Assembly (NCBI RefSeq): GCF_000162755.2
Contig: NZ_JH413846.1
Span: 1-58,253, forward strand
Length of the DNA stretch: 58,253 bases
From: Legionella drancourtii LLAP12
GTDB lineage: Bacteria; Pseudomonadota; Gammaproteobacteria; Legionellales; Legionellaceae
Direction of reading: 5' to 3'
In this document: positions 1-58,253 of the stretch, piece by piece
Layout of the letters: each line of letters starts with the position of its first letter
How positions within the stretch are numbered: position 1 is the stretch's first letter
Program-made: the position numbers and the translations under genes
The notes under the pieces: model-generated
What the model saw: only the letters and a program-made list of their open reading frames with translations
The model's database searches: none
Told to the model about the DNA's origin: nothing

Positions 1-2409
1 GCTTTAATGCTGTCACGACCGGTCTTATCCATACGAAGGTATAAATCAAACGTACGCTGGCCTTCTAGAACACTCGATACACTCACCCCATTTAAAAGCA
101 CCTGGACGTCTTCAGAAATCTGCCCCACATTTACGCCATAACGTGTCGCTTTTTCACGGTCAATTTTTATAATAACTTGCGGCACATTAATTTGCTGCTC
201 TTTGTTGACATCGACAACACCTGGAACGGATTTTAAGACGGCTTCTAAAGAGCGTCCCAACTCATTTAACGTGGATAAATTATCACCAAATAGCTTCACT
301 GCCACCTGCGCACGAACCCCGGATAGTACCTCATCCATGCGATGAGCAATAAATTGCCCGACATTAAACACAGTCCCTGGAATATTGGCTAAATCAGCGC
401 GAATACGTCGTAATAATTCATCTGGAGGCATGGATTTATCTTTATCAAAATCAAGACGCACATCAAATTCACTGACATTGGGGGGCAATGCATCTTCATC
501 AAGCTCGCTTCGTCCAGCACGTTGGGAAATAGAGATAACTTGGGGGTAGCGCAGTAAGGTTTTTTGCACCTGTTGTCCTAAGCGCATTGATTCTTCTAAC
601 GACGTGCCAGGCAAGGTACTCATGGCCACTATGAAATTTCCCTCATGAAACTCCGGTAAAAAAGAAGTACCAAAAAAGGGAAGTAAGGCTAAGGCAAACA
701 AAAAAGCGGCCAGTGCGATGGCAACCACCGTTTTAAGGTGTGCTAAAGACCAGTGTAATGCAATTAAAAAATAACGCTTAAGCCCCACTACAAAACGTGT
801 TTCAGACTCAGCCTCCTGCCCATCCTTTTGCTCTAATCCGTAGTGACGCTCTCGCTGAGACAATGCATGCAAACTCACCTCAGTATCGCGTTTGTTTTTT
901 CCTGACCTCGAACCAATAAGAGATAACAAAGAGCAGGTACCATGGTAATGGACACCACTAGTGAGCCCAAGACAGAAGCAATATATGCAATGGCTAAAGG
1001 ACTAAAAATGCGCTCAGCAATTCCTGACAGAAAGAAAATGGGCAGAAAGACGAGACTAATAATAATGGTGGCATAAACGACTGAGCTTCGTATCTCCAGA
1101 ACAGCGTCAAAAACGACTTCAATGGCAGGTAGGTGGGATGAGCATTCTTGCGGTTTACTCTTAATCGGTGCACCACATTTTCTACGGTGATGATGCCATC
1201 ATCCACCACCTCCCCAATGGCAATGGCCATCCCACCTAGCGTCATCGAGTTAATACCAATGCCAAAATAGTGCAACACCAATAAACCAATGACAAAGGAT
1301 ACAGGCATGGAAAGAAACGTAATGAATGAAGCCCTCCAATTCATTAAAAACACAAATAATATGGCAATAACAATAATGGCGCCCTCTAAAAGGGCACGGG
1401 TTAAATTATGAATTGCAGATTCAATAAAATTGGCTTGACGAAAGACCTCGGTATTTAACTCAACCCCTGCGGGAAGTGTTTTTTTAATGTGTTCTAATGC
1501 CTCCTCCACTTTGGCGGTCGTTGTCACCGTATCGGCACCAAATGCTTTAGAAATAGTGCCAATCACCGCAGGCTTCCCATTATACGCACCATCTCCGCGC
1601 TTAATTTCCCCACCAAAGGCGACTATTGCCACGTTATTGATAGTGATTGGAACCCCTTTTCGTACGGTAATGGCGGTTTTTTTAATATCCTCCAAGGATT
1701 GGATTCGTCCCATCGTCCCTACAACAAGCTCGCTACCTGCTTGGTGAACAAAGGCACCAGGCACATTTTGGTTGGCTGTTGTTAACGCTTGCCGTACCTC
1801 TTCAATGGTAATAGCATACGCAAGCATCCGTTCAGGAATTAAACGCACCTGGTATTGTTTCACCTCGCCACCAATTGACACCACAGAAGCGACCCCGCCT
1901 AACGCCAAAATCCTGGGTCTAATTGTCCAATCCGCAATCGTACGTAATGTTTCAGGACTTTGTGTATCACTGATTAACGCATATTTTACAAGCCAGCCAA
2001 CAGCTGAGGTAACAGGGAGCATCACGGGTGGATTTACGCCTGGGGGAAGTCTGTTGCTCACTTGTTGAATACGCTCATTAACGAGTTGCCGATTTCGATA
2101 AATATCAGTTTTATCATCAAAAACCACCGTAATCGTTGATAAACCAACGGAGGTTTTAGAACGTACACTAGCAACCCCTGGCGTGCCATTAATGGCACTT
2201 TCCAATGGATAGGTAATCAGCGTTTCAATATCTTGGGTTGCCATGCCAGGCGCTTCGGTTTGTACAACAACTTGCGGTGGAGCAAACTCCGGAAATACAT
2301 CCACCGGCATTTGTTTTAAGGTGTAACCACCCAAAAGACAAAGAACAAGCGTTAAGGCTAAAATCAAAAGACGATTATGGATTGACCAAGCAATTAATCG
2401 AGTAAACAT
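1..2409 (-). pseudogene. helA: HelA/CusA-type heavy-metal RND efflux pump, frameshifted and cut by window edge
   Basis: This is the inner-membrane RND pump of a tripartite HelCBA/CusCBA-type exporter. The N-terminal 420 or so codons from the ATG at 2409 match the CzcA/CusA family: a first membrane segment near residues 14-32, porter-domain motifs such as DVFPEFAPPQV, and the TM segments around residues 340-400 ending in EVVDDGIITVENV. The frame then breaks near 1125-1140. The correct continuation (AIEVVFDAVLEIRSS, then membrane segments) lies in another frame, and a second break falls in an A-run near 895-915. From there the frame is open to position 1. Both shifts have the same direction, as expected from two single-base losses. 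The gene overlaps helB by one base (TAATG). It is either a true pseudogene or affected by sequence errors, and the C-terminus lies outside the window. Confidence 0.85.
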
Positions 2410-3380
2410 TAGTGGGACTCCTTCTCACCCTTTTTCTGGGTGCCGCCACCGCTTAAGGATAAAGTATATAATTGGCGATTTCCTTGAGTCACCACCTCAT
2501 CACCCGGTACCAAACCCTCTTTAATTTCGGTGTACTTCTCATCACGAGCGCCAATACTGATTACCGTTCGGTCATAAGCTTTGCCATTCTTTACAAAAAC
2601 AAAAGTAGCATTGTCGATTTCAAGTACGGCGTTATTAGGTATAGTGAGTGCCGCTTGGGTAAACCGTAATACCACATTGGCACGCACAAACATACCAGGC
2701 TTTAGTAGTCCTTCTTTATTATCCAGCCCGATTTGTACGTTCACACTGCGCGTTAAGGGATCTAAATTGGGTTCGATCAGTGTTATTTTTCCTGGAAAAA
2801 CCCGTTTTGGATAGCTTAAAACATGTACATTGACGTCTTGGCTTACTTTAATTTTACCTAAATCTTCTTCATACACTTGGGCAATGGCCAACAATTGCGT
2901 ACGGTTACTGATGTGAAACAAAACGGTATTAGGTTCTACTGCTTGTCCTAAATTGACATTGCGTGCATCAATAACACCCGATATGGGCGCTTTTACCGCC
3001 ACACTGGGTGGAGGATCGCCAATTAAACGAGATTGTACCGTGGCCAAGACCTGTCCTTTGGTCACTGTATCACCTAGATTGGCCACCAGTTCAGTCACGG
3101 CACCACTAATGCGTACACTGACATCGGCTTGTGCGTTGGGTAACAATTGGATTTGACCATTTAATGTCAAATACTCACCCATAGGACGAGCAGAAGCTTG
3201 AGACACCTCAATGTCCAGCATCTTTGTTTGCTCGGGCGTCAGCGTAACAGTCTGTGCAGGACCCGATTCATTCACTTCAATTTCGTCTCCATGAGCTATC
3301 AGGCATGAGGAATGAAAGAGCGCGCCCAGCAAAAAAAGTAACCCTAACCTTTGACAGATACGATGAGGTGGATGAATCAT
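2409..3380 (-). CDS. helB: HelB/CusB-type periplasmic adaptor (membrane fusion protein)
   Basis: Periplasmic adaptor linking the RND pump to the outer-membrane channel. The start at 3380 (MIHPPHR) is chosen because its ATG overlaps the helC stop (ATGA). A longer frame to 3452 lies inside helC. It has an N-terminal hydrophobic signal segment (LLFLLGALFHSSCLIA). The typical HlyD/CusB layout follows: a barrel-sandwich half (GAVTELVANLGDTVTKGQ), the second lipoyl half (VKAPISGVIDARNVNLGQAV), a beta-barrel region and a membrane-proximal domain with GARDEKYTEIKEGLVPGDEVV. About 323 residues is near the short end for the family. It is intact although helA is broken. Confidence 0.9.
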   Translation of the reverse strand: MIHPPHRICQRLGLLFLLGALFHSSCLIAHGDEIEVNESGPAQTVTLTPEQTKMLDIEVSQASARPMGEYLTLNGQIQLLPNAQADVSVRISGAVTELVANLGDTVTKGQVLATVQSRLIGDPPPSVAVKAPISGVIDARNVNLGQAVEPNTVLFHISNRTQLLAIAQVYEEDLGKIKVSQDVNVHVLSYPKRVFPGKITLIEPNLDPLTRSVNVQIGLDNKEGLLKPGMFVRANVVLRFTQAALTIPNNAVLEIDNATFVFVKNGKAYDRTVISIGARDEKYTEIKEGLVPGDEVVTQGNRQLYTLSLSGGGTQKKGEKESH

Positions 3381-4687
3381 TTGGTCACTTCCTTGGTTGG
3401 GGATAAATAAGAACAGAATCCGCTTGAATGCGGTGCTCCAATAGCGGTACATAAGGCGACATAGGATTGAAAATACTGCCCCACGGTCGTTAAGTAGGCC
3501 ATTTGCACCTCGTTTTGTTGCCGTTGGACTTGTAAGACGTTAAGAAAAGACACTTGCCCATTTTGGTAGGCTTCACGGGCAAGTGTCACATTCTCAAGTC
3601 CTAAACGAAGAGAGGTTCCTTGCGTTTGTACCACACTTGTTTTAAGTGCATTAAGTTGACCGTAATTGCTGGCGACTTCTGTTTCAATAGTAAGATTTAA
3701 GGCATCAATGGACATCATTGCCTGGGTGCCTGTTGCACTTGTTTCTAAAATTCTTCCCTGGTTACGATTCAATAGCGGCAGTGGAATCGATAACGAAATA
3801 CCTAAGGTGCGGTCTGCTTGTTGGGGAGGCGCTCCTTCCACCACAATTTTATCTTGCGCTACCCCAACACCTACATTCCAATCGGCAAAGCGTTCAGATT
3901 GTGCCAGGCGTCTATCAGCCATTGCACGTTGGCCTGTGAGAAATAAACTGCGTCTGTCCGGACGATGATTCAAGGCGTACTGGGTAAGTACTCCTAAAGG
4001 AGGAATATTTTTTTCTATCTTAATGGATTTTTGAACTGGCAACGGTGTATTAGGGCCTTGTCCTATAAGTTGATTTAAGAGTGCGTATTGGCTTATCAAC
4101 TGACTTTTTAAAAGTTGTTTTTCTTGTTTAATGCGCGCGTATTCGATGCGAGCAGAGTTATCATCCAATTTAGAAATTTCGGCAGCATGATAACGGTTAT
4201 GAATGACACGCACCAATTCCTGATTAATGCTTTGTAGATAATTAAGTTGTTGCATGCGATTTTCGGCAACTACCACTGCATAATAGGCATTCGCGACTTT
4301 TGCACTGAGTAGGCGTGTAGCCTCAAAAACCTCAGCTTGTGCGCGAACAATATCGATACGCGCGATGGTTTTTTGCTTCGCTATACGGCCGGAGATGGGA
4401 AAAGCTTGGTTAAAATTGATGCTTCGAGTATATTCGCCCTCGTTATTAAATAACCTATCATCATTATTATTTAAATTTAAAGTCGGATTAGACCATAAAC
4501 CTGCTTGAATCAGACGAGCCTCGGCAATTGCAATGGCGAAACGCGCTGCTTTTAAATCTTTGTTGTGTTGAATAGCCAACTGTGCGAGCTCTTTTAGACC
4601 TAAAGGAGGCTTGGCATACACGAGGACTGGCATTAGCGCCATAATGCCCACCACCAAATACTTCAAGCCCCAGTTTTGTTTCATCAT
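3377..4687 (-). CDS. helC: HelC/CusC-type outer-membrane efflux channel (TolC family)
   Basis: Outer-membrane factor of the metal efflux system. It is 436 residues with a signal peptide (residues 1-25, ending near VYAKPP). Two repeated outer-membrane-efflux segments with long helices are visible: residues 30-220, including GLWSNPTLNLNNND, and residues 225-420, including REAYQNGQVSFLNVLQVQRQ. This is the usual TolC-family architecture and length. It is the first intact gene of the minus-strand helC-helB-helA operon. A 56-base AT-rich gap separates it from the P-type ATPase remnant upstream, so it may have been transcribed with that ATPase originally. Confidence 0.9.
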   Translation of the reverse strand: MMKQNWGLKYLVVGIMALMPVLVYAKPPLGLKELAQLAIQHNKDLKAARFAIAIAEARLIQAGLWSNPTLNLNNNDDRLFNNEGEYTRSINFNQAFPISGRIAKQKTIARIDIVRAQAEVFEATRLLSAKVANAYYAVVVAENRMQQLNYLQSINQELVRVIHNRYHAAEISKLDDNSARIEYARIKQEKQLLKSQLISQYALLNQLIGQGPNTPLPVQKSIKIEKNIPPLGVLTQYALNHRPDRRSLFLTGQRAMADRRLAQSERFADWNVGVGVAQDKIVVEGAPPQQADRTLGISLSIPLPLLNRNQGRILETSATGTQAMMSIDALNLTIETEVASNYGQLNALKTSVVQTQGTSLRLGLENVTLAREAYQNGQVSFLNVLQVQRQQNEVQMAYLTTVGQYFQSYVALCTAIGAPHSSGFCSYLSPTKEVTK

Positions 4688-4743
4688 GATGTATACTCTG
4701 TCCCTAACTTACATTGGTTTTTTATATAGGTATTCTTATTCTA

Positions 4744-5215
4744 TCATGCCAGTTTATGACGCAAACGCAAAGCATTGATAATCACCGATACAGGAGCTTA
4801 GCGCCATAGCAGCACCGGCAATCATTGGGTTAAGTAATAAGCCTGTGAGAGGATAAAAAACGCCTGCCGCGACCGGGACACCCAATGCATTATAAATAGA
4901 GGCAAAAAAGACATTTTGATGGATGTTTTTTACCGTACGCACTGAGAGCTCATAGGCTTCCAAAAGCTTATTTAAATCGCCTGATAACAACGTCATACCG
5001 GCACTTTCAATCGCCACATCACTTCCGGTTCCCATCGCAATACCAATGTCTGCTTTGGCCAATGCAATCGCATCATTAACGCCATCACCAATCATTGCGA
5101 CCACAAGCCCTTTTTGTTGTAGTTCGCGAATCACATTGTTTTTTTCATCTGGCAATACTTCAGCAATCACATCCGTAACACCTACTTGTAGGGCTATTGC
5201 TTTGGCAGTGAGGTA
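4744..5215 (-). pseudogene. Heavy-metal P1B-type ATPase, C-terminal remnant
   Basis: This remnant keeps the C-terminal part of a CopA/CadA-like metal-transporting ATPase: the P-domain hinge with [22 protein letters not shown], and the following membrane helices with [15 protein letters not shown]. Upstream of residue [13 protein letters not shown] the frame reads [13 protein letters not shown] and stops matching the family near 5215, so the phosphorylation site and the first two-thirds are gone. Near 4792 an extra base shifts the frame. In the corrected frame the end reads [14 protein letters not shown] then stop at 4744, the normal family ending. The break near 5215 abuts unrelated small genes and marks a recombination junction. 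Metal specificity (copper versus cadmium/zinc) cannot be judged because the CPC segment is missing. Confidence 0.8.
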
Positions 5216-5230
5216 AAAAAGGATTTTTTG

Positions 5231-5467
5231 ATGTTAGGAAAAGATCTTTTAATTCACAGTGTTAGAGCTAGACCTACGAAATCTGTAATTCGCTTGCCGA
5301 AACCCCATGTAGGAACCATCCGCATGAAGTACGCCTGTCAGTATGTTGAGCGCTACTGGAAAACCGGACAACGTGAATTATTTGATGTACTCTATCATCA
5401 GGCAGTAAGTACTATTAAAGAAACCATCACTTATATTGAGGGCTGGCTGCAAAGGAATACTCCATGA
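5231..5467 (+). CDS. Hypothetical protein, 79-residue class
   Basis: Not recognised. The ATG at 5231 is preceded by an AAGGA-like ribosome site at about 5218. The frame ends in an ATGA overlap with the following gene at 5464, which suggests translational coupling. The protein is basic in its first 35 residues and more helical after ([19 protein letters not shown]). Its start lies almost on the junction with the ATPase remnant, so it may be the tail of a gene truncated by the same recombination event. No transmembrane segment or known motif is visible. Confidence 0.45.
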
Positions 5468-5754
5468 ATAAAAAACTGTTTCATACACTGGAGCGTGAGT
5501 GTTTAATTTATTTATCCAAAAAAGAGGTGACTCTGGAACAGCTTCGCCCGCTAATTAATGAATTTCTTTCCACACAACCAGAGCATCTACTGTTAATCCT
5601 GGCCAAAGAAGAACAAACAACTGATGCAGTCAGTGAGGTAATAGCGCATCAATACAACGATACCCGGGATATTTTAATCCATCGGGTGATAAACCACCTT
5701 AACAACCTTCTTTATGAAACCATCAAAACTTATTATTTCCAGAATAAATGTTAA
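5464..5754 (+). CDS. Hypothetical helical protein, 96 residues
   Basis: Not recognised. The start overlaps the stop of the preceding gene (ATGA), and it ends one base before the stop of the convergent gene at 5755. The sequence is predicted to be largely helical and Leu-rich (LNNLLYETIKTYYFQNKC at the C-terminus), with no membrane segment or signal peptide. The coupling makes it likely to be a real gene of a two-gene unit, but nothing visible indicates function. Confidence 0.5.
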   Translation: MNKKLFHTLERECLIYLSKKEVTLEQLRPLINEFLSTQPEHLLLILAKEEQTTDAVSEVIAHQYNDTRDILIHRVINHLNNLLYETIKTYYFQNKC

Positions 5755-6051
5755 TTAACGTGAGCTGCGCTTTGTCAAAGGAGAATACAGTGATAAGGGA
5801 ATCACCAGGGTTATCCGATACAGACCTTTTGTTTCTAAATAATTCCAGCAGGCTCTCCTTATGTGAATACGCTCAATAATGGGTAATTCATCAAATAACA
5901 GCTTGGAACCATGAACAACAGTCTCAAGAATATCAATACTGCCATGATACCTGTCCTGCCAATGCGCATTATTCTCAGGTAAATAATAGTCAAAGTGAAT
6001 CCGGGCTTCATAGGCGTTTAAAATAATTGATGTAATGCAATATTGAGCCAT
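5755..6051 (-). CDS. Hypothetical protein, 98 residues
   Basis: Not recognised. The ATG at 6051 is preferred over the TTG at 6063 because AAGGGTG lies just upstream as a ribosome site. It has an aromatic and His-rich middle (HFDYYLPENNAHWQDRYHG) and a hydrophobic C-terminal stretch (YRITLVIPLSLYSPL). Its stop abuts the stop of the plus-strand gene ending at 5754. It lies downstream of the CsrA-like gene on the same strand, about 100 bases away, and may belong to the same transcript. Confidence 0.45.
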   Translation of the reverse strand: MAQYCITSIILNAYEARIHFDYYLPENNAHWQDRYHGSIDILETVVHGSKLLFDELPIIERIHIRRACWNYLETKGLYRITLVIPLSLYSPLTKRSSR

Positions 6052-6152
6052 ATCACCCTTCAATTTTTTTTAACATAAAAAATGGAACAGTCAACCCACT
6101 TAAGCTTTAAGAAGATTATGGATTGACGTCTCCTCTCCTTTGACAAGAGCCA

Positions 6153-6368
6153 TCAAGAATCCGCTGATGCCTGCCGAATTTCCTTCTTTAACTGTTCCTG
6201 TTTTTTTAAATAGATTTCCTGCCTGTTTATAGTCACGTGTTTAGGCGCATCAATTCCCAGTTTAAAATTTCCAGGCTCATGAGTTTTAAAAGGGGTAATC
6301 ACTATTTTTTGATTGCCCTCCAGAGTAATAATTAAATCGGATTCAAAGGCTACGGGTCTTATTTCCAT
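6153..6368 (-). CDS. Divergent CsrA-family RNA-binding protein
   Basis: A 71-residue CsrA-like protein, likely a post-transcriptional regulator that binds GGA motifs in mRNA leaders. The start at 6368 (MEIRPVAF) is preferred over the longer frame to 6413 because of the AGAGAAAA ribosome site and the family length. The second half matches CsrA: GNFKLGIDAPKHVTINRQEIYLKK, with the arginine equivalent to R44 kept in INRQEIY. The N-terminal strand normally reading MLILTRR is replaced by MEIRPVAF, so the L4/R6 RNA contacts are not conserved. It is the third gene of a minus-strand unit with the 57- and 345-residue proteins. It is distinct from the canonical CsrA paralogue at 27005. Confidence 0.75.
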   Translation of the reverse strand: MEIRPVAFESDLIITLEGNQKIVITPFKTHEPGNFKLGIDAPKHVTINRQEIYLKKQEQLKKEIRQASADS

Positions 6369-6498
6369 GATATTTTCTCTTTTTATATCAAAATAATTGC
6401 TGCAAAAAAGCATTCATTGATGGTTTTCCCTGTACAACCATTTTAATCTGAAGACCGCGTCTGTTCAAAGACTGTCTTCAAAGTAAAATAATCGGCAC

Positions 6499-7536
6499 TT
6501 ATAGTACGGCTATCAATGCAGCCCCAGGGGTAGGTTCAGGCAAAAATGGAGGTTCTTTTTTTATTGCATAAAACCCAGTAATGCTTGGCTTAACACCATC
6601 AAATGATTCCTGCACCTCTTCGGGTTGAACCACATCAATTTGTTCCAGGCGAATAATCTGTTGTTCCTGCCTGTCTAAAAGCTTGCGATACCTCTGATTA
6701 CTTTCTGCTAATTGTTTTGTAACTACAGAGAGTTTACGTTCGGCATCACATATTCGGTCTGCTATCTCAACAAAGCTTTTCTCTTTATTAGTTAAAAAGT
6801 CCTCTAATCTTTTTAAAAAAGCAGCTCGCTGTTCTTTGTCTTGAATAACCATGCTAGAGAAGGTTTCAACTGTTCCACTTAAGACAAGTCCAACAGCTCT
6901 CGCCTGTTCAACCTCTTTACCCATTTTCACTTTAATATCATCAAGTTCTTTTATTTTATCAGATAATTGATTTTGATTTTCTTTATACGCCTGAACAACC
7001 TGTTCTAATTGTTTTTGAGTGTTCTCTAAAACTTGAGACTGCTCCTCTATAGAGCCTTTAAGCTTTGTGGCAGACTGTTCAAGATCAACCTGAGTGGCAC
7101 GAAGTTTTTTTTCGGTAACAGTCAGCTCAATGATATCTGATTTTAATGTGTTAATCTGCTCACAAAATTGATCAACATTTTGGGTTAGTCGCACATTTTC
7201 CTTCTGGAATGCATCGACTTCAATGGCCAGTTGTTCGCGTAAAAGCTCTAAAGTTGAAATAACCGAATCCAGCAGATCCACAAGACTTGAAATTCCTGCT
7301 TTTAAATTTTCGATATTGTCTGTATTTTGACTCTGATGATTTTCAAGAAGGATGTGGCTTACCGTATAAATAATTCCAGTAACAATACTGAGCGTAATAA
7401 GGGCTGCAAGATTTGCCATGATGCCAATCATCAAAAGAGGTATGGTGAGCACTACACCTGCGGTAATTTTTTGCCATAAAGGGATTTCATTCCAGAAACT
7501 GGCAGCACGAGACAGCCAACTAGGATTGTTATTCAT
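6499..7536 (-). CDS. Coiled-coil membrane protein with N-terminal paired hydrophobic segment
   Basis: A 345-residue protein. Residues 18-66 form two closely spaced hydrophobic segments (ITAGVVLTIPLLMIGIMA and LAALITLSIVTGIIYTVSH). Residues 70-300 form a long Gln/Glu/Lys-rich coiled coil, followed by a Pro-rich tail (EPPFLPEPTPGAA). The topology, a membrane hairpin followed by a coiled coil, resembles IncA-like and LegC-type host-membrane proteins, but I see no residue-level match and this is inference. Alternatives are an envelope-anchored structural protein or an RmuC-like protein without its nuclease domain. The start at 7536 lies three bases after the stop of the 57-residue gene, and the CsrA-like gene follows. 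Confidence 0.6.
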   Translation of the reverse strand: MNNNPSWLSRAASFWNEIPLWQKITAGVVLTIPLLMIGIMANLAALITLSIVTGIIYTVSHILLENHQSQNTDNIENLKAGISSLVDLLDSVISTLELLREQLAIEVDAFQKENVRLTQNVDQFCEQINTLKSDIIELTVTEKKLRATQVDLEQSATKLKGSIEEQSQVLENTQKQLEQVVQAYKENQNQLSDKIKELDDIKVKMGKEVEQARAVGLVLSGTVETFSSMVIQDKEQRAAFLKRLEDFLTNKEKSFVEIADRICDAERKLSVVTKQLAESNQRYRKLLDRQEQQIIRLEQIDVVQPEEVQESFDGVKPSITGFYAIKKEPPFLPEPTPGAALIAVL

Positions 7537-7539
7537 TGA

Positions 7540-7713
7540 TTAAATCAGTTTATTAAGATCTGCTTTAATTTTTTGTATTTTATTTTGAGTAATTACCATC
7601 TTTTCAAAACGTTCTTTATCTTTTTTTGTTTTCTGAGTGAGATTGTCCTGCTCTATGTTCTCTGACTGATTAAGGTCAGAAGCCAACTCAAGTTCCAATT
7701 TTTGATACGCCAT
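7540..7713 (-). CDS. Small charged helical protein, 57 residues
   Basis: A short gene starting MAYQKLELELASDL and ending KIKADLNKLI. It has a clear ribosome site (AAGGAAGA) seven bases upstream of the ATG at 7713, and its stop lies three bases before the start of the coiled-coil membrane protein. It is rich in Lys, Gln and Asp and predicted to be a single helix or coiled coil, with no membrane segment. Position and spacing suggest it works with the 345-residue protein. Function unknown. Confidence 0.6.
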   Translation of the reverse strand: MAYQKLELELASDLNQSENIEQDNLTQKTKKDKERFEKMVITQNKIQKIKADLNKLI

Positions 7714-8118
7714 GATTCTTCCTTACAACGAATGGGTCATCCACTTTTTTAAAATAGAAATTATGTCACATGATTATCAGGTTAAGCTTAAAATAAGCAT
7801 GGTGACTGGAAACCTATAATTATTGAGTTAATTACCAGTACCTTTTTTACGTATTGGATTGCGGTGTATCTGCGGTTTTTGAGGCAATGTATAAAAACCC
7901 TGAAAATAAGGTCTTAAGGTTGCTCATTGAGAGGGAAAATTGATTTTTAATATTCAGAATGTTACTCATTACCACGTTTCCTTAATTTGGTTTGAAACAA
8001 CAATCAACCGAGCGCTTTTCCTGGAACGGTTAAATCTTGATCATTCTATCGAATAAATTGTGTTCAGTCATTCTTTTTTTAGTAACTCACTATTCTTGAT
8101 GATATTGCAGGCTTAAGG
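7714..8118. other. Non-coding gap, nothing recognised
   Basis: About 400 bases of AT-rich sequence between the end of the 440-residue gene (8119) and the start of the 57-residue gene (7713), both on the minus strand. It must hold the promoter of the 57-residue/345-residue/CsrA-like unit. I could not single out a convincing promoter, terminator or repeat. Confidence 0.5.
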
Positions 8119-9441
8119 TTATCTGAATGGATGTTTTTTAGGATCCCACCAACCACCAATAGGTTCGTTTTCATCAAAATACTCATGCACTTTATTAAAG
8201 GAATATTTAGATAATTGTTCATATTCTGATTGGGGTAACAGCATATAGTCTTCTTCATCATCGATAATAGAGTTCAGCATCACTCCGACCAGGTGGCATC
8301 CATGCCATTTTGCACGGGTAGCTCGATTTTTTCTTTTGGTGTTTTTATGACAACGTGCGGCAAAGGACTTTACTTCATCGTTCAAGAAGGCATCAAGGTA
8401 ATGGAAGGTTTTATAAGCCAGCTGAACATGGTTTGGGTGGCCTGCAAACACGGTAGGTTGTCTATTTCCTGCGGTGATGGATTGAGTAGTGCAGCCAAAG
8501 ATGTATCCTAAAAGAAAAATCAGTTCATCTGCGTAATCATCCATAGTCAGATTGCCTACGTTAAACCCCTTACTGATGGCAAAGAGTTCAGGATTAAACT
8601 TTTGAGAAAAGAGCTTTTTATTTAAGAGTTCCTGACGGATTGAAAGTAGATGTTGTCCAATCTGGTGGCAATTGTCTTCGGTGAGGTAATAATTAATCGT
8701 TTTATTAAAGGTGTCCAGCAGTTCTTCATCTGGCTTTTTAATAGTAAGACGCTCAATATATTTGCGGTATTTTTTATAGGAGTCATTGGTTCTAAAATCA
8801 TAGCCTTCGGGTTTACGTGGCCATTCACGTACTTCTTCAAAATCAAATAAATCAAACTCACTGTCTGACTCTTCCTCATCAGATGACTCAATCAGCTCAT
8901 CACTAAACAAGGAAATGACATTGGTGTTGCCAGGGGTTACCGGTGTCATCACGGAGCTTTGCGAACCTGTTGGTTTTGGAGTGATGTTAAGAGGTTTTAA
9001 TGTGGCCGTGTTCAAAGTGTTTATTAATGGTCTAATTGATTCATTATCATGATCTTGCAGTAAGGTACAGCCATTAATAATCACCTGTGAGAAGCTGATA
9101 TTTTTTTTATGTGCAAGGTCTTTTAATACGTTATAGGCATCATCACTGATGGTAACGGTACGCAGGGTTTTCTCTACCAGATACTTTTTTTGATTCAAAG
9201 CGCGATAACAGCGACTAAAGGCTTGAGAGTCTACGAATTCATCAAGCCATAATTGAAACAGGTGTACCGTTTCGTTATCCTCTGCTGTGTTTTTGAGTTC
9301 AGCAAAGGCCTGAATTGCCTGTATTCTCACTGAATTCTTCGTCTCCTCACTCATGAATCGATTATTTTGAATGGCACGTTCAAAATAGTGATAACAGGAT
9401 ACATAATCATCCAGCGATACTTTGCGTTTTTTATTGGCCAT
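8119..9441 (-). CDS. DNA-binding-like protein with RHH/MatP-like segment and DUF7168-like C-terminus
   Basis: A 440-residue protein. Residues 15-140 show a helical N-terminal region followed by LRTVTISDDAYNVLKDLAHKKNISFSQVIINGC, a pattern like the ribbon-helix-helix of MatP/Arc proteins (a strand, then DxxxxxLxxLAxxxxxSxSxVI). Residues 195-225 are acidic (ESSDEEESDSEFDLFDFEE). The C-terminal 150 residues (VFAGHPNHVQLAYKTFHYLDAFL, then RAKWHGCHLVGVML) resemble DUF2786/DUF7168 regions. It is transcribed away from the 22-bp iteron array at 9705-9823, so it could bind those repeats as a replication, partition or copy-control factor. That role is inferred from position and fold pattern only. Confidence 0.55.
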   Translation of the reverse strand: MANKKRKVSLDDYVSCYHYFERAIQNNRFMSEETKNSVRIQAIQAFAELKNTAEDNETVHLFQLWLDEFVDSQAFSRCYRALNQKKYLVEKTLRTVTISDDAYNVLKDLAHKKNISFSQVIINGCTLLQDHDNESIRPLINTLNTATLKPLNITPKPTGSQSSVMTPVTPGNTNVISLFSDELIESSDEEESDSEFDLFDFEEVREWPRKPEGYDFRTNDSYKKYRKYIERLTIKKPDEELLDTFNKTINYYLTEDNCHQIGQHLLSIRQELLNKKLFSQKFNPELFAISKGFNVGNLTMDDYADELIFLLGYIFGCTTQSITAGNRQPTVFAGHPNHVQLAYKTFHYLDAFLNDEVKSFAARCHKNTKRKNRATRAKWHGCHLVGVMLNSIIDDEEDYMLLPQSEYEQLSKYSFNKVHEYFDENEPIGGWWDPKKHPFR

Positions 9442-9704
9442 ATTTCATTAAACTCTATTATTGATGCCAGTTTATTAATAACCATTGAATTTATCAATAG
9501 CTGATACATTTAATATTTTTAACTTAAGTTTTACATCTGTTTGTATTTACCATCTGTTGATACATTTCTTTCATCAATTACTTTTTAAATTAACTATTGC
9601 TCTCATTGAGTACACTTTCGCCTTGTTCTTAAGTCCTTATCGGATCTATCTTAATGCAATCCATTCACTTGTTTATCCTGTTAGGACTCGCGAACAGAAT
9701 CACA

Positions 9705-9823
9705 TGAACTCACGATATTCTGCGAATGAACTCACGCTATTTTGCGAATGGAATTCGATAAAAAAATTATGAACTCACGTTATTTTGCGAACGTATTTTT
9801 TTGAACTCACGCTATTCTGCAAA
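9705..9823 (+). repeat. Iteron array A: four direct copies of a 22-bp repeat
   Basis: Four direct copies of TGAACTCACGNTATTYTGCGAA occur at 9705-9726, 9727-9748 (tandem), 9770-9791 and 9802-9823, the last with CAAA for CGAA. The start-to-start distances are 22, 43 and 32 bases. This looks like an iteron array of a plasmid origin or a partition/copy-control site. The nearest gene is the divergent-facing 440-residue protein, about 260 bases away. An origin role is inferred. Confidence 0.8.
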
Positions 9824-10640
9824 TGGATTTGAGCCATATAATATAAACGATCCTTTATTTTTGCTTAATGCAGCCAATGAATATCAAAAGCAAAACTGAT
9901 TTATTTAAATAAAAATAACTAGGACAATATTGGTTTACATTGAAAGGAATAATTTTTGGCTAAAGTTTATAATGCCTAAGCCATTAACCTTGATTCCTAA
10001 GTCTGCTAAAAACTATAAAAATAGGTTTTCATTGAGTTTATTCGAAAACTTATGAATTTAGTACGTTTAATAATTTTTTACATTTTTTTTGTAAAAATCC
10101 ATTTGCAAAATAATTCAAGCAGAGCCCAATCTGTTTTCAGGTTCTAACATGTATGGTAAAAATACGCCATCAGCGTGGCTATCGTCTAAAAGCTCTATGG
10201 TGTGAGAATAACCTCTTCCTTCACACTCTGCTCCTTCTTTTAATAGCCAATAATTACACTAATAATAAAGCTAATGTAAAAAAAGAGGAAAAGCCAAGAC
10301 ATAGATTAATTCAAAATAATTGTCATAGCATCTGTCCAAACCATTCTTCTCAAATAACAACCTATCAACTTGGCTTTATCTTTTAATACCTAATTATTAA
10401 CAGTATCATTTAAAAAACCATATTAAATGATCATTAATTTTTCATGTCCGTTTTAAATACACTTTGATAGTGCTTAATAAAACGATATTAACTTGCCAAG
10501 CTTTACCATTAACTGGAGTCCAATCGTTGCCTAAAAATAAAATTTAGAGGTCGATTTTTTTTGTATTTCAGTAATATTAAGCAAAAACGGGCTCTACACT
10601 ACCCATACAAAACAAGAATCTTGTTATGTTTCACACATAC
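9824..10640. other. AT-rich non-coding region next to iteron array
   Basis: About 800 bases with no supported gene. It is strongly AT-rich, with A/T runs near 10035-10110, as is usual beside iteron origins. A DnaA-box-like TTATCCACT lies at about 10638. A 77-codon frame at 10153-10386 lacks a ribosome site and has an improbable composition, so I do not call it. Confidence 0.4.
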
Positions 10641-11540
10641 TTATCCACTGTTTTTATGGATAACCTCATTTATTTCATTCATGAAGTTAACAATCCAATC
10701 AACCTCATCAGGAGAGTTAACTTCAATAACAACCTTACCTTTACCTTCCTGATTTACTTTCACGGATACATTTGTTGCAAATTTTTGCGACAGTTGATGA
10801 CTCCAATCCCCACATTTTTCATGATATTTTTGGATTGGCATATTCTTTTTATTGTTCTCATTTCGTTCTAATTTAAATGTATTTGACAACTCTTCCGCTT
10901 CTCTGACACTCAGTTTCCTCTCTTTAATTAAACATGCAACTAGATATTGTTGCTCTGAATCAAGTGTCAAAAGAGTACGTGCATGACCCATGTCAATGCT
11001 CCCCTCTTCCAGCATCAATCTAACGCGAGAATCAAGAGTCAACAAACGCAAAGTATTTGTTACAGATGCACGTGATCTCCCCAACATATTTGCAATCTCT
11101 TCATGAGTCATTTGAAATTCTTCACGAAATCTAGAAAAAGCTATCGCTTCTTCGATAGGATTTAAATCTTCTCGTTGAATATTTTCAATTACAGAAAATG
11201 CCAAGGCAACCTTATCTTCAATATTTCTAATAATTGCTGGAACATAGGATAGTCCCGCTATTGTCGCAGCACGCCATCTGCGTTCACCAGCAATAATCTC
11301 ATATTTTTCTTCAGCTACTCGTCTAACGATTAATGGCTGAATGATCCCCTGCGCTAGGATTGAATCGGACAATTCAGCTAAGATCGACTCATTGAACTGT
11401 TTTCTAGGCTGAAATCTTCCTGGGCTTAATAGATCTACAGCCAATTGAACTATGTTCTCATTTTGAATGACCGCAGAATCCGTAAGTAACTGACCTATAC
11501 TTCTTAGTGATTTTAGTCCTTTAAGCTCTAGCGTTGACAC
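10641..11540 (-). CDS. parB: ParB/Spo0J-family partition protein, chromosome-type
   Basis: A 299-residue ParB. The N-terminal CTP-binding/ParB-box part spans residues 25-120 (LLSPGRFQPRKQFN; IIAGERRWRAATIAGLSYVPAI; ENIQREDLNPIEEA). A helix-turn-helix follows at 130-165 (THEEIANMLGRSRASVTNTLRLL), then a linker (IDMGHARTLLTL) and a C-terminal dimerisation domain. This is the Spo0J/chromosomal type, unlike the type Ia ParB encoded at 13098. It has no ParA partner beside it on its own strand. The divergent parA at 11888 has an N-terminal regulatory domain typical of another class. It flanks iteron array B, and its promoter would overlap that array. Confidence 0.9.
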   Translation of the reverse strand: MSTLELKGLKSLRSIGQLLTDSAVIQNENIVQLAVDLLSPGRFQPRKQFNESILAELSDSILAQGIIQPLIVRRVAEEKYEIIAGERRWRAATIAGLSYVPAIIRNIEDKVALAFSVIENIQREDLNPIEEAIAFSRFREEFQMTHEEIANMLGRSRASVTNTLRLLTLDSRVRLMLEEGSIDMGHARTLLTLDSEQQYLVACLIKERKLSVREAEELSNTFKLERNENNKKNMPIQKYHEKCGDWSHQLSQKFATNVSVKVNQEGKGKVVIEVNSPDEVDWIVNFMNEINEVIHKNSG

Positions 11541-11562
11541 AGATAGCTCCCCTCAAATGATC

Positions 11563-11694
11563 CCTGCAAACGTCTCGCCCTACCTGTAAACGTCGCAACC
11601 TGGTTGATTCTATTTCCTGTAAACGTCGCTTCATTCCCTGTAAACGGCTCACCACTCCCCGTAAACGTCCCCACTACTTCCCGTAAACGTCGCA
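11563..11694 (+). repeat. Iteron array B: six copies of a CCYGTAAACGTCGC-type repeat
   Basis: Six direct copies of a core CC(T/C)GTAAACGTCGC start at 11563, 11583, 11616, 11637, 11658 and 11680, mostly 21-22 bases apart. The first is CCTGCAAACGTCTCG, and the fourth and fifth vary at the end. Two inverted copies lie downstream of rep at 15449-15500. The array sits between divergent parB and parA and is the likely binding site of the Rep protein at 14158. AT-rich sequence (11700-11850) follows, as expected of an origin unwinding region. Confidence 0.85.
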
Positions 11695-11887
11695 TCACCA
11701 CCCTTTTAATACCCTAAATTACTAGTCTTTCGAGATTCTAAACAACATCTATTAAAATCTCTTAAAAAATTAAAACACGTTGTGTTTCTTGAGTAAATAG
11801 AAATTTCATAAAAACATTGCATTTACATGAAATCAGAGATAAATTATAAAAAATATGAAAATTATCAATTTTGATAAAAAGGAAATC

Positions 11888-13105
11888 ATGATCGATCCAC
11901 AAATCATTACATACGGCACTGATAATCCAGAACAATTAATGAATAAATTTTACCAGGCTGGTAACGAAATGCTATTAGCACTGAGAAATTTTGTGATTAA
12001 TCCTGAAAAAAGAAAAAAACCAAGAACGTGGGGCTCAATCGAAGCAGCTAAAATGGTAAAAGTATCTGATCCAACTTTTAGAAAGCTTTTGGAATCATCT
12101 GATGATATACCAGGCATTGTAATTGAAGATTCAGAGAATGGAAGAAAAACTAAAAAATATACTCTAGCTGCTATTAATTCGTTACGAGACAAAGCTGGAA
12201 CACGATATAAAAGACCGAAGGGTTCTAAAGGTTTAACAATAGCTGTATCTAATTTAAAAGGTGGGGTTGGAAAAACAGAAACAACTGTTGATTTAGGTAA
12301 AAAAATCGCTATTGAAGGATTAAAAGTTCTTTTATTAGATTTTGATGCTCAAGGAACTGCTACTTTAATTAGCTCAGGATTGATCCCTGATCTTGAGTTG
12401 CAATATGAAGACACTATAACCAATGTATTAATATCAAACCCAAATAACATCAAGAATGTTATATTAAAAACACACTTTGATGGTTTCGACATCATTCCAG
12501 CAAATTTAGCTATACAAGATTGTGATTTGATCCTGCCTAATGAAAAGGAGAACAATCACGAACGGCTAGGCTCTCCTTTTATTCGATTAACTGAAGCATT
12601 AAAAATAATTAAAAATGACTATGATGTGATCCTAATTGATTGTGGCCCGAACCTTGGGTTACTAACTCTTAATGCCATTATTGCCTGTGATGGAATTATT
12701 ATACCTATTCCCCCCAGCATGAATGACTACTCTAGTTTTATTATGTATACCGCTACATTAAGGAATATGTTTAAAGAATTATCCTCTAAAAAACTGGAAT
12801 ATTTGCGTATTTTAATTTCCAAACATAGTGGCAGCAATGAAGCGTTACAAATGGAAAACATGATGCGTGAACAATTTGGGAGATACATTCTTACAAATCA
12901 TATGTGTGAAACTGTAGAAGTTGCAAAAGCAGCCAATGAAATTGGGACAATTTATGACGTATCAAAACCAAGAGGTAGTCGTGAAGCTTATCGTAGAGCC
13001 TTACAACATTTAGATGATGTTAATCTCGAAATCATCAATAATTTTAAAGATATATGGGAAAAGCAATCTAAAACATTCCTAATGGTCGGAGATAATCATG
13101 GATAA
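11888..13105 (+). CDS. parA: ParA-family partition ATPase, type Ia
   Basis: Walker-type ATPase that positions plasmid copies over the nucleoid with ParB. The start at 11888 (MIDPQIITYG) is preferred because AAAAGGAAATC precedes it; an in-frame ATG at 11855 has no ribosome site. The N-terminal 100 residues hold a helix-turn-helix-like region (GSIEAAKMVKVSDPTFRKLL), as in autoregulating P1/F-type ParA. The deviant Walker A motif is LKGGVGKTE with both lysines. Switch motifs are LLLDFDAQGTAT and VILIDCGPNLG. The stop overlaps the parB start, so the two are translationally coupled. Confidence 0.93.
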   Translation: MIDPQIITYGTDNPEQLMNKFYQAGNEMLLALRNFVINPEKRKKPRTWGSIEAAKMVKVSDPTFRKLLESSDDIPGIVIEDSENGRKTKKYTLAAINSLRDKAGTRYKRPKGSKGLTIAVSNLKGGVGKTETTVDLGKKIAIEGLKVLLLDFDAQGTATLISSGLIPDLELQYEDTITNVLISNPNNIKNVILKTHFDGFDIIPANLAIQDCDLILPNEKENNHERLGSPFIRLTEALKIIKNDYDVILIDCGPNLGLLTLNAIIACDGIIIPIPPSMNDYSSFIMYTATLRNMFKELSSKKLEYLRILISKHSGSNEALQMENMMREQFGRYILTNHMCETVEVAKAANEIGTIYDVSKPRGSREAYRRALQHLDDVNLEIINNFKDIWEKQSKTFLMVGDNHG

Positions 13106-14108
13106 TAGTAAACGAAATATTCATAACTCAGGTCCATTAGGTATGCTAATGAAGAGCGGTCAAATAAAAAAAATTGAGCCATCAGAAGAACTAATCCCAC
13201 AACAAAATAATCAGAAAACATCGGCGTCTTATTTTAAAACACAATCTGGAATTGAGTTTTCTGAACAGGAATTAATTTATGTTAATCCTGAAGAGTGTGA
13301 ACCATGGAAGTATGCTAATCGACAAGAGGGTGAATTAGGCGATATTGATGGTTTAATTGATTCTATTAAAGCACACAAACAGTTGCAACCAGCGCTTATT
13401 AGAAATCACCCTGCCCCACATGGAAAAATTAAGTATGAGGTAATCTTCGGTCGTAGACGACACATAGCATGCTTAAAGCTTGGAATACCTTTTCTTGCAA
13501 TTCGTAAAGATATTTCTAATATACAAGATGCTATTGCCTCACAAGATGCTGAAAATAAGTTAAGAAATGACGTTAGTAATTATTCTAATGCCCTGCTTTA
13601 TAAAAGACTTTTAGATGAGAGCGTTTTTAAAACGGAACGAGAATTGGCAGAAAAATTACGATTGTCATATTCTACTCTAAATGACTTGATGGCATATTCA
13701 AAAATACCACATGATATAATTAAAAAAATTCCTGATATTCATTCTTTATCCAAGCAATTAGCCGTAAAGATAGTTCAATTACTCAATAAGTCAGAAAACA
13801 ATCACCAAAAGATTTTAAATTTTGCTCATCAACTCGGAAAAAGTATTTCCTCTCAAAGTAAATTAGAAAAACGTATGGAAACAAAAATATCCGAATCTAA
13901 TAATCAATCAGCTATCAGTGAATCTGGAGCAAAATATTATTCAACGACTAATGGTAAGAAACTATTCACACTTAAATCTGATCGTCGTGGATTGCCAACT
14001 TTAGTACTTAATAAAGAAATAATAGGGCTATTTAATTTTGATGAGGTATGTCAGCAATTTTCTAAATATTTAGAAGATATATTAATCAAATCCGGATATC
14101 CGGATTAA
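13098..14108 (+). CDS. parB: ParB-family centromere-binding protein, plasmid type
   Basis: Partner of the upstream ParA. It is 336 residues with a Lys/Glu-rich N-terminal ParA-contact region and a ParB N-domain with EVIFGRRRHIACLKLGIPFLAI (ParB box) and DAENKLRNDVSNYSNALLYK. A helix-turn-helix follows (TERELAEKLRLSYSTLNDLM), then a C-terminal DNA-binding/dimerisation part with KLFTLKSDRRGLPTLVLNKE. This is the P1/F SopB-like class. The last codons (SGYPD, stop) are embedded in the first of two palindromes at 14089-14134, so the coding end doubles as a DNA site. Confidence 0.92.
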   Translation: MDNSKRNIHNSGPLGMLMKSGQIKKIEPSEELIPQQNNQKTSASYFKTQSGIEFSEQELIYVNPEECEPWKYANRQEGELGDIDGLIDSIKAHKQLQPALIRNHPAPHGKIKYEVIFGRRRHIACLKLGIPFLAIRKDISNIQDAIASQDAENKLRNDVSNYSNALLYKRLLDESVFKTERELAEKLRLSYSTLNDLMAYSKIPHDIIKKIPDIHSLSKQLAVKIVQLLNKSENNHQKILNFAHQLGKSISSQSKLEKRMETKISESNNQSAISESGAKYYSTTNGKKLFTLKSDRRGLPTLVLNKEIIGLFNFDEVCQQFSKYLEDILIKSGYPD

Positions 14109-14134
14109 ATAATAATCCGGATATCCGGATTATT
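14089..14134. promoter_or_regulatory. Paired TCCGGATATCCGGA palindromes, candidate parS or rep operator
   Basis: Two perfect palindromes share the same core: AATCCGGATATCCGGATT at 14089-14106 and a 24-bp palindrome with the same centre at 14111-14134. Their centres are 25 bases apart. They lie at the end of parB and 24 bases before the rep start. In type Ia partition loci parS is normally just downstream of parB, so this is the best parS candidate. A Rep autoregulatory operator is the alternative, given the closeness to the rep ribosome site. Confidence 0.7.
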
Positions 14135-14157
14135 TACGGTATAGTACGGAGAACTAT

Positions 14158-15438
14158 ATGGGTAGTTTGGCGCTGAATAATAATAAGAGCTTAGAGCTTA
14201 AAAAACATGTAAATGCCATTCATTGCACAAATAATCTTACATTGGTACAAAGAAAATTATTTAATGCATTATTATTTAATGCATATCCAGAGCTTCCATA
14301 TAAGCAACAATTTAAAATCAAAGGTAAAGATTTATATAAGCTTATTGGATATAACAGCAAAGACACCGCAAAGCTCAAAGAAGCATTATTTGGATTAATT
14401 TCAATTGCTATAGAGTGGAATGTGATTGATTGTTCTACTGGAAAGGAAAAAAAATGGAAAGCCAGCTCAATTTTAGCTTCAGCTGAATTATCTGATGGGC
14501 TTTGCACCTATGAATACAGTCAAGTCATGAGAGATCTTTTATATCAACCAGAAATATATGGCCAAATTAATATTGGATTAATATCACAGTTTAAATCAGG
14601 TTATGGCCTCGCATTATATGAAAACTGTATCCGTTATAAAGGACTTGCACAAACCCCTTGGTTTCCTTTAGAAGTTTTCAGAAAACTTATGGGGGTATTT
14701 GATGGAAAATATCTGGCTTTTAAAGACTTTAAGAAAAGAGTATTAGATATAGGAATAGAAGAGGTTAACAGTATTTCGTCTATTAGAATTTCCCCTGAGA
14801 TTGATCGCGTCAATCAAAAAGTAACAAGAATACGATTTAAGTTAGAAAAGAATAGCTCAGAGTCCCCGATTAAGTTAAAAGAAATATCTGTGGAAGAAGA
14901 ATTAAAACGCATACTTCTTGATACATTTGATTTATCACAATCAATGCTAGAAGAAGTTTATTCAAAATATGAACCAGACTATATTCGTGAAAAAGTAGAA
15001 ATTATCACTCAGTCAGAAAATTTTATTTCAGGGAAAATTAGGGGATTAGCTGGGTATTTAAACGAAGCTCTTAAAAAAGACTACAAACCTAGTAAATCCA
15101 GTAAAGTTATTATTAATCAACGTCGAAAAACACAAGAAGCTGAAGAAAAGGCGAAAAAAGAAAAAGAAGAAAGTCAAACTGAGCGATACAGACAATATGT
15201 TAACAAAAAAATTAATGCATACCTAGATAACCTCACTGAAAGTGAGCGTAATAGATTAATATACGAATTCGAAGAGTTCATGAAGCTGCAAAGTAGTATT
15301 TTAAGAAACTGGTACAAAAAAAATGGGTTAGAACATCCTGCCACAAAAAGCGCTTATTTCAATTTTATTAAAGATAATAGGAAAAATAATATTGGGACTA
15401 TTATTTCAATGGAGGATTACATTGATTTAGTTAATTAA
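14158..15438 (+). CDS. repA: Plasmid replication initiator, Rep_3/RepB family
   Basis: Iteron-binding initiator. The N-terminal 230 residues carry the Rep_3 winged-helix pattern: AIHCTNNLTLVQRKLFNALLFNAY, then FGLISIAIEWNVID, LYENCIRYKGLAQTPWFPLEVFRKLMG and FKDFKKRVLDIGIEEVN. The C-terminal 190 residues are Lys/Glu-rich and include a predicted coiled segment near 325-350 (EEKAKKEKEESQ). At 426 residues it is longer than the 250-350 usual for the family. The ATG follows GGAG by about seven bases. It lies between iteron array B upstream of parA and two inverted iterons just downstream. Confidence 0.88.
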   Translation: MGSLALNNNKSLELKKHVNAIHCTNNLTLVQRKLFNALLFNAYPELPYKQQFKIKGKDLYKLIGYNSKDTAKLKEALFGLISIAIEWNVIDCSTGKEKKWKASSILASAELSDGLCTYEYSQVMRDLLYQPEIYGQINIGLISQFKSGYGLALYENCIRYKGLAQTPWFPLEVFRKLMGVFDGKYLAFKDFKKRVLDIGIEEVNSISSIRISPEIDRVNQKVTRIRFKLEKNSSESPIKLKEISVEEELKRILLDTFDLSQSMLEEVYSKYEPDYIREKVEIITQSENFISGKIRGLAGYLNEALKKDYKPSKSSKVIINQRRKTQEAEEKAKKEKEESQTERYRQYVNKKINAYLDNLTESERNRLIYEFEEFMKLQSSILRNWYKKNGLEHPATKSAYFNFIKDNRKNNIGTIISMEDYIDLVN

Positions 15439-15448
15439 ATAGATAGGT

Positions 15449-15500
15449 TGCGACATTTACGGGAACTAGAAATAAATCCTAGGGCGAGACGTTTGCAGGA
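15449..15500 (-). repeat. Two inverted iterons downstream of rep
   Basis: On the minus strand this reads TCCCGTAAATGTCGC (about 15449-15463) and CCTGCAAACGTCTCGCCCTA (15480-15499). The second is an exact 20-base inverted match to the first iteron at 11563-11582. The parA-parB-rep cassette is therefore bracketed by inverted copies of the same sequence. They may be handcuffing or copy-control sites, or marks of how the cassette was acquired. Confidence 0.8.
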
Positions 15501-15840
15501 ACTACTTCTAATGAATAAAGTCATAATAAGATGGCCTTGATACAATATGCTCATTAGTAATTAAATCAAAAAACCAAAATCTAATAATCAATATCCCTAA
15601 AAAAGTTCGGAATCTAAGGGCACTATAAAATAGCATTAGTCAGTTTATGATAAAGATATGGATTATAAAATTGATGAGGAAAAAATTAGAAGAATGATTT
15701 ATTATGCAGCATAGTACCTATTATCAGATTTGCTTTTTTTTCCATTATGGATTTTAAAGCGGCTTATTACTGTTGTGGATATAAAATATAAAGATCAGCC
15801 ATGGGTTGACACCAAAGCTGTAACGTAGAGGAATTACTGT
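15501..15840. other. Non-coding gap, promoter region of response regulator
   Basis: About 340 bases with no gene. A GAGG ribosome site lies at 15827-15834 before the ATG at 15841. I see no terminator for rep and no other repeat. Confidence 0.5.
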
Positions 15841-16845
15841 ATGACAATTACTGATGTAATACCAGCATGTTTTTACCATCCAATAAAAGTTATTTTTTTA
15901 GATGATAGCCGTGATTTTTTAGATGCGTTAGATCTAGAGTTTGGTACTCGGATTAATATGCTCACACTTACATGTCCAGATACAACATTGCAGGAGATTG
16001 ACAATTATTGTCAAGATATTACCCCTACGATTTTTACATTTGAGAATAATGTTAATGTCGACACTACCTCTGATCGTGTTATTGGAGTTGATGTAGGCAA
16101 TATATTAAACCAAATTTATGATAAAAAACGGTTTAACAATGTGTCTGTATTAGTTGTTGACTATGAAATGCCAGATGTTAACGGAATAGATTTTTGCAAA
16201 AAAATTCAAGAAAGAAAAATTTTTAAAATTATGCTTACTGCTGAAGCAGATAAGGATACAGCAATTAAAGCATTTAATAGCGGACTGATTGATAAGTTTA
16301 TACTTAAAACAAGTGAAGAATTATATTCTGAAATTACAAAAGCGGTGCATGAATTAACCCAGTGGTATTTTAGAGAGTTATCATGGAATATCATTAGTGG
16401 GCATAGTGCATCCATTAAGGCACTGTTTAACAATAAACTATATCAGCAATTATTTGCTGATGTTGTAAGACAAGCACAAGCTGTTGAATATTATCTGGTT
16501 GATCATTCAGGGAGTATTCTATTTCTTGATAAAGACGCCAACCCTACTTGGTTTATGGTCAGACACGTTAAAGATTTATCAGATCAATTGGACTTACTGA
16601 AAGGGTATGATTTACCAGAACAGATTATGGATTCAGTTGCTAAAAAAGAAAAAATATTGTTCCTGTTGTCTGAGAAAGAATATAAAAAGCCTGTAGAGGA
16701 ATGGGTTAAATATTTGTTTGAGTCGAAAAAATTAGATGATAATTATTACTACAGCATTATCCAGGGTAATATTACCGATTCTATAGACTGGAATCGGGTA
16801 GTTTCTTATTCTGAATACACAGTTGATGCAAATGGAAGGGGGTAA
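15841..16845 (+). CDS. Response regulator with receiver domain and atypical output domain
   Basis: A 334-residue response regulator. The receiver domain (residues 12-170) has the acidic pair in VIFLDDS, a phospho-acceptor Asp in VLVVDYEMPDVNG, Thr in IMLTAEAD and Lys in FILKTSEEL. It is longer than usual, with an insertion of about 40 residues (TCPDTTLQ through VGNILNQ) before the phospho-acceptor strand. The C-terminal domain (residues 185-334) has no helix-turn-helix and contains YYLVDHSGSILFLDKDANPTWFMV, a PAS-like or LqsR-like segment (inference). It lies next to two hybrid kinases that have their own receivers and lack DNA-binding outputs, so it is a plausible phosphorelay endpoint. Confidence 0.8.
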   Translation: MTITDVIPACFYHPIKVIFLDDSRDFLDALDLEFGTRINMLTLTCPDTTLQEIDNYCQDITPTIFTFENNVNVDTTSDRVIGVDVGNILNQIYDKKRFNNVSVLVVDYEMPDVNGIDFCKKIQERKIFKIMLTAEADKDTAIKAFNSGLIDKFILKTSEELYSEITKAVHELTQWYFRELSWNIISGHSASIKALFNNKLYQQLFADVVRQAQAVEYYLVDHSGSILFLDKDANPTWFMVRHVKDLSDQLDLLKGYDLPEQIMDSVAKKEKILFLLSEKEYKKPVEEWVKYLFESKKLDDNYYYSIIQGNITDSIDWNRVVSYSEYTVDANGRG

Positions 16846-16944
16846 CTATTCATTTAGAAGAGGTTGAAAATTGCCACTTGCTCCCGAATTGTACTCATGG
16901 GATAGAAAATCATGTTTTAATTTATCTTTCTCAGTAGTCTTTAA
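16846..16944 (-). pseudogene. Decayed copy of the 75-residue HDFLN gene
   Basis: Directly downstream of the first kinase is a shortened relic of the gene at 20134-20361. The beginning matches (ACTGAGAAAGATAAATTAAA, then KHDFL), the central part is deleted, and the sequence resumes at the segment corresponding to SMNAIREQ and then the common CTTCTAAATGAATAG end. The start codon overlapping the kinase stop is lost (ACTTAA instead of ACATGA). The relic shows that the kinase and small gene were duplicated together and that this copy then decayed. Confidence 0.75.
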
Positions 16945-19505
16945 GTTATGTTTTCATGTGTTAATAGAAAAGGCGGCTCTTTTCCTACGACTGTTTTAAG
17001 CCAGGGTATATGACTAAACCGATCTTTAGAGTGTCCAGTGGCAAGATGAATTTCGATAAATCCTTTATCAAAGAGGTGTTTTGCGCAGAGTTCACCTCTG
17101 ATATTGTTTCCCAGGTCAGAGTCGATATAAATGACAGTTTTTTTATTGTACTTATCTATCTCATTAATAAATTCATCAAATGAAGAGTACGTTGCAATAT
17201 TTTTTCCTGCATCCTCAGCTGCGAAGGCCCAGGTCATACGCATCATTTCATCATCATCAATGAAAACCAGGTTGCATGTATGTTCAGGTTTTGGCATCTG
17301 AATAATTTTAATATATGGAACATAGGACTTTGGTATGATTTTAACACCCATACTTTGGCACCGAGTACGTATGGCAATCTCTTCGAAACAGCTGGTGACC
17401 AAAATAGCCTTGTCATTTAATTGAAGCTCTTCTATAACATCTAAACCATTTTTAATATCTGCAAGAAGCTCATAATCAACTAAATATAATATTGGCATTA
17501 ATTGATCAATTTTATACCGTATTAGTTCAGATGCATTATAAAGGTGAATTAACTTAACGTGAGAAACAGCTGCAAATCGCTCATTCCATGCATCATGGAT
17601 GGAGGGATCATCATCTAACACTACAATCACAGAATCGTGTTTAATATTCATTGAGTCGCAGAACCAGCCAGGATTGTTAGATCGAACTAAATTAATGGTA
17701 ATTTTTGTACCAATTTTTTCTTCAGAATGAATGCGCATGGTACCGTTAATTTGTTCTAAATAGTGCTTTGTATAAGATAGACCATAACCAGCACCATTTT
17801 TTTTATTAAAGCTGAATCCTTGTTCTGTAACCTTGGGCAAAATATCAGGAGGAATACCACATCCATTGTCTTCAATAATTAGCTCTATATGAGTAGTATC
17901 ACATGATAAAGAGATAATGACTGAACCATTAGAATTAACTGCTTCAATGCTGTTGTTAATAAGATTAGAGAGTACACGTTTGAATGAGCCAATATTAATA
18001 GTAGAAAAACAATTATATGAGCAGTCTGCCACATTGAGGGTGATATTGACATTAGCTCTATGATATTCGTAACGTTTTTCTGCAACAATATTATCTAAAA
18101 CTACAAATATTAATTCTGGAGAATCATTTTTACCTACGTTGCTTTCGGGTGAATCATAAAAATTATTTTTTGACTGTAACAGTAGATTATTAGCAATATC
18201 ATTGATTCTTTTCGCTGCATTTCTAATTATAATACGTTTGTTTTCAGCAATTGATGTGACATCAGATAACACTGTGTTTATTGCCGCTAATGGTGAACGT
18301 ATATCGTGGGCTACCTGGGCGGTTAAATCAAGTAAAGCTTGTTGGGCTTGCTCCTTTTGCTCTTTGACCTCAAAGGCATTGACAATGAAGTTTTGTAAGA
18401 AAATAAATTCCTGAGTCGAAAAATTATCATCAATTTTGCTTTTGCCATTTTTTAACATCAAGGCTTCAACATTAGCAGTGAGTTTTTTAAATGGCGACTC
18501 AAAGCGTTTCCCCATATAAATAGATAAAATCACTACAATGACAGAATACATCATCACAAAAAGTGGTAAGGCTAAGAATAATTGTGTATTAATCGCAGAA
18601 AAAAGATAAGCAATGATGAAGAATAGTAAAAAGCTTAAAATAGAAGTTCCAAAAGACCAAAATGCCAATCTATTTTTGATGGTATTGGTTCGACTAAACC
18701 ACTCCTTAATGGAATAGATTTTATTTTTATGGATAACAAAAATACCAAATAAAATAAAAATTAAACCTAAAAACCATAATAATTCACCATAATGCAGCAA
18801 CGTGTTCGTTTGCGATAGAAAGGAATAGTTAACGAAAAAATCCCCTGAGATTAGCGTAACAAAGCCCAATAAGAAAAGTGAGAGACCATTATTTTCTGAA
18901 TAGATCAAGCATAAGAGTGCGAAGTCAAAAATAATAAACTCACTCATAAAGCTTATGATATGTAAAATACTTGCCCACGATAAATAATTAAATGCGTAAT
19001 GAATAGAGGAAAAAAATAAAAAGGTGATGAGAAGGTTAATGATAATAAAAAAAGGCAAGGCTTTAAAAAAATCAAATAGACTGAAAATATCTCGAACTAA
19101 TACCTTGGATAAGAAAATCATGAGTGATGAAATCCAAATAAGATAAGGAATGTAGCCCAAAGAAAAAGTAAAAAAAGAAGTAGATAAAATGTAGTTATTT
19201 GGAAAATACACCGCGAAATAAAAAGATAAATCATTTAAAAATAAGCATGCATTGGCCAATAAAAACCATTTTAGGATTTTGCGATCCTCAGAATCTACCC
19301 TGGCATATAGAGGAAATATCCCAAGTAAAGTAAAAAAGTGAATTACAAATTCTACTTGGCTCGAAAAATTACTGATTTTATCAGAGCTGACCCACTGCAA
19401 TATGTGTGAAAATAATAAACAGGTCCAAAGGGTAAGGGAAAGCACAAAAAAACAAGTGAGATAATTAATCCTTTTAAGATACATAGGCATTAATTTATGG
19501 CTCAA
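16941..19505 (-). CDS. Multipass hybrid histidine kinase with two receiver domains
   Basis: An 854-residue membrane sensor kinase. Residues 12-260 hold about eight hydrophobic helices and residues 278-334 two more, with hardly any periplasmic domain, so it probably senses a membrane-soluble or intramembrane cue. Then come a DHp domain with the H-box VAHDIRSPLAAIN (about 398), a catalytic domain with VLSNLINNSIEAV (N-box), IEDNGCGIPPDI (G1) and GYGLSYTKHYLEQ (G2). Receiver 1 has LDDDPSIHDAW and the acceptor in LYLVDYELL. Receiver 2 has FIDDDEMMRM, YIDSDLG and HLATGH. No Hpt or DNA-binding domain is visible. The C-terminal half is almost identical to that of the kinase at 20358. Confidence 0.9.
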   Translation of the reverse strand: MSHKLMPMYLKRINYLTCFFVLSLTLWTCLLFSHILQWVSSDKISNFSSQVEFVIHFFTLLGIFPLYARVDSEDRKILKWFLLANACLFLNDLSFYFAVYFPNNYILSTSFFTFSLGYIPYLIWISSLMIFLSKVLVRDIFSLFDFFKALPFFIIINLLITFLFFSSIHYAFNYLSWASILHIISFMSEFIIFDFALLCLIYSENNGLSLFLLGFVTLISGDFFVNYSFLSQTNTLLHYGELLWFLGLIFILFGIFVIHKNKIYSIKEWFSRTNTIKNRLAFWSFGTSILSFLLFFIIAYLFSAINTQLFLALPLFVMMYSVIVVILSIYMGKRFESPFKKLTANVEALMLKNGKSKIDDNFSTQEFIFLQNFIVNAFEVKEQKEQAQQALLDLTAQVAHDIRSPLAAINTVLSDVTSIAENKRIIIRNAAKRINDIANNLLLQSKNNFYDSPESNVGKNDSPELIFVVLDNIVAEKRYEYHRANVNITLNVADCSYNCFSTINIGSFKRVLSNLINNSIEAVNSNGSVIISLSCDTTHIELIIEDNGCGIPPDILPKVTEQGFSFNKKNGAGYGLSYTKHYLEQINGTMRIHSEEKIGTKITINLVRSNNPGWFCDSMNIKHDSVIVVLDDDPSIHDAWNERFAAVSHVKLIHLYNASELIRYKIDQLMPILYLVDYELLADIKNGLDVIEELQLNDKAILVTSCFEEIAIRTRCQSMGVKIIPKSYVPYIKIIQMPKPEHTCNLVFIDDDEMMRMTWAFAAEDAGKNIATYSSFDEFINEIDKYNKKTVIYIDSDLGNNIRGELCAKHLFDKGFIEIHLATGHSKDRFSHIPWLKTVVGKEPPFLLTHENIT

Positions 19506-19549
19506 AATTGATAGTGTTAGTTATGTTAGCACAAATTTTGTTATTGATC

Positions 19550-19577
19550 TTGGTTATACTTGGTACTTTGATATAAT
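19550..19577 (+). promoter_or_regulatory. Sigma70-like promoter of the GNAT gene
   Basis: TTGGTT at 19550-19555 and a perfect TATAAT at 19572-19577 with a 16-base spacer, ending 25 bases before the GNAT start. The divergent kinase starts at 19505, so this short gap drives both directions. Confidence 0.65.
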
Positions 19578-19602
19578 ATTATTTTTTACACTAGAGGTTT
19601 TC

Positions 19603-20073
19603 ATGCAAAAAAAAGTGCGATTTGCCACCATCGAAGATTTAGATTTTATTTATGATACTTTGCGTGAAGATTTAGATGAGCAAGGAGTGCTTCACCGCTT
19701 CAAATATTCGAAAGAAGACTTTAAAAACGCCGTTTTTGGTGAGAAACCGTTGGCGACTTTCTTAATCTTATTGATGGATGGGCAACCAGCAGGATTTACT
19801 AACTACTCCATTGATTATCGTAATTTCACCGCGAATTCTTTGGCAAATATTTACATTAATGATCTTTTCGTCAAAAAGCCATTTCGTCGCATGAGGGGCG
19901 CAGCATTATTGCTTGATAAAATTAAAGAAATAGCTAGGCAAGAACGGTGTGGTCGTATTGAATTTGTTGTGCTTGCAGAGAACATTGAAGCTCTCGAATT
20001 TTACGAAAAATTTCTTAAGAGCAAAATTATTAGCGATAGGCTCCATTATATGCGTTTGGAATTAAATGATTAA
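19603..20073 (+). CDS. GNAT-family N-acetyltransferase
   Basis: A 156-residue cytoplasmic acetyl-CoA-dependent transferase. The fold pattern is clear: VRFATIEDLDFIYDTLRED at the N-terminus, strand 4 with IYINDLFVKKPFRRMRGAALLLDKI (motif A, acetyl-CoA pyrophosphate loop RRMRGA), then IEFVVLAENIEALEFYEKF (motif B). The substrate (amine, antibiotic or protein N-terminus) cannot be read from sequence. It is encoded opposite to the flanking kinases, splitting the duplicated kinase units. Confidence 0.85.
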   Translation: MQKKVRFATIEDLDFIYDTLREDLDEQGVLHRFKYSKEDFKNAVFGEKPLATFLILLMDGQPAGFTNYSIDYRNFTANSLANIYINDLFVKKPFRRMRGAALLLDKIKEIARQERCGRIEFVVLAENIEALEFYEKFLKSKIISDRLHYMRLELND

Positions 20074-20133
20074 TTGGCCTATGCTCTCGGATAGATAGTA
20101 ATGGTATGGTTATTTAACCTGAAAGCATTGGTG

Positions 20134-20361
20134 CTATTCATTTAGAAGATATTGAAAATAATTTTCAATCTTTGCTGTTTGCTCGCGTATTGCATTCATG
20201 GAATATAAAAATTTTTCCATCTGTTTCTGATTAATATCGTTTCCATCTACGCTCGTTGAAAGTTTATTAAGGAAACTTGAGGCTGATTTTGTCATACTAT
20301 TGATGATAACAATTGAATTCAGAAAATCATGTTTTAACTTATTTTTCTCAGTGGTGTTCAT
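20134..20361 (-). CDS. 75-residue HDFLN protein, possible phosphotransfer or adaptor helix protein
   Basis: It begins at an ATGA overlap with the stop of the second kinase. All visible sequence is helical: KLKHDFLNSIVIINSMTKSA, then a second helix ending KIENYFQYLLNE. The KHDFLN stretch resembles the H-box of Spo0B and CitA/DcuS-type dimerisation helices (HDxxN), and two helices of about 30 residues would fit a DHp-like hairpin without a kinase domain. It may accept phosphate from, or bind, the kinase receivers. This is inferred from motif and operon position only. A decayed copy lies at 16846-16944. Confidence 0.65.
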   Translation of the reverse strand: MNTTEKNKLKHDFLNSIVIINSMTKSASSFLNKLSTSVDGNDINQKQMEKFLYSMNAIREQTAKIENYFQYLLNE

Positions 20362-22478
20362 GTTACGTTCTCATAAGTTAATAGAAAGGGAGGTTCTTTT
20401 CCAACGACTGTTTTAAGCCAGGGCATATGACTAAACCGATCTTTGGAGTGTCCAGTGGCAAGATGAATTTCGATAAATCCTTTATCAAAGAGGTGTTTTG
20501 CGCAGAGTTCACCTCTGATATTGTTTCCCAGGTCAGAATCGATATAAATGACAGTTTTTTTATTGTACTTATCTATCTCATTAATGAATTCATCAAATGA
20601 AGAGTACGTTGCAATACTTTTTCCCGTATCCTCAGCTGCGAAGACCCAGGTCATACGCATCATTTCATCATCATCAATGAAAACCAGGTTGCATGCATGT
20701 TCAGGCTTTGGCATCTGAATAATTTTAATATATGGAACATAGGACTTTGGTATGATTTTAACACCGATACGTTCGCATTGCTTTCTTACAGTTACGTCTT
20801 CAAAGCAACTGGTGACTAGAATAGCTTTCTCATTTAATTGAAGCTCTTCTATAACGTCTAAGCCGGTTTTAACATCGCCAAGAAGCTCGTAATCAACTAA
20901 ATATAATACTGATGTCAATGGGGAAATTTCTTGTTGAAAAAATTCCGATACATTATAAGCATGCATTAATTTAACGTGAGAAATAGTTGCAAATCGTTCA
21001 TTCCATGCATCATGGATAGATGGATCATCATCTAACACTACAATTACAGAGTTATGCTTAATATTCATTGAGTCGCAGAACCAGTCTGGGTTATTAGCAC
21101 GAACTAAACTAATGGTAATTTTTGTACCAATTTTTTCCTCTGAATGTATGAGCATTTTAGCATTAATTTGCTCCAAGTATTGTTTTGTATAAGCTAAACC
21201 AAAACCAGCACCATTTTTCTTATTGAAGCTGAATCCTTGCTCTGTAACCTTGGGCAAAATATCAGGAGGAATGCCACAACCATTGTCTTCAATAGTTATT
21301 TCAACATGAGCAGCATCACATGATAAAGAGATGATGATAGAACCATTAGAATTGACTGCTTCAATGCTGTTGTTGATGAGGTTAGAGAGAACACGCTTGA
21401 AGGAACCAAGATTAATAGTAGAAAAACAATAATAGGAGTAGTTTGATCCCTGTAACTTGATATTAATATTGGTTTGATAATATTCATATCGTTTTTCTGC
21501 AACAATGTTATCTAAAACCACAAATATTAATTCAGGATAATCACTATTATTTACATTGCTATCCTGAGGGTCAAAAAAATTATTTTTTGAATCCGAAAGT
21601 AGGTTATTAGCAATATCATTGATTCTTTTTGCTGCATTTCTAATCATAATGCGTTTATTTTCAGGAATTGATGTGACATCCGATACGGCAGTGTTTATTG
21701 CCGCCAATGGTGACCGAATATCGTGCGCAACTTGCTCAGCAATATTCTTTTTTACTTCGTAATAGGCCTTTTCTTTCTGTAAACTTATTATTTCACGGTG
21801 TTCCTCAATAAATTTGTTAGCAATTTGTCTGTACTCTTCAATTTCAACCTTTGTAAAATTGACAGCATTATTCGTTTGATGAGAAGAAATAAAATCAAGC
21901 AAATAGTTAGTATTGCTTGATATCTTATTTCTCATGGAAAGGAATAGGAATAAAAAATTGAAAAGAAATATTCCAACAACAACTAATAAAATTAATAATA
22001 GACCATAGGATGCAGGTAAGGTATAAATGGAATTGTATTGTTTTTTGGTGACCACATAGCCCAATATCTCCCCACCTTTTTTAATTGCTGTGATGCCAGA
22101 AATTTGCCCATTTTTTGCTTTGCATATAAAGAAATTATCCGTATTATTTTTCCCGCAATCATCTAAATAATCTTCAATGGAGTTAGGAAAAGCGATGAAT
22201 TTTATTGAGTCCAGTTTACGTTCATTTCCTAAATTATATAATACTAAATCAAGGGCATCTTTATTATTAAGCAAATGGTACCTGCCAATTTCGTCAGTTG
22301 TAAAGGAGTCATTGATAATTAGATTTTTGGAAAATGTACTCATTTGATTATGTAAATAATCTCTTGCGAGCAGGAGTATAATTCCAAAAATAATAAACTG
22401 GATTAAAGCGGAGTATGCCATTTTTTTGATAAAAATTGTTTTGATTGATGCGCTTTTATTATTCATAGGCATATCCAT
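20358..22478 (-). CDS. Hybrid histidine kinase with periplasmic sensor and two receiver domains
   Basis: A 706-residue kinase with TM helix 1 near residues 20-38, a periplasmic loop of about 115 residues containing two cysteines (YLDDCGKNNTDNFFICKAK), and TM helix 2 near 158-185. A coiled linker follows, then DHp (EQVAHDIRSPLAAIN), the catalytic domain (IEDNGCGIPPDI; GFGLAYTKQYLEQ) and two receivers with acceptor Asp in LYLVDYELL and YIDSDLG. From the DHp on it is a close paralogue of the kinase at 16941, while the sensor half is unrelated. The start overlaps the end of the binding-protein gene; several ATGs (22478, 22472, 22466) are possible. The adjacent periplasmic binding protein is the likely ligand-presenting partner. 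Confidence 0.9.
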   Translation of the reverse strand: MDMPMNNKSASIKTIFIKKMAYSALIQFIIFGIILLLARDYLHNQMSTFSKNLIINDSFTTDEIGRYHLLNNKDALDLVLYNLGNERKLDSIKFIAFPNSIEDYLDDCGKNNTDNFFICKAKNGQISGITAIKKGGEILGYVVTKKQYNSIYTLPASYGLLLILLVVVGIFLFNFLFLFLSMRNKISSNTNYLLDFISSHQTNNAVNFTKVEIEEYRQIANKFIEEHREIISLQKEKAYYEVKKNIAEQVAHDIRSPLAAINTAVSDVTSIPENKRIMIRNAAKRINDIANNLLSDSKNNFFDPQDSNVNNSDYPELIFVVLDNIVAEKRYEYYQTNINIKLQGSNYSYYCFSTINLGSFKRVLSNLINNSIEAVNSNGSIIISLSCDAAHVEITIEDNGCGIPPDILPKVTEQGFSFNKKNGAGFGLAYTKQYLEQINAKMLIHSEEKIGTKITISLVRANNPDWFCDSMNIKHNSVIVVLDDDPSIHDAWNERFATISHVKLMHAYNVSEFFQQEISPLTSVLYLVDYELLGDVKTGLDVIEELQLNEKAILVTSCFEDVTVRKQCERIGVKIIPKSYVPYIKIIQMPKPEHACNLVFIDDDEMMRMTWVFAAEDTGKSIATYSSFDEFINEIDKYNKKTVIYIDSDLGNNIRGELCAKHLFDKGFIEIHLATGHSKDRFSHMPWLKTVVGKEPPFLLTYENVT

Positions 22479-23547
22479 CGTTATTAACTGACAAAATAAC
22501 GTAATTAGATGATCGATAGAATTGATGATTTTTTAAATAAGCTCCGGTGACGCCAGTATAATCAATACTGAATATGCTATTTGTGTTAAGGATTCCTGTC
22601 TTTTCCAATGATTTTAAAATAATACTCATTGAATCATATGTATATGCTGCTAAAACGGTAGGTTTCTCATGGTATTTTTGAGTGTAAGTATTCTTAAATT
22701 TAGATAAAATATCATTAGGATGTATGAAGTCTAGATTACGAATGAAGTGAGAACGAATAGCCTTATCATTTAAGCGTATAAAAAAAGTTTGGCTTACTGA
22801 TGAGCCAAAATTCTCTGTGCCAATAAATACAGTGTGGTGATCATTCATAACATTAGCAATTTTTGCTGATGCTATTGTACCGGACAATAAAAAAACATAT
22901 TGGTATTTTCTTTTATTTAAAAATTTATTTATTTTTCCCTCGATATTACTGTCATTTTCGAGGAAATCAAAAGTTGTATATTTTATGTGTTCTCTTTTTA
23001 GGGCGTGGGAATACACTTCTTTATACTTTAGCATTTCATCACGATTTATTTCCGTAATGAGTAAGACATTGTCTATATTTTTATAACGGTTATGCAAATA
23101 GCTCAGCATTTTTTCCGCTTGATAATCATAGCTTGGCATAAAAATAAAAATATTTTTAGGTAATTGATCTTTATTGGTGGTGCTAGCGTAGGAGGTAAAT
23201 ATAGGTATAGTATCATTTTTCTGTTCTTTTATCGCTAGCAGCAAATCGGAAAGATACTCGAATCCAATAATAGCTGAACAGCCATCAGTCACCATTTGAT
23301 TGTAGATATGTATTGGTTCTAAAGGTCGGTTATTATAAAAATAACTCTTAATTTCTACTTTATCGGTTAAAATACTTTGATCTTTGGCTAAAGATGCTGC
23401 ATTTAGAAACGATTGGCCATATGATTTTAGGTTTTCTACAACTCTACCAGTTAAACAGATTTTGATTTGAGTTTGGGTATTTGCAACAGGGCACATTAAT
23501 ATGGAGAAGAGCAAAATAATGGATTTGGGACTACTTAATGAATTCAT
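22459..23547 (-). CDS. Periplasmic ligand-binding protein, ABC substrate-binding (Peripla_BP) fold
   Basis: A 362-residue exported protein with a signal peptide (SIILLFSILMCPVANTQ). The fold pattern is that of leucine/amide-type binding proteins: IKICLTGRVVENLKSYGQSFLNAASLA, then GCSAIIGFEYLSDLLLAI, IPIFTSYAST, ENIDNVLLITE-like strands and PTVLAAYTYDSMSIILKSLEKTG near the end. No ABC permease or ATPase is nearby. The gene overlaps the hydrolase before it (17 bases) and the hybrid kinase after it, so it more likely feeds a signal to the kinase than serves import, comparable in principle to LuxP with LuxQ (analogy only). Confidence 0.82.
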   Translation of the reverse strand: MNSLSSPKSIILLFSILMCPVANTQTQIKICLTGRVVENLKSYGQSFLNAASLAKDQSILTDKVEIKSYFYNNRPLEPIHIYNQMVTDGCSAIIGFEYLSDLLLAIKEQKNDTIPIFTSYASTTNKDQLPKNIFIFMPSYDYQAEKMLSYLHNRYKNIDNVLLITEINRDEMLKYKEVYSHALKREHIKYTTFDFLENDSNIEGKINKFLNKRKYQYVFLLSGTIASAKIANVMNDHHTVFIGTENFGSSVSQTFFIRLNDKAIRSHFIRNLDFIHPNDILSKFKNTYTQKYHEKPTVLAAYTYDSMSIILKSLEKTGILNTNSIFSIDYTGVTGAYLKNHQFYRSSNYVILSVNNDGYAYE

Positions 23548-24424
23548 TTAGAAGCTCACTAAAACGATCGTTCTCTTCTAAATGTGGGTAGTGAGAAGAT
23601 TTATAAAACGTTATAAGTTCATGATCTTTCGACAGTGCTGCTCCATGTCCATTCATGACAAAATCATGAAAACCATTTATCCATAATTTAGGAATTTTAA
23701 GCTCATCAATATTAACAGAGAAATTTGATTCATTTGAGTAAAGATCTTGTCTTACACTAATAAATGTATTTGTATCCAATGGTAAATTAATATGTTTTTG
23801 AATATCTTGAACCAAGTGATAATACTCTAAGTTAGCCCAGTATAAATAAGGTCTATCTTTATTTTCTTGGAAAATTGGAGTCAGTTGTTCTGAAATTTCC
23901 CAGAGATTATTAATATCAATAGTATCAATCTCATGAAACACTTTATTATACAGATTCACATTGCTTTTCTTCAAATAGGATAAGTCAAGCATTAAATTAT
24001 TCAAACGAGGAGTTAGTATTGATTTAGCAGTAGAAATAAAAATGCCTGGAATAGGGGATGCAACCTTTTTATAGTAATCAAAAAGTAATTTTGCACCATA
24101 ACTATGACCAATTAAAGCACAAATATTAATGTGGCATTGATCTTTGATATGAAGAATGATTTTGTGCAAATCGTCTATGTTGTCTTGATGCAGCACATGT
24201 TTAGTCAGTTTATTCGACCTTCCGCAGTTGCGCTGATCATACAAGATAATGTTGTATTGTAAAGAGCTAAATAAATGATGATGTTCAATAAGATACTCTA
24301 GCGTGCCACTGTTAAGACCTGGTCCACCATGAATAAAAAAAACATATGGCTGATCAGGATTATGGGTAAATCTGGTTATATAAAATTCAGGATGGGATAA
24401 AATATCTTTATTGTATGCTTTCAT
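23531..24424 (-). CDS. Alpha/beta hydrolase, proline iminopeptidase-like (S33)
   Basis: A 297-residue alpha/beta hydrolase. Diagnostic motifs are the oxyanion loop HGGPGLNSG (about 32-40), DQRNCGRSNK, the nucleophile elbow GHSYGA (Ser near 104), an acid in NGFHDFVMNG and a catalytic His in SSHYPHLEE. HGGPG plus DQRxxGxS is typical of prolyl aminopeptidases and related amidases, and the variable cap (residues 130-215) sets specificity. There is no signal peptide, so it acts in the cytoplasm. It is the second gene of the repressor operon (TAATG overlap with the repressor). It may make, modify or degrade a small amide or peptide signal; that role is inferred from context. Confidence 0.82.
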   Translation of the reverse strand: MKAYNKDILSHPEFYITRFTHNPDQPYVFFIHGGPGLNSGTLEYLIEHHHLFSSLQYNIILYDQRNCGRSNKLTKHVLHQDNIDDLHKIILHIKDQCHINICALIGHSYGAKLLFDYYKKVASPIPGIFISTAKSILTPRLNNLMLDLSYLKKSNVNLYNKVFHEIDTIDINNLWEISEQLTPIFQENKDRPYLYWANLEYYHLVQDIQKHINLPLDTNTFISVRQDLYSNESNFSVNIDELKIPKLWINGFHDFVMNGHGAALSKDHELITFYKSSHYPHLEENDRFSELLNEFIK

Positions 24425-25074
24425 TAGTAATTATGTTCTCGAAAAATTCTGCGGATCCAAACAATTGGAGCCGCAAATTTAATGGCGGTGTTTTTTATTT
24501 CCTTTTTCACTAATGTGGTATGTTCATTTAAACAAACCAGATCATACCTTGCAGGCTCTTTTCCGTGTTTTAATATTCTGACAAATATCTCATCGTTATC
24601 CGCAATAATAATACACTCTTTGCCAATCGCATTCTCAATATTATTGACTATTATTCCGCCAACATAATTTCCAGGATATAAGAATGGAATCATGCCATCA
24701 TCCTTTATAACGGTGTCGATGCTGTTCTTTAGTTCTCTGAATAATAACAATTCCTTGGCAATGTGGCTTTCATCGCCATCTTGTATATCTAAGTCTTTTG
24801 TGATTGGTGTTGCAGCTCTACCAATGCCATGCATTAACCACGATTCAGTACAATAAATGTTTAATTCTTTCGCTCTATTAACTATCTTTACAGCACCTGG
24901 TTGCGATAAACCTCCTCCCCAGGCTAATTCCCATCCTTTCAGAGATTGAGCAGTAATATTGGAATCACGGCAGAATTCTTCTCGTGCAAGGGACAACAGA
25001 TGCTCACGAATGAATCTAATTCTTTTTCCTCGGGATTCAGGGGATGAAACGTTGTCTACTGCAGTATTGCTCAT
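24424..25074 (-). CDS. lvrR: CI/LexA-like repressor with S24-type domain lacking the catalytic serine
   Basis: A 216-residue regulator. An N-terminal helix-turn-helix region (about residues 15-75: RIRFIREHLLSLAREEFCRDSNITAQSLKGWE) is followed by an S24 fold: DDGMIPFLYPGNYVGGIIV, EIFVRILKHG and YDLVCLN. In LexA/CI the first motif reads GDSMxP; here Gly replaces the nucleophilic Ser, so RecA-stimulated self-cleavage is not expected. The lysine in RILKHG is kept. It lies divergent from lvrA across a 240-base region with ACCA/TGGT operators and is first in an overlapping operon with a hydrolase, binding protein and kinase. The lvrR name is by position in the Legionella lvr block. Confidence 0.8.
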   Translation of the reverse strand: MSNTAVDNVSSPESRGKRIRFIREHLLSLAREEFCRDSNITAQSLKGWELAWGGGLSQPGAVKIVNRAKELNIYCTESWLMHGIGRAATPITKDLDIQDGDESHIAKELLLFRELKNSIDTVIKDDGMIPFLYPGNYVGGIIVNNIENAIGKECIIIADNDEIFVRILKHGKEPARYDLVCLNEHTTLVKKEIKNTAIKFAAPIVWIRRIFREHNY

Positions 25075-25114
25075 ATTCCAATAATTCGGTTAGGTGTATG
25101 TTCATTCTATCATA

Positions 25115-25269
25115 TACCAAAATGGTTAATAAATCCTCGTAAAATTTTACCAAGAAAGCATTATGAAAAAAACAATAAATTCAAGTTGTTATAACTTAAT
25201 GGTTGTTAAATTAAATTAATTTTAACTTTTATGGTAAAGAATATATTGAAATTTTTACCATTAATGGTA
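25115..25269. promoter_or_regulatory. Operator cluster between repressor and lvrA
   Basis: A perfect palindrome TACCATTAATGGTA lies at 25256-25269 and a related site TACCAAAATGGTTA at 25115-25128. Half-sites TTACCAAG (25147) and ATGGTA (25231) lie between. The two full sites lie near the repressor start and near the lvrA start, as expected for an autoregulating repressor controlling both directions. I could not fix the -10/-35 boxes with confidence. Confidence 0.65.
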
Positions 25270-25315
25270 CTCTTGTTTGAGGATTCAGGCTTAACAAGTA
25301 ATGGATATTTAAAAG

Positions 25316-26305
25316 ATGTGTAATGAAATTACAATTAAAAATGGACTACAAGCAGTCCTTACTTATCACAAAGAACGAGCAGCGATGGAGTCGTTATTTA
25401 TAGGCCTTCCTGATGGCTCCTCATCGTTGATTAAATCACTAATTACTTTAGCTGACCCAGTAACAGGGATCGTTGGCGATATTTCATACAACGAACTGGC
25501 CCGAATTCTTACAATCAATCAAGCACCGGGTAGAAAAAATAGTGGCACACCAACAAAACAAGCCATACGCAACCACATCAAATCAATTGAGCGCGAATGC
25601 GGTGAATATTTTAAAGTAATTTCCGAAGGGCAAAAGCTGCAATTTTTATTTCCTGAATTTCCTAAAATTTTTAATAAAATTTTTGAAAACAGAGAAGTTA
25701 ACATAGATGCCACCTTATCAAAGACCCTTGAAAATACTGAACAAAACAATGTTTCAAGCCTTCAAGCTAACACAGAAGTTAACATAGAGCGCAACACACC
25801 ACCCAATGCTGTAAAGAATAATATTATTTATATAAATAATAACAAACAAACTTACACTGACATGATTTTTTCAGGAAAAAAAGCCATTGCCGATGACTTT
25901 TACCCTGACGCGGAAACAATCGAAATAGCCTTGGCAAAAGGCTATGCCAATGTCATTGAACCTTCTCAAATTGCAGCATTTATCAAGCATAACAAAACAA
26001 ACAAAACACAATGGGCTGATTATAACCCAGTATATTTTCGCTGGTTAGAGCGTCATGCAGAATATCAAGCACAACAAAAACAAAAAGCACAAGGACAATT
26101 AAGGAGTAATCGCAATGAGCGTCGTACCTATCAAAAACCTACTCAACGAACGGCACTTGACCAAGTCAGCGAACATCACGGAATCTCATGCGATTCACTA
26201 TGGGATATACCAAACAACAGATGCCAGGAAAACAATTCTATTGAAGGAAGACTTATCAATGCTGTGGATGAAGCTAACAGCAATTTATGGGCAGCTCTTT
26301 GCTAG
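25316..26305 (+). CDS. lvrA: LvrA-like regulatory/replication-associated protein
   Basis: A 329-residue protein, first gene of the lvr block of Legionella integrative elements. The N-terminal third looks like a winged-helix region (VGDISYNELARILTINQAPGRKNS, then TKQAIRNHIKSIERECGEYFKVISEGQKLQFLFPEF). The middle is Asn-rich (IIYINNNKQ). The C-terminal third resembles DnaT/replication accessory segments (YPDAETIEIALAKGYANV; WADYNPVYFRWLERHAEYQAQQ). No enzyme motif is visible. The start at 25316 has only a weak ribosome site. Its last 190 bases overlap the longest lvrB frame. Confidence 0.7.
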   Translation: MCNEITIKNGLQAVLTYHKERAAMESLFIGLPDGSSSLIKSLITLADPVTGIVGDISYNELARILTINQAPGRKNSGTPTKQAIRNHIKSIERECGEYFKVISEGQKLQFLFPEFPKIFNKIFENREVNIDATLSKTLENTEQNNVSSLQANTEVNIERNTPPNAVKNNIIYINNNKQTYTDMIFSGKKAIADDFYPDAETIEIALAKGYANVIEPSQIAAFIKHNKTNKTQWADYNPVYFRWLERHAEYQAQQKQKAQGQLRSNRNERRTYQKPTQRTALDQVSEHHGISCDSLWDIPNNRCQENNSIEGRLINAVDEANSNLWAALC

Positions 26306-26789
26306 TAAGCATGGAATAGAAGATAACGGCACGTGGTTTAAGGTGCTGAATGATTTAACCCCTAGAGCACTAGAAAGTGGATTGGAGCGATTGATGAGTT
26401 TGAGTCATGGCAAACAATTTTGTGAATTCCCACCAAATGCGTTGCAATTTCGCGCTTTATGCCTTGGCTTTTATGAAAACTTAAGATTGCCATCTGCTTC
26501 AGATGCTTACCGGGAAATAAAGGCACGCGCTTATGTCACAAGCCAAAACTGGAGTCATCCTGCTGTTCGATTTACGGCTAAAAGAATGGGCTTGAAGTTT
26601 TTAAATGAAAAAGATGACGCTAATACTTTTTCTATATTTAAAAAGGCTTATGAACAAGTGTGTCATTTAATCAAGCAAGGCCTTGAAGTACCTGAGATTT
26701 CGGAACCTGTGATGTTGTCTAAAACACAAAACAAACATGTTGCCTCAGAGCATCTTGGAAAAATGCGACAAATACTAGGAGTCTTGTGA
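26115..26789 (+). CDS. lvrB: LvrB-like protein, phage replication protein P-like
   Basis: A 224-residue protein. The core (LTAIYGQLFASKHGIEDNGTWFKVLNDLTPRALESGLERLM, then FPPNALQFRALC) has the pattern of phage P/DnaC-loader-like domains that recruit helicase. The ATG at 26115 has AAGGAG upstream, but a second ATG at 26259 is preceded by GAAGGAAG, so there are two plausible starts. The shorter one overlaps lvrA by only 47 bases. The C-terminus ends in TGATG with the next gene, so it is coupled to it. Confidence 0.7.
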   Translation: MSVVPIKNLLNERHLTKSANITESHAIHYGIYQTTDARKTILLKEDLSMLWMKLTAIYGQLFASKHGIEDNGTWFKVLNDLTPRALESGLERLMSLSHGKQFCEFPPNALQFRALCLGFYENLRLPSASDAYREIKARAYVTSQNWSHPAVRFTAKRMGLKFLNEKDDANTFSIFKKAYEQVCHLIKQGLEVPEISEPVMLSKTQNKHVASEHLGKMRQILGVL

Positions 26790-26986
26790 TGATTATCCCA
26801 ACTTTAAAACAATTTTCAAAACATGAGCTCATTCACTTGCTAATGGAATGTGCCAAACATTTAGAACAGGCCTATCAAGAAACATTGGATCGTGAGCTTT
26901 GGCGCGTTGCTGTGCAGGCAAGTTTTGCCAGCGAGTTCTTACAATTTGAAGTTTGCGGTCAAGAAAAAAATTATACAACTCATTAA
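26789..26986 (+). CDS. Small hypothetical protein of the lvr block
   Basis: A 65-residue protein (MIIPTLKQFSKHELIHLLME at its start), with AGGAG upstream and TGATG overlap with lvrB. It is predicted to be helical and acidic, with no membrane segment. It ends 18 bases before lvrC. Coupling on both sides supports it being real. Function unknown. Confidence 0.65.
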   Translation: MIIPTLKQFSKHELIHLLMECAKHLEQAYQETLDRELWRVAVQASFASEFLQFEVCGQEKNYTTH

Positions 26987-27004
26987 TAATAAAAGGAAAA
27001 ATAA

Positions 27005-27238
27005 ATGTTAATTCTAACCAGGCGAATTAGTGAAACTATGATAATTGGAGATGATGTCAACATCACGATCTTAGGTATCAAAGGGAATCAAGTACGGCTA
27101 GGCATTAATGCACCAAAATCGATTTCAGTGTACCGTGAGGAAATTTATCTAAAAGTTAAAGCAGAAGAAAAAGAGCAGGGGATTTGTTTAATAAATCCTA
27201 AACACTTTACTGAAAACACCAGTCAAGCTGTTAATTGA
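27005..27238 (+). CDS. lvrC: CsrA paralogue of the integrative element (LvrC/CsrT type)
   Basis: A 77-residue RNA-binding regulator with an intact CsrA pattern: [20 protein letters not shown], then [19 protein letters not shown] and YREEIYLKV. The L4/R6 and R44-equivalent RNA-contact residues are all present, unlike the divergent copy at 6153. The tail (about residues 60-77) is longer than in housekeeping CsrA. In Legionella, such paralogues sit just before ICE conjugation genes and can affect transmission traits (known for CsrT). Here it is 34 bases before traT. Ribosome site AAGGAAAAATAA. Confidence 0.92.
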
Positions 27239-27272
27239 GAGCAAAAAACAACAATAATTTAAAAGGATAATA

Positions 27273-28019
27273 ATGAAAATAACAAAAATGAATGCAGCAA
27301 TCCAATACTCAGCACTAGTATGTGCTGCATTAACATTAGTTGGGTGCGCAGCCACCCAAACGGCACTAGAGCACCATACTTTAGAGGCGAATACCAAATT
27401 AAGTAAAACAATATTTCTTGATCCGGTTTCACCATCACAAAAAACAGTTTTTGTCTCTGTTAAAAACACCTCAGAAGAAAATTTAACTCTTGAGAAACCT
27501 CTCGTACAAGCATTAGCTGAGCGTGGCTATCGGGAAGTGAATAATCCCTCGCAAGCCCACTACATGATTCAGGCTAACGTCCTCAAAGTTGGCAAAATGA
27601 GTCGCTCAGCTTCTCAGAATGCACTCGGAGGCGGTTATGGCTCCGCGCTAGCAGGGGCTGCTACTGGTGCTGCCTTGGGTTCATTTGGTAACTCCAATAC
27701 AGTGATGGGTGGCGGCATTGCAGGCGGTCTTGTCGGATTAGCTGCCGATTCGCTAGTAAAAGACGTCAATTACACCGTAGTGACGGATGTTCAAATTTCT
27801 GAGCGCGTTGGAAAAGGGGTAAGGGTGCAAGAGCATTTTAATTCAGCTCTTGAGAATGGGACAGCATCAGGTACTTATCAAACATCCAGCAAACAAACCA
27901 ATTATCAGCGTTATCGCACCCGAGTAGTATCCAATGCTGATAAGGTGAACCTGTCCTTCAAAGACGCAAGACCTGCTTTAGAGCAGGGGATAGTGAGGAC
28001 TTTGGCCGGCATTTTCTAA
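27273..28019 (+). CDS. traT: TraT surface-exclusion lipoprotein
   Basis: A 248-residue outer-membrane lipoprotein that lowers mating between cells carrying like elements and can protect against complement in other bacteria. The lipobox LTLVGC (Cys near 25) follows a hydrophobic signal. The Gly/Ala-rich hydrophobic hairpins typical of TraT are present (GGGYGSALAGAATGAALGSF and GGGIAGGLVGLAADSLV), with a C-terminal RTRVVSNADKVNLSFKDARPAL. It is the first gene of the transfer block after lvrC. Confidence 0.92.
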   Translation: MKITKMNAAIQYSALVCAALTLVGCAATQTALEHHTLEANTKLSKTIFLDPVSPSQKTVFVSVKNTSEENLTLEKPLVQALAERGYREVNNPSQAHYMIQANVLKVGKMSRSASQNALGGGYGSALAGAATGAALGSFGNSNTVMGGGIAGGLVGLAADSLVKDVNYTVVTDVQISERVGKGVRVQEHFNSALENGTASGTYQTSSKQTNYQRYRTRVVSNADKVNLSFKDARPALEQGIVRTLAGIF

Positions 28020-28034
28020 GGTAAGTCTAATGGA

Positions 28035-28059
28035 CTGCCAATGTGTTTTGCATTGGCAG
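28035..28059 (+). terminator. Hairpin after traT, possible attenuator
   Basis: A 9-bp perfect stem CTGCCAATG/CATTGGCAG with a 7-base loop lies 16 bases after the traT stop. No T-run follows, so it is not a standard intrinsic terminator. It may protect the traT end or slow transcription into the transfer operon. Confidence 0.45.
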
Positions 28060-28118
28060 ATAAACAATCAACAGAATTAAAAAAAGCGCTTTTTAATGCG
28101 TCACGGGGATCTTTTACC

Positions 28119-28580
28119 TTGAAAACACTAAATAAGTTAAAAAATGTAAAAATTGTTTTGTTTTTAATCTTGTGCGCCAGCTCGGTCGGCGCTGCCAATC
28201 TCACCCAGGTAAACCGATACGCCACGGTGGAAAATAAGCCTTTAATCTCCCAGATTAATCCCTTATTGACCGTGCAACAAATTCATTTTCCCCAGCAAAT
28301 TCATACCGTTGGTGAGGCACTAACTCATTGGATGCAGTATTCAGGGTACTCCTTGGTAGATGGAGCGGTACAAAACCAGGCGCTTAAAGACATCATGCAG
28401 CAACCTTTGCCGCAAGTTGATAGAAACCTTGGTCCATTAACAGTGCGCGATGGGCTGGAAGTATTAGTCGGCCAGCAAGTGTTTTCACTCATTCAAGACC
28501 CACTTCATCGCACGATTAATTTTAAATTAAAACCGCAATACGCCCAAGTAGTAACTCGTTCTCAAGGAAAAAAAGCATGA
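28119..28580 (+). CDS. PilL-like ICE protein (PFGI-1/TIGR03748 family)
   Basis: A short exported protein of GI-type transfer systems, related to PilL/PilN-type proteins. The TTG at 28119 with GGGGAT upstream gives a proper signal peptide (NVKIVLFLILCASSVGAANL). A longer frame from 28041 lacks a good ribosome site. The mature part has the secretin-associated pattern VGEALTHWMQYSGYSLVD and LGPLTVRDGLEVLVGQQVFSL, with FKLKPQY near the end. It overlaps the next gene by four bases. Confidence 0.75.
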   Translation: MKTLNKLKNVKIVLFLILCASSVGAANLTQVNRYATVENKPLISQINPLLTVQQIHFPQQIHTVGEALTHWMQYSGYSLVDGAVQNQALKDIMQQPLPQVDRNLGPLTVRDGLEVLVGQQVFSLIQDPLHRTINFKLKPQYAQVVTRSQGKKA

Positions 28581-29224
28581 AAATAAACGCCATTGCATCA
28601 ATCAAAAATCTATGGGTACTCCCAGAGCGCAAAGTACTGTTTTTCTCAACTCTAGTTCTCGTCATGGGTGCATCCACAGCGCTTGGGGTTGCCACTATTC
28701 ATAATGAGCCAACACTTGCGCCGGAACAAACTTCAAGCTCGCTTGTTCTCTCTCGTTTAAACGAGTTTCAATCTCAATTAAAAACTTTGTCAGAAAACGT
28801 AAACAAACCTTTACCCGAAGTTAATCTAAAAGCCATCACGCAACAAATCGCGCAACTATCAAGTCGACTGGATCAATTACGCGAAGCCGACAGCAAGCAG
28901 CTCACTGAAACGTTAACACACACGCAAAATGCATTGGGTCAAGAGCTTCATTCCATCAAAGAAGTTGTGACGCACCTGGATGATAAAAAATCTCCTATTA
29001 AATATCTGCCGCTGAAAAGCCTACCTTTTGCAATTGTGAGCATTGACAGTATTCAGCAGGTTCCTGTTGCCAGCGTGACCTATGACTATAAAACAATTCC
29101 TTTGGAAAAAGGGGATGCATTAGCCGGCTGGAAGGTTGTCAGTGTGGATTACAGCAAACAACGCCTTGAGCTTGAAAATGCTCAATCTGAGCGGGTTTTG
29201 GTTACCCATGAGCATGTGGGTTAG
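28577..29224 (+). CDS. Inner-membrane anchored ICE protein with coiled coil
   Basis: A 215-residue protein with one membrane segment (residues 22-41), a periplasmic coiled coil (about 55-140, FQSQLKTLSENVNK and onwards) and a compact C-terminal domain (PFAIVSIDSIQQVPVASVTY, then GWKVVSVDYSKQRLEL). The last part resembles small OB/PilP-like domains that regulate pilus secretins. Not assigned to a named family. It lies between PilL-like and TIGR03759-like genes in the usual GI-type order, so a role in the transfer apparatus is inferred. Confidence 0.7.
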   Translation: MKINAIASIKNLWVLPERKVLFFSTLVLVMGASTALGVATIHNEPTLAPEQTSSSLVLSRLNEFQSQLKTLSENVNKPLPEVNLKAITQQIAQLSSRLDQLREADSKQLTETLTHTQNALGQELHSIKEVVTHLDDKKSPIKYLPLKSLPFAIVSIDSIQQVPVASVTYDYKTIPLEKGDALAGWKVVSVDYSKQRLELENAQSERVLVTHEHVG

Positions 29225-29240
29225 GAGAGAGGTGCACGTC

Positions 29241-30086
29241 ATGGCTAAAAAAACACTGATATTAAGCCTTTTGGCCTTAAGTACAAGTGCCAGTGCTGAG
29301 TTAACTATCCCAGGGATTGCGATGCATCACACCAATGCTAGTGCGCTTGCAGCTACGGATAAAACATTGGCTAAAACAGGTCTGTCAGTGAATGAAGACG
29401 ACATTACTTCAGATCAGGACATGAACGCCTTAAAACTAACACCGTTGCAATTGCATGACGCGCGAGTATGGGGACTCACTGAAGATGAAGAAAAACGTTA
29501 CGTGTTTCTAATGCAAAATCGAAGTGCCATTTATTATAAAGGATTAAGACAAACACCGATTGATGTTTTAGGAATTAATGCCAGAAATGAGGCCGAGCGG
29601 TCTCATTTTGCAGAGCTCTCAGCGCAAATGGAAGCACAAAAGGTATCTAAAAACATTGCCTGGAATAATGCTTTTTATAAGGCATACAACCAGCTGTTTG
29701 CCAATGTGCCTGTAGTGGGTGAGTTTGATGCTTCTGTCTTTTCGCCAACAGCCTATAAACCCATAATTTTAAACGAAGGCGATACGTTGTTTTTATTTAT
29801 AAAAACAGATGATGCCATTAAAACAATCCTTTTGGCGTTAATCGATGCCATTAATACCAGTCCGAATACGCGTTTGCATCTGATGATTCTGGGCGCTGAT
29901 GATTTAGCCATTCAACAATGGGCCAATCAAAATCAAATCCCGCACGAATTAGTGACTGCTGGGACTATTTCACTCAATCATGGTGATTTGAATTTTGAAT
30001 CGCTCACCGTGACCAAAAAAGTCACTCCATTATTGTTATTAGCGCGACATGGTGCATCAAGCCTTGTTGATTTGGGAGCCTTTTAA
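29241..30086 (+). CDS. Integrating conjugative element protein, TIGR03759 (PFL_4693) family
   Basis: A 281-residue periplasmic protein. The start at 29241 follows a strong ribosome site (GGAGAGAGG) and gives a signal peptide ending TSASAEL; the longer frame to 29136 is not used. The family pattern is WGLTEDEEKRYVFLMQNRSAIYYKGLRQTPIDVLGINARNEAERSHFAEL. The C-terminal half (LHLMILGADDLAIQQWA) resembles a thioredoxin-like fold. It is a component of the GI-type secretion system; its precise role is unknown. Confidence 0.85.
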   Translation: MAKKTLILSLLALSTSASAELTIPGIAMHHTNASALAATDKTLAKTGLSVNEDDITSDQDMNALKLTPLQLHDARVWGLTEDEEKRYVFLMQNRSAIYYKGLRQTPIDVLGINARNEAERSHFAELSAQMEAQKVSKNIAWNNAFYKAYNQLFANVPVVGEFDASVFSPTAYKPIILNEGDTLFLFIKTDDAIKTILLALIDAINTSPNTRLHLMILGADDLAIQQWANQNQIPHELVTAGTISLNHGDLNFESLTVTKKVTPLLLLARHGASSLVDLGAF

Positions 30087-30087
30087 A

Positions 30088-30564
30088 ATGCGTACTCTGT
30101 GTTTTTTCATCTTCTGGTGTTTGATAACGACTTGCTATGCACTTAAGGTCATTGCTCTTGAGATGCCTGTCATTGAAGCTGCCCCATATTTGGAATCCGA
30201 TCAGACGCAGCGCGAAAAACATACTGAGCATCCTGACTCAGAAAAATTTCCTTTGCCTGTATCCAGTCATATAAAAGCAGGACCTGTGACTACTCATACG
30301 ATGAAGCAAAATCTGTTATCGCACCCGCTCTTTGTCGTGGGTGATGATGCCTTATCCAGATCCTGGCTAAAAAAGCATGCCAGTCAATTGCAAAAACTTC
30401 ATGCGATAGGTTTCGTCACTAATGTGGCAACAAGTACCGCGTTACATGAGTTAATCGAATTGGCTGGTCTGCCATTAGCGCCTGTTGATATTGATGAATT
30501 AGCTATCCTTTGTGACGCATCCCATTATCCCTTTGTCTATGATGTGGGGGTTGTATGGCAGTAG
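30088..30564 (+). CDS. Integrating conjugative element protein, TIGR03765 (PFL_4695) family
   Basis: A 158-residue exported protein starting MRTLCFFIFWCLITTCYALK, just after the preceding stop. The family signature is in the C-terminal half: HPLFVVGDDALSRSWLKKHASQLQKLHAIGFVTNV, then LPLAPVDIDELAILCDASHYPFV. It is often involved in lipoprotein/pilus assembly contexts, but its function is not established. It overlaps the next gene by ten bases. Confidence 0.85.
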   Translation: MRTLCFFIFWCLITTCYALKVIALEMPVIEAAPYLESDQTQREKHTEHPDSEKFPLPVSSHIKAGPVTTHTMKQNLLSHPLFVVGDDALSRSWLKKHASQLQKLHAIGFVTNVATSTALHELIELAGLPLAPVDIDELAILCDASHYPFVYDVGVVWQ

Positions 30565-31301
30565 CGAACAAGCAAAGACCCATTAAAAAATCGTCTCGGA
30601 TTACGCGTGTGATGATGAGCTGGATTTGCATTACCTTTTTAGGCTGGATGATTCTAATTGGTTGGACTTTAATCTCCTGGATTAATGAGGGCTTTGAGCC
30701 AACGTATAAAAAAGTGCAGCGTCTTGCGCTGATGCAGACTTTGGTTGTTCGTGAATTTAGCGATGCCTCATTTGTCAAGTGGCTCAATGAATGTGTTAGC
30801 ACAAATTTCCAGGCCCAATCTGCGCGTATGGTGCTCAGCGCACAAAACGCCGGAGGAAAATTGACTCAGGCTGCGCAAAAACATATGGGTGCTCTAGCTC
30901 ATCAAAAGGATGTGCCAATGGCTCCTGAACTAATACAACTTTTTAATGATCTGTGGCTAAAGGCACAACAATTTTGGCTTTTATTAAGTGCAACAGGACA
31001 TCTCTTACTGATAAAGCTTGCGATTCTAATTACAGCCATACCCTTATTTCTATTAGCCGTTACTGCAGGGCTAGTGGATGGACTGAATCAACGCGCCATT
31101 CGTACTGCCTCATTGGGGCGCGAATCAACGTATGTGTTTCACAAATCAATTCCTTTTGCGCGAAAAACAGTGTTTTGGGTTTTAGGTCTTTGGCTGGCAC
31201 TTCCGCACGCATTACCTCCTTCACCCATTTTTGTAACGTTAAGCGTGTTACTCAGCCTTGTGGTGAGTGTGACATCCAGTCGATTTAAGAAATATTTATA
31301 A
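30555..31301 (+). CDS. Integrating conjugative element membrane protein, TIGR03747 family
   Basis: A 248-residue integral membrane protein. TM segments lie near residues 18-45 (WICITFLGWMILIGWTL), 140-180 (LLLIKLAILITAIPLFLLAV) and two in the last 60 residues (VFWVLGLWLALPHAL; FVTLSVLLSLVVSV). A conserved cytoplasmic/periplasmic stretch is GLVDGLNQRAIRTASLGRESTYVFH. This corresponds to the TraD-adjacent membrane protein of GI-type systems (DUF4400). Part of the contiguous transfer operon. Confidence 0.85.
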   Translation: MAVANKQRPIKKSSRITRVMMSWICITFLGWMILIGWTLISWINEGFEPTYKKVQRLALMQTLVVREFSDASFVKWLNECVSTNFQAQSARMVLSAQNAGGKLTQAAQKHMGALAHQKDVPMAPELIQLFNDLWLKAQQFWLLLSATGHLLLIKLAILITAIPLFLLAVTAGLVDGLNQRAIRTASLGRESTYVFHKSIPFARKTVFWVLGLWLALPHALPPSPIFVTLSVLLSLVVSVTSSRFKKYL

Positions 31302-31310
31302 GGAGAAATG

Positions 31311-31637
31311 ATGAAAAAAATGATGTTGGGATTGGGGTTAATGCTGTTCAGCGCGATGAGTTTCAGCAGCCAAGCCGAGCTTAATAAAACGCTGGTGCGG
31401 GTAATAAATCAAATCAATGCAACATTGCCTTTGCTAGACGAAGCGCAGGACGAAATAGAGCCTAACTCGCGCACTCAATTGCACATTCATGCTTTTGAAG
31501 GACCCGATCAAAAGACGCGCCCTGGGGTTCGCGATGATTTAGTGGCTATTCGTGATGCGTTGATTGACTACATCAACAAGCCTGCCATTGAACCTAAAAC
31601 AGTTAAGCCTCTGGCTTTTGACTTTGTAGGGAAATAG
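31311..31637 (+). CDS. RAQPRD-family integrative conjugative element protein
   Basis: A 108-residue exported protein. The second of two ATGs (31311) is preferred from ribosome-site spacing (AAGGAG). A signal peptide ends SSQAE. The family pattern near the end, DDLVAIRDALIDYINKPAIEPKTVKPLAFDF, corresponds to the segment for which RAQPRD is named, although here the motif itself reads AIEPKTV. Small periplasmic component before the pilin-like genes. Confidence 0.8.
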   Translation: MKKMMLGLGLMLFSAMSFSSQAELNKTLVRVINQINATLPLLDEAQDEIEPNSRTQLHIHAFEGPDQKTRPGVRDDLVAIRDALIDYINKPAIEPKTVKPLAFDFVGK

Positions 31638-31639
31638 CC

Positions 31640-31897
31640 ATGTTGAAAGAAACAGCCACTGATTTTGCAAAAGCATTTAATGAAGCGGGGGGACAACAGG
31701 CCTTGTCCTACAGTGGAATTATTCGGTTTGTGGCTTTGATGTGTGTGATTTTAGCCATTCTTTGGTCGATTGTGCATTTCATGAGTGAGGATGCAAAAGC
31801 CTCAGAGATTTATTTAGCAACGCTTGGTTCAAGAACCGTGCGACTGCTTATAGCACTGACTCTATTTATAGGTTTATTAACAACAAAAGGAAGTTAG
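31640..31897 (+). CDS. Small ICE membrane protein, TIGR03758 family
   Basis: An 85-residue protein with two TM segments (FVALMCVILAILWSIVHFM and LGSRTVRLLIALTLFIGLLT). Position and topology match the TIGR03758 family of GI-type systems, which may be pilin-like. It starts two bases after the preceding stop. Confidence 0.8.
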   Translation: MLKETATDFAKAFNEAGGQQALSYSGIIRFVALMCVILAILWSIVHFMSEDAKASEIYLATLGSRTVRLLIALTLFIGLLTTKGS

Positions 31898-31899
31898 AA

Positions 31900-32289
31900 A
31901 TGATTGATGCAACAAAAATGAATCGTTGGGCGTTAAAGGCAGGAATTGTCTTAATGCATCTTAGCTATGCACCCGCTCTTTTTGCAGACAGTGGCTGGTT
32001 TCCCAAAGTAGCCGCATCGGATGACATGACGTCAGGCAATAAAAGTGCGATGACCGTGTTATCGAATGTAGTCAAGCAGGGCTTGATGATTTTGTTATTT
32101 ATTGTCTCTGTGGTGATGTTTACCAAATTTATTGCCACGGTGTCTCACGGCATAGAGGAAGCCAAAAAACACGAAGGGGGCTCTATGGCGGTATTTGCCA
32201 ACTTTGCGGTGATGGGGATTATATACCTGGTCATCAGCATAGCAACGGGTTATTTAGGGTACACCATCATCACTAACTTTAAACTTTAA
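31900..32289 (+). CDS. ICE membrane protein, TIGR03745 family (pilin-like)
   Basis: A 129-residue protein with an apparent signal sequence (residues 12-30, cleaved near ALFADS), then two TM segments (LMILLFIVSVVMFTKFIATV and MGIIYLVISIATGYLGYTI). This layout, a leader followed by a two-helix hairpin, is typical of VirB2/TraA-like conjugative pilins, for which this family is a candidate in GI-type systems. Confidence 0.8.
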   Translation: MIDATKMNRWALKAGIVLMHLSYAPALFADSGWFPKVAASDDMTSGNKSAMTVLSNVVKQGLMILLFIVSVVMFTKFIATVSHGIEEAKKHEGGSMAVFANFAVMGIIYLVISIATGYLGYTIITNFKL

Positions 32290-32299
32290 GAGGTAGTGT

Positions 32300-32680
32300 A
32301 TGACTACTCCATCAAGCCGCCATTTATCTCATGATTTCCCTGCTTATAAGGGGCTTACTTTGCGCGAGCTCTTAGTTCTTGTGGTGATAACAACCAGTGT
32401 GGCGTGTTGTGTTTCTACCTTTATTGGTTTTTTTCTTGGTTGGCCAGGTGCCTTCGGATGCTTAGGATTGGTTCTGGGTTTTATTGTAGCGGTGAGTCTC
32501 ATGCCAAAACCTGTATCGCGTTTGAAAGTGGGGAAACCACATGGATATTTAGTGAAAAATATCAGAATAAAATTGGCCCAATTGGGTCTGATTCAATCGC
32601 CTTACCTGACCCATCGCGGTCTGTGGCACACATCAAAACGATTAGGAGGACCTCGTGTTTCACTATTGGAAAAAGATTGA
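32300..32680 (+). CDS. ICE transfer protein, TIGR03750 family (DUF3487)
   Basis: A 126-residue protein with the conserved N-terminal segment FPAYKGLTLRELLVLVV and two TM segments (VVITTSVACCVSTFIGFF and GCLGLVLGFIVAVSLM), then a cytoplasmic tail (LKVGKPHGYLVKNIRIKLAQ). It corresponds to VirB3/TraL-like components. Its end overlaps the GTG-started gene that follows by 26 bases. Confidence 0.85.
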   Translation: MTTPSSRHLSHDFPAYKGLTLRELLVLVVITTSVACCVSTFIGFFLGWPGAFGCLGLVLGFIVAVSLMPKPVSRLKVGKPHGYLVKNIRIKLAQLGLIQSPYLTHRGLWHTSKRLGGPRVSLLEKD

Positions 32681-33314
32681 TGCACTCAATCAAGTTAATC
32701 GGGTGCTCTTGGCTTGTATCGGGCTTTTGGTGTTCTTAAGTGCTGGACTTATTGTGGTATTAGGTACTGCGCCAAAAAAAATGGAGTTTTGGCTTGCTCC
32801 TGCCATGGTGGCTAATGGAGGGCTCATAAAGTCAGGTGAGGTTCCTGATGAGTACGTGCATGGGTTTGTTACCTCACTGGTACCTCCTTTGAACACCTGG
32901 TCCCAATCAGGCCAAGAGGAGTTTGCAACCAACCTTAAAGGATTTCATTACTATTTTACCCCTCGCCATCAGGAACTGGTGCAGCAGACCTTTGGCGCGT
33001 ATCAAAAAGCACAGTTATTTAGCCGTGCCCAAGTAGCCAGTTTGTACCGCTTTTTAGAGCCAGGCGATGTGAAACGATTGAGTCACGATGCCTGGGAAGT
33101 GCATTTGGTATTACGCATTACCCAGCGTTTAAACGATAAAAGTCCGATGGTTATTGCAGACAAAGTGGTGGACTACCACTTACGGGTAGTCAAAGTAACT
33201 TTATCTAAATTACTTAATCCCTTTCAGTTAGCGCTCGATGGCTACACAAAGCCCGAGGTCTTGGTTACCGACTTATTAAGTCAAGAGGTTAAAGGAGAAG
33301 AGCATGATCTTTAA
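32655..33314 (+). CDS. ICE protein TIGR03746 family (DUF2895), VirB8/TraE-like
   Basis: A 219-residue protein starting with GTG (32655) behind GGAGG. It has one TM segment (residues 17-38, VLLACIGLLVFLSAGLIVV) and a periplasmic domain with FVTSLVPPLNTWSQSGQEEF and YYFTPRHQELVQQTF, a pattern of TraE/VirB8-like assembly proteins. It overlaps the next gene by 11 bases. Confidence 0.87.
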   Translation: MFHYWKKIDALNQVNRVLLACIGLLVFLSAGLIVVLGTAPKKMEFWLAPAMVANGGLIKSGEVPDEYVHGFVTSLVPPLNTWSQSGQEEFATNLKGFHYYFTPRHQELVQQTFGAYQKAQLFSRAQVASLYRFLEPGDVKRLSHDAWEVHLVLRITQRLNDKSPMVIADKVVDYHLRVVKVTLSKLLNPFQLALDGYTKPEVLVTDLLSQEVKGEEHDL

Positions 33315-34122
33315 ACGATGGATGGTATTTCTGATGCTTTGTGTGGGTAGCGCGCACGCACAAGAGCTACCAGCACAACATGTAGCGTGGGATAAGACGC
33401 CCATTCACATTACGTTACCCTTAAATCAAGAACGGCTCATCCGTTTTCCTCTGGCAATCAGTATTGTGGATTCAGAGCTTGATAAAGACGTAGGCGTTAT
33501 GAAGATTCAAGATGCCTTATACCTTAATGCGCGTGCGCCCATTATCAACAAACGTCTCGTGGTGCAGCTTATGCCCTTTGGTGAGGTCATTATTTTAAGT
33601 ATCTCAGCAAACAAAGAGGCGACTGATGCTGCTCCTATTGAAGTTCTTGTGGCAGCAGGAGATGAGGAGCCTTCTACTACGGAAGAGCATGAACAAGAAG
33701 AAGCGCCAACCCAAGCCCCGACAATCAAGGCACCAGAAGTGAACCCAGTGTCGTTAACTCGTTTTGCCATTCAATCGCTGTATGCGCCAGAGCGCTTATT
33801 AGTGACCCCACCAGGAGTTGCTCGTTCTGCTATGCGCACCCATAAAAACATTGCTCTTGTCTATGGGGCCAGCATTATGGCTCGCCCTTTGATTTCTTGG
33901 CAGGGTGGGGATTTGTATGTGACGGCCATTGAATTAAAAAACGAGCTTAAAAAAAGGGTGGTGATTGATCCCCATCAACTGGTCGGCAATTGGCAAACAG
34001 CCACGTTTTTTCCAACCAATACTCTTGAATCGCGTGGCAGAGCGGATACCACTACCGTTTTTGTGGTTTCTGACAGACCTTTTGGTGAGGCTTTATCCCA
34101 AACTCAGGAGTTTGTTCGATGA
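33304..34122 (+). CDS. ICE protein TIGR03749 family, TraK/VirB9-like
   Basis: A 272-residue periplasmic protein with a signal peptide ending SAHAQ. Its N-terminal domain has HVAWDKTPIHITLPLNQERLIRFP and its C-terminal domain is secretin-like (LVYGASIMARPLISWQGGDLYVTAIELKN). A Glu/Pro-rich linker joins them (residues 120-150). It likely forms part of the outer-membrane core complex with the TraB-like protein that follows. It overlaps that gene by four bases. Ribosome site AAAGGAGAAG. Confidence 0.87.
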   Translation: MIFKRWMVFLMLCVGSAHAQELPAQHVAWDKTPIHITLPLNQERLIRFPLAISIVDSELDKDVGVMKIQDALYLNARAPIINKRLVVQLMPFGEVIILSISANKEATDAAPIEVLVAAGDEEPSTTEEHEQEEAPTQAPTIKAPEVNPVSLTRFAIQSLYAPERLLVTPPGVARSAMRTHKNIALVYGASIMARPLISWQGGDLYVTAIELKNELKKRVVIDPHQLVGNWQTATFFPTNTLESRGRADTTTVFVVSDRPFGEALSQTQEFVR

Positions 34123-35516
34123 AAAAAAATATCAGCCTTAAGGTGTTAACAGGCGTTGTGGTGGGTGTGGTGGCCCTTGTTTTAATCAACTCAGGTAAAG
34201 GTGGGCCATCGCAAGCCGCGGAATCAAAAGCTGATCCGAATAATTTAAATGAAGCCATTAGCAGTCAATTTAATGACAACATTCGTGATGTCTCTGCACG
34301 GCTTGTTCAAACCGAACAAAAAATGCGAGCTATAGAGATACAGAATAAAACATTGGCAGAGAAAAATGCCGAGCTTACCGCGTCCAAAGAAGAGGGAGGG
34401 GTGGTCATTCGTCAAGAGCTTGCTCCTGAAGTGGTTGAAACCATGGAAGCATTGAAGAAAGAGCTGGCTCAATTGAAAGAATCACAGACACCGCAAGGTG
34501 ATAGTGAACGTTATCCACTAGGACAAATAGCAAGTAATGGCCTGCTCACTGCACCAGGCGCCGTTTATGATATTGATAATCAGCTCATGAAACATCCGCT
34601 CAGTGAACAGGAAGTCAGTTACTGGAATAAATTAAACGCACGGCGAAAGCAAATTCAGAAATCAGTGGTCAAAAAATCCAAAAAAATCATGCCTAGTCAG
34701 GAGGAGAAAGAAACGGACATTCCTTATTACACCATTCCTGCAGGAAGCGATCTAGGCAATACGACGTTGCTGTCTGCATTAATTGGTGAGGTGCCTATTG
34801 ATGGCAAGCTCATGCAACCACTCTTCCCTTTCAGCGCCATCATCAGTCGTGGGGATTTAATGGCATCTAACGGCGTGCCACTTCCTCCTGATATTTCCGG
34901 GATGAAAATCAGTGGATATGCCATTGGTGTGGGGTCATTTCTGGATAATATTTCCTGTGCACGAGCTTATGTTACTTCGGTGTTATTTACCTTTCAGGAC
35001 GGGCATTTTGTGGTGGTGGGTAAAGATCAGATGTCCAACTCAGTCGATTTAGTCAATAACGAAAGTCTTGGCTATCTGACTACCGCCTACGGTAATCCAT
35101 GCATTCACGGAAAATATTACACCAATGCGCCACGCGTGCTTATGGCCATGATGGCGACGGGCGGTGCGCAAGGGGTAGGCAACGCGTTATCGCAATGGCA
35201 AATGACTTATTTTGCAGGGCCTAATGGGGCAACCGCAGCACCTACAGGCTCTTTTGGTCCGTATGCTGCAGGTGGCGCGCTTTCAGAAGGTACGGCCAAG
35301 GGTGGAGACTGGCTTGAAAAACGCATACAAGGCAGTTTTGACATGGTATTTGTCCCTGCCAGTGTGCCTTATCGTATAGGCGCTGTGCAGCAATTTCGCC
35401 CAAACCGAATGTCACTTCATTTAACTCAAACAATTAACTTAGACAAGCAACCTCAAGGGAGGGTATTGGATTATGGTCATTTACAACATTACACGCATGA
35501 TTTTAGTCTCAAGTAG
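34119..35516 (+). CDS. ICE protein TIGR03752 family, TraB/VirB10-like
   Basis: A 465-residue protein with an N-terminal TM segment (residues 6-24), a coiled coil (about 50-130, VQTEQKMRAIEIQNKTLAE), a linker, and a C-terminal VirB10-like barrel region with YYTIPAGSDLGNTTLLSALIGEVP and FPFSAIISRGDLMASNG. It bridges inner and outer membranes in the channel. The lipoprotein gene starts inside its 3' end. Confidence 0.88.
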   Translation: MKKNISLKVLTGVVVGVVALVLINSGKGGPSQAAESKADPNNLNEAISSQFNDNIRDVSARLVQTEQKMRAIEIQNKTLAEKNAELTASKEEGGVVIRQELAPEVVETMEALKKELAQLKESQTPQGDSERYPLGQIASNGLLTAPGAVYDIDNQLMKHPLSEQEVSYWNKLNARRKQIQKSVVKKSKKIMPSQEEKETDIPYYTIPAGSDLGNTTLLSALIGEVPIDGKLMQPLFPFSAIISRGDLMASNGVPLPPDISGMKISGYAIGVGSFLDNISCARAYVTSVLFTFQDGHFVVVGKDQMSNSVDLVNNESLGYLTTAYGNPCIHGKYYTNAPRVLMAMMATGGAQGVGNALSQWQMTYFAGPNGATAAPTGSFGPYAAGGALSEGTAKGGDWLEKRIQGSFDMVFVPASVPYRIGAVQQFRPNRMSLHLTQTINLDKQPQGRVLDYGHLQHYTHDFSLK

Positions 35517-35877
35517 CTTATGGCTTTTGAGTTCGTGCTCATCATCATCTGTGGCCTCAGGAAACATTCCTGAAGAAGGACTTACTGTAAGTCAGATTTA
35601 TAACCAAAGCGTAGCGAGCTCTTCTCAAAGCTGGTCGGCGCCCAGTTACAGACGCACTGCAGCAAGTAGACGTCCTGTGAATTATCAGGGGGAAACACGA
35701 ACTGCAGCGAATGAAACCAAGGCACTATTTAAAGCCTTGGATAATCCCGCTGTACCCATTTACATCTACCCGCATGTGGCACTGATTGGGGATGAGCAAT
35801 TGGTAAAACCTGGCTTTACAACGGAATTTTTTCTCTACAAGCAAAATCAGTTTGCATTGGCCAGTGAGCGTTATTAA
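35473..35877 (+). CDS. ICE transfer lipoprotein, TIGR03751 family (TraV/VirB7-like)
   Basis: A 134-residue lipoprotein. The lipobox WLLSSC (Cys near 22) follows a short hydrophobic stretch. It is Ser-rich after the cysteine, with the family pattern VAPYR-like at APSYRRTAASRRPVNYQGE and PNPAVPIYIYPHVA-like at DNPAVPIYIYPHVALIG. Ribosome site GGGAGGG inside the upstream gene. The role is outer-membrane anchoring of the core complex. Confidence 0.87.
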   Translation: MVIYNITRMILVSSSLWLLSSCSSSSVASGNIPEEGLTVSQIYNQSVASSSQSWSAPSYRRTAASRRPVNYQGETRTAANETKALFKALDNPAVPIYIYPHVALIGDEQLVKPGFTTEFFLYKQNQFALASERY

Positions 35878-35891
35878 TTAAGGGGTTGGGA

Positions 35892-38687
35892 ATGAAACGA
35901 GTAAGCCAGGCCGTCAATTGGTTACTAGGGGAGGGCAGTAAAAACCCTCCCAAAATGGCAACGATAAAAAAAGGATATGCCAAGCAAGAGCATTCTTTGG
36001 CTGAGTGCCTGGCCTTTGTTGATTTTTGTGATGAGACCAATCTTTTTTTGCTCAATGATGGAGTGAGCGTAGGCAGTGGATTTGAGTTAGGTGATATTCC
36101 AGCTGAGGCCACATCTCCTGAGCATCTACAGGCTGTATTTAGTAAAATTCGCGATACTTTTGCCAATGTGGTGCCATTGCACCAAGAAGATCCTTGGGTC
36201 ATGCAAATGTATGTGTCTGATGAGTATTCATTAGATCCCGTGTTAAAACACATACAAAGTGCGATTGCTCCAGAACTTTTAAAAACCCAATTTACAGAAG
36301 ACTACCTGAATCGCCTGCAGGATCTCTTTAATAAAATGGTACGGCCGCAAGGCTTATTTTTAGATCCAAAAACAGGGGCCGCCTTTCGAGGGCGAAGGAG
36401 GCGAATTCGAGTGTTGTTTTACAGACGTTACCAACACCTTAAAACAACACGTGAGCAGGCAGTCCTTGAACATGAGGACGTTAGCGCACAAATTATTGCC
36501 AAGCTCATCTCTCCAGGACTTACCTTAAAGCGGTTAACAGGAAAAGCGTACTACAGCTGGTGGGTTAAATGGTTTAATCCTAATCCAGCCTTAACAGAAG
36601 GCGATAGTGAGCAGCTTTTGCAACGCTTCCCCTATCCTTATGGAAATAAACCCGCCGGGTTTTGTTTTCCTCAAAATATATTTTTTAGTCCTGTGGTAAG
36701 TGATGAGAAGGGATTTATTTTTGATGAAATAAAGCATCGCGTACTTTATGTGGATGGTTTAAAAGAAGCACCTGCGATTGGCTTAATTTCTCGTGAAAAG
36801 CCCCAGGCAAATCCCAAGCATCGTTACGCCTTGCTCGACAAACTGCCTGAAGGCTCAATTTATACTCTTTCGGTGGTCTTTAGCAGTGACGAGGCGCTTG
36901 ATGCGCATTTAATGCGTATCGAAAAAGGAATTATTGGTATAAGTCTTAAGCCCTCGGAAGTTCGCAATGACATTAAGACTGCGCGTGATGAACTGTCAAC
37001 TGGAAATCGCCTTTTTTGGGTGAATCAGGCGGTGTATTACCGTGGAAAGGATGAACAGACGCTTGCGCAGATAGAAAAGGATCTGCATTCCTTATTTATC
37101 GATGCCAAGATGCCCTTAATCAGCTCGGCTTTTGATGTGCATCCATTAAACAGCTATCTCAATGGATTACCCTTTAGTTTTGTCCCTTCATTTGCACGCA
37201 AACATTTATGTTATGACCGCTTGGTATTTGCATCGGAGCTGGCTGCACTTTTGCCGGTCTATGGGCGAAATCAAGGAGCCAAACATCTGCCGTGTTTTAC
37301 TTTTTTCAATCGCTTGGGCGAGCCGGTTTTATTTGATGTATTGCATCACGATTTTGTGAGTCAGAACTCACATATGGCACTTTTTGCAAACTCTGGCGGT
37401 GGAAAATCCGTAGCAACGGGTTGGATGATCAACTCCTTAATGGCCACAAAAAACGCGCGTATTGTGTTGTTTGAAATGGGAAATTCATTTGATCGCATGC
37501 TCGTTCACGCTCAAGCAATGGGCAAGAAAACCAAGCAGCTGCTATTAAGCAACAAGAAAAGCAAGGCTGTTCCCTTAAATCCTTTTTGCGAAGCCTATAA
37601 GGCTATTCCCGAAATCAGTGACAATTTATCGGAAGAAAAAGCTGCATTACTGGCGCAAAAGATGGTGGATTTACAATCTCACTTATCTGAAAAAGCAGAG
37701 ATTAATGATTTAAATTGTGATGAAGAGTCGCGCAGCTATTTAGCAGAGCTTCTTTTAGCACTGCGCACCATGATAACTGAGGCCAACGAAGAGGAAGAGA
37801 AAAAATTCTCCTTGAGTGATGAAACACTGCTGATTGAGGTATTAAGTGATGCAGTTCTGACATCGTTTAAAGATGAAGTGCCGCAAATGCTGACAGAACA
37901 TGTATTAGCAGCTTTTGCACGACGAGTTGAACTCGAAGAGGTACCGCGCAAAAAAGACCGTATCCTAGAGATGCACGACAGGCTGAATAGTTATGTCATC
38001 AACAGCAATAAATCACGTTTTTTTAATGTGCCTACAGAGCCACTTGGGGATTTTGATATTTTTCATATCGATATTTCAGCGATTAAAGACGACAAGGGCA
38101 AACTGGCCTTAGTGATGGTGTCTTTATTGCCACGAATATTAGCTATGGCGGAAGCAACTCAAAACGACAACCGACCCACTTTTTTATTTATTGATGAAGC
38201 GCATCTTCAATTTCAAATTGATGTGATTGTCTCAAGTTGTCTGTTAGCGGCAAAGGTTGCACGAAAATTAGGGTTATGGCTTGTGCCTGTGACCCAGAAC
38301 GTGGCGGATATGAACTCAGAGAAGGCGACTAAAATCCTCTCGCTCATTGAAACCTGGATTTTGTTAGGCCTGGATGAAAAAGAGCTTGCAGATGTGAAGC
38401 AGTTTAAGCAATTAACGCCTGAGCAAGAAGCGCTAATTCGTGACATTGATTCCCAAAAAGGACTTTATGCCGAAGCTGTATTACTGGGATCACGCTATCA
38501 AGGGTTATTTCGCGTGATTCCACCTCGTTATTTATTGGCATTACTCATGACTGAAAAGTCAGAAAAAGCATCGCGCCATCTTCTGGAGGAGCAACATGAC
38601 GTACTTAAAGCGGCAGAAATCGTGGCAGAGCGCCTGGAAAATAAAACTCACAACGCATTGGAAGAGCACTGCTTTTATGATGATTAG
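35892..38687 (+). CDS. Conjugative transfer ATPase, VirB4/TraC-like (TIGR03744)
   Basis: A 931-residue secretion ATPase powering pilus assembly and transfer. Walker A is FANSGGGKSVATGW (about residue 500) and Walker B TFLFIDEAHLQF, with a downstream VPVTQNVADM segment. The N-terminal 450 residues form the family-specific membrane-associated domain. The ATG at 35892 is used, since AAGGGG precedes it; a TTG six bases upstream is also in frame. The TIGR03757-like gene overlaps its end. Confidence 0.93.
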   Translation: MKRVSQAVNWLLGEGSKNPPKMATIKKGYAKQEHSLAECLAFVDFCDETNLFLLNDGVSVGSGFELGDIPAEATSPEHLQAVFSKIRDTFANVVPLHQEDPWVMQMYVSDEYSLDPVLKHIQSAIAPELLKTQFTEDYLNRLQDLFNKMVRPQGLFLDPKTGAAFRGRRRRIRVLFYRRYQHLKTTREQAVLEHEDVSAQIIAKLISPGLTLKRLTGKAYYSWWVKWFNPNPALTEGDSEQLLQRFPYPYGNKPAGFCFPQNIFFSPVVSDEKGFIFDEIKHRVLYVDGLKEAPAIGLISREKPQANPKHRYALLDKLPEGSIYTLSVVFSSDEALDAHLMRIEKGIIGISLKPSEVRNDIKTARDELSTGNRLFWVNQAVYYRGKDEQTLAQIEKDLHSLFIDAKMPLISSAFDVHPLNSYLNGLPFSFVPSFARKHLCYDRLVFASELAALLPVYGRNQGAKHLPCFTFFNRLGEPVLFDVLHHDFVSQNSHMALFANSGGGKSVATGWMINSLMATKNARIVLFEMGNSFDRMLVHAQAMGKKTKQLLLSNKKSKAVPLNPFCEAYKAIPEISDNLSEEKAALLAQKMVDLQSHLSEKAEINDLNCDEESRSYLAELLLALRTMITEANEEEEKKFSLSDETLLIEVLSDAVLTSFKDEVPQMLTEHVLAAFARRVELEEVPRKKDRILEMHDRLNSYVINSNKSRFFNVPTEPLGDFDIFHIDISAIKDDKGKLALVMVSLLPRILAMAEATQNDNRPTFLFIDEAHLQFQIDVIVSSCLLAAKVARKLGLWLVPVTQNVADMNSEKATKILSLIETWILLGLDEKELADVKQFKQLTPEQEALIRDIDSQKGLYAEAVLLGSRYQGLFRVIPPRYLLALLMTEKSEKASRHLLEEQHDVLKAAEIVAERLENKTHNALEEHCFYDD

Positions 38688-39042
38688 TCTAATGAGCTTA
38701 AGTCATAGCGTCAACGCAGAGGTGATTGAGGTGTTTACAACGACAGCGCATCCTGTTGCTTTAAATGGATTGCGCGCCAAGGTGTGTGAACTCGACGTAT
38801 TAAACAAAATGACCGATGAATTGAACCAAAACATGAGGCAAATTGTGGCATCAAATCAAGTGGATGAAATTCAAAATGCACGCATAACCGCTTTTTATCG
38901 CTGTCAGAATGAAGCAAGGCTTTATGAGCTTAAATCCTTGCCGGCCATAGTCATTGATAAAGCCTATGTGGTTTATGGAATGCACGCAGTGGATAAAGCC
39001 TTAATTGCAACACGGAATCATCATGAGGTGCGTCATGGTTAA
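38596..39042 (+). CDS. ICE protein TIGR03757 family, thioredoxin-like
   Basis: An exported protein of up to 148 residues. A strong ribosome site (GGAGGAG) supports the ATG at 38596 inside the ATPase gene, giving a long signal region ending LSHSVNAEV. An internal ATG at 38677 is the alternative. The mature part (VIEVFTTTAHPVALNGLRAKVCELD, LPAIVIDKAYVVYGMHAVDKAL) has the thioredoxin-fold pattern of TrbC/TraW-like partners. Two cysteines remain in the mature protein. Confidence 0.82.
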   Translation: MTYLKRQKSWQSAWKIKLTTHWKSTAFMMISLMSLSHSVNAEVIEVFTTTAHPVALNGLRAKVCELDVLNKMTDELNQNMRQIVASNQVDEIQNARITAFYRCQNEARLYELKSLPAIVIDKAYVVYGMHAVDKALIATRNHHEVRHG

Positions 39043-40033
39043 GTGGAGCCTATTGCTTTGTGGGGTCTTTTTTTCCATGCCAGGAATGGCGATGGAAAGT
39101 ACAAAGCCACCTCATCCGATTACAACACCGCAAATAGCTGTCAAGGTTTTAAAACAACTGACTAAAAACAGCCGCGTCCGAGTTATTGGTACTTGTTTTT
39201 GGCTGGACAATGGTGTTGTACCTAAAGTAACCCCAGGACCTGCGATATCTCAATTTGTTCCTGATTTGGTGGTGACGGTGTCCAACAATCCTGGTGAAAA
39301 CCCCTGGATGGAGGTCAATGCACTTTATGAAAATAAAGGAGCCTTAGAACTTTATCAATCGACATTTAAATCGGTGATGCAAATGCCTTTAGGTTTTGGC
39401 GATGGTAGTGGGCAACTGGCCTCCCAGCACATCAATGAAGACCGAACACGTGTCGTCAGTGTGATAGGTAGTCCTGGCGATGTGTATCAAATCAAGGGGG
39501 TAACTCATCTTCCTGAAACCTCGTTTATGAAATTGTATTACTCAAGTCTTGCAGATGCGGTGAATGAGCGAACTGAAAATGGTGAGATTGCCTACATGGC
39601 AACTCACCCACACCTTTTAATCAACCATGAAATTGGTAGTGCTTTTAATTCATGGGGACCGGAAATACCTCGTTTAATGCGGGTAACTCAGCCTTCACGC
39701 TTTAAAGCGTCAGTAGTTGCTGCTCTGCATGCGGCAGATATTGTGACGAACAAGGGAGTGCATCTGAAACAGTCTACCAAAAATGCCTGCGGTCCTCATT
39801 GTGTTGTCGCAAACGTAGTGTTTGATGCAAAGCGTGAGCACATTATTTGGCAGGAGGTTTATCCAAATAATCGCAACATTACTCCAGGTGATTCATCAGA
39901 TTCTCGGGAAAAAGATGATTTGAAGGGCAATGGAAATTACGTCTTTGTGGTGTGGCGTCAGTACAAAGGCTGTGTCAAACAAGAAGGCAAACTGATATGG
40001 GGTCCTAATGTTGGTACACCTCAAAAACGATAG
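39035..40033 (+). CDS. ICE protein TIGR03756 family, TraU-like
   Basis: A 332-residue periplasmic protein starting MVKWSLLLCGVFFSMPGMAM. The TraU-like pattern is visible: VRVIGTCFWLDNGVVPKVTPG, FVPDLVVTVSNNPGENPWME, and a cysteine-containing end NACGPHCVVANVVFDAKREHIIWQEVYP. TraU proteins are needed for F-like DNA transfer. The start at 39035 overlaps the previous gene by eight bases. Confidence 0.88.
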   Translation: MVKWSLLLCGVFFSMPGMAMESTKPPHPITTPQIAVKVLKQLTKNSRVRVIGTCFWLDNGVVPKVTPGPAISQFVPDLVVTVSNNPGENPWMEVNALYENKGALELYQSTFKSVMQMPLGFGDGSGQLASQHINEDRTRVVSVIGSPGDVYQIKGVTHLPETSFMKLYYSSLADAVNERTENGEIAYMATHPHLLINHEIGSAFNSWGPEIPRLMRVTQPSRFKASVVAALHAADIVTNKGVHLKQSTKNACGPHCVVANVVFDAKREHIIWQEVYPNNRNITPGDSSDSREKDDLKGNGNYVFVVWRQYKGCVKQEGKLIWGPNVGTPQKR

Positions 40034-40043
40034 GAATAAACTA

Positions 40044-41450
40044 ATGAAATTAAGTGCAGTAACGTTAAGTGTTTTGATGAGTACCGGTGCGCTGGCAAGC
40101 TCGCTTTTCCCTAACCAATCAGAATATTACTATCAATTAGGTAGTTCTTCTGACGTGTTTGTACCGCCTGTTAATCGTGACCAGACCATAACTATTGGTG
40201 GGTATATAAATGGCGGGGGATTGAACTGTAATTTATTTAACTCCGTGGTTTCAATTACCAATACGTTGCAAGATTTAAAAAGCACGGTCAATGGGATGCC
40301 CGCGACTGTAATTGATAATTTAAAAGGGTCAGTTGTAGGCTTTCCTCTGTACAAACTGCAACAATCCATGCCTGGTCTTTATAATATGTTACAAAACGCA
40401 GCTGCGGGTGGGCAAAATGAATTTGCTATGCGCGTGGCGGATTGCCAGGCAACAAAACGCGCACTTGAAGAAGGTAACTCGCCCATCAATGGTATGTTGT
40501 CTGTTTCTGATTCTCAAGGCTGGTTGGACGCCGCGCAACGAGCCAGAAAGGGTGAAGCAGTCGACGTCACCAAAACGGCTAAAGACATTGCCAATAAGGG
40601 TGAAGAGTATGGACTGCCCTGGGTGCATCGTGCTGCTGGAAACTCAGGTGGAAGCAACCAAGTATCCATTAAGGTAATTAATGATGTCGTAATCGCCGGC
40701 TATAACGTGTTGTTGACACCATCAGGAGGCTCATCACGCGCACTGGATGATGTAACAGCAGCCTCCAATGACAATTTGAAGAACAATCATTTCGTTCAGA
40801 TTTGGCCAGATCCTAAAAAGGCTGCACATTGGGCGGTAATGGTCTTGGGCGATATTCAAATAACTCATAAAAAAAATGCAAGCGATAAAGACGTGCAAGC
40901 CGGCATTGGTTTATCGACTTTATTACAAAGCTGTCCTAAGAGTGCGAGCAGCGCTACTTGTGTCAGTAATGTCAGTGCGGCCGTATGGAAGTTAGTGGAT
41001 AAGGAGTGGCCTTTAACAGAAGAAAATTTACGAAAAATCAGCGCTTCTAATGTAGTCATCACCGATGAAATTATTACTGCGATCCAGCGTATGCCACGCG
41101 AACAACAAATCATGACGGTATCTAAGTTGGGTGAAGAGATTGCCATTCAAAATTTAATGGATGAAGCCATTATGCTCCGCCACCTTCTGCAAGCAGGCAT
41201 GCAAATACAAGAAGTACAACACTTAAAACCAGCCCAAGTCATGGTCACATCTGCACTAAATAAACTGGATAAAGAAATTCATTCACTGTCGTTTGAAAGT
41301 GACGTTCGTAAAAAAATGATGACCCAAACCTTAAATCTTATTATGGACTTGCGTACCCATGATTTAGCAAAAGGAATGCCTGATACGACTCATGAAGAAG
41401 ATTTAGTTAAAAACGGTGCGGTTTATCGTAACAGCGATACAAAGGAGTAA
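40044..41450 (+). CDS. ICE protein TIGR03755 family, TraH-like
   Basis: A 468-residue exported protein with signal peptide VTLSVLMSTGALAS. It has GGYINGGGLNCNLFNSVVSITNTLQDLKS near the N-terminus, a central cysteine pair (LQSCPKSASSATCVS) and a helical C-terminal third (EEIAIQNLMDEAIMLRHLLQAG). It is an outer-membrane-associated pilus assembly component by family. Ribosome site AGGAATAA. It overlaps none of the next gene, which starts five bases on. Confidence 0.87.
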   Translation: MKLSAVTLSVLMSTGALASSLFPNQSEYYYQLGSSSDVFVPPVNRDQTITIGGYINGGGLNCNLFNSVVSITNTLQDLKSTVNGMPATVIDNLKGSVVGFPLYKLQQSMPGLYNMLQNAAAGGQNEFAMRVADCQATKRALEEGNSPINGMLSVSDSQGWLDAAQRARKGEAVDVTKTAKDIANKGEEYGLPWVHRAAGNSGGSNQVSIKVINDVVIAGYNVLLTPSGGSSRALDDVTAASNDNLKNNHFVQIWPDPKKAAHWAVMVLGDIQITHKKNASDKDVQAGIGLSTLLQSCPKSASSATCVSNVSAAVWKLVDKEWPLTEENLRKISASNVVITDEIITAIQRMPREQQIMTVSKLGEEIAIQNLMDEAIMLRHLLQAGMQIQEVQHLKPAQVMVTSALNKLDKEIHSLSFESDVRKKMMTQTLNLIMDLRTHDLAKGMPDTTHEEDLVKNGAVYRNSDTKE

Positions 41451-41454
41451 GGTC

Positions 41455-43032
41455 ATGATCGTATTTAGTCCGTTAGCTCTTTATACCACCTATCTTGGTT
41501 GGCAGCAGTATGATGTGCTGTTTGATGCATTATGGCAAACAGGGCTTTTATATCTTGGTTTTTTGATGGTGGGGCATCGTTATCTCAAAAACGTATTAGC
41601 GCCAGCTGGATCTACTCATCATGCCGCAGAACACGCATTGAACAGTTTCTTATATGAGCTGGCTGTTACTTTTTTAATTTGCGGGATATTTGTTTACCCC
41701 TGCGTTCCATTAGAGCAAAAAGGCTTATCTTTTAAGCCGATGTGCACTATTAAAAAAGGGGCCGAGGTGAGTGAGTCGCATATTAAAGACTCAGGAACCA
41801 CCTATGATGAAACGTTTGCGGATGTCTTAACCGATAGGGTCAAAATGCCTATTGGATTTGCCATTTTGCAGAACCTGTTTTCCAGTTTTACTTATGGGAT
41901 CATGAAAGTCACTGGATGTACTGACAGCCTTCATTCCATCCAAGGGGATTTAATCTCAACTTATATTCCTCATGAGCTGCGTGCACAGGCACTACAGTTT
42001 CATCGACAGTGTTTTTTAGAAGCGCGCAGCAGTTATTTGAATGAACCCAGAAGTGATGCTGAAAAAGCAGAAATAAAAAGAATATTAAAGAGTCATGGTG
42101 GGGAAGACGACCTGAATTGGATGGGATCGAAAACATTTCGAACGTATTATTATGGAAAATTAAGGGCAAGAGAGCCTGTTGCAGGGTTTTCCTATTCTCA
42201 ATACCCAAATCCCAATTTTGAAAATGCTGCTAAAGATGATGCTACGGTAAACGAGCATAAGCCTACTAATGGATACCCTACGTGCAATCAGTGGTGGGAT
42301 CAAATTCAATCTGATTTAGTACAAGCCTCCGAAAAGGCGAGTTATTTCGACAAACACATTGGCAAAATGGACGTGAGTCAACGGGTTTTTGATTACAAAT
42401 TAAAACATAAATTAGCCTGGAGTTCTGATTTAACCCCGCAAGACTACATTGCAAAAGTTTTAATACAAGACAATCGTGATTTACAGGCAAAAAGCTCAGA
42501 AGCACTGATGGACCCAACGAACAGCAGTATGGGGACTGTTCTCTCTCGTGGACTGGTTAATATCGGTCAATCTGTTAAATCCTATACGGCTACCCCTTTG
42601 AAAAGAGAAGCAACCATGCAGACCCTGCCGGTGATGCATGCATTTTTCACCTTTTTTCTCATCATTTTTACCCCTTTGGTTCTTGCATTAAGTGGCTATA
42701 GCCCTCGTGCCTTGGGTAGTCTTTGCGGTTTATTTGTCATGGCGATTTTTGTGCAATGCATTTGGCATTACGTAGGGTTTTTAGAACGAGCGGTTGTTGA
42801 TCCCTTAGGAGAAAGTGACCTCGTATCTGCGATGCGTAATATGGCCGTACTTTTCTATTATGCAGCTCCAATATTGCTCTTTAAGTTATCCAGTCATTTT
42901 GGTGGGGATGCGGGGGCTGGTTTGGCAGGATTAATCGATACATCCAAAGATCATTCAAATGGAGTTGCTGAAACGGCCGCAACAGTTGCTAAAACGGGGG
43001 CTAAGATTGTCTCTGGTCCTTTAAGGATATAA
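41455..43032 (+). CDS. traG: TraG-like mating-pair stabilisation membrane protein
   Basis: A 525-residue membrane protein. TM segments lie at the N-terminus (residues 2-45, LYTTYLGWQQYDVLFDALWQTGLLYLGFLMVG), near 70-90, and in the C-terminal part (TLPVMHAFFTFFLIIFTPLVLAL; LCGLFVMAIFVQCIWHYVGF; LFYYAAPILLFKLSS). It matches the N-terminal domain of TraG proteins in GI-type and SXT-type systems. The periplasmic C-terminal domain of F TraG is missing, as is usual for this system. Ribosome site GGAG before the ATG at 41455. Confidence 0.87.
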   Translation: MIVFSPLALYTTYLGWQQYDVLFDALWQTGLLYLGFLMVGHRYLKNVLAPAGSTHHAAEHALNSFLYELAVTFLICGIFVYPCVPLEQKGLSFKPMCTIKKGAEVSESHIKDSGTTYDETFADVLTDRVKMPIGFAILQNLFSSFTYGIMKVTGCTDSLHSIQGDLISTYIPHELRAQALQFHRQCFLEARSSYLNEPRSDAEKAEIKRILKSHGGEDDLNWMGSKTFRTYYYGKLRAREPVAGFSYSQYPNPNFENAAKDDATVNEHKPTNGYPTCNQWWDQIQSDLVQASEKASYFDKHIGKMDVSQRVFDYKLKHKLAWSSDLTPQDYIAKVLIQDNRDLQAKSSEALMDPTNSSMGTVLSRGLVNIGQSVKSYTATPLKREATMQTLPVMHAFFTFFLIIFTPLVLALSGYSPRALGSLCGLFVMAIFVQCIWHYVGFLERAVVDPLGESDLVSAMRNMAVLFYYAAPILLFKLSSHFGGDAGAGLAGLIDTSKDHSNGVAETAATVAKTGAKIVSGPLRI

Positions 43033-43046
43033 CCATGAATAGAAAA

Positions 43047-43250
43047 CTAATCTCGATTGGTTGCTTTATAAAATTCATCGGATGTGATGGTGCCTCGTTC
43101 TCTGCGTGCGTGTGCTTCTGCGGCTCCACATACTGGATGTTTAGATTCAGAGCCAATTTCAAGAAGGGCACTAATGATTGTCAGCAGCAACCTCAGTGTA
43201 ATACGAGTACTGTTCCACAGTACTTTACCAAGGGTCAATTCAGTTCTCAT
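43047..43250 (-). CDS. Small protein antisense to the transfer operon
   Basis: A 67-residue frame on the minus strand in the 230-base gap after traG. A ribosome site AAGGA lies eight bases before its ATG. It has a hydrophobic segment (LRLLLTIISALLEIG) and a charged C-terminus (AEAHARRERGTITSDEFYKATN) that looks like real protein. The plus-strand frames in this gap have unlikely composition. It may be a short regulatory membrane protein; function unknown. Confidence 0.45.
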   Translation of the reverse strand: MRTELTLGKVLWNSTRITLRLLLTIISALLEIGSESKHPVCGAAEAHARRERGTITSDEFYKATNRD

Positions 43251-43264
43251 CAGGAGCTATCCTT

Positions 43265-43597
43265 ATGTTAAAAAAATTCCTTAAGCCTTCAATTATAGTA
43301 GTAATTCAAGTGATTTTGCTAGTGATTTTCATCCTCTGTATTACGCCTTTTTTGTTAAAAAATATTGATTCATTGAACCATTTTCGTCAGTTGATTCAGC
43401 AATTCAAATGGCCTTTATTACTCATCCATGGGGTTTTTTATACCCTGCTCTATTTTTTGTGGCCCCTTTTAATAAAAGTGCTCAGTCGGCGACAAGCAAT
43501 ACCACCAAGTGATGAGCAACGGCGTGGCGCATTGAATGCAAGACTTTATTTAATTGGCGCCTTCATCATTTTCGAATGTTTGAATTTATTAAGGTAA
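43265..43597 (+). CDS. Small inner-membrane protein of transfer region
   Basis: A 110-residue protein with three TM segments (IIVVIQVILLVIFILCI; WPLLLIHGVFYTLLYFLWPLLI; LYLIGAFIIFECLNLL). It precedes the coupling-protein gene by four bases. In GI-type systems a small membrane partner commonly sits beside TraD. Not assigned to a named family. Confidence 0.7.
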   Translation: MLKKFLKPSIIVVIQVILLVIFILCITPFLLKNIDSLNHFRQLIQQFKWPLLLIHGVFYTLLYFLWPLLIKVLSRRQAIPPSDEQRRGALNARLYLIGAFIIFECLNLLR

Positions 43598-43601
43598 TAA
43601 T

Positions 43602-46070
43602 ATGGCCAACCGTTACCCTGTTGAGAATTTATTAAGAGATCCCACTGAGATTTATTCAGCGATCACCTTACTTTCATTGGCTGTATTAGCTTACTCATTA
43701 CCGCATCTGCTTTTATTAACACAGAGTATGGGACTTTACTGCGCTTTAAGTTTGAGTGGTTTTGGTGTTTTTCGTGCCTTACAGGCGTACCGCATCAAAA
43801 GATATCAAAGACGTTTAATCAAAATGCCTTATTTTGCCATGTCTACTGTGGACGTGCCGCTCTCCCAACGCTGGCTTTTTGTAGGACGCGGGTTTCGCTG
43901 GTTTGCGCGGCATACCCAAAGGCTTCATCAAATTAAACAAGTAGAAAATGAGCGGTTTTTACAACGAAGCAAAGTGCATCAGGCTGTGGCTGCGTTTTGC
44001 AAAAACCATGAGTCAAGCCATCTGGCAGCACTTTTTAGAAGCCCTTCACTGTTCAATCCCTTTCGCCCCGATCCCGATGTTGGCGGTAAGCCATATTTAC
44101 ATGGACTTGGTGATTACGATAAACCCGTTTACATCCCACAAAGTATTCGAGTAGGTCATACCTTTGTTGTGGGAACCACACGCGTTGGTAAAACACGACT
44201 CGCCAGTATTTTAATCAATCAGGACATTCGAAATGGTGATGCGGTGATTGTCGTTGATCCTAAAGGCGATTTGGAGTTGGTGCGTGATATGTATTGCGCT
44301 TGTAAAGCGTCTAACCGATTGGACGATTTTCGCATCGTGCATCTGGGATTTCCTGAGCTTTCTGCTTGCTACAACCCATTGAAACGCTTTGATCAGGTCA
44401 GTGAGGTTGCGACGCGGATTACTGATGCCATTGCTGCTGAAGGGGAAGGGAAGCAATTTGCAGCTTTTGCCTGGAAATACGTCAATATTGTGGCGATTTG
44501 CCTTGAGGAAATGCAGCAACTTATTAGTTATAAAACGATTGGATTTTACATCACCCGTCTTGATCAGTTATTAATGGCCTATGCCGATGCCGTTATGCCC
44601 GCACGTCTTCCTGATTATCTTACTCAGGTAGACGCCATCATAGCGGATAACGACGCTCGTGTTGATAAATACGGGAATCCTTACCCACCTATGGACAGGG
44701 CTAAAGCGGTATCTAAATATTTTAAACAGTACATCTCAGACACTATTGCCCAAGGTAATGTGGAATCATTGCATGACCAGGTCATTATTGATTTATATGA
44801 TGCAACACTTATGGATAAGACCTATTACGACAAGATAACCGCAAGTGTTGGACCTGTCTTATCTGAAATTAATAAAAGCAATGCGTCGGGGATTTTTTCT
44901 TTTCATCACGCTTCATCTGAAATTGAATTGATGGAGTCAATTAAACACAAGAGGGTGATTTATATTGGGCTTGATAGCCTAACCAATCCCAATATTGCCC
45001 AGGCGGTGGGAAAAGCGTTTCTGTCGGACCTAGTTTCTACCGCTGGGAAAATTTATAAAGAAAGTCATGCCAATTATCGATTGAATCTGCATTGTGATGA
45101 ATTATCCGAAATCATTCAGGATTCTTTTGTAAAAATTTTAAATAAGGCTGGTGGTGCAGGTTTCCAGGTCACCGCGTATGCGCAAACCAAACAAGATTTA
45201 GAAGTAGCACTTGGCTCAAAAGCCATGGCTGAAGTCACCAAGGGCAACTTAAACACGCTGATTATTTTACGGGTTGAAAATGATGAAACCGCGAATCTAT
45301 TAATCAAGGTCTTGCCCAGTGTTGATGTAGTATCTCACACCCAGGTATCCATGGTCAGTGATACGCCACATGGAGAAGAGGGCATTTTTTTTAATACTAC
45401 CAATGAAGATCGGGTGCAAAAAAATTCCATTGGAATGTTGGAAGTAAATGACATTACATCATTGCCGAAAGGACAGGCCTTTGTTTTGGTTAATGGTGGT
45501 GAGCTCTACAAGGTACGAATTCCACTGCCTACCAACGATGGATTGGCTCCAGAAGATATTAAAAGCGTTTTGTTTGAAATCAATAAACTGGAACAGCCCG
45601 AAGCTACTGAGTCACGAATCACAAAGCCAAGTCCCATTAGCCTCGTTAATGAAGAAAATCGCCCTGCGGGTTACACGGATATTCCAGAACCTATTTCACC
45701 TTGCGAACAACAGCTAGAGCTTGAAAAACCCCATCGCTCCCTTGAGATGGTACCTGATTTTATCCAATGGCTTGAAAACCGCATGAGCTCTGGCAACAAA
45801 CAATTTTCACTGGATGCGCAAGAATTGATTCTCTGTAATACAGCGCAAGATTCGCACCTGGTCTTTGTGCTGCCTGATGTTCTTGGTAAGTATCAAAGCC
45901 GCTCAGGAATTGCAACCCAGGATTTAGAGCAAGCCTTAAAGCAGGTCTTTAGTGACTCTAAAACCTATTTTATCACTAGGGCAGGGGTGCAACAGGAAGT
46001 CGTCCCTTGTCGATTAAATCAATCCATAACCACCAACAGTTCAACTGAAATTAAAGAAGGAAATCTATAA
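43602..46070 (+). CDS. traD: Type IV coupling protein TraD (TIGR03743)
   Basis: An 822-residue coupling ATPase that links the relaxosome to the secretion channel. An N-terminal membrane region (residues 15-60) is followed by Walker A VVGTTRVGKTRLASIL and Walker B AVIVVDPKGDLEL, then a C-terminal tail of more than 200 residues with LPDVLGKYQSRSGIATQDLEQ. Its length and motifs fit the SXT/PFGI-type TraD family. It overlaps the next gene by one base. Confidence 0.92.
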   Translation: MANRYPVENLLRDPTEIYSAITLLSLAVLAYSLPHLLLLTQSMGLYCALSLSGFGVFRALQAYRIKRYQRRLIKMPYFAMSTVDVPLSQRWLFVGRGFRWFARHTQRLHQIKQVENERFLQRSKVHQAVAAFCKNHESSHLAALFRSPSLFNPFRPDPDVGGKPYLHGLGDYDKPVYIPQSIRVGHTFVVGTTRVGKTRLASILINQDIRNGDAVIVVDPKGDLELVRDMYCACKASNRLDDFRIVHLGFPELSACYNPLKRFDQVSEVATRITDAIAAEGEGKQFAAFAWKYVNIVAICLEEMQQLISYKTIGFYITRLDQLLMAYADAVMPARLPDYLTQVDAIIADNDARVDKYGNPYPPMDRAKAVSKYFKQYISDTIAQGNVESLHDQVIIDLYDATLMDKTYYDKITASVGPVLSEINKSNASGIFSFHHASSEIELMESIKHKRVIYIGLDSLTNPNIAQAVGKAFLSDLVSTAGKIYKESHANYRLNLHCDELSEIIQDSFVKILNKAGGAGFQVTAYAQTKQDLEVALGSKAMAEVTKGNLNTLIILRVENDETANLLIKVLPSVDVVSHTQVSMVSDTPHGEEGIFFNTTNEDRVQKNSIGMLEVNDITSLPKGQAFVLVNGGELYKVRIPLPTNDGLAPEDIKSVLFEINKLEQPEATESRITKPSPISLVNEENRPAGYTDIPEPISPCEQQLELEKPHRSLEMVPDFIQWLENRMSSGNKQFSLDAQELILCNTAQDSHLVFVLPDVLGKYQSRSGIATQDLEQALKQVFSDSKTYFITRAGVQQEVVPCRLNQSITTNSSTEIKEGNL

Positions 46071-46789
46071 TGACAACTACTGTAAAGCTGACTTTAAGTA
46101 ATTTTGAGGTTAATCGGCTGTTTACTCGTGAATTGAAAACAGGAGTTAATTTTTATCAAAAATTAATGAGTAAAGTGACAAGTTTAATGAGGCGTTGCCA
46201 AGAGCAACACGTGTACCCGCTCCTGCGCCTTTATCAAATGAATGAACGCATTAATCTTACCCTACAAAACTTTTACGATGAAATTGATAAATTCGAAGGA
46301 GTGCTGGAGAAGAAAAAGCATCTCGCCGGGAAAAAATTTAATTTTAAACCCATGCATTTTCCAGAAGCGCACTTTGATAATGCACTGGCCAGTAATCTTG
46401 TTGAACTGTTCGAAGTTTATGATCGCCTCATATCACAACTTAAAATACTACGAACAGCGGGTTGCTTTACCAATGATGATGATTATTTCAATAACTTAAG
46501 ACGATACTTTAAAGAGGTTAATCGTCTTTTAAGCGAGCTTTTATTGATCTCTGTTAGAGAATTACCCACGATCACCCTGGATGATGCAATTAATCATGCT
46601 GAGATCTATCAAAGCTATGCACAACTTCATGGGGAACTGGATTTTCCACTTCTTTATAAAGCCCTTACCTCCAACGTAGCACCGAGACTTGAAGAAAAAA
46701 TAAGACAGCCTTTACTGTCTCTTTTAAACAAACGGCTGCAACAAGAAAATGAGCCTGCCTGCCAAAACGCTGATGCGAAGGGGGAATAA
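46070..46789 (+). CDS. Helical ICE protein between TraD and TopB (possible TIGR03761-like)
   Basis: A 239-residue soluble, mostly helical protein (RCQEQHVYPLLRLYQMNERI; LVELFEVYDRLISQLKIL). It has no membrane segment or signal peptide. Its position between traD and topB and the ATG overlap on both sides suggest DNA processing or regulation. I compared it mentally to PFL_4669/TIGR03761 (DUF1845) proteins found near such genes, but the match is weak, so it stays essentially unassigned. Confidence 0.6.
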   Translation: MTTTVKLTLSNFEVNRLFTRELKTGVNFYQKLMSKVTSLMRRCQEQHVYPLLRLYQMNERINLTLQNFYDEIDKFEGVLEKKKHLAGKKFNFKPMHFPEAHFDNALASNLVELFEVYDRLISQLKILRTAGCFTNDDDYFNNLRRYFKEVNRLLSELLLISVRELPTITLDDAINHAEIYQSYAQLHGELDFPLLYKALTSNVAPRLEEKIRQPLLSLLNKRLQQENEPACQNADAKGE

Positions 46790-48789
46790 TGAAGCTTTAT
46801 ATTTGCGAAAAACCCTCTCAAGCAAAAGATATTGCCCATGTTCTTGGCGCAAAGACACGCACGGAATCTTGTTATGAAGGGCAGGGCATTGCAGTTACCT
46901 GGTGCATCGGGCATTTACTGGAATTAGCGCCACCAGATTTTTATTGCGAGCGCATTAAGCCATGGCGTATGGAGATTTTACCCATTATTCCAAAAAAATG
47001 GACGTTAATGCCTCAAGAAAAAACTAAGAAACAACTTAAAGCAATTGAGAAATTACTAAAAAAAGCAACCCATGTCGTCATTGCCACGGATGCCGATCGT
47101 GAAGGCGATGTGATTGGGCGTGAAGTTTTGGACTATTTTAATTTCACTGGATCTGTTGAGCGCTTATGGTTATCTGCCCTGGATGATGCATCGATTAAAA
47201 AAGCATTGGCCTCTATTCGACCCGGGGTGTCTACTGAGCCCTTGTATCAGGCGGGGCTTGGTAGGCAGCGTGCCGACTGGCTTATTGGCATGAACTTAAC
47301 CATGGCAGTGAGTTGCTTGTTTGGCGTGCCAGGGCAGGGTGTTTTGTCGGTAGGGCGAGTGCAAACACCGACACTAAAACTTGTTGTGGATAAGGACTTA
47401 AGTATTGAGCAATTCAAGCCGCATGATTATTACATTCTAAAAGCACATTGTGCCTCTGTCACTCATGAATTATTTTGGACCACCTGGGATATGCCCGATG
47501 AGGTGACTGATGAGGAAGGACGATGCATTAATAAATCATTAATTGACGCAGTGGCGCTTCAAATACAAGACAAACAAGGAGTTGTTAAAGAATTTAAAGA
47601 AAACCGAAAAAAAGAAGCGCCACCTTTATGCCTGTCATTATCTGCCTTGCAAAAAATTGCCTCGGCACAATGTGGTTTTAGTGCCAAACAAACCCTTGAT
47701 GTTGCTCAATCTTTATATGAGAAGCATAAAGCAACAACTTACCCACGAACTGACTGTGGTTATTTGCCTGAAAGTCAATTTGCAGAAGCTGGAGCCGTTT
47801 TAAAAGCGCTTGGCAAAGTCGATAACGAGATAGAAACCTTGCTTTACCATTGTTCTTTGAAGCATCAATCAAGAGTATGGAATGATACAAAAATCACAGC
47901 GCATCATGGCATCATTCCAACTGCTAACTCTCAGGTGGCAATTCATGCCATGTCTCATCCAGAGCGCGAGCTTTATCAACTGATTCGAGCCTATTACCTC
48001 GCACAATTTATTGGCGATTATGAGTATTTACAACGCACGGTGTTACTCGATATTGAAGGTTATTCATTTAAAGGCTCGTGCACTTCGCCGTTGGTATTGG
48101 GCTGGAAAAAAGCAATTGCAGAGATGGAAGATAATGAAGAACAGACTGAGTTAACGTCTGTATCTTCAGGAGCTATCCCAACACTACTGGTACAGCAGGA
48201 CGTAGCCATTAAACAATCATGTGTTGAAAATAAAAAAACTCATCCTTCATCTCGCTTCACGGAAGGGACATTAATTACCGCCATGAAATCTATTGCCAAG
48301 TATGTTGATAATCCACAACTTATAAAAGACACGGCGGGTATTGGCACAGAAGCAACACGTGCCAATATTTTAGAAACGTTAGTCGCAAGAGAATATGTCA
48401 AACGTCAAGGGAAACAACTCATTTCCACAGCGAAAGGACGTGAGTTAATTCAAAAACTACCGTCAAGCATCACCAATCCTGCAACCACAGCGCTTTGGGA
48501 GCAAGTGTTGGATGGTATTGCCAATGGGCAAAGTGAGATCCATGATTTTCTTGATGACCAACACGACACACTCACAGGAATGCTTGAACAGTTAATGCAG
48601 CAAGCGCCAATGCATAAAAAAAACAATGAACCCAGTCCTTTTTCTTGTCCTGCATGTCAAAAATCACTCTATAAGCGTCAAGGAACAAAGGGGTATTGGT
48701 GGGGCTGCTCAGGATTTCCTGAGTGTAAAACTACGTTTTCGGATAATAAAGGAGAGCCACATATGGTTGCATTAACGGGTCGCAATTGA
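46789..48789 (+). CDS. topB: DNA topoisomerase III
   Basis: A 666-residue type IA topoisomerase, common in GI-type conjugative elements. The TOPRIM domain spans residues 1-150 (LYICEKPSQAKDIAHVLGA; VVIATDADREGDVIGREVLDYF). The active-site region is TTYPRTDCGYLPES with the catalytic Tyr. GRVQTPTLKLVVDKD is conserved. A C-terminal C4 zinc finger is present (FSCPACQKSLYKRQGTKGYW, then CSGFPECKTTF). It relaxes and decatenates DNA during transfer. The last gene of the coupled transfer operon. Confidence 0.95.
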   Translation: MKLYICEKPSQAKDIAHVLGAKTRTESCYEGQGIAVTWCIGHLLELAPPDFYCERIKPWRMEILPIIPKKWTLMPQEKTKKQLKAIEKLLKKATHVVIATDADREGDVIGREVLDYFNFTGSVERLWLSALDDASIKKALASIRPGVSTEPLYQAGLGRQRADWLIGMNLTMAVSCLFGVPGQGVLSVGRVQTPTLKLVVDKDLSIEQFKPHDYYILKAHCASVTHELFWTTWDMPDEVTDEEGRCINKSLIDAVALQIQDKQGVVKEFKENRKKEAPPLCLSLSALQKIASAQCGFSAKQTLDVAQSLYEKHKATTYPRTDCGYLPESQFAEAGAVLKALGKVDNEIETLLYHCSLKHQSRVWNDTKITAHHGIIPTANSQVAIHAMSHPERELYQLIRAYYLAQFIGDYEYLQRTVLLDIEGYSFKGSCTSPLVLGWKKAIAEMEDNEEQTELTSVSSGAIPTLLVQQDVAIKQSCVENKKTHPSSRFTEGTLITAMKSIAKYVDNPQLIKDTAGIGTEATRANILETLVAREYVKRQGKQLISTAKGRELIQKLPSSITNPATTALWEQVLDGIANGQSEIHDFLDDQHDTLTGMLEQLMQQAPMHKKNNEPSPFSCPACQKSLYKRQGTKGYWWGCSGFPECKTTFSDNKGEPHMVALTGRN

Positions 48790-48884
48790 TGTCGCTAGAT
48801 AGGGATGAACGAGATTAAAGGATAAAACAGGACAAATTACTTAAGGATGATCAATGAACTATTTTACTAAAAGGAACATGAAAA

Positions 48885-49748
48885 ATGTATACAAAACAGT
48901 GTCTGGCAATTGGAATGTTAGCAGGCGTTCTGTGCTCTACCAGCGCGTTGGGTAATCAAGCTTCGACTGAATATGTGAAGGCGTCTATCGATACGTTACG
49001 CAATGAACTTAATAATCAATTTAGCACTCAATTTAATGAATTAAATAATACAGCGAATCAGTTAACCATTAAAACTAATGAGCTAACCACCACAACCAAT
49101 CAGTTAATGAATACTGTGAGCCAACTTATTATTCAATTGAATGCACTGACAGCTCAAACTAATGAAGCTAGCACAACCATCAATAACAAAATTGAATTGG
49201 TGCAAAATCAAGTGAGCGATCTACCCATAGTCACCCACCACATAGGTGAAATTTTTCAGGGTGGGGTTGTTTTTTATGTCGATAAAACCCAGCAGCATGG
49301 ACTTATGGTTTCCCTTGATGATTTAGGGCATGGAATTGAATGGCGTAACGGTGAAGGCGGTGATCGCACGGTCAATGCCAAGGCGCAAGGACTTGGAGCT
49401 GGAGAAACGAATACTCGTCTCATCATTGCCCAGCAAACGATTGATCAACAAGAAGGGCAGTTTGCGGCCTTAGTGGCGGCTAACTATCAGATTTTAGCCG
49501 ATGGAAAATCACCTTGTGCAACCACAATCACTGCCGATTCAGCTTGCTATGGAGGCTGGTATTTACCTTCCGTCTACGAACTCATGTTGCTCAATACCAA
49601 TCTTAAAAGTCAATTGAGTGATACAGCATATTGGAGCTCTACAGAAGCCTCTACTACGGAAGCCTGGCTAGTGGATTTTCGTAGTGGTGAAGCACAAATC
49701 AGCGAAAAATCAACCAGCGCATACGTTCGTGCCATCCATGCATTCTAA
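48885..49748 (+). CDS. Exported DUF1566 (Lcl-type C-domain) protein with Asn/Thr-rich coiled coil
   Basis: A 287-residue protein with a signal peptide (residues 1-24, ending STSALGN). A coiled-coil/low-complexity stalk follows (about 35-115, rich in Asn, Thr and Leu, for example TTTTNQLMNTVSQLI). The C-terminal DUF1566 domain spans residues 120-287 (GEIFQGGVVFYVDKTQQHGLM; YGGWYLPSVYELMLLNTNL; YWSSTEASTTEAWLVDF). The same domain ends Legionella collagen-like Lcl adhesins. Likely a surface or outer-membrane cargo protein and a paralogue of the next gene. Confidence 0.85.
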   Translation: MYTKQCLAIGMLAGVLCSTSALGNQASTEYVKASIDTLRNELNNQFSTQFNELNNTANQLTIKTNELTTTTNQLMNTVSQLIIQLNALTAQTNEASTTINNKIELVQNQVSDLPIVTHHIGEIFQGGVVFYVDKTQQHGLMVSLDDLGHGIEWRNGEGGDRTVNAKAQGLGAGETNTRLIIAQQTIDQQEGQFAALVAANYQILADGKSPCATTITADSACYGGWYLPSVYELMLLNTNLKSQLSDTAYWSSTEASTTEAWLVDFRSGEAQISEKSTSAYVRAIHAF

Positions 49749-49762
49749 TTGAAAGGAACATT

Positions 49763-50623
49763 ATGATGAAAAAAATAATTAGCATTTTATTAATAACAAC
49801 GTCTTTTGCAGCTTATTCAGACATTATTGATGATCACGCGGCTTATATAAGGGCATTACAGCGCCAGGTGACCGCGTTGCAAGGGCAAATTAATAATTTA
49901 CAAACCCAAATTACTAATATACCAGAAGGAAAACAAGGAATTCCAGGAGTTCAGGGCCCTCAAGGCGAGCGGGGGATGCGCGGTGAAAGGGGCGACATCG
50001 GTGCCACAGGTGCGCGTGGATTACCTGGAGTCTATACCGCGGGTGAAGGGATAGCGATTGAGGGCGATGTGATTAAATCAATTCAGCCAACCCATCAACT
50101 AGGAGAAGAATACCGTGGTGGGCTGGTGTTTTATGTGGATGACACAGGGCAGCACGGTTTAATTGCCAGTAAAATGGACATCAACGAGCAAGGGGTTCAA
50201 TGGCGCAATGGTGCTGCGGGAAATAAAGTAACGAACGCTCGTGGTGACGGCATTGGTGCTGGAGAAACCAATACTCGCCTAATCATTGCACAACAAACTA
50301 TTGATAATCAGAATGGCGTTTTTGCAGCAATTTTGGCTGCTAATTTCCAAGTGTTAGACGATGGAGTAACCCCTTGCAAAACTCCAATTGCAGCTGTTCA
50401 CGTTTGTTATGGCGGCTGGTATTTACCTTCTGCATTTGAACTGCAACTCCTACACAAAAATCTTCATCAAAATGGGTTATCTTCTTTTGCTCCTGAGTTT
50501 TATTGGAGCTCAACGGAGGCTGGTGTCTCTAATGCATGGTTAATCAATTTTTCTACCGGAGAAATCACGGCCAGCAGTAAATCAAACACCATCGGGCGCG
50601 TGCGTGCAATCAGCCACTTTTAA
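49763..50623 (+). CDS. Collagen-like DUF1566 protein (Lcl-like adhesin)
   Basis: A 286-residue protein with signal peptide IISILLITTSFAAYSD, then a short coiled coil (about 28-50, IRALQRQVTALQGQINNLQ). A run of 12 Gly-X-Y triplets follows (about 58-94, starting GKQGIPGVQGPQGER). The C-terminal DUF1566 domain is GEEYRGGLVFYVDDTGQHGLI, with YGGWYLPSAFELQLLHKNL and YWSSTEAG. This is the architecture of the Legionella collagen-like protein, a surface adhesin/biofilm factor, with a shorter collagen tract. Transcribed with the neighbour at 48885. Confidence 0.88.
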   Translation: MMKKIISILLITTSFAAYSDIIDDHAAYIRALQRQVTALQGQINNLQTQITNIPEGKQGIPGVQGPQGERGMRGERGDIGATGARGLPGVYTAGEGIAIEGDVIKSIQPTHQLGEEYRGGLVFYVDDTGQHGLIASKMDINEQGVQWRNGAAGNKVTNARGDGIGAGETNTRLIIAQQTIDNQNGVFAAILAANFQVLDDGVTPCKTPIAAVHVCYGGWYLPSAFELQLLHKNLHQNGLSSFAPEFYWSSTEAGVSNAWLINFSTGEITASSKSNTIGRVRAISHF

Positions 50624-50656
50624 TCGCCAACAACCAGGAAAAACAAGGAAATCATA

Positions 50657-51286
50657 ATGGAACAAAAAATAATAATGGGATTTATCTTACTGAATATGAC
50701 CAGTCTAACTTACGCCTATAATGAGGCAAATTTAAATCCATGGACGGTGGATGCTGCCTTTGGCATGGGGTTTTATTCCGGCATGACCAATCATGAAGCT
50801 CAAACGGCTGTTGGTCGTTTGAGCTTTGGGCATGCACTCGTCACAAAACCTTATTGGCAAGCAGGTATTGAGGCGGGCATTCAAAGTGGAAGCACGCAGC
50901 ATCTTGCCTTGCCCAAAGAGTCCATTGATGTATTAGGTGGTGTTCCAATTGAAGCCGAAATGAAACCTTTGCTCGATTTGTTGTTTGGTTTAAAGACGGA
51001 ACCGATGACAAGCCTCCCGATAGTCGCTTGGTTAAAAGGCGGGGTTGCTTATCGTCAGCTTCAAGTAGACCACATCGAGGTGAATCATTTAACTGGATTT
51101 TCCCCAGAAATTCAGGTGGGTTTGGGCTATCGGGCTAATGAACACACCATCTTCAATATTGGTTATCAAAGCATCTGGGGTAAAAAATCAGAATTAACCG
51201 TCAATCCTCAGACTGAAACGGGTATTCTTCGCTATATCCCGGCGCAGCAAGCAGTACTGATTGGGTTTTCATATAATTTTCTATAA
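50657..51286 (+). CDS. Predicted outer-membrane beta-barrel protein
   Basis: A 209-residue exported protein with a signal peptide ending TSLTYAYN. The mature part has alternating amphipathic strands (DAAFGMGFYSG; GRLSFGHALV; YWQAGIEAGIQSG; IVAWLKGGVAYRQLQV; IQVGLGYRAN; TIFNIGYQSIWG) and ends in QQAVLIGFSYNFL, a C-terminal aromatic as in BAM-assembled barrels. Likely 8 strands. It lies right after the two Lcl-like genes and may support their surface display (inference). Confidence 0.78.
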   Translation: MEQKIIMGFILLNMTSLTYAYNEANLNPWTVDAAFGMGFYSGMTNHEAQTAVGRLSFGHALVTKPYWQAGIEAGIQSGSTQHLALPKESIDVLGGVPIEAEMKPLLDLLFGLKTEPMTSLPIVAWLKGGVAYRQLQVDHIEVNHLTGFSPEIQVGLGYRANEHTIFNIGYQSIWGKKSELTVNPQTETGILRYIPAQQAVLIGFSYNFL

Positions 51287-51348
51287 TGAGTGATCATTCA
51301 AAATAACCCTTTAAATATCATTTTTTTATCCATTGGAGGCACCATAAA

Positions 51349-51579
51349 ATGACCGAAGTATTAGATTGTTTTCTTTGTAAAGATTGTCATAGTTCGATGA
51401 TAAGGCATCAGCGTAATCAAGCGGTTTGGTGGGTGTGTTCAATATACCCACATTGTCCTGTAACAGCATTTGAACATTATGGGAAACCTAAATTTTGCCA
51501 TGAGCCTCCTAATATAAAACCTCCGCAAGAAATGCCACTGTATCTAGATCTATCGGATTGTTATTCGAAACAATCATGA
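51349..51579 (+). CDS. Free-standing topoisomerase-type C4 zinc finger protein
   Basis: A 76-residue protein. Residues 9-45 match the topoisomerase C4 zinc finger: CKDCHSSMIRHQRNQAVWWV, then CSIYPHCPVTAFEHYG, closely resembling the C-terminal finger of TopB at 48655-48740. No topoisomerase core is attached. It may bind single-stranded DNA or TopB partners. Ribosome site TTGGAGG. Confidence 0.75.
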   Translation: MTEVLDCFLCKDCHSSMIRHQRNQAVWWVCSIYPHCPVTAFEHYGKPKFCHEPPNIKPPQEMPLYLDLSDCYSKQS

Positions 51580-51664
51580 TGCATCTCCTCAACAGTAAAA
51601 AAGGCTTGCAATGGCCTTACAAAAAAATTATGTTAATCACGGTGATATAACACAAGGAAATAAA

Positions 51665-51901
51665 ATGAATATCGATGATTTTTTCTATAGGATGTATCGG
51701 GTTGTAAGTGAGCCAGTACTTGCATTATTTTCATCAATGACATTGATTTTTGGAGGGTATTATCTCAAAAAGCCTCCTCTAGAAGATGATTTACTTAAGG
51801 GATTGTATCCACTTGTTGAGAAATTTGCCAATGCCAGTATTTTGATAGGATTTATTATCATTACATTATTTATAATTATAAAGTTTTTCCAAAATCGCTA
51901 A
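51665..51901 (+). CDS. Small membrane protein, 78 residues
   Basis: Starts at the ATG at 51665 behind AAGGAA. It has two hydrophobic segments (PVLALFSSMTLIFGGYYL and ANASILIGFIIITLFIIIKFF) separated by an acidic loop (PPLEDDLLKG). The longer frame from 51611 is not supported. No known family recognised. It is the last gene on this strand before the non-coding gap at 51902. Confidence 0.6.
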   Translation: MNIDDFFYRMYRVVSEPVLALFSSMTLIFGGYYLKKPPLEDDLLKGLYPLVEKFANASILIGFIIITLFIIIKFFQNR

Positions 51902-52388
51902 TAATGATCCCAAGGATGGGATTTAATAGGCGGAAAAAAATTAAACAAGACCTTATTGTGGTTTTTTCTTGACCGTATATTTAAACTTTACTATGGCGAG
52001 ATTTACTCCACACGCACCTCTTTTTGCATGAGTGTTATAAAAACGCCTATGCACTTATTAGTTGGATCCCCCCAAAGATAGAACTTTACTATTTGTGATA
52101 ATTGTTACTGTCACAAAAGGTTAAATCAAAAACCTAATATGATCAAAAATAACCCACAGAGGTCCGCATTGTTAAGAGGCTTGATGGGTTTGGATATCGC
52201 CAGTATATTCCAAGTTTTGGAGTCAATGTGAATATTTTTCTGTTTTCTCAAAAAATGTATGATAACTCTCTATTGAGGATCTCGTAGCTCTGTAATTTAC
52301 ACCCTAATTTCTGCACAGGTATTGCGGAAATTAGGGTTAATGGGAAACTGTCAACACTGTTGACAAAAAAGAACGGGGTCAGGATGAA
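51902..52388. other. Non-coding gap with inverted repeats
   Basis: About 490 bases without a gene. Inverted arms ACCCTAATTTC (52301-52311) and GAAATTAGGGT (52327-52337) are separated by 15 bases. A perfect 17-bp palindrome TGTCAACACTGTTGACA lies at 52349-52365, 23 bases before the recombinase stop. On the recombinase strand the palindrome is downstream of the gene and may stop transcription. An attachment-site role is possible but not shown. Confidence 0.5.
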
Positions 52389-53633
52389 TTACTTATCAAT
52401 TGATATTAATTTTTTATGTCTGGCCGACTGATGTCGCTCAATGAGATCGATATCATTATATCGATCGGTAATGGCACTTGAACTATGACCAGCATCATCG
52501 CGTACATGTGCAACAGGACGCCCACGCATATTAATATCATCTGAAATACCTGTATGGCGCAACCAATGCACTGTTGCTGATTCAAAACTATCAGCCTCTG
52601 TTGAAAAGCCCGTGTTTCTTAAATTTTGCATGGTGTTATCAAAGCAATCTTGAACCAAACGACGAATGTGCCTTGAGCTAATCATTGCACCGTTGCCTTT
52701 ATCTTTAGGCAATAATGGGCTTTGATCATTCATCGAGGGGAGGGGTGTTAACTGCATACTGACACGATATCGCTTGAGTGCTGCAAGCATGTCATCAGGT
52801 ACGGCGATATCCCGCATTTTGTTACCTTTTCCTACCGTCTTAAACCACCAACACCCTTGGCTATCTTGATAAAAATGTCGCATTTCTGGTGTCCAACGAT
52901 CACTGGCACATAGTTCAGATATACGTAAGTACAATAAATAAAGTGCAGAAATAATAAACAAGGTCCGTTCATGCTTATCGGGTGCATTGATTGCCATATT
53001 TTTAACTGTATCAAGACAAGTTTGCCATTGCTTTTCACTCAAGCGCATCACTTGTGCTTGATGTTGAGTTTTTTGGATATATTTGCTTTTTTGTTTGATT
53101 AAAGTAATCGGGTTAATGGATACCTTTTCCTCTAAGGCCAAGTAATTATAAAAACTGCTCAGCACTGTAAAAATCTCACGGATTGCTTTTTGTGATAATT
53201 GATAGTCTTGCTTATTGGGCTTCAATCCATTTTTATGATCAATTTTACTTACAGTGGCTACAAATGGGCGCCACTCATGGTTGGGGATGCGCTCGCCGTT
53301 ACGTGTAACGAATCGCGATACTTTTTTAAATCCAATCCATGATTTTGGTGGGTTGAGACAAAATTGCACGTAATTTTCAATATTTTGCCGTTTCAAATCC
53401 AGTAATGATTTTTTCTCAATCAACCAAGCCCATTGGATTAATCGTTCAGTTTCTCTGCGATACGACTCAAATGTAGCCTTGTTATTATCATATTGCTTTA
53501 GGTAATCCAATACACAACTCAGATCATGGGGCGCAAAAGAGGGGGATACAAATGTTTGCCAGTTTTTTTCTTTAAGATGATCGCAAGTGTCAATCAGTGG
53601 TTGTGGCATAGGAAATGGTATTTTTGACATCAT
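52389..53633 (-). CDS. Tyrosine site-specific recombinase (XerC/XerD-like)
   Basis: A 414-residue phage-type recombinase. The N-terminal SAM-like core-binding domain covers residues 15-190 (QYDNNKATFESYRRETERLIQWAW). The catalytic domain shows Arg in LLYLRISELCAS, Lys in TVGKGNKMRDI, HWLRHTG, AGHSSS and the nucleophile in ITDRYND, so all catalytic residues are present. It starts in an ATGA overlap with the YhcG-like gene, so the two are co-translated. It may integrate the element or resolve plasmid multimers. Confidence 0.92.
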   Translation of the reverse strand: MMSKIPFPMPQPLIDTCDHLKEKNWQTFVSPSFAPHDLSCVLDYLKQYDNNKATFESYRRETERLIQWAWLIEKKSLLDLKRQNIENYVQFCLNPPKSWIGFKKVSRFVTRNGERIPNHEWRPFVATVSKIDHKNGLKPNKQDYQLSQKAIREIFTVLSSFYNYLALEEKVSINPITLIKQKSKYIQKTQHQAQVMRLSEKQWQTCLDTVKNMAINAPDKHERTLFIISALYLLYLRISELCASDRWTPEMRHFYQDSQGCWWFKTVGKGNKMRDIAVPDDMLAALKRYRVSMQLTPLPSMNDQSPLLPKDKGNGAMISSRHIRRLVQDCFDNTMQNLRNTGFSTEADSFESATVHWLRHTGISDDINMRGRPVAHVRDDAGHSSSAITDRYNDIDLIERHQSARHKKLISIDK

Positions 53634-54700
53634 TCATCATCATTGTTTTTTTCTAAACTATCTAAATCTTCCAGCGTATGTAATATTTCATGCTGCAACT
53701 CTTGTGGATCTGGAAGTTTACCAATGAAATCTTTAGGTAATATTTTTGATAATTGAATTTCGGCAATGCCAACCGGCTTATGAAGATCCCGCAAAGCATA
53801 ATCCACTTCAATAGAATTACGATTTGTGCAAAGTATCAACCCAATTGATGGATTTTCATCAGGTTGTTTGACATAGTCATCTAATAGCCCTAAATATAAA
53901 TTCATTTTTCCCGCGTATTCTGCCTTGAATTTTCCGCCTTTTAATTCCACGCAAAAAAGCGAATGAAGGATCCTGTTGAAAAATAAGAGATCAATATAAT
54001 ATTCGTTATCTTTTGCTACGATACGGTATTGGTTTCCGATAAATGCGAACCCTTTGCCTAACATCATAATAACTTCTTTAATTCGGCTAACCATTTCGTT
54101 TTCAATTTGCTTTTCTAAAAGCGCTTTTGATCCTGCGAAAGGCTGTGTAACCTCCATAAAATAACTAGCTTTAAGAATATTATCAGCTCTTGCCGCTAAT
54201 TGGGGTGGTAACGTTAATTCAAAATTGTGCTTTTTGTCATGGATACATTCACGTTCATAGGCTTGTGATTTAATTTGTAGTTCAATGATATCGCGACTAC
54301 ACATACTGTCACTGGCCATTTGTAAATAATATTTACGTGCATCTAGCGATTTGACTCGATGCATAATCATTAAATTTGTACTCCAGCGAACATTCTTTGC
54401 AATATCTAATAATTCAGGTGAGCTTATATACTCATAATAAAATTGTCGCATATGACGAAGATTTTGTTCTGAATAACCTCTTGCGTTTGAAAATGCTAGT
54501 GTTAGATCCTGAGATAATTTCGCCAGTATTTGTTTCCCCCATTGATAATGATCAGCTGTTTTGGCGAGCAACTTTCCTAGCTCCCAATATAGTTCTATAT
54601 TTGTACGATTCGCATTTTGTAAGAAATATTGCTGCGCACTCATAATTGTTTGTTTAGCATCATGCAGTACGTTATTATATTCATTAGGTTCAATCTTCAT
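53630..54700 (-). CDS. YhcG/DUF1016-family PDDEXK nuclease-like protein
   Basis: A 356-residue protein. The N-terminal domain matches DUF1016_N (ANRTNIELYWELGKLLAKTA; YSEQNLRHMRQFYYEY; IMHRVKSLDARKYY). The C-terminal nuclease-like domain has KGFAFIGNQYRIVAKDNEYYIDLLFFNRILHSLFCVELK, in which D and ExK fit the PDDEXK pattern. Such proteins are found next to mobile elements and restriction systems and are thought to act in DNA breakage or recombination. It starts behind the 54714-54813 palindromes, which probably regulate it. Confidence 0.88.
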   Translation of the reverse strand: MKIEPNEYNNVLHDAKQTIMSAQQYFLQNANRTNIELYWELGKLLAKTADHYQWGKQILAKLSQDLTLAFSNARGYSEQNLRHMRQFYYEYISSPELLDIAKNVRWSTNLMIMHRVKSLDARKYYLQMASDSMCSRDIIELQIKSQAYERECIHDKKHNFELTLPPQLAARADNILKASYFMEVTQPFAGSKALLEKQIENEMVSRIKEVIMMLGKGFAFIGNQYRIVAKDNEYYIDLLFFNRILHSLFCVELKGGKFKAEYAGKMNLYLGLLDDYVKQPDENPSIGLILCTNRNSIEVDYALRDLHKPVGIAEIQLSKILPKDFIGKLPDPQELQHEILHTLEDLDSLEKNNDDE

Positions 54701-54713
54701 CGTATTCCTTGAA

Positions 54714-54813
54714 CTTTCGCTTACAGCCGTAAGCGAAAGATTTTATGGGATTTTATATTGGTTATGGAACCAATGATAAACAGCAAACTTTCGCTTACGG
54801 CTGTAAGCGAAAG
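54714..54813. promoter_or_regulatory. Nested inverted repeat upstream of the nuclease-recombinase operon
   Basis: Two 26-bp near-palindromes, CTTTCGCTTACAGCCGTAAG with tail CGAAAG at 54714-54739 and its exact reverse complement at 54788-54813, bracket a third hairpin (ATTGGTT/AACCAAT, 54757-54774). The copies are 74 bases apart. The arrangement, upstream of the DUF1016/recombinase operon, suggests operators or a recombination/attachment region. Confidence 0.8.
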
Positions 54814-54832
54814 ATGCCTATATCAAAAACGT

Positions 54833-54856
54833 TTTTTGCAACGGGCGTTGCAAAAA
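54833..54856. repeat. Strong hairpin TTTTTGCAACG/CGTTGCAAAAA
   Basis: An 11-bp perfect inverted repeat with a GG loop. The T-run on one arm and A-run on the other make it look like a bidirectional terminator or a cruciform-forming site. It lies between the nested palindromes and the hairpin at 54911. Confidence 0.65.
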
Positions 54857-54910
54857 GTTTAATTACCAAATTAGATACCAATAATACTTAATTTTCAAAT
54901 AACTGTAAAC

Positions 54911-54936
54911 AGTCCAATAGTATAAACTATTGGACT
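54911..54936. repeat. Hairpin AGTCCAATAGT/ACTATTGGACT
   Basis: An 11-bp perfect inverted repeat with an ATAA loop, the fifth palindrome within about 220 bases. No adjacent gene explains it. It may be part of a recombination or transfer-origin site. Confidence 0.65.
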
Positions 54937-55043
54937 TATTAATAAATACATAGCAGCGAATGCCCTTCTAGTTCCAGCTTGTCTATTAATTTTCATGGAT
55001 GATTCTTCTTATTGATTTCTTTAATTTTGCCAATCAAGTTTTA

Positions 55044-55301
55044 CTATGTTTTGTTGCGTACAGAGCTAAAAAGTTCTTTACCATTCGGCTGTTTAATGTT
55101 TATCGGAATAGTTTTGTAACTAATATCATTTCTCCAATTTAAAATATTCAAAATGAACACACATTTTTTAAGAGAATCAGAATAATTTTTATAGTCTAAT
55201 GGCTTTAAACCACTTTCTTTTGTCCAAATATCCACACGAAGCGTAATAATTTGTAGATTAAATGAAGCTATAGTGTGGGTATGTGGGCAACAAGAAAACA
55301 C
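55044..55301 (-). CDS. Possible small protein, 85 residues, low confidence
   Basis: An 85-codon frame starting with GTG at 55301 and lacking a clear ribosome site. Its middle reads like protein (LDYKNYSDSLKKCVFILNILNWRNDISYK). It may be the remnant of a longer gene. No family recognised. Confidence 0.25.
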   Translation of the reverse strand: MFSCCPHTHTIASFNLQIITLRVDIWTKESGLKPLDYKNYSDSLKKCVFILNILNWRNDISYKTIPINIKQPNGKELFSSVRNKT

Positions 55302-55320
55302 TTTTTATGACCTTGCAGAT

Positions 55321-55487
55321 GGACTTAACGGCCAGTTCAGTCCTTCGGTACAAGGTTAATATTCCCCTTAAGGGGAGGCAAAGCCAGAGGTAATCAAGGG
55401 GTTAATTGATGTAAAATTAACTCATTAATTTTTGCATCATCTCATCAAATGATCTACCATCCAGCCTCTAGAAAGAGGTGTTTTTTT
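55321..55487 (+). ncRNA. Candidate structured transcript ending in an intrinsic terminator
   Basis: The stretch contains a GGACT/AGTCC stem (55321-55343), a 14-bp palindrome TCCCCTTAAGGGGA (55363-55376) and a terminator-like CCTCT/AGAGG stem followed by TGTTTTTTT at 55465-55487. No gene ends here on this strand, so the terminator would serve a small RNA. No promoter was identified with confidence. Confidence 0.35.
55465..55487 (+). terminator. Intrinsic terminator-like stem with T-run
   Basis: Stem CCTCT/AGAGG, four-base loop, followed by TG and seven T residues. It ends the candidate small RNA region above and insulates the downstream promoter at 55672. Confidence 0.6.
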
Positions 55488-55498
55488 CGGGCTTTGCC

Positions 55499-55545
55499 CG
55501 CTGCGTCACTGGCCTTTTACTGCCAGTGACGCAGCGATTCGCTGC
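55499..55545. repeat. 15-bp hairpin with an alternative overlapping stem
   Basis: CGCTGCGTCACTGGC (55499-55513) pairs perfectly with 55522-55536. GCAGCG at 55531-55536 can instead pair with CGCTGC at 55540-55545, so the two foldings exclude each other. A small CGGGC/GCCCG hairpin (55488-55500) abuts it. Confidence 0.7.
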
Positions 55546-55553
55546 ATCAAACA

Positions 55554-55588
55554 ACAGAGTTTTCAAGGGTTATCCTTGAAAACTCTGT
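55554..55588. repeat. 15-bp perfect hairpin with GTTAT loop
   Basis: ACAGAGTTTTCAAGG at 55554-55568 pairs with 55574-55588 without mismatch, loop GTTAT. It lies between the 55499 hairpin and the promoter at 55672. A long perfect stem of this kind is unusual in a leader or spacer and may act as an origin, attachment or protein-binding site. Confidence 0.7.
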
Positions 55589-55671
55589 CACATTTTAAAA
55601 GCGATTACTCAAATGCGCATAACATGCACTCAAATAAATGTAAAAAATCCAGCAAAAATCCCTTGATTGGA

Positions 55672-55700
55672 TTGTGAGATATTCCGGCCTTTGCTACACT
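55672..55700 (+). promoter_or_regulatory. Sigma70-like promoter of the ribozyme/integrase transcript
   Basis: TTGTGA at 55672-55677 and TACACT at 55695-55700 with a 17-base spacer. The predicted start is about 55706-55708, which is the first base of helix I of the hammerhead ribozyme. This coincidence supports both calls. Confidence 0.7.
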
Positions 55701-55705
55701 AACTT

Positions 55706-55768
55706 CAATCACAACTGATGAATCCGTGAAAGCCGGATGAAACCAAGTTAACCTGGTCTTGTGAATTG
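55706..55768 (+). ncRNA. Hammerhead ribozyme, type I, in the leader of the integrase operon
   Basis: All conserved elements are present. CTGATGA lies at 55715-55721. Helix II is ATCCG (55722-55726) with CGGAT (55734-55738) and a 7-base loop. GAAA is at 55739-55742. Helix III is ACCA (55742-55745) with TGGT (55754-55757), including the A15.1-U16.1 pair. The cleavage triplet GTC ends at 55758. Helix I is TCACAA (55709-55714) with TTGTGA (55759-55764), extended by CAA/TTG after a bulged A. Helices II and III are closed by loops, so it is type I. Cleavage after C55758 would leave a downstream mRNA with 5'-OH starting UUGUGAA. The gene order after it is the 78-residue protein, then the two integrases. 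Confidence 0.88.
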
Positions 55769-56126
55769 CTACCCTAATTCCCTAACTTCTGTAGCGGACG
55801 CCTAGTCGGGAACCAAAATTAACCTGAATCTTCAGGACCTAAAAAAACTAATTATTTTAATAATTAGTCACTAACAACATGTCGTACATGTTGACCTATC
55901 CTAATCAACGCAATGCTCTGCACCTCGTTGAACCTCTTGAATGATTAATAACTTATTAATTATTTGAATAAAAAACTTTGACTATAAATTGTGACTTTTT
56001 GACCCATTACATTTATTTTTTTGTGTTGTGAATTAATACACTGAAATTTTTGATGGTTTGTATTGTGAAGCAATGGATTAAATGACTTTGCTTTTTTTGT
56101 TTTTAAAATTTTAACTGGAGAACTCT
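55769..56126 (+). other. Long structured leader between ribozyme and first gene
   Basis: About 360 bases of untranslated leader. It contains hairpins CCTGAA/TTCAGG (55823-55836), ACTAATTAT/ATAATTAGT (55847-55868) and CAACATGT/ACATGTTG (55875-55893), then AT-rich sequence and a TGGAGAAC ribosome site before 56127. The length and hairpins suggest RNA-level control or that the DNA also serves as a recombination site. Confidence 0.5.
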
Positions 56127-56363
56127 ATGAGTAATAACACCCGTGAAATAAGTGATAGCGACATGTTGAACACCGTTGATGAGCTGCAGGATAAAAAGGA
56201 GTACTTACTAAATCAGGAGAACTTTGAACGTTTGATGAATGTCCAAAAAGCCGTAGAACAAGCAACTGAAATGAGACCAACCTTTAAAAAATTGATTAAT
56301 AGTTTAGTGACTGAAGACGCTTTGACTGCTTTAACTGAACGTTTGATTAAACAAATGGCGTAA
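56127..56363 (+). CDS. Small acidic helical protein of the integrase operon
   Basis: A 78-residue protein with no known motif. It is helical and acidic (SDMLNTVDELQDKKEYLLNQ; ATEMRPTFKKLINSLVTEDA). It is the first gene after the hammerhead ribozyme and lies before the integrase pair. It could be an accessory or directionality factor, though it is acidic and lacks a visible DNA-binding fold. Ribosome site TGGAGAAC. Confidence 0.6.
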   Translation: MSNNTREISDSDMLNTVDELQDKKEYLLNQENFERLMNVQKAVEQATEMRPTFKKLINSLVTEDALTALTERLIKQMA

Positions 56364-56445
56364 TCTGAAATTGTGACCTTTAAACCAAGAATCGTATAAG
56401 GAGAATAAGACTTTAAAACGAAGTGTAGTATCGATTAAAGAAGTA

Positions 56446-56545
56446 ACTACGGGTTTACCCCCGCATCGAGCCTAGTGGTCCTTACCAAGCATCATTTATA
56501 TGAGCTGCTCGAATAACACTAAACACAATCCTGGGTAAACGTAGT
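56446..56545 (+). promoter_or_regulatory. Structured leader of the integrase pair
   Basis: The outer helix pairs ACTAC plus GTTTACCC (56446-56460) with GGGTAAAC plus GTAGT (56533-56545), with a GG bulge. Inside are TCGAGC/GCTCGA (56466-56471 with 56507-56512) and the hairpin TGGT/ACCA (56476-56487). The structure ends 25 bases before the integrase start, near its ribosome site. It looks like an RNA element; no known family recognised. Confidence 0.5.
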
Positions 56546-56569
56546 GACATTAATAGGAACTTAAAGCTA

Positions 56570-57379
56570 ATGAGCAGAAAGCAAAAATTAACCCAAACCA
56601 TGATTCAATATCTGAAACAGGACAACCAGGGATCATTGAATACAAGACAGGTTCGCCTTTTTTCGATGAATCGAATCATTGATGATTTATTTGCAGCGCG
56701 AATCGTTCCCATAACCTGGTATGCACTCACAACAGAACATATTAAAAAGTTAGTGAGTTATTGGCAAAATAAAGGGTTAAAAATGGCAACCATTATGAAT
56801 TACCTGGTTTGTTTGCGCTATTTTTTAAATAAAATTAATCACACTATAGAGGGTATAGACAATCAATCCTTGAGTCTTGTAAAACCACGAAACAACATGA
56901 AGCCAGAAATTCATAGCGACACCATTTTAAATGCAATCAACGAGCCCCTTGCTTATCTATTATTTGCTTTACAAGCCAAATTTGGTCTCACACTCCTTGA
57001 ATCCATGTTTCTTGTACCAGCCATCCACATTCATGAAAATGAACTTTGGATTACTAGAGAAATCAGCACTAATCGTAAAGATCGCCTGATACCCATTATT
57101 AATGAAGAGCAACAAATAATCATTACTAAGTTAGTCACCTTGACGGAAAACAAAAAGAGCCTGCATCAACAATTTGGCGAACATCATTTACGCCTTGCTT
57201 ATAAATTTGCATTAAGTGCCTTAAAACTCCCTACGCAGGTGAGCTATCGATATTTATATGCTAAATCACGCTTTGATCATTTATGTAAAAACCACAGCAA
57301 ATCAGATGCAAAAAAAATGGTGATTACTGAAACAAACATTAATAAAACCAGTCCCCTTTGGAACACAATCCATGAGTAA
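56570..57379 (+). CDS. Catalytically degenerate integrase-like protein
   Basis: A 269-residue paralogue of the next gene. It keeps the N-terminal core-binding pattern (NTRQVRLFSMNRIIDDLFAA; LVSYWQNKGLKMATIMNYLVCLRYFLNKI). In the catalytic part the motif that should read FGLRRxE is FGLTLLES, so the first catalytic Arg is lost. The HxLR position reads VSYRYLYA, without His. No tyrosine nucleophile segment is seen before the stop. It overlaps the next gene by eight bases (ATGAGTAA). It may be an inactive partner subunit or a dying duplicate. Confidence 0.75.
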   Translation: MSRKQKLTQTMIQYLKQDNQGSLNTRQVRLFSMNRIIDDLFAARIVPITWYALTTEHIKKLVSYWQNKGLKMATIMNYLVCLRYFLNKINHTIEGIDNQSLSLVKPRNNMKPEIHSDTILNAINEPLAYLLFALQAKFGLTLLESMFLVPAIHIHENELWITREISTNRKDRLIPIINEEQQIIITKLVTLTENKKSLHQQFGEHHLRLAYKFALSALKLPTQVSYRYLYAKSRFDHLCKNHSKSDAKKMVITETNINKTSPLWNTIHE

Positions 57380-58253
57380 AACAAAATTGAGAAGTGCTAC
57401 TTACTCCATTCATCATCTGGTGAAACAGATGAGGATCTCATCCTTCAATACTCGAGCGGATACACGTGTCATGCTGGGGCGCTGCATTAAAGACTTACAT
57501 GAGCTGGGCTTTAAAGTAGGACATATCAAAGGAATTAAAGAGCGACATGTCCACGCCTTAATAGAACATTGGAAAAACCAGGGGAAAAATCCAGCCACCA
57601 TTAAAAATTACATGGCTAAACTGCGCAAAATGGCAATACAACTAGGCACTCCAGAATTGATTAAATCAGAAAACACTTACTATCAAATTGAAAGTCGCTC
57701 TTACGTCCCCTCAGTCAATAAAGCCATTACTGATATTAATTTTTCAAAGTGTCGAGATGCTCATATACGCTTGTCACTTGAAGGCCAGGCATTATTTGGA
57801 TTTAGGCGTGAAGAATCACTTAAATTTACCTTAAGTGAGGCTTATGAAGGAAGCCATCTTAATATCCAGCCCAGCTGGACCAAAGGTGGTATAGGCCGGA
57901 TTATTAAAATAAGGACTGAGGAACAGCGACAATGGCTTAATCGAGTCAGCCAGCTAGTCCGTCCTGGACAATCGTTGATACCACCAGAGAAGTCCTATAA
58001 AGAACAGGTGGGACATTATAAAACGATTACAGCTCAATTAGGTCTCTCTAATTTACATGGGCTTCGACATGCCTATGCACAACGTCGTTATCACGAACTG
58101 ACCTGCTGGTTTGATGAAAACAAACAAGGACTTTTGCCACCCATTGCAGGAGGAAAACCTTTTAAAGAGTTGTCACCAAAAGAAAAAGACTGGGACATAC
58201 GTGCCAGACAAATTATTTCCAGAGAATTAGGTCACTCCAGAATGTCGATAACC
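57372..58253 (+). CDS. Integrase, tyrosine recombinase (partial, runs off the window)
   Basis: At least 294 codons, open to the window end. The N-terminal core-binding region (SSFNTRADTRVMLGRCIKDL; WKNQGKNPATIKNYMAKLRKM) resembles phage_int_SAM/Integrase_1 families. Catalytic residues are present: Arg in ALFGFRREESLKF, Lys in SWTKGGIGR, HGLRHAYAQ and ELGHSRMS. The tyrosine lies beyond the window. It is active in pattern, in contrast to the degenerate partner before it. It is likely the integrase of the element, expressed from the ribozyme-led transcript. Confidence 0.88.
   Translation, partial: MSKTKLRSATYSIHHLVKQMRISSFNTRADTRVMLGRCIKDLHELGFKVGHIKGIKERHVHALIEHWKNQGKNPATIKNYMAKLRKMAIQLGTPELIKSENTYYQIESRSYVPSVNKAITDINFSKCRDAHIRLSLEGQALFGFRREESLKFTLSEAYEGSHLNIQPSWTKGGIGRIIKIRTEEQRQWLNRVSQLVRPGQSLIPPEKSYKEQVGHYKTITAQLGLSNLHGLRHAYAQRRYHELTCWFDENKQGLLPPIAGGKPFKELSPKEKDWDIRARQIISRELGHSRMSIT

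What the first reader, a model, noticed from the sequence alone, without database searches (positions are those of the whole stretch)
55706..55768. Hammerhead ribozyme at the start of the integrase transcript
The sequence directly shows a full type I hammerhead: CTGATGA, helix II, GAAA, helix III with the A-U pair, GTC and a 6-bp helix I plus bulge extension. It begins at the start site predicted from a 17-spaced sigma70-like promoter. Self-cleavage would give the integrase mRNA a 5'-OH end and could affect its stability or coordinate expression with excision. A hammerhead leading an integrase operon in a Legionella mobile element would be a new regulatory layer, to my knowledge.
Basis: seen in the sequence. 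Interest (0 to 1): 0.95.

Follow-up and report, generated by a model that had tools for sequence, protein, structure and literature searches.

The report
Hammerhead ribozyme leading an integrase operon
A small RNA that should cut itself sits at the predicted start of the integrase message of a Legionella mobile element, next to a knotted RNA fold, and the same pair stands before other early genes of such elements in related bacteria.

Summary
The hammerhead is real at the stated place. Its fixed core letters are intact in 98 of 102 distinct aligned copies and its three helices covary. The module occurs in 33 of 45 genomes of one Legionella genus and 85 of 143 of the order, but 1 of 398 of a phylum sample. 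(2) Of 115 copies, 61 (this window included) lie before tyrosine recombinases with a RAGATH-13 motif between, 41 before ssb and/or ardA, 13 before neither. (3) Promoter-like boxes tend to lie at one short distance upstream (62 of 102 upstream sequences), so transcription should begin at the ribozyme's first nucleotides. Likely role: trading the 5' triphosphate for a 5'-OH next to a pseudoknot, giving a stable or separately controlled mRNA for establishment genes. This is inferred; cleavage was not tested. Hammerheads beside integrases, and before ardA in Legionella, were reported in 2011, so this is a new variant of a known kind.

The parts
55503..55532 (.). Perfect inverted repeat GCGTCACTG-N12-CAGTGACGC, candidate recombinase core site
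   Evidence: 0 expected by chance in the window; exact form upstream of 58 of 67 copies with the RAGATH-13 motif, at -157 to -164 or, in the window's group, -202 to -214, and of 2 of 48 other copies
55672..55700 (+). Promoter-like boxes TTGTGA-N17-TACACT with TG before the second (55672-55677, 55695-55700)
   Evidence: Sequence; best promoter match has its -10 box start at -23..-17 from the core in 42 of 58 copies with the RAGATH-13 motif and 20 of 44 others, 4.4% expected; not listed by the scan
55706..55768 (+). Type I hammerhead ribozyme; helix I 55710-55714/55759-55763 (window-type extension to 55706/55768), helix II 55722-55726/55734-55738, helix III 55742-55745/55754-55757; predicted cleavage between 55758 and 55759
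55768..55812 (+). H-type pseudoknot: stem 1 55768-55772/55791-55795 (GCTAC/GTAGC), stem 2 55778-55782/55808-55812 (TTCCC/GGGAA)
   Evidence: Covariation on 102 distinct copies, strong for stem 1, slight for stem 2; starts 9 nt after C17 in 85, 10 in 15, 8 in 2 of 102
55791..55870 (+). Weak RAGATH-32 (RF02922) match: 3' part of the pseudoknot plus a hairpin
   Evidence: 16.1 bits, E 0.69, below its cut-off of 41.8; L006, L007, L008, L010 match at 95-99 bits
56127..56363 (+). 78-aa ORF of unknown function
   Evidence: No Pfam match; family F7 with 8 members among the downstream regions of the 115 copies, all of the window's group
56449..56540 (+). RAGATH-13 RNA (RF02688), directly before the recombinases
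   Evidence: 83.8 bits, over its cut-off of 80
56570..57379 (+). Tyrosine recombinase 1 (Phage_int_SAM_2)
57372..58253 (+). Tyrosine recombinase 2 (Phage_int_SAM_2, Integrase_1), cut by the window end

Best explanation
A hammerhead at the transcription start, joined to a pseudoknot. RNA polymerase starts at the first nucleotides of the ribozyme; the ribozyme folds and cuts itself off after C17 (55758); the remaining mRNA begins with a 5'-OH and, about 9 nt later, a compact H-type pseudoknot. This would hide the mRNA from decay enzymes that sense a 5' phosphate, keeping integrase and ssb/ardA messages alive while an incoming element establishes itself; where the second module lies close behind the second recombinase it would also separate the two messages. 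Shown: structure, conservation, spacing, gene context. Inferred: cleavage, start site, stabilisation, timing.
For: Core intact in 98 of 102 distinct copies. 97.1% of pair cells formed, 20 of 24 pairs with changes on both sides, 0 of 500 shuffles as high; sliding the partners drops pairing to 34-45%. Cleavage-to-pseudoknot spacing of 8-10 nt in 102 of 102. Promoter-like boxes favour one distance. Context of 115 copies: recombinase first in 61, each with the RAGATH-13 motif; ssb or ardA first in 41, none with it; neither in 13. SSB and ArdA by Pfam on one representative each. Leading-region SSB and anti-restriction genes are linked to early establishment of plasmids (PMC11541004, passages).
Against: No cleavage, 5'-end or stability data. 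The window promoter is not called by the scan, and in 40 of 102 upstream sequences the best promoter-like match lies outside -23..-17. Rfam hammerhead models do not call it. The stability step rests on general knowledge of bacterial mRNA decay, not on a call. Copies share ancestry, which inflates the counts. Related recombinase or ardA loci in four other genera have no module, 0 of 4. 8 of the 41 ssb/ardA copies, those of the window's group among them, have ssb but no ardA within the 4.2 kb read.
Confidence: 0.55

Rival explanations
1. Processing of long read-through transcripts: hammerheads cut polycistronic RNA into gene blocks, so the recombinase and ssb/ardA blocks are released separately.
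For: In 30 of 31 multi-copy sources a module with RAGATH-13 comes first and another follows on the same strand 2.2-9.2 kb on; in L001, L002, L003 and L005 the second lies about 50-60 nt behind the stop of recombinase 2. Proposed for prophages in PMC3088659.
Against: Does not by itself predict promoter-like boxes at one short distance before the ribozyme, nor the constant pseudoknot.
Confidence: 0.25
2. The pseudoknot is a helper or ligand-sensing domain that tunes the ribozyme, making cleavage a switch for recombinase and ssb/ardA expression.
For: Link of 3-5 nt between helix I and the pseudoknot in 102 of 102 copies; helix I is short and open; by eye, pseudoknot letters are more conserved than pairing alone needs.
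Against: No riboswitch family matched in the leader. The pairing of core with the pseudoknot 3' strand offered by RNAalifold shows no covariation, 0 of 5 pairs.
Confidence: 0.15
3. A DNA-level element such as a single-strand promoter or recombination site, the RNA resemblance being incidental.
For: An inverted repeat with a variable centre lies upstream on the recombinase side; leading-region genes elsewhere use single-strand promoters; in L063 the single strand folds strongly, with a small hairpin over the -35 box.
Against: Core letters and covariation follow the hammerhead rules; the window's promoter region does not fold better than shuffles as DNA, z 0.17 and 0.36; the repeat is absent from 46 of 48 copies without RAGATH-13.
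Confidence: 0.04
4. Chance resemblance or a dead relic.
For: Core pattern alone expected 0.24 times per window; single-sequence fold energy ordinary.
Against: 0 of 200 shuffles give the full descriptor; module found across an order.
Confidence: 0.01

Closest known systems
Bacterial hammerhead ribozymes near integrases and ardA (Perreault et al. 2011, PMC3088659; sections 6 and 11 part 1 read)
   Same: Same core, near integrases; the ardA behind a hammerhead in three Legionella strains is probably our ssb/ardA class
   Different: The sections read do not describe the pseudoknot unit, a start-site position in Legionella, the use on both operons or RAGATH-13
Rfam RAGATH-32 (RF02922)
   Same: Its first positions are the 3' half of our pseudoknot
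   Different: The Rfam model starts inside the pseudoknot and leaves these positions unpaired; the 5' partner and the ribozyme lie outside it
Rfam RAGATH-13 (RF02688)
   Same: The window copy is a member, 83.8 bits over 80
   Different: A separate RNA further down the same leader; Rfam types it as ribozyme, which was not tested here
HHphage of haloviruses HF1/HF2 (described in PMC3088659)
   Same: Hammerhead within three nucleotides of the mapped 5' end of an early transcript
   Different: Archaeal virus, helicase gene, variant hammerhead

Membership tests
Hammerhead ribozyme, type I | Core C3 U4 G5 A6 N7 G8 A9 / G12 A13 A14 / A15.1-U16.1 / H17 (numbering recalled) | tested here: met
   Window matches; 98 of 102 distinct copies intact
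Hammerhead ribozyme, type I | Three helices, helix I open | tested here: met
   Covariation in all three
Hammerhead ribozyme, type I | Match to an Rfam hammerhead model | tested here: not met
   None at E 10 for the window; a relative gets 16.2 (RAGATH-1-hammerhead) and 14.3 bits (Hammerhead_3), below cut-offs. I take this as a limit of the models, not a chemical criterion
Hammerhead ribozyme, type I | Self-cleavage leaving 5'-OH and 2',3'-cyclic phosphate | not testable with these tools
   No assay
Hammerhead ribozyme, type I | Tertiary contact between stems I and II | not tested
   Only looked at by eye, no clear pattern
RAGATH-32 | Rfam score over cut-off | tested here: not met
   Window 16.1 against 41.8 bits; met by L006, L007, L008, L010 of the ten loci
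RAGATH-13 | Rfam score over cut-off | tested here: met

The most novel reading that the evidence does not exclude
A dedicated 5'-end replacement device: a ribozyme placed at +1 and coupled to a pseudoknot, used by a family of mobile elements to give their establishment-phase mRNAs (recombinases, ssb, ardA) an unusual 5'-OH, pseudoknot-capped end.
Probability: 0.4. Interest if true: 0.82.

Novelty: new variant of a known kind. Interest (0 to 1): 0.6.

Why it matters
Perreault et al. 2011 left the biological function of bacterial hammerheads unclear. Here is a family with about a hundred aligned copies in which partner (pseudoknot), spacing and target genes (recombinases; ssb/ardA) are steady and the predicted transcription start often coincides with the ribozyme, so a function can be posed and tested. 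It also gives a structural meaning to the conserved 5' part of RAGATH-32.

Tried and rejected
Single-strand (Frpo-like) promoter: the window promoter region does not fold better than shuffles as DNA; set aside for the window only. The L063 region does fold strongly (z -5.95 and -4.21), mostly through a hairpin upstream of the promoter, with a small one over the -35 box.

Pairing of the ribozyme core with the pseudoknot 3' strand, offered by RNAalifold: no covariation.

Spread: loci from Piscirickettsia, Halioglobus, Pleionea and Acinetobacter gave no R1 match at E 1, 0 of 4. Window DNA found nothing in plasmids or phages, recombinase 1 nothing in viral contigs. In the class sample 5 of 369 genomes matched, G001 and G047 of them already in the genus set; G342 (a recombinase-like gene downstream) and G073 (one copy before an ardA-like gene, one before nothing recognised) have diverged forms. 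A pseudoknot finder succeeded on 1 of these 3 loci (L142) and on 2 of 5 ribozymes in named Legionella records; it also fires at 109 of 1500 random positions, so it is weak evidence.

Element edge: I first read as showing that similarity of left flanks stops at the inverted repeat. It does not: the flanks were cut there. What it shows is that 32 of 59 left flanks have no partner over 60 nt, and 27 do.

Literature: searches listed no paper that by title, abstract start or terms describes the ribozyme-pseudoknot pair (lists capped in 26, 54 and 87); no paper holds 'RAGATH-13'. The two papers that I recall as defining RAGATH are not held, so prior notice there cannot be excluded.

Full report
Observation. 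The letters are as described: CTGATGA at 55715, helix II, GAAA, helix III and GTC ending at 55758. The core pattern alone is expected 0.24 times in a window of this make-up, but the three-helix descriptor hits once in the window and in 0 of 200 shuffles. Rfam calls RAGATH-13 at 56449-56540 and no hammerhead. The folding energy of the single sequence is not special.

Relatives. The second recombinase led to 10 Legionella loci. In 9 of 10 (L002-L010) a hammerhead core lies upstream of the recombinases; in L001 the upstream sequence differs. L001-L005 have a second one behind recombinase 2: about 50-60 nt behind its stop in L001, L002, L003 and L005, about 200 in L004; the window ends before that place. 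L006-L008 have a second one about 6 kb on; L009 and L010 show none in the DNA held.

The module. Aligning 16 copies showed a second block right after the ribozyme: GCUAC..UUCCC..GUAGC..GGGAA. A model of 120 positions (R1) found the module in 33 of 45 genomes of the genus, 85 of 143 of the order, 5 of 369 of a class sample and 1 of 398 of a phylum sample; the samples overlap (G001 is in all), and with over 40 genomes the tool uses stricter filters that lose weak matches. I fetched 80 regions and aligned 115 matches, 102 distinct, from these, L005 and the window. The further copies found by the order search were not aligned.

Covariation. With five helices named, the two of the pseudoknot included, 97.1% of 2373 cells are paired, 20 of 24 pairs have changes on both sides, 288 cells against a mean of 87 in shuffles, 0 of 500 as high. 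Pseudoknot stem 2 is weakest: 94.8% paired, 5 doubly changed cells over 4 pairs. The alignment was fitted to the model's structure, which favours helices I-III and stem 1; stem 2 was not in the model. The first 16 copies, aligned without a model, gave 12 of 24 pairs with double changes, stem 2 none.

Core and spacing. All 12 fixed core letters are intact in 98 of 102; the four exceptions score low or lie near other copies and may be relics. The pseudoknot begins 9 nt after C17 in 85, 10 in 15 and 8 in 2.

Context. Of 115 copies (not made distinct), 61 have a recombinase ORF starting within 800 nt, each with the RAGATH-13 motif; 44 of the 61 have two recombinase ORFs within 2.3 kb, 17 one. 41 have ssb or ardA starting within 1300 nt, none with the motif: 14 have both, 19 ardA without ssb, 8 ssb without ardA in 4.2 kb. 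13 have neither, 6 of them with the motif. The motif is a 10-letter pattern with four variants, not the full model. Of 31 sources with several copies, 30 have a RAGATH-13 copy first on the same strand; L118 has only copies without it. Named plasmid records with the module: L. adelaidensis, L. israelensis and L. fallonii. One SSB and one ArdA representative were checked with Pfam.

Promoter. In the copies with RAGATH-13 a motif like TTGC..TTTGCTAATTT recurs, in many others CTTGATAAT or TAGTATAAT. One search used 102 upstream sequences (repeats removed; two without a core and two with short flanks left out). A simple sigma70 score peaks with the -10 box start at -20..-14 from the core: 69 of 102 score 8 or more, against 3-34 in the other 7-nt bins. 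The start would then fall some 7-9 nt before the core, at the first bases of helix I; in the window about 55707. The general promoter scan does not list it.

Reading. The ribozyme looks built to remove the first ~53 nt of its own transcript. General knowledge, not a call: bacterial decay often begins by turning a 5' triphosphate into a monophosphate, and a 5'-OH end escapes that; a pseudoknot near such an end could add protection. SSB and anti-restriction genes are common in the early-entering region of conjugative plasmids (passages of PMC11541004), and an integrase is needed in the same phase, so a shared leader makes sense. None of this was measured.

Novelty. Hammerheads near integrases and an ardA behind one in Legionella are in print since 2011. 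New here, as far as the searches named in Tried and rejected show: the ribozyme-pseudoknot unit, its place at the predicted start site, its use on both operons, and the reading of RAGATH-32 as a truncated part of it.

Noticed in passing
window 55503-55532; similar place in many loci: Inverted repeat GCGTCACTG-N-CAGTGACGC (N mostly 10-12) whose centre differs even between near-identical flanks and in L107 is the reverse complement of that in L070; found in 28 of 45 genomes of the genus. It resembles a tyrosine recombinase core site. 9 of 67 RAGATH-13 copies lack the exact form, two of them with too little flank. L010 and L006 differ left of it and agree right of it.
   Followed up: partly
L099 about 1941-2132 and L079: Two such repeats 163 nt apart, as if one element had landed beside the remains of another.
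   Followed up: partly
L091 3236-3400: A hybrid module: ribozyme and first pseudoknot half of the recombinase class, second half and following genes of the ssb/ardA class; looks like recombination or deletion between two modules, or an assembly error.
   Followed up: no
L079, L085, L099, L106, L119: Copies with a shortened helix II region and none of the paired recombinase family within 4.2 kb; all but L085 keep the RAGATH-13 motif.
   Followed up: no
window 52389-54700: Minus-strand pair of a phage integrase family protein and a YhcG-like (DUF1016) nuclease beside the integrase operon.
   Followed up: no
L010 2842-2889: Guanidine-II riboswitch on the other strand beyond the recombinases.
   Followed up: no
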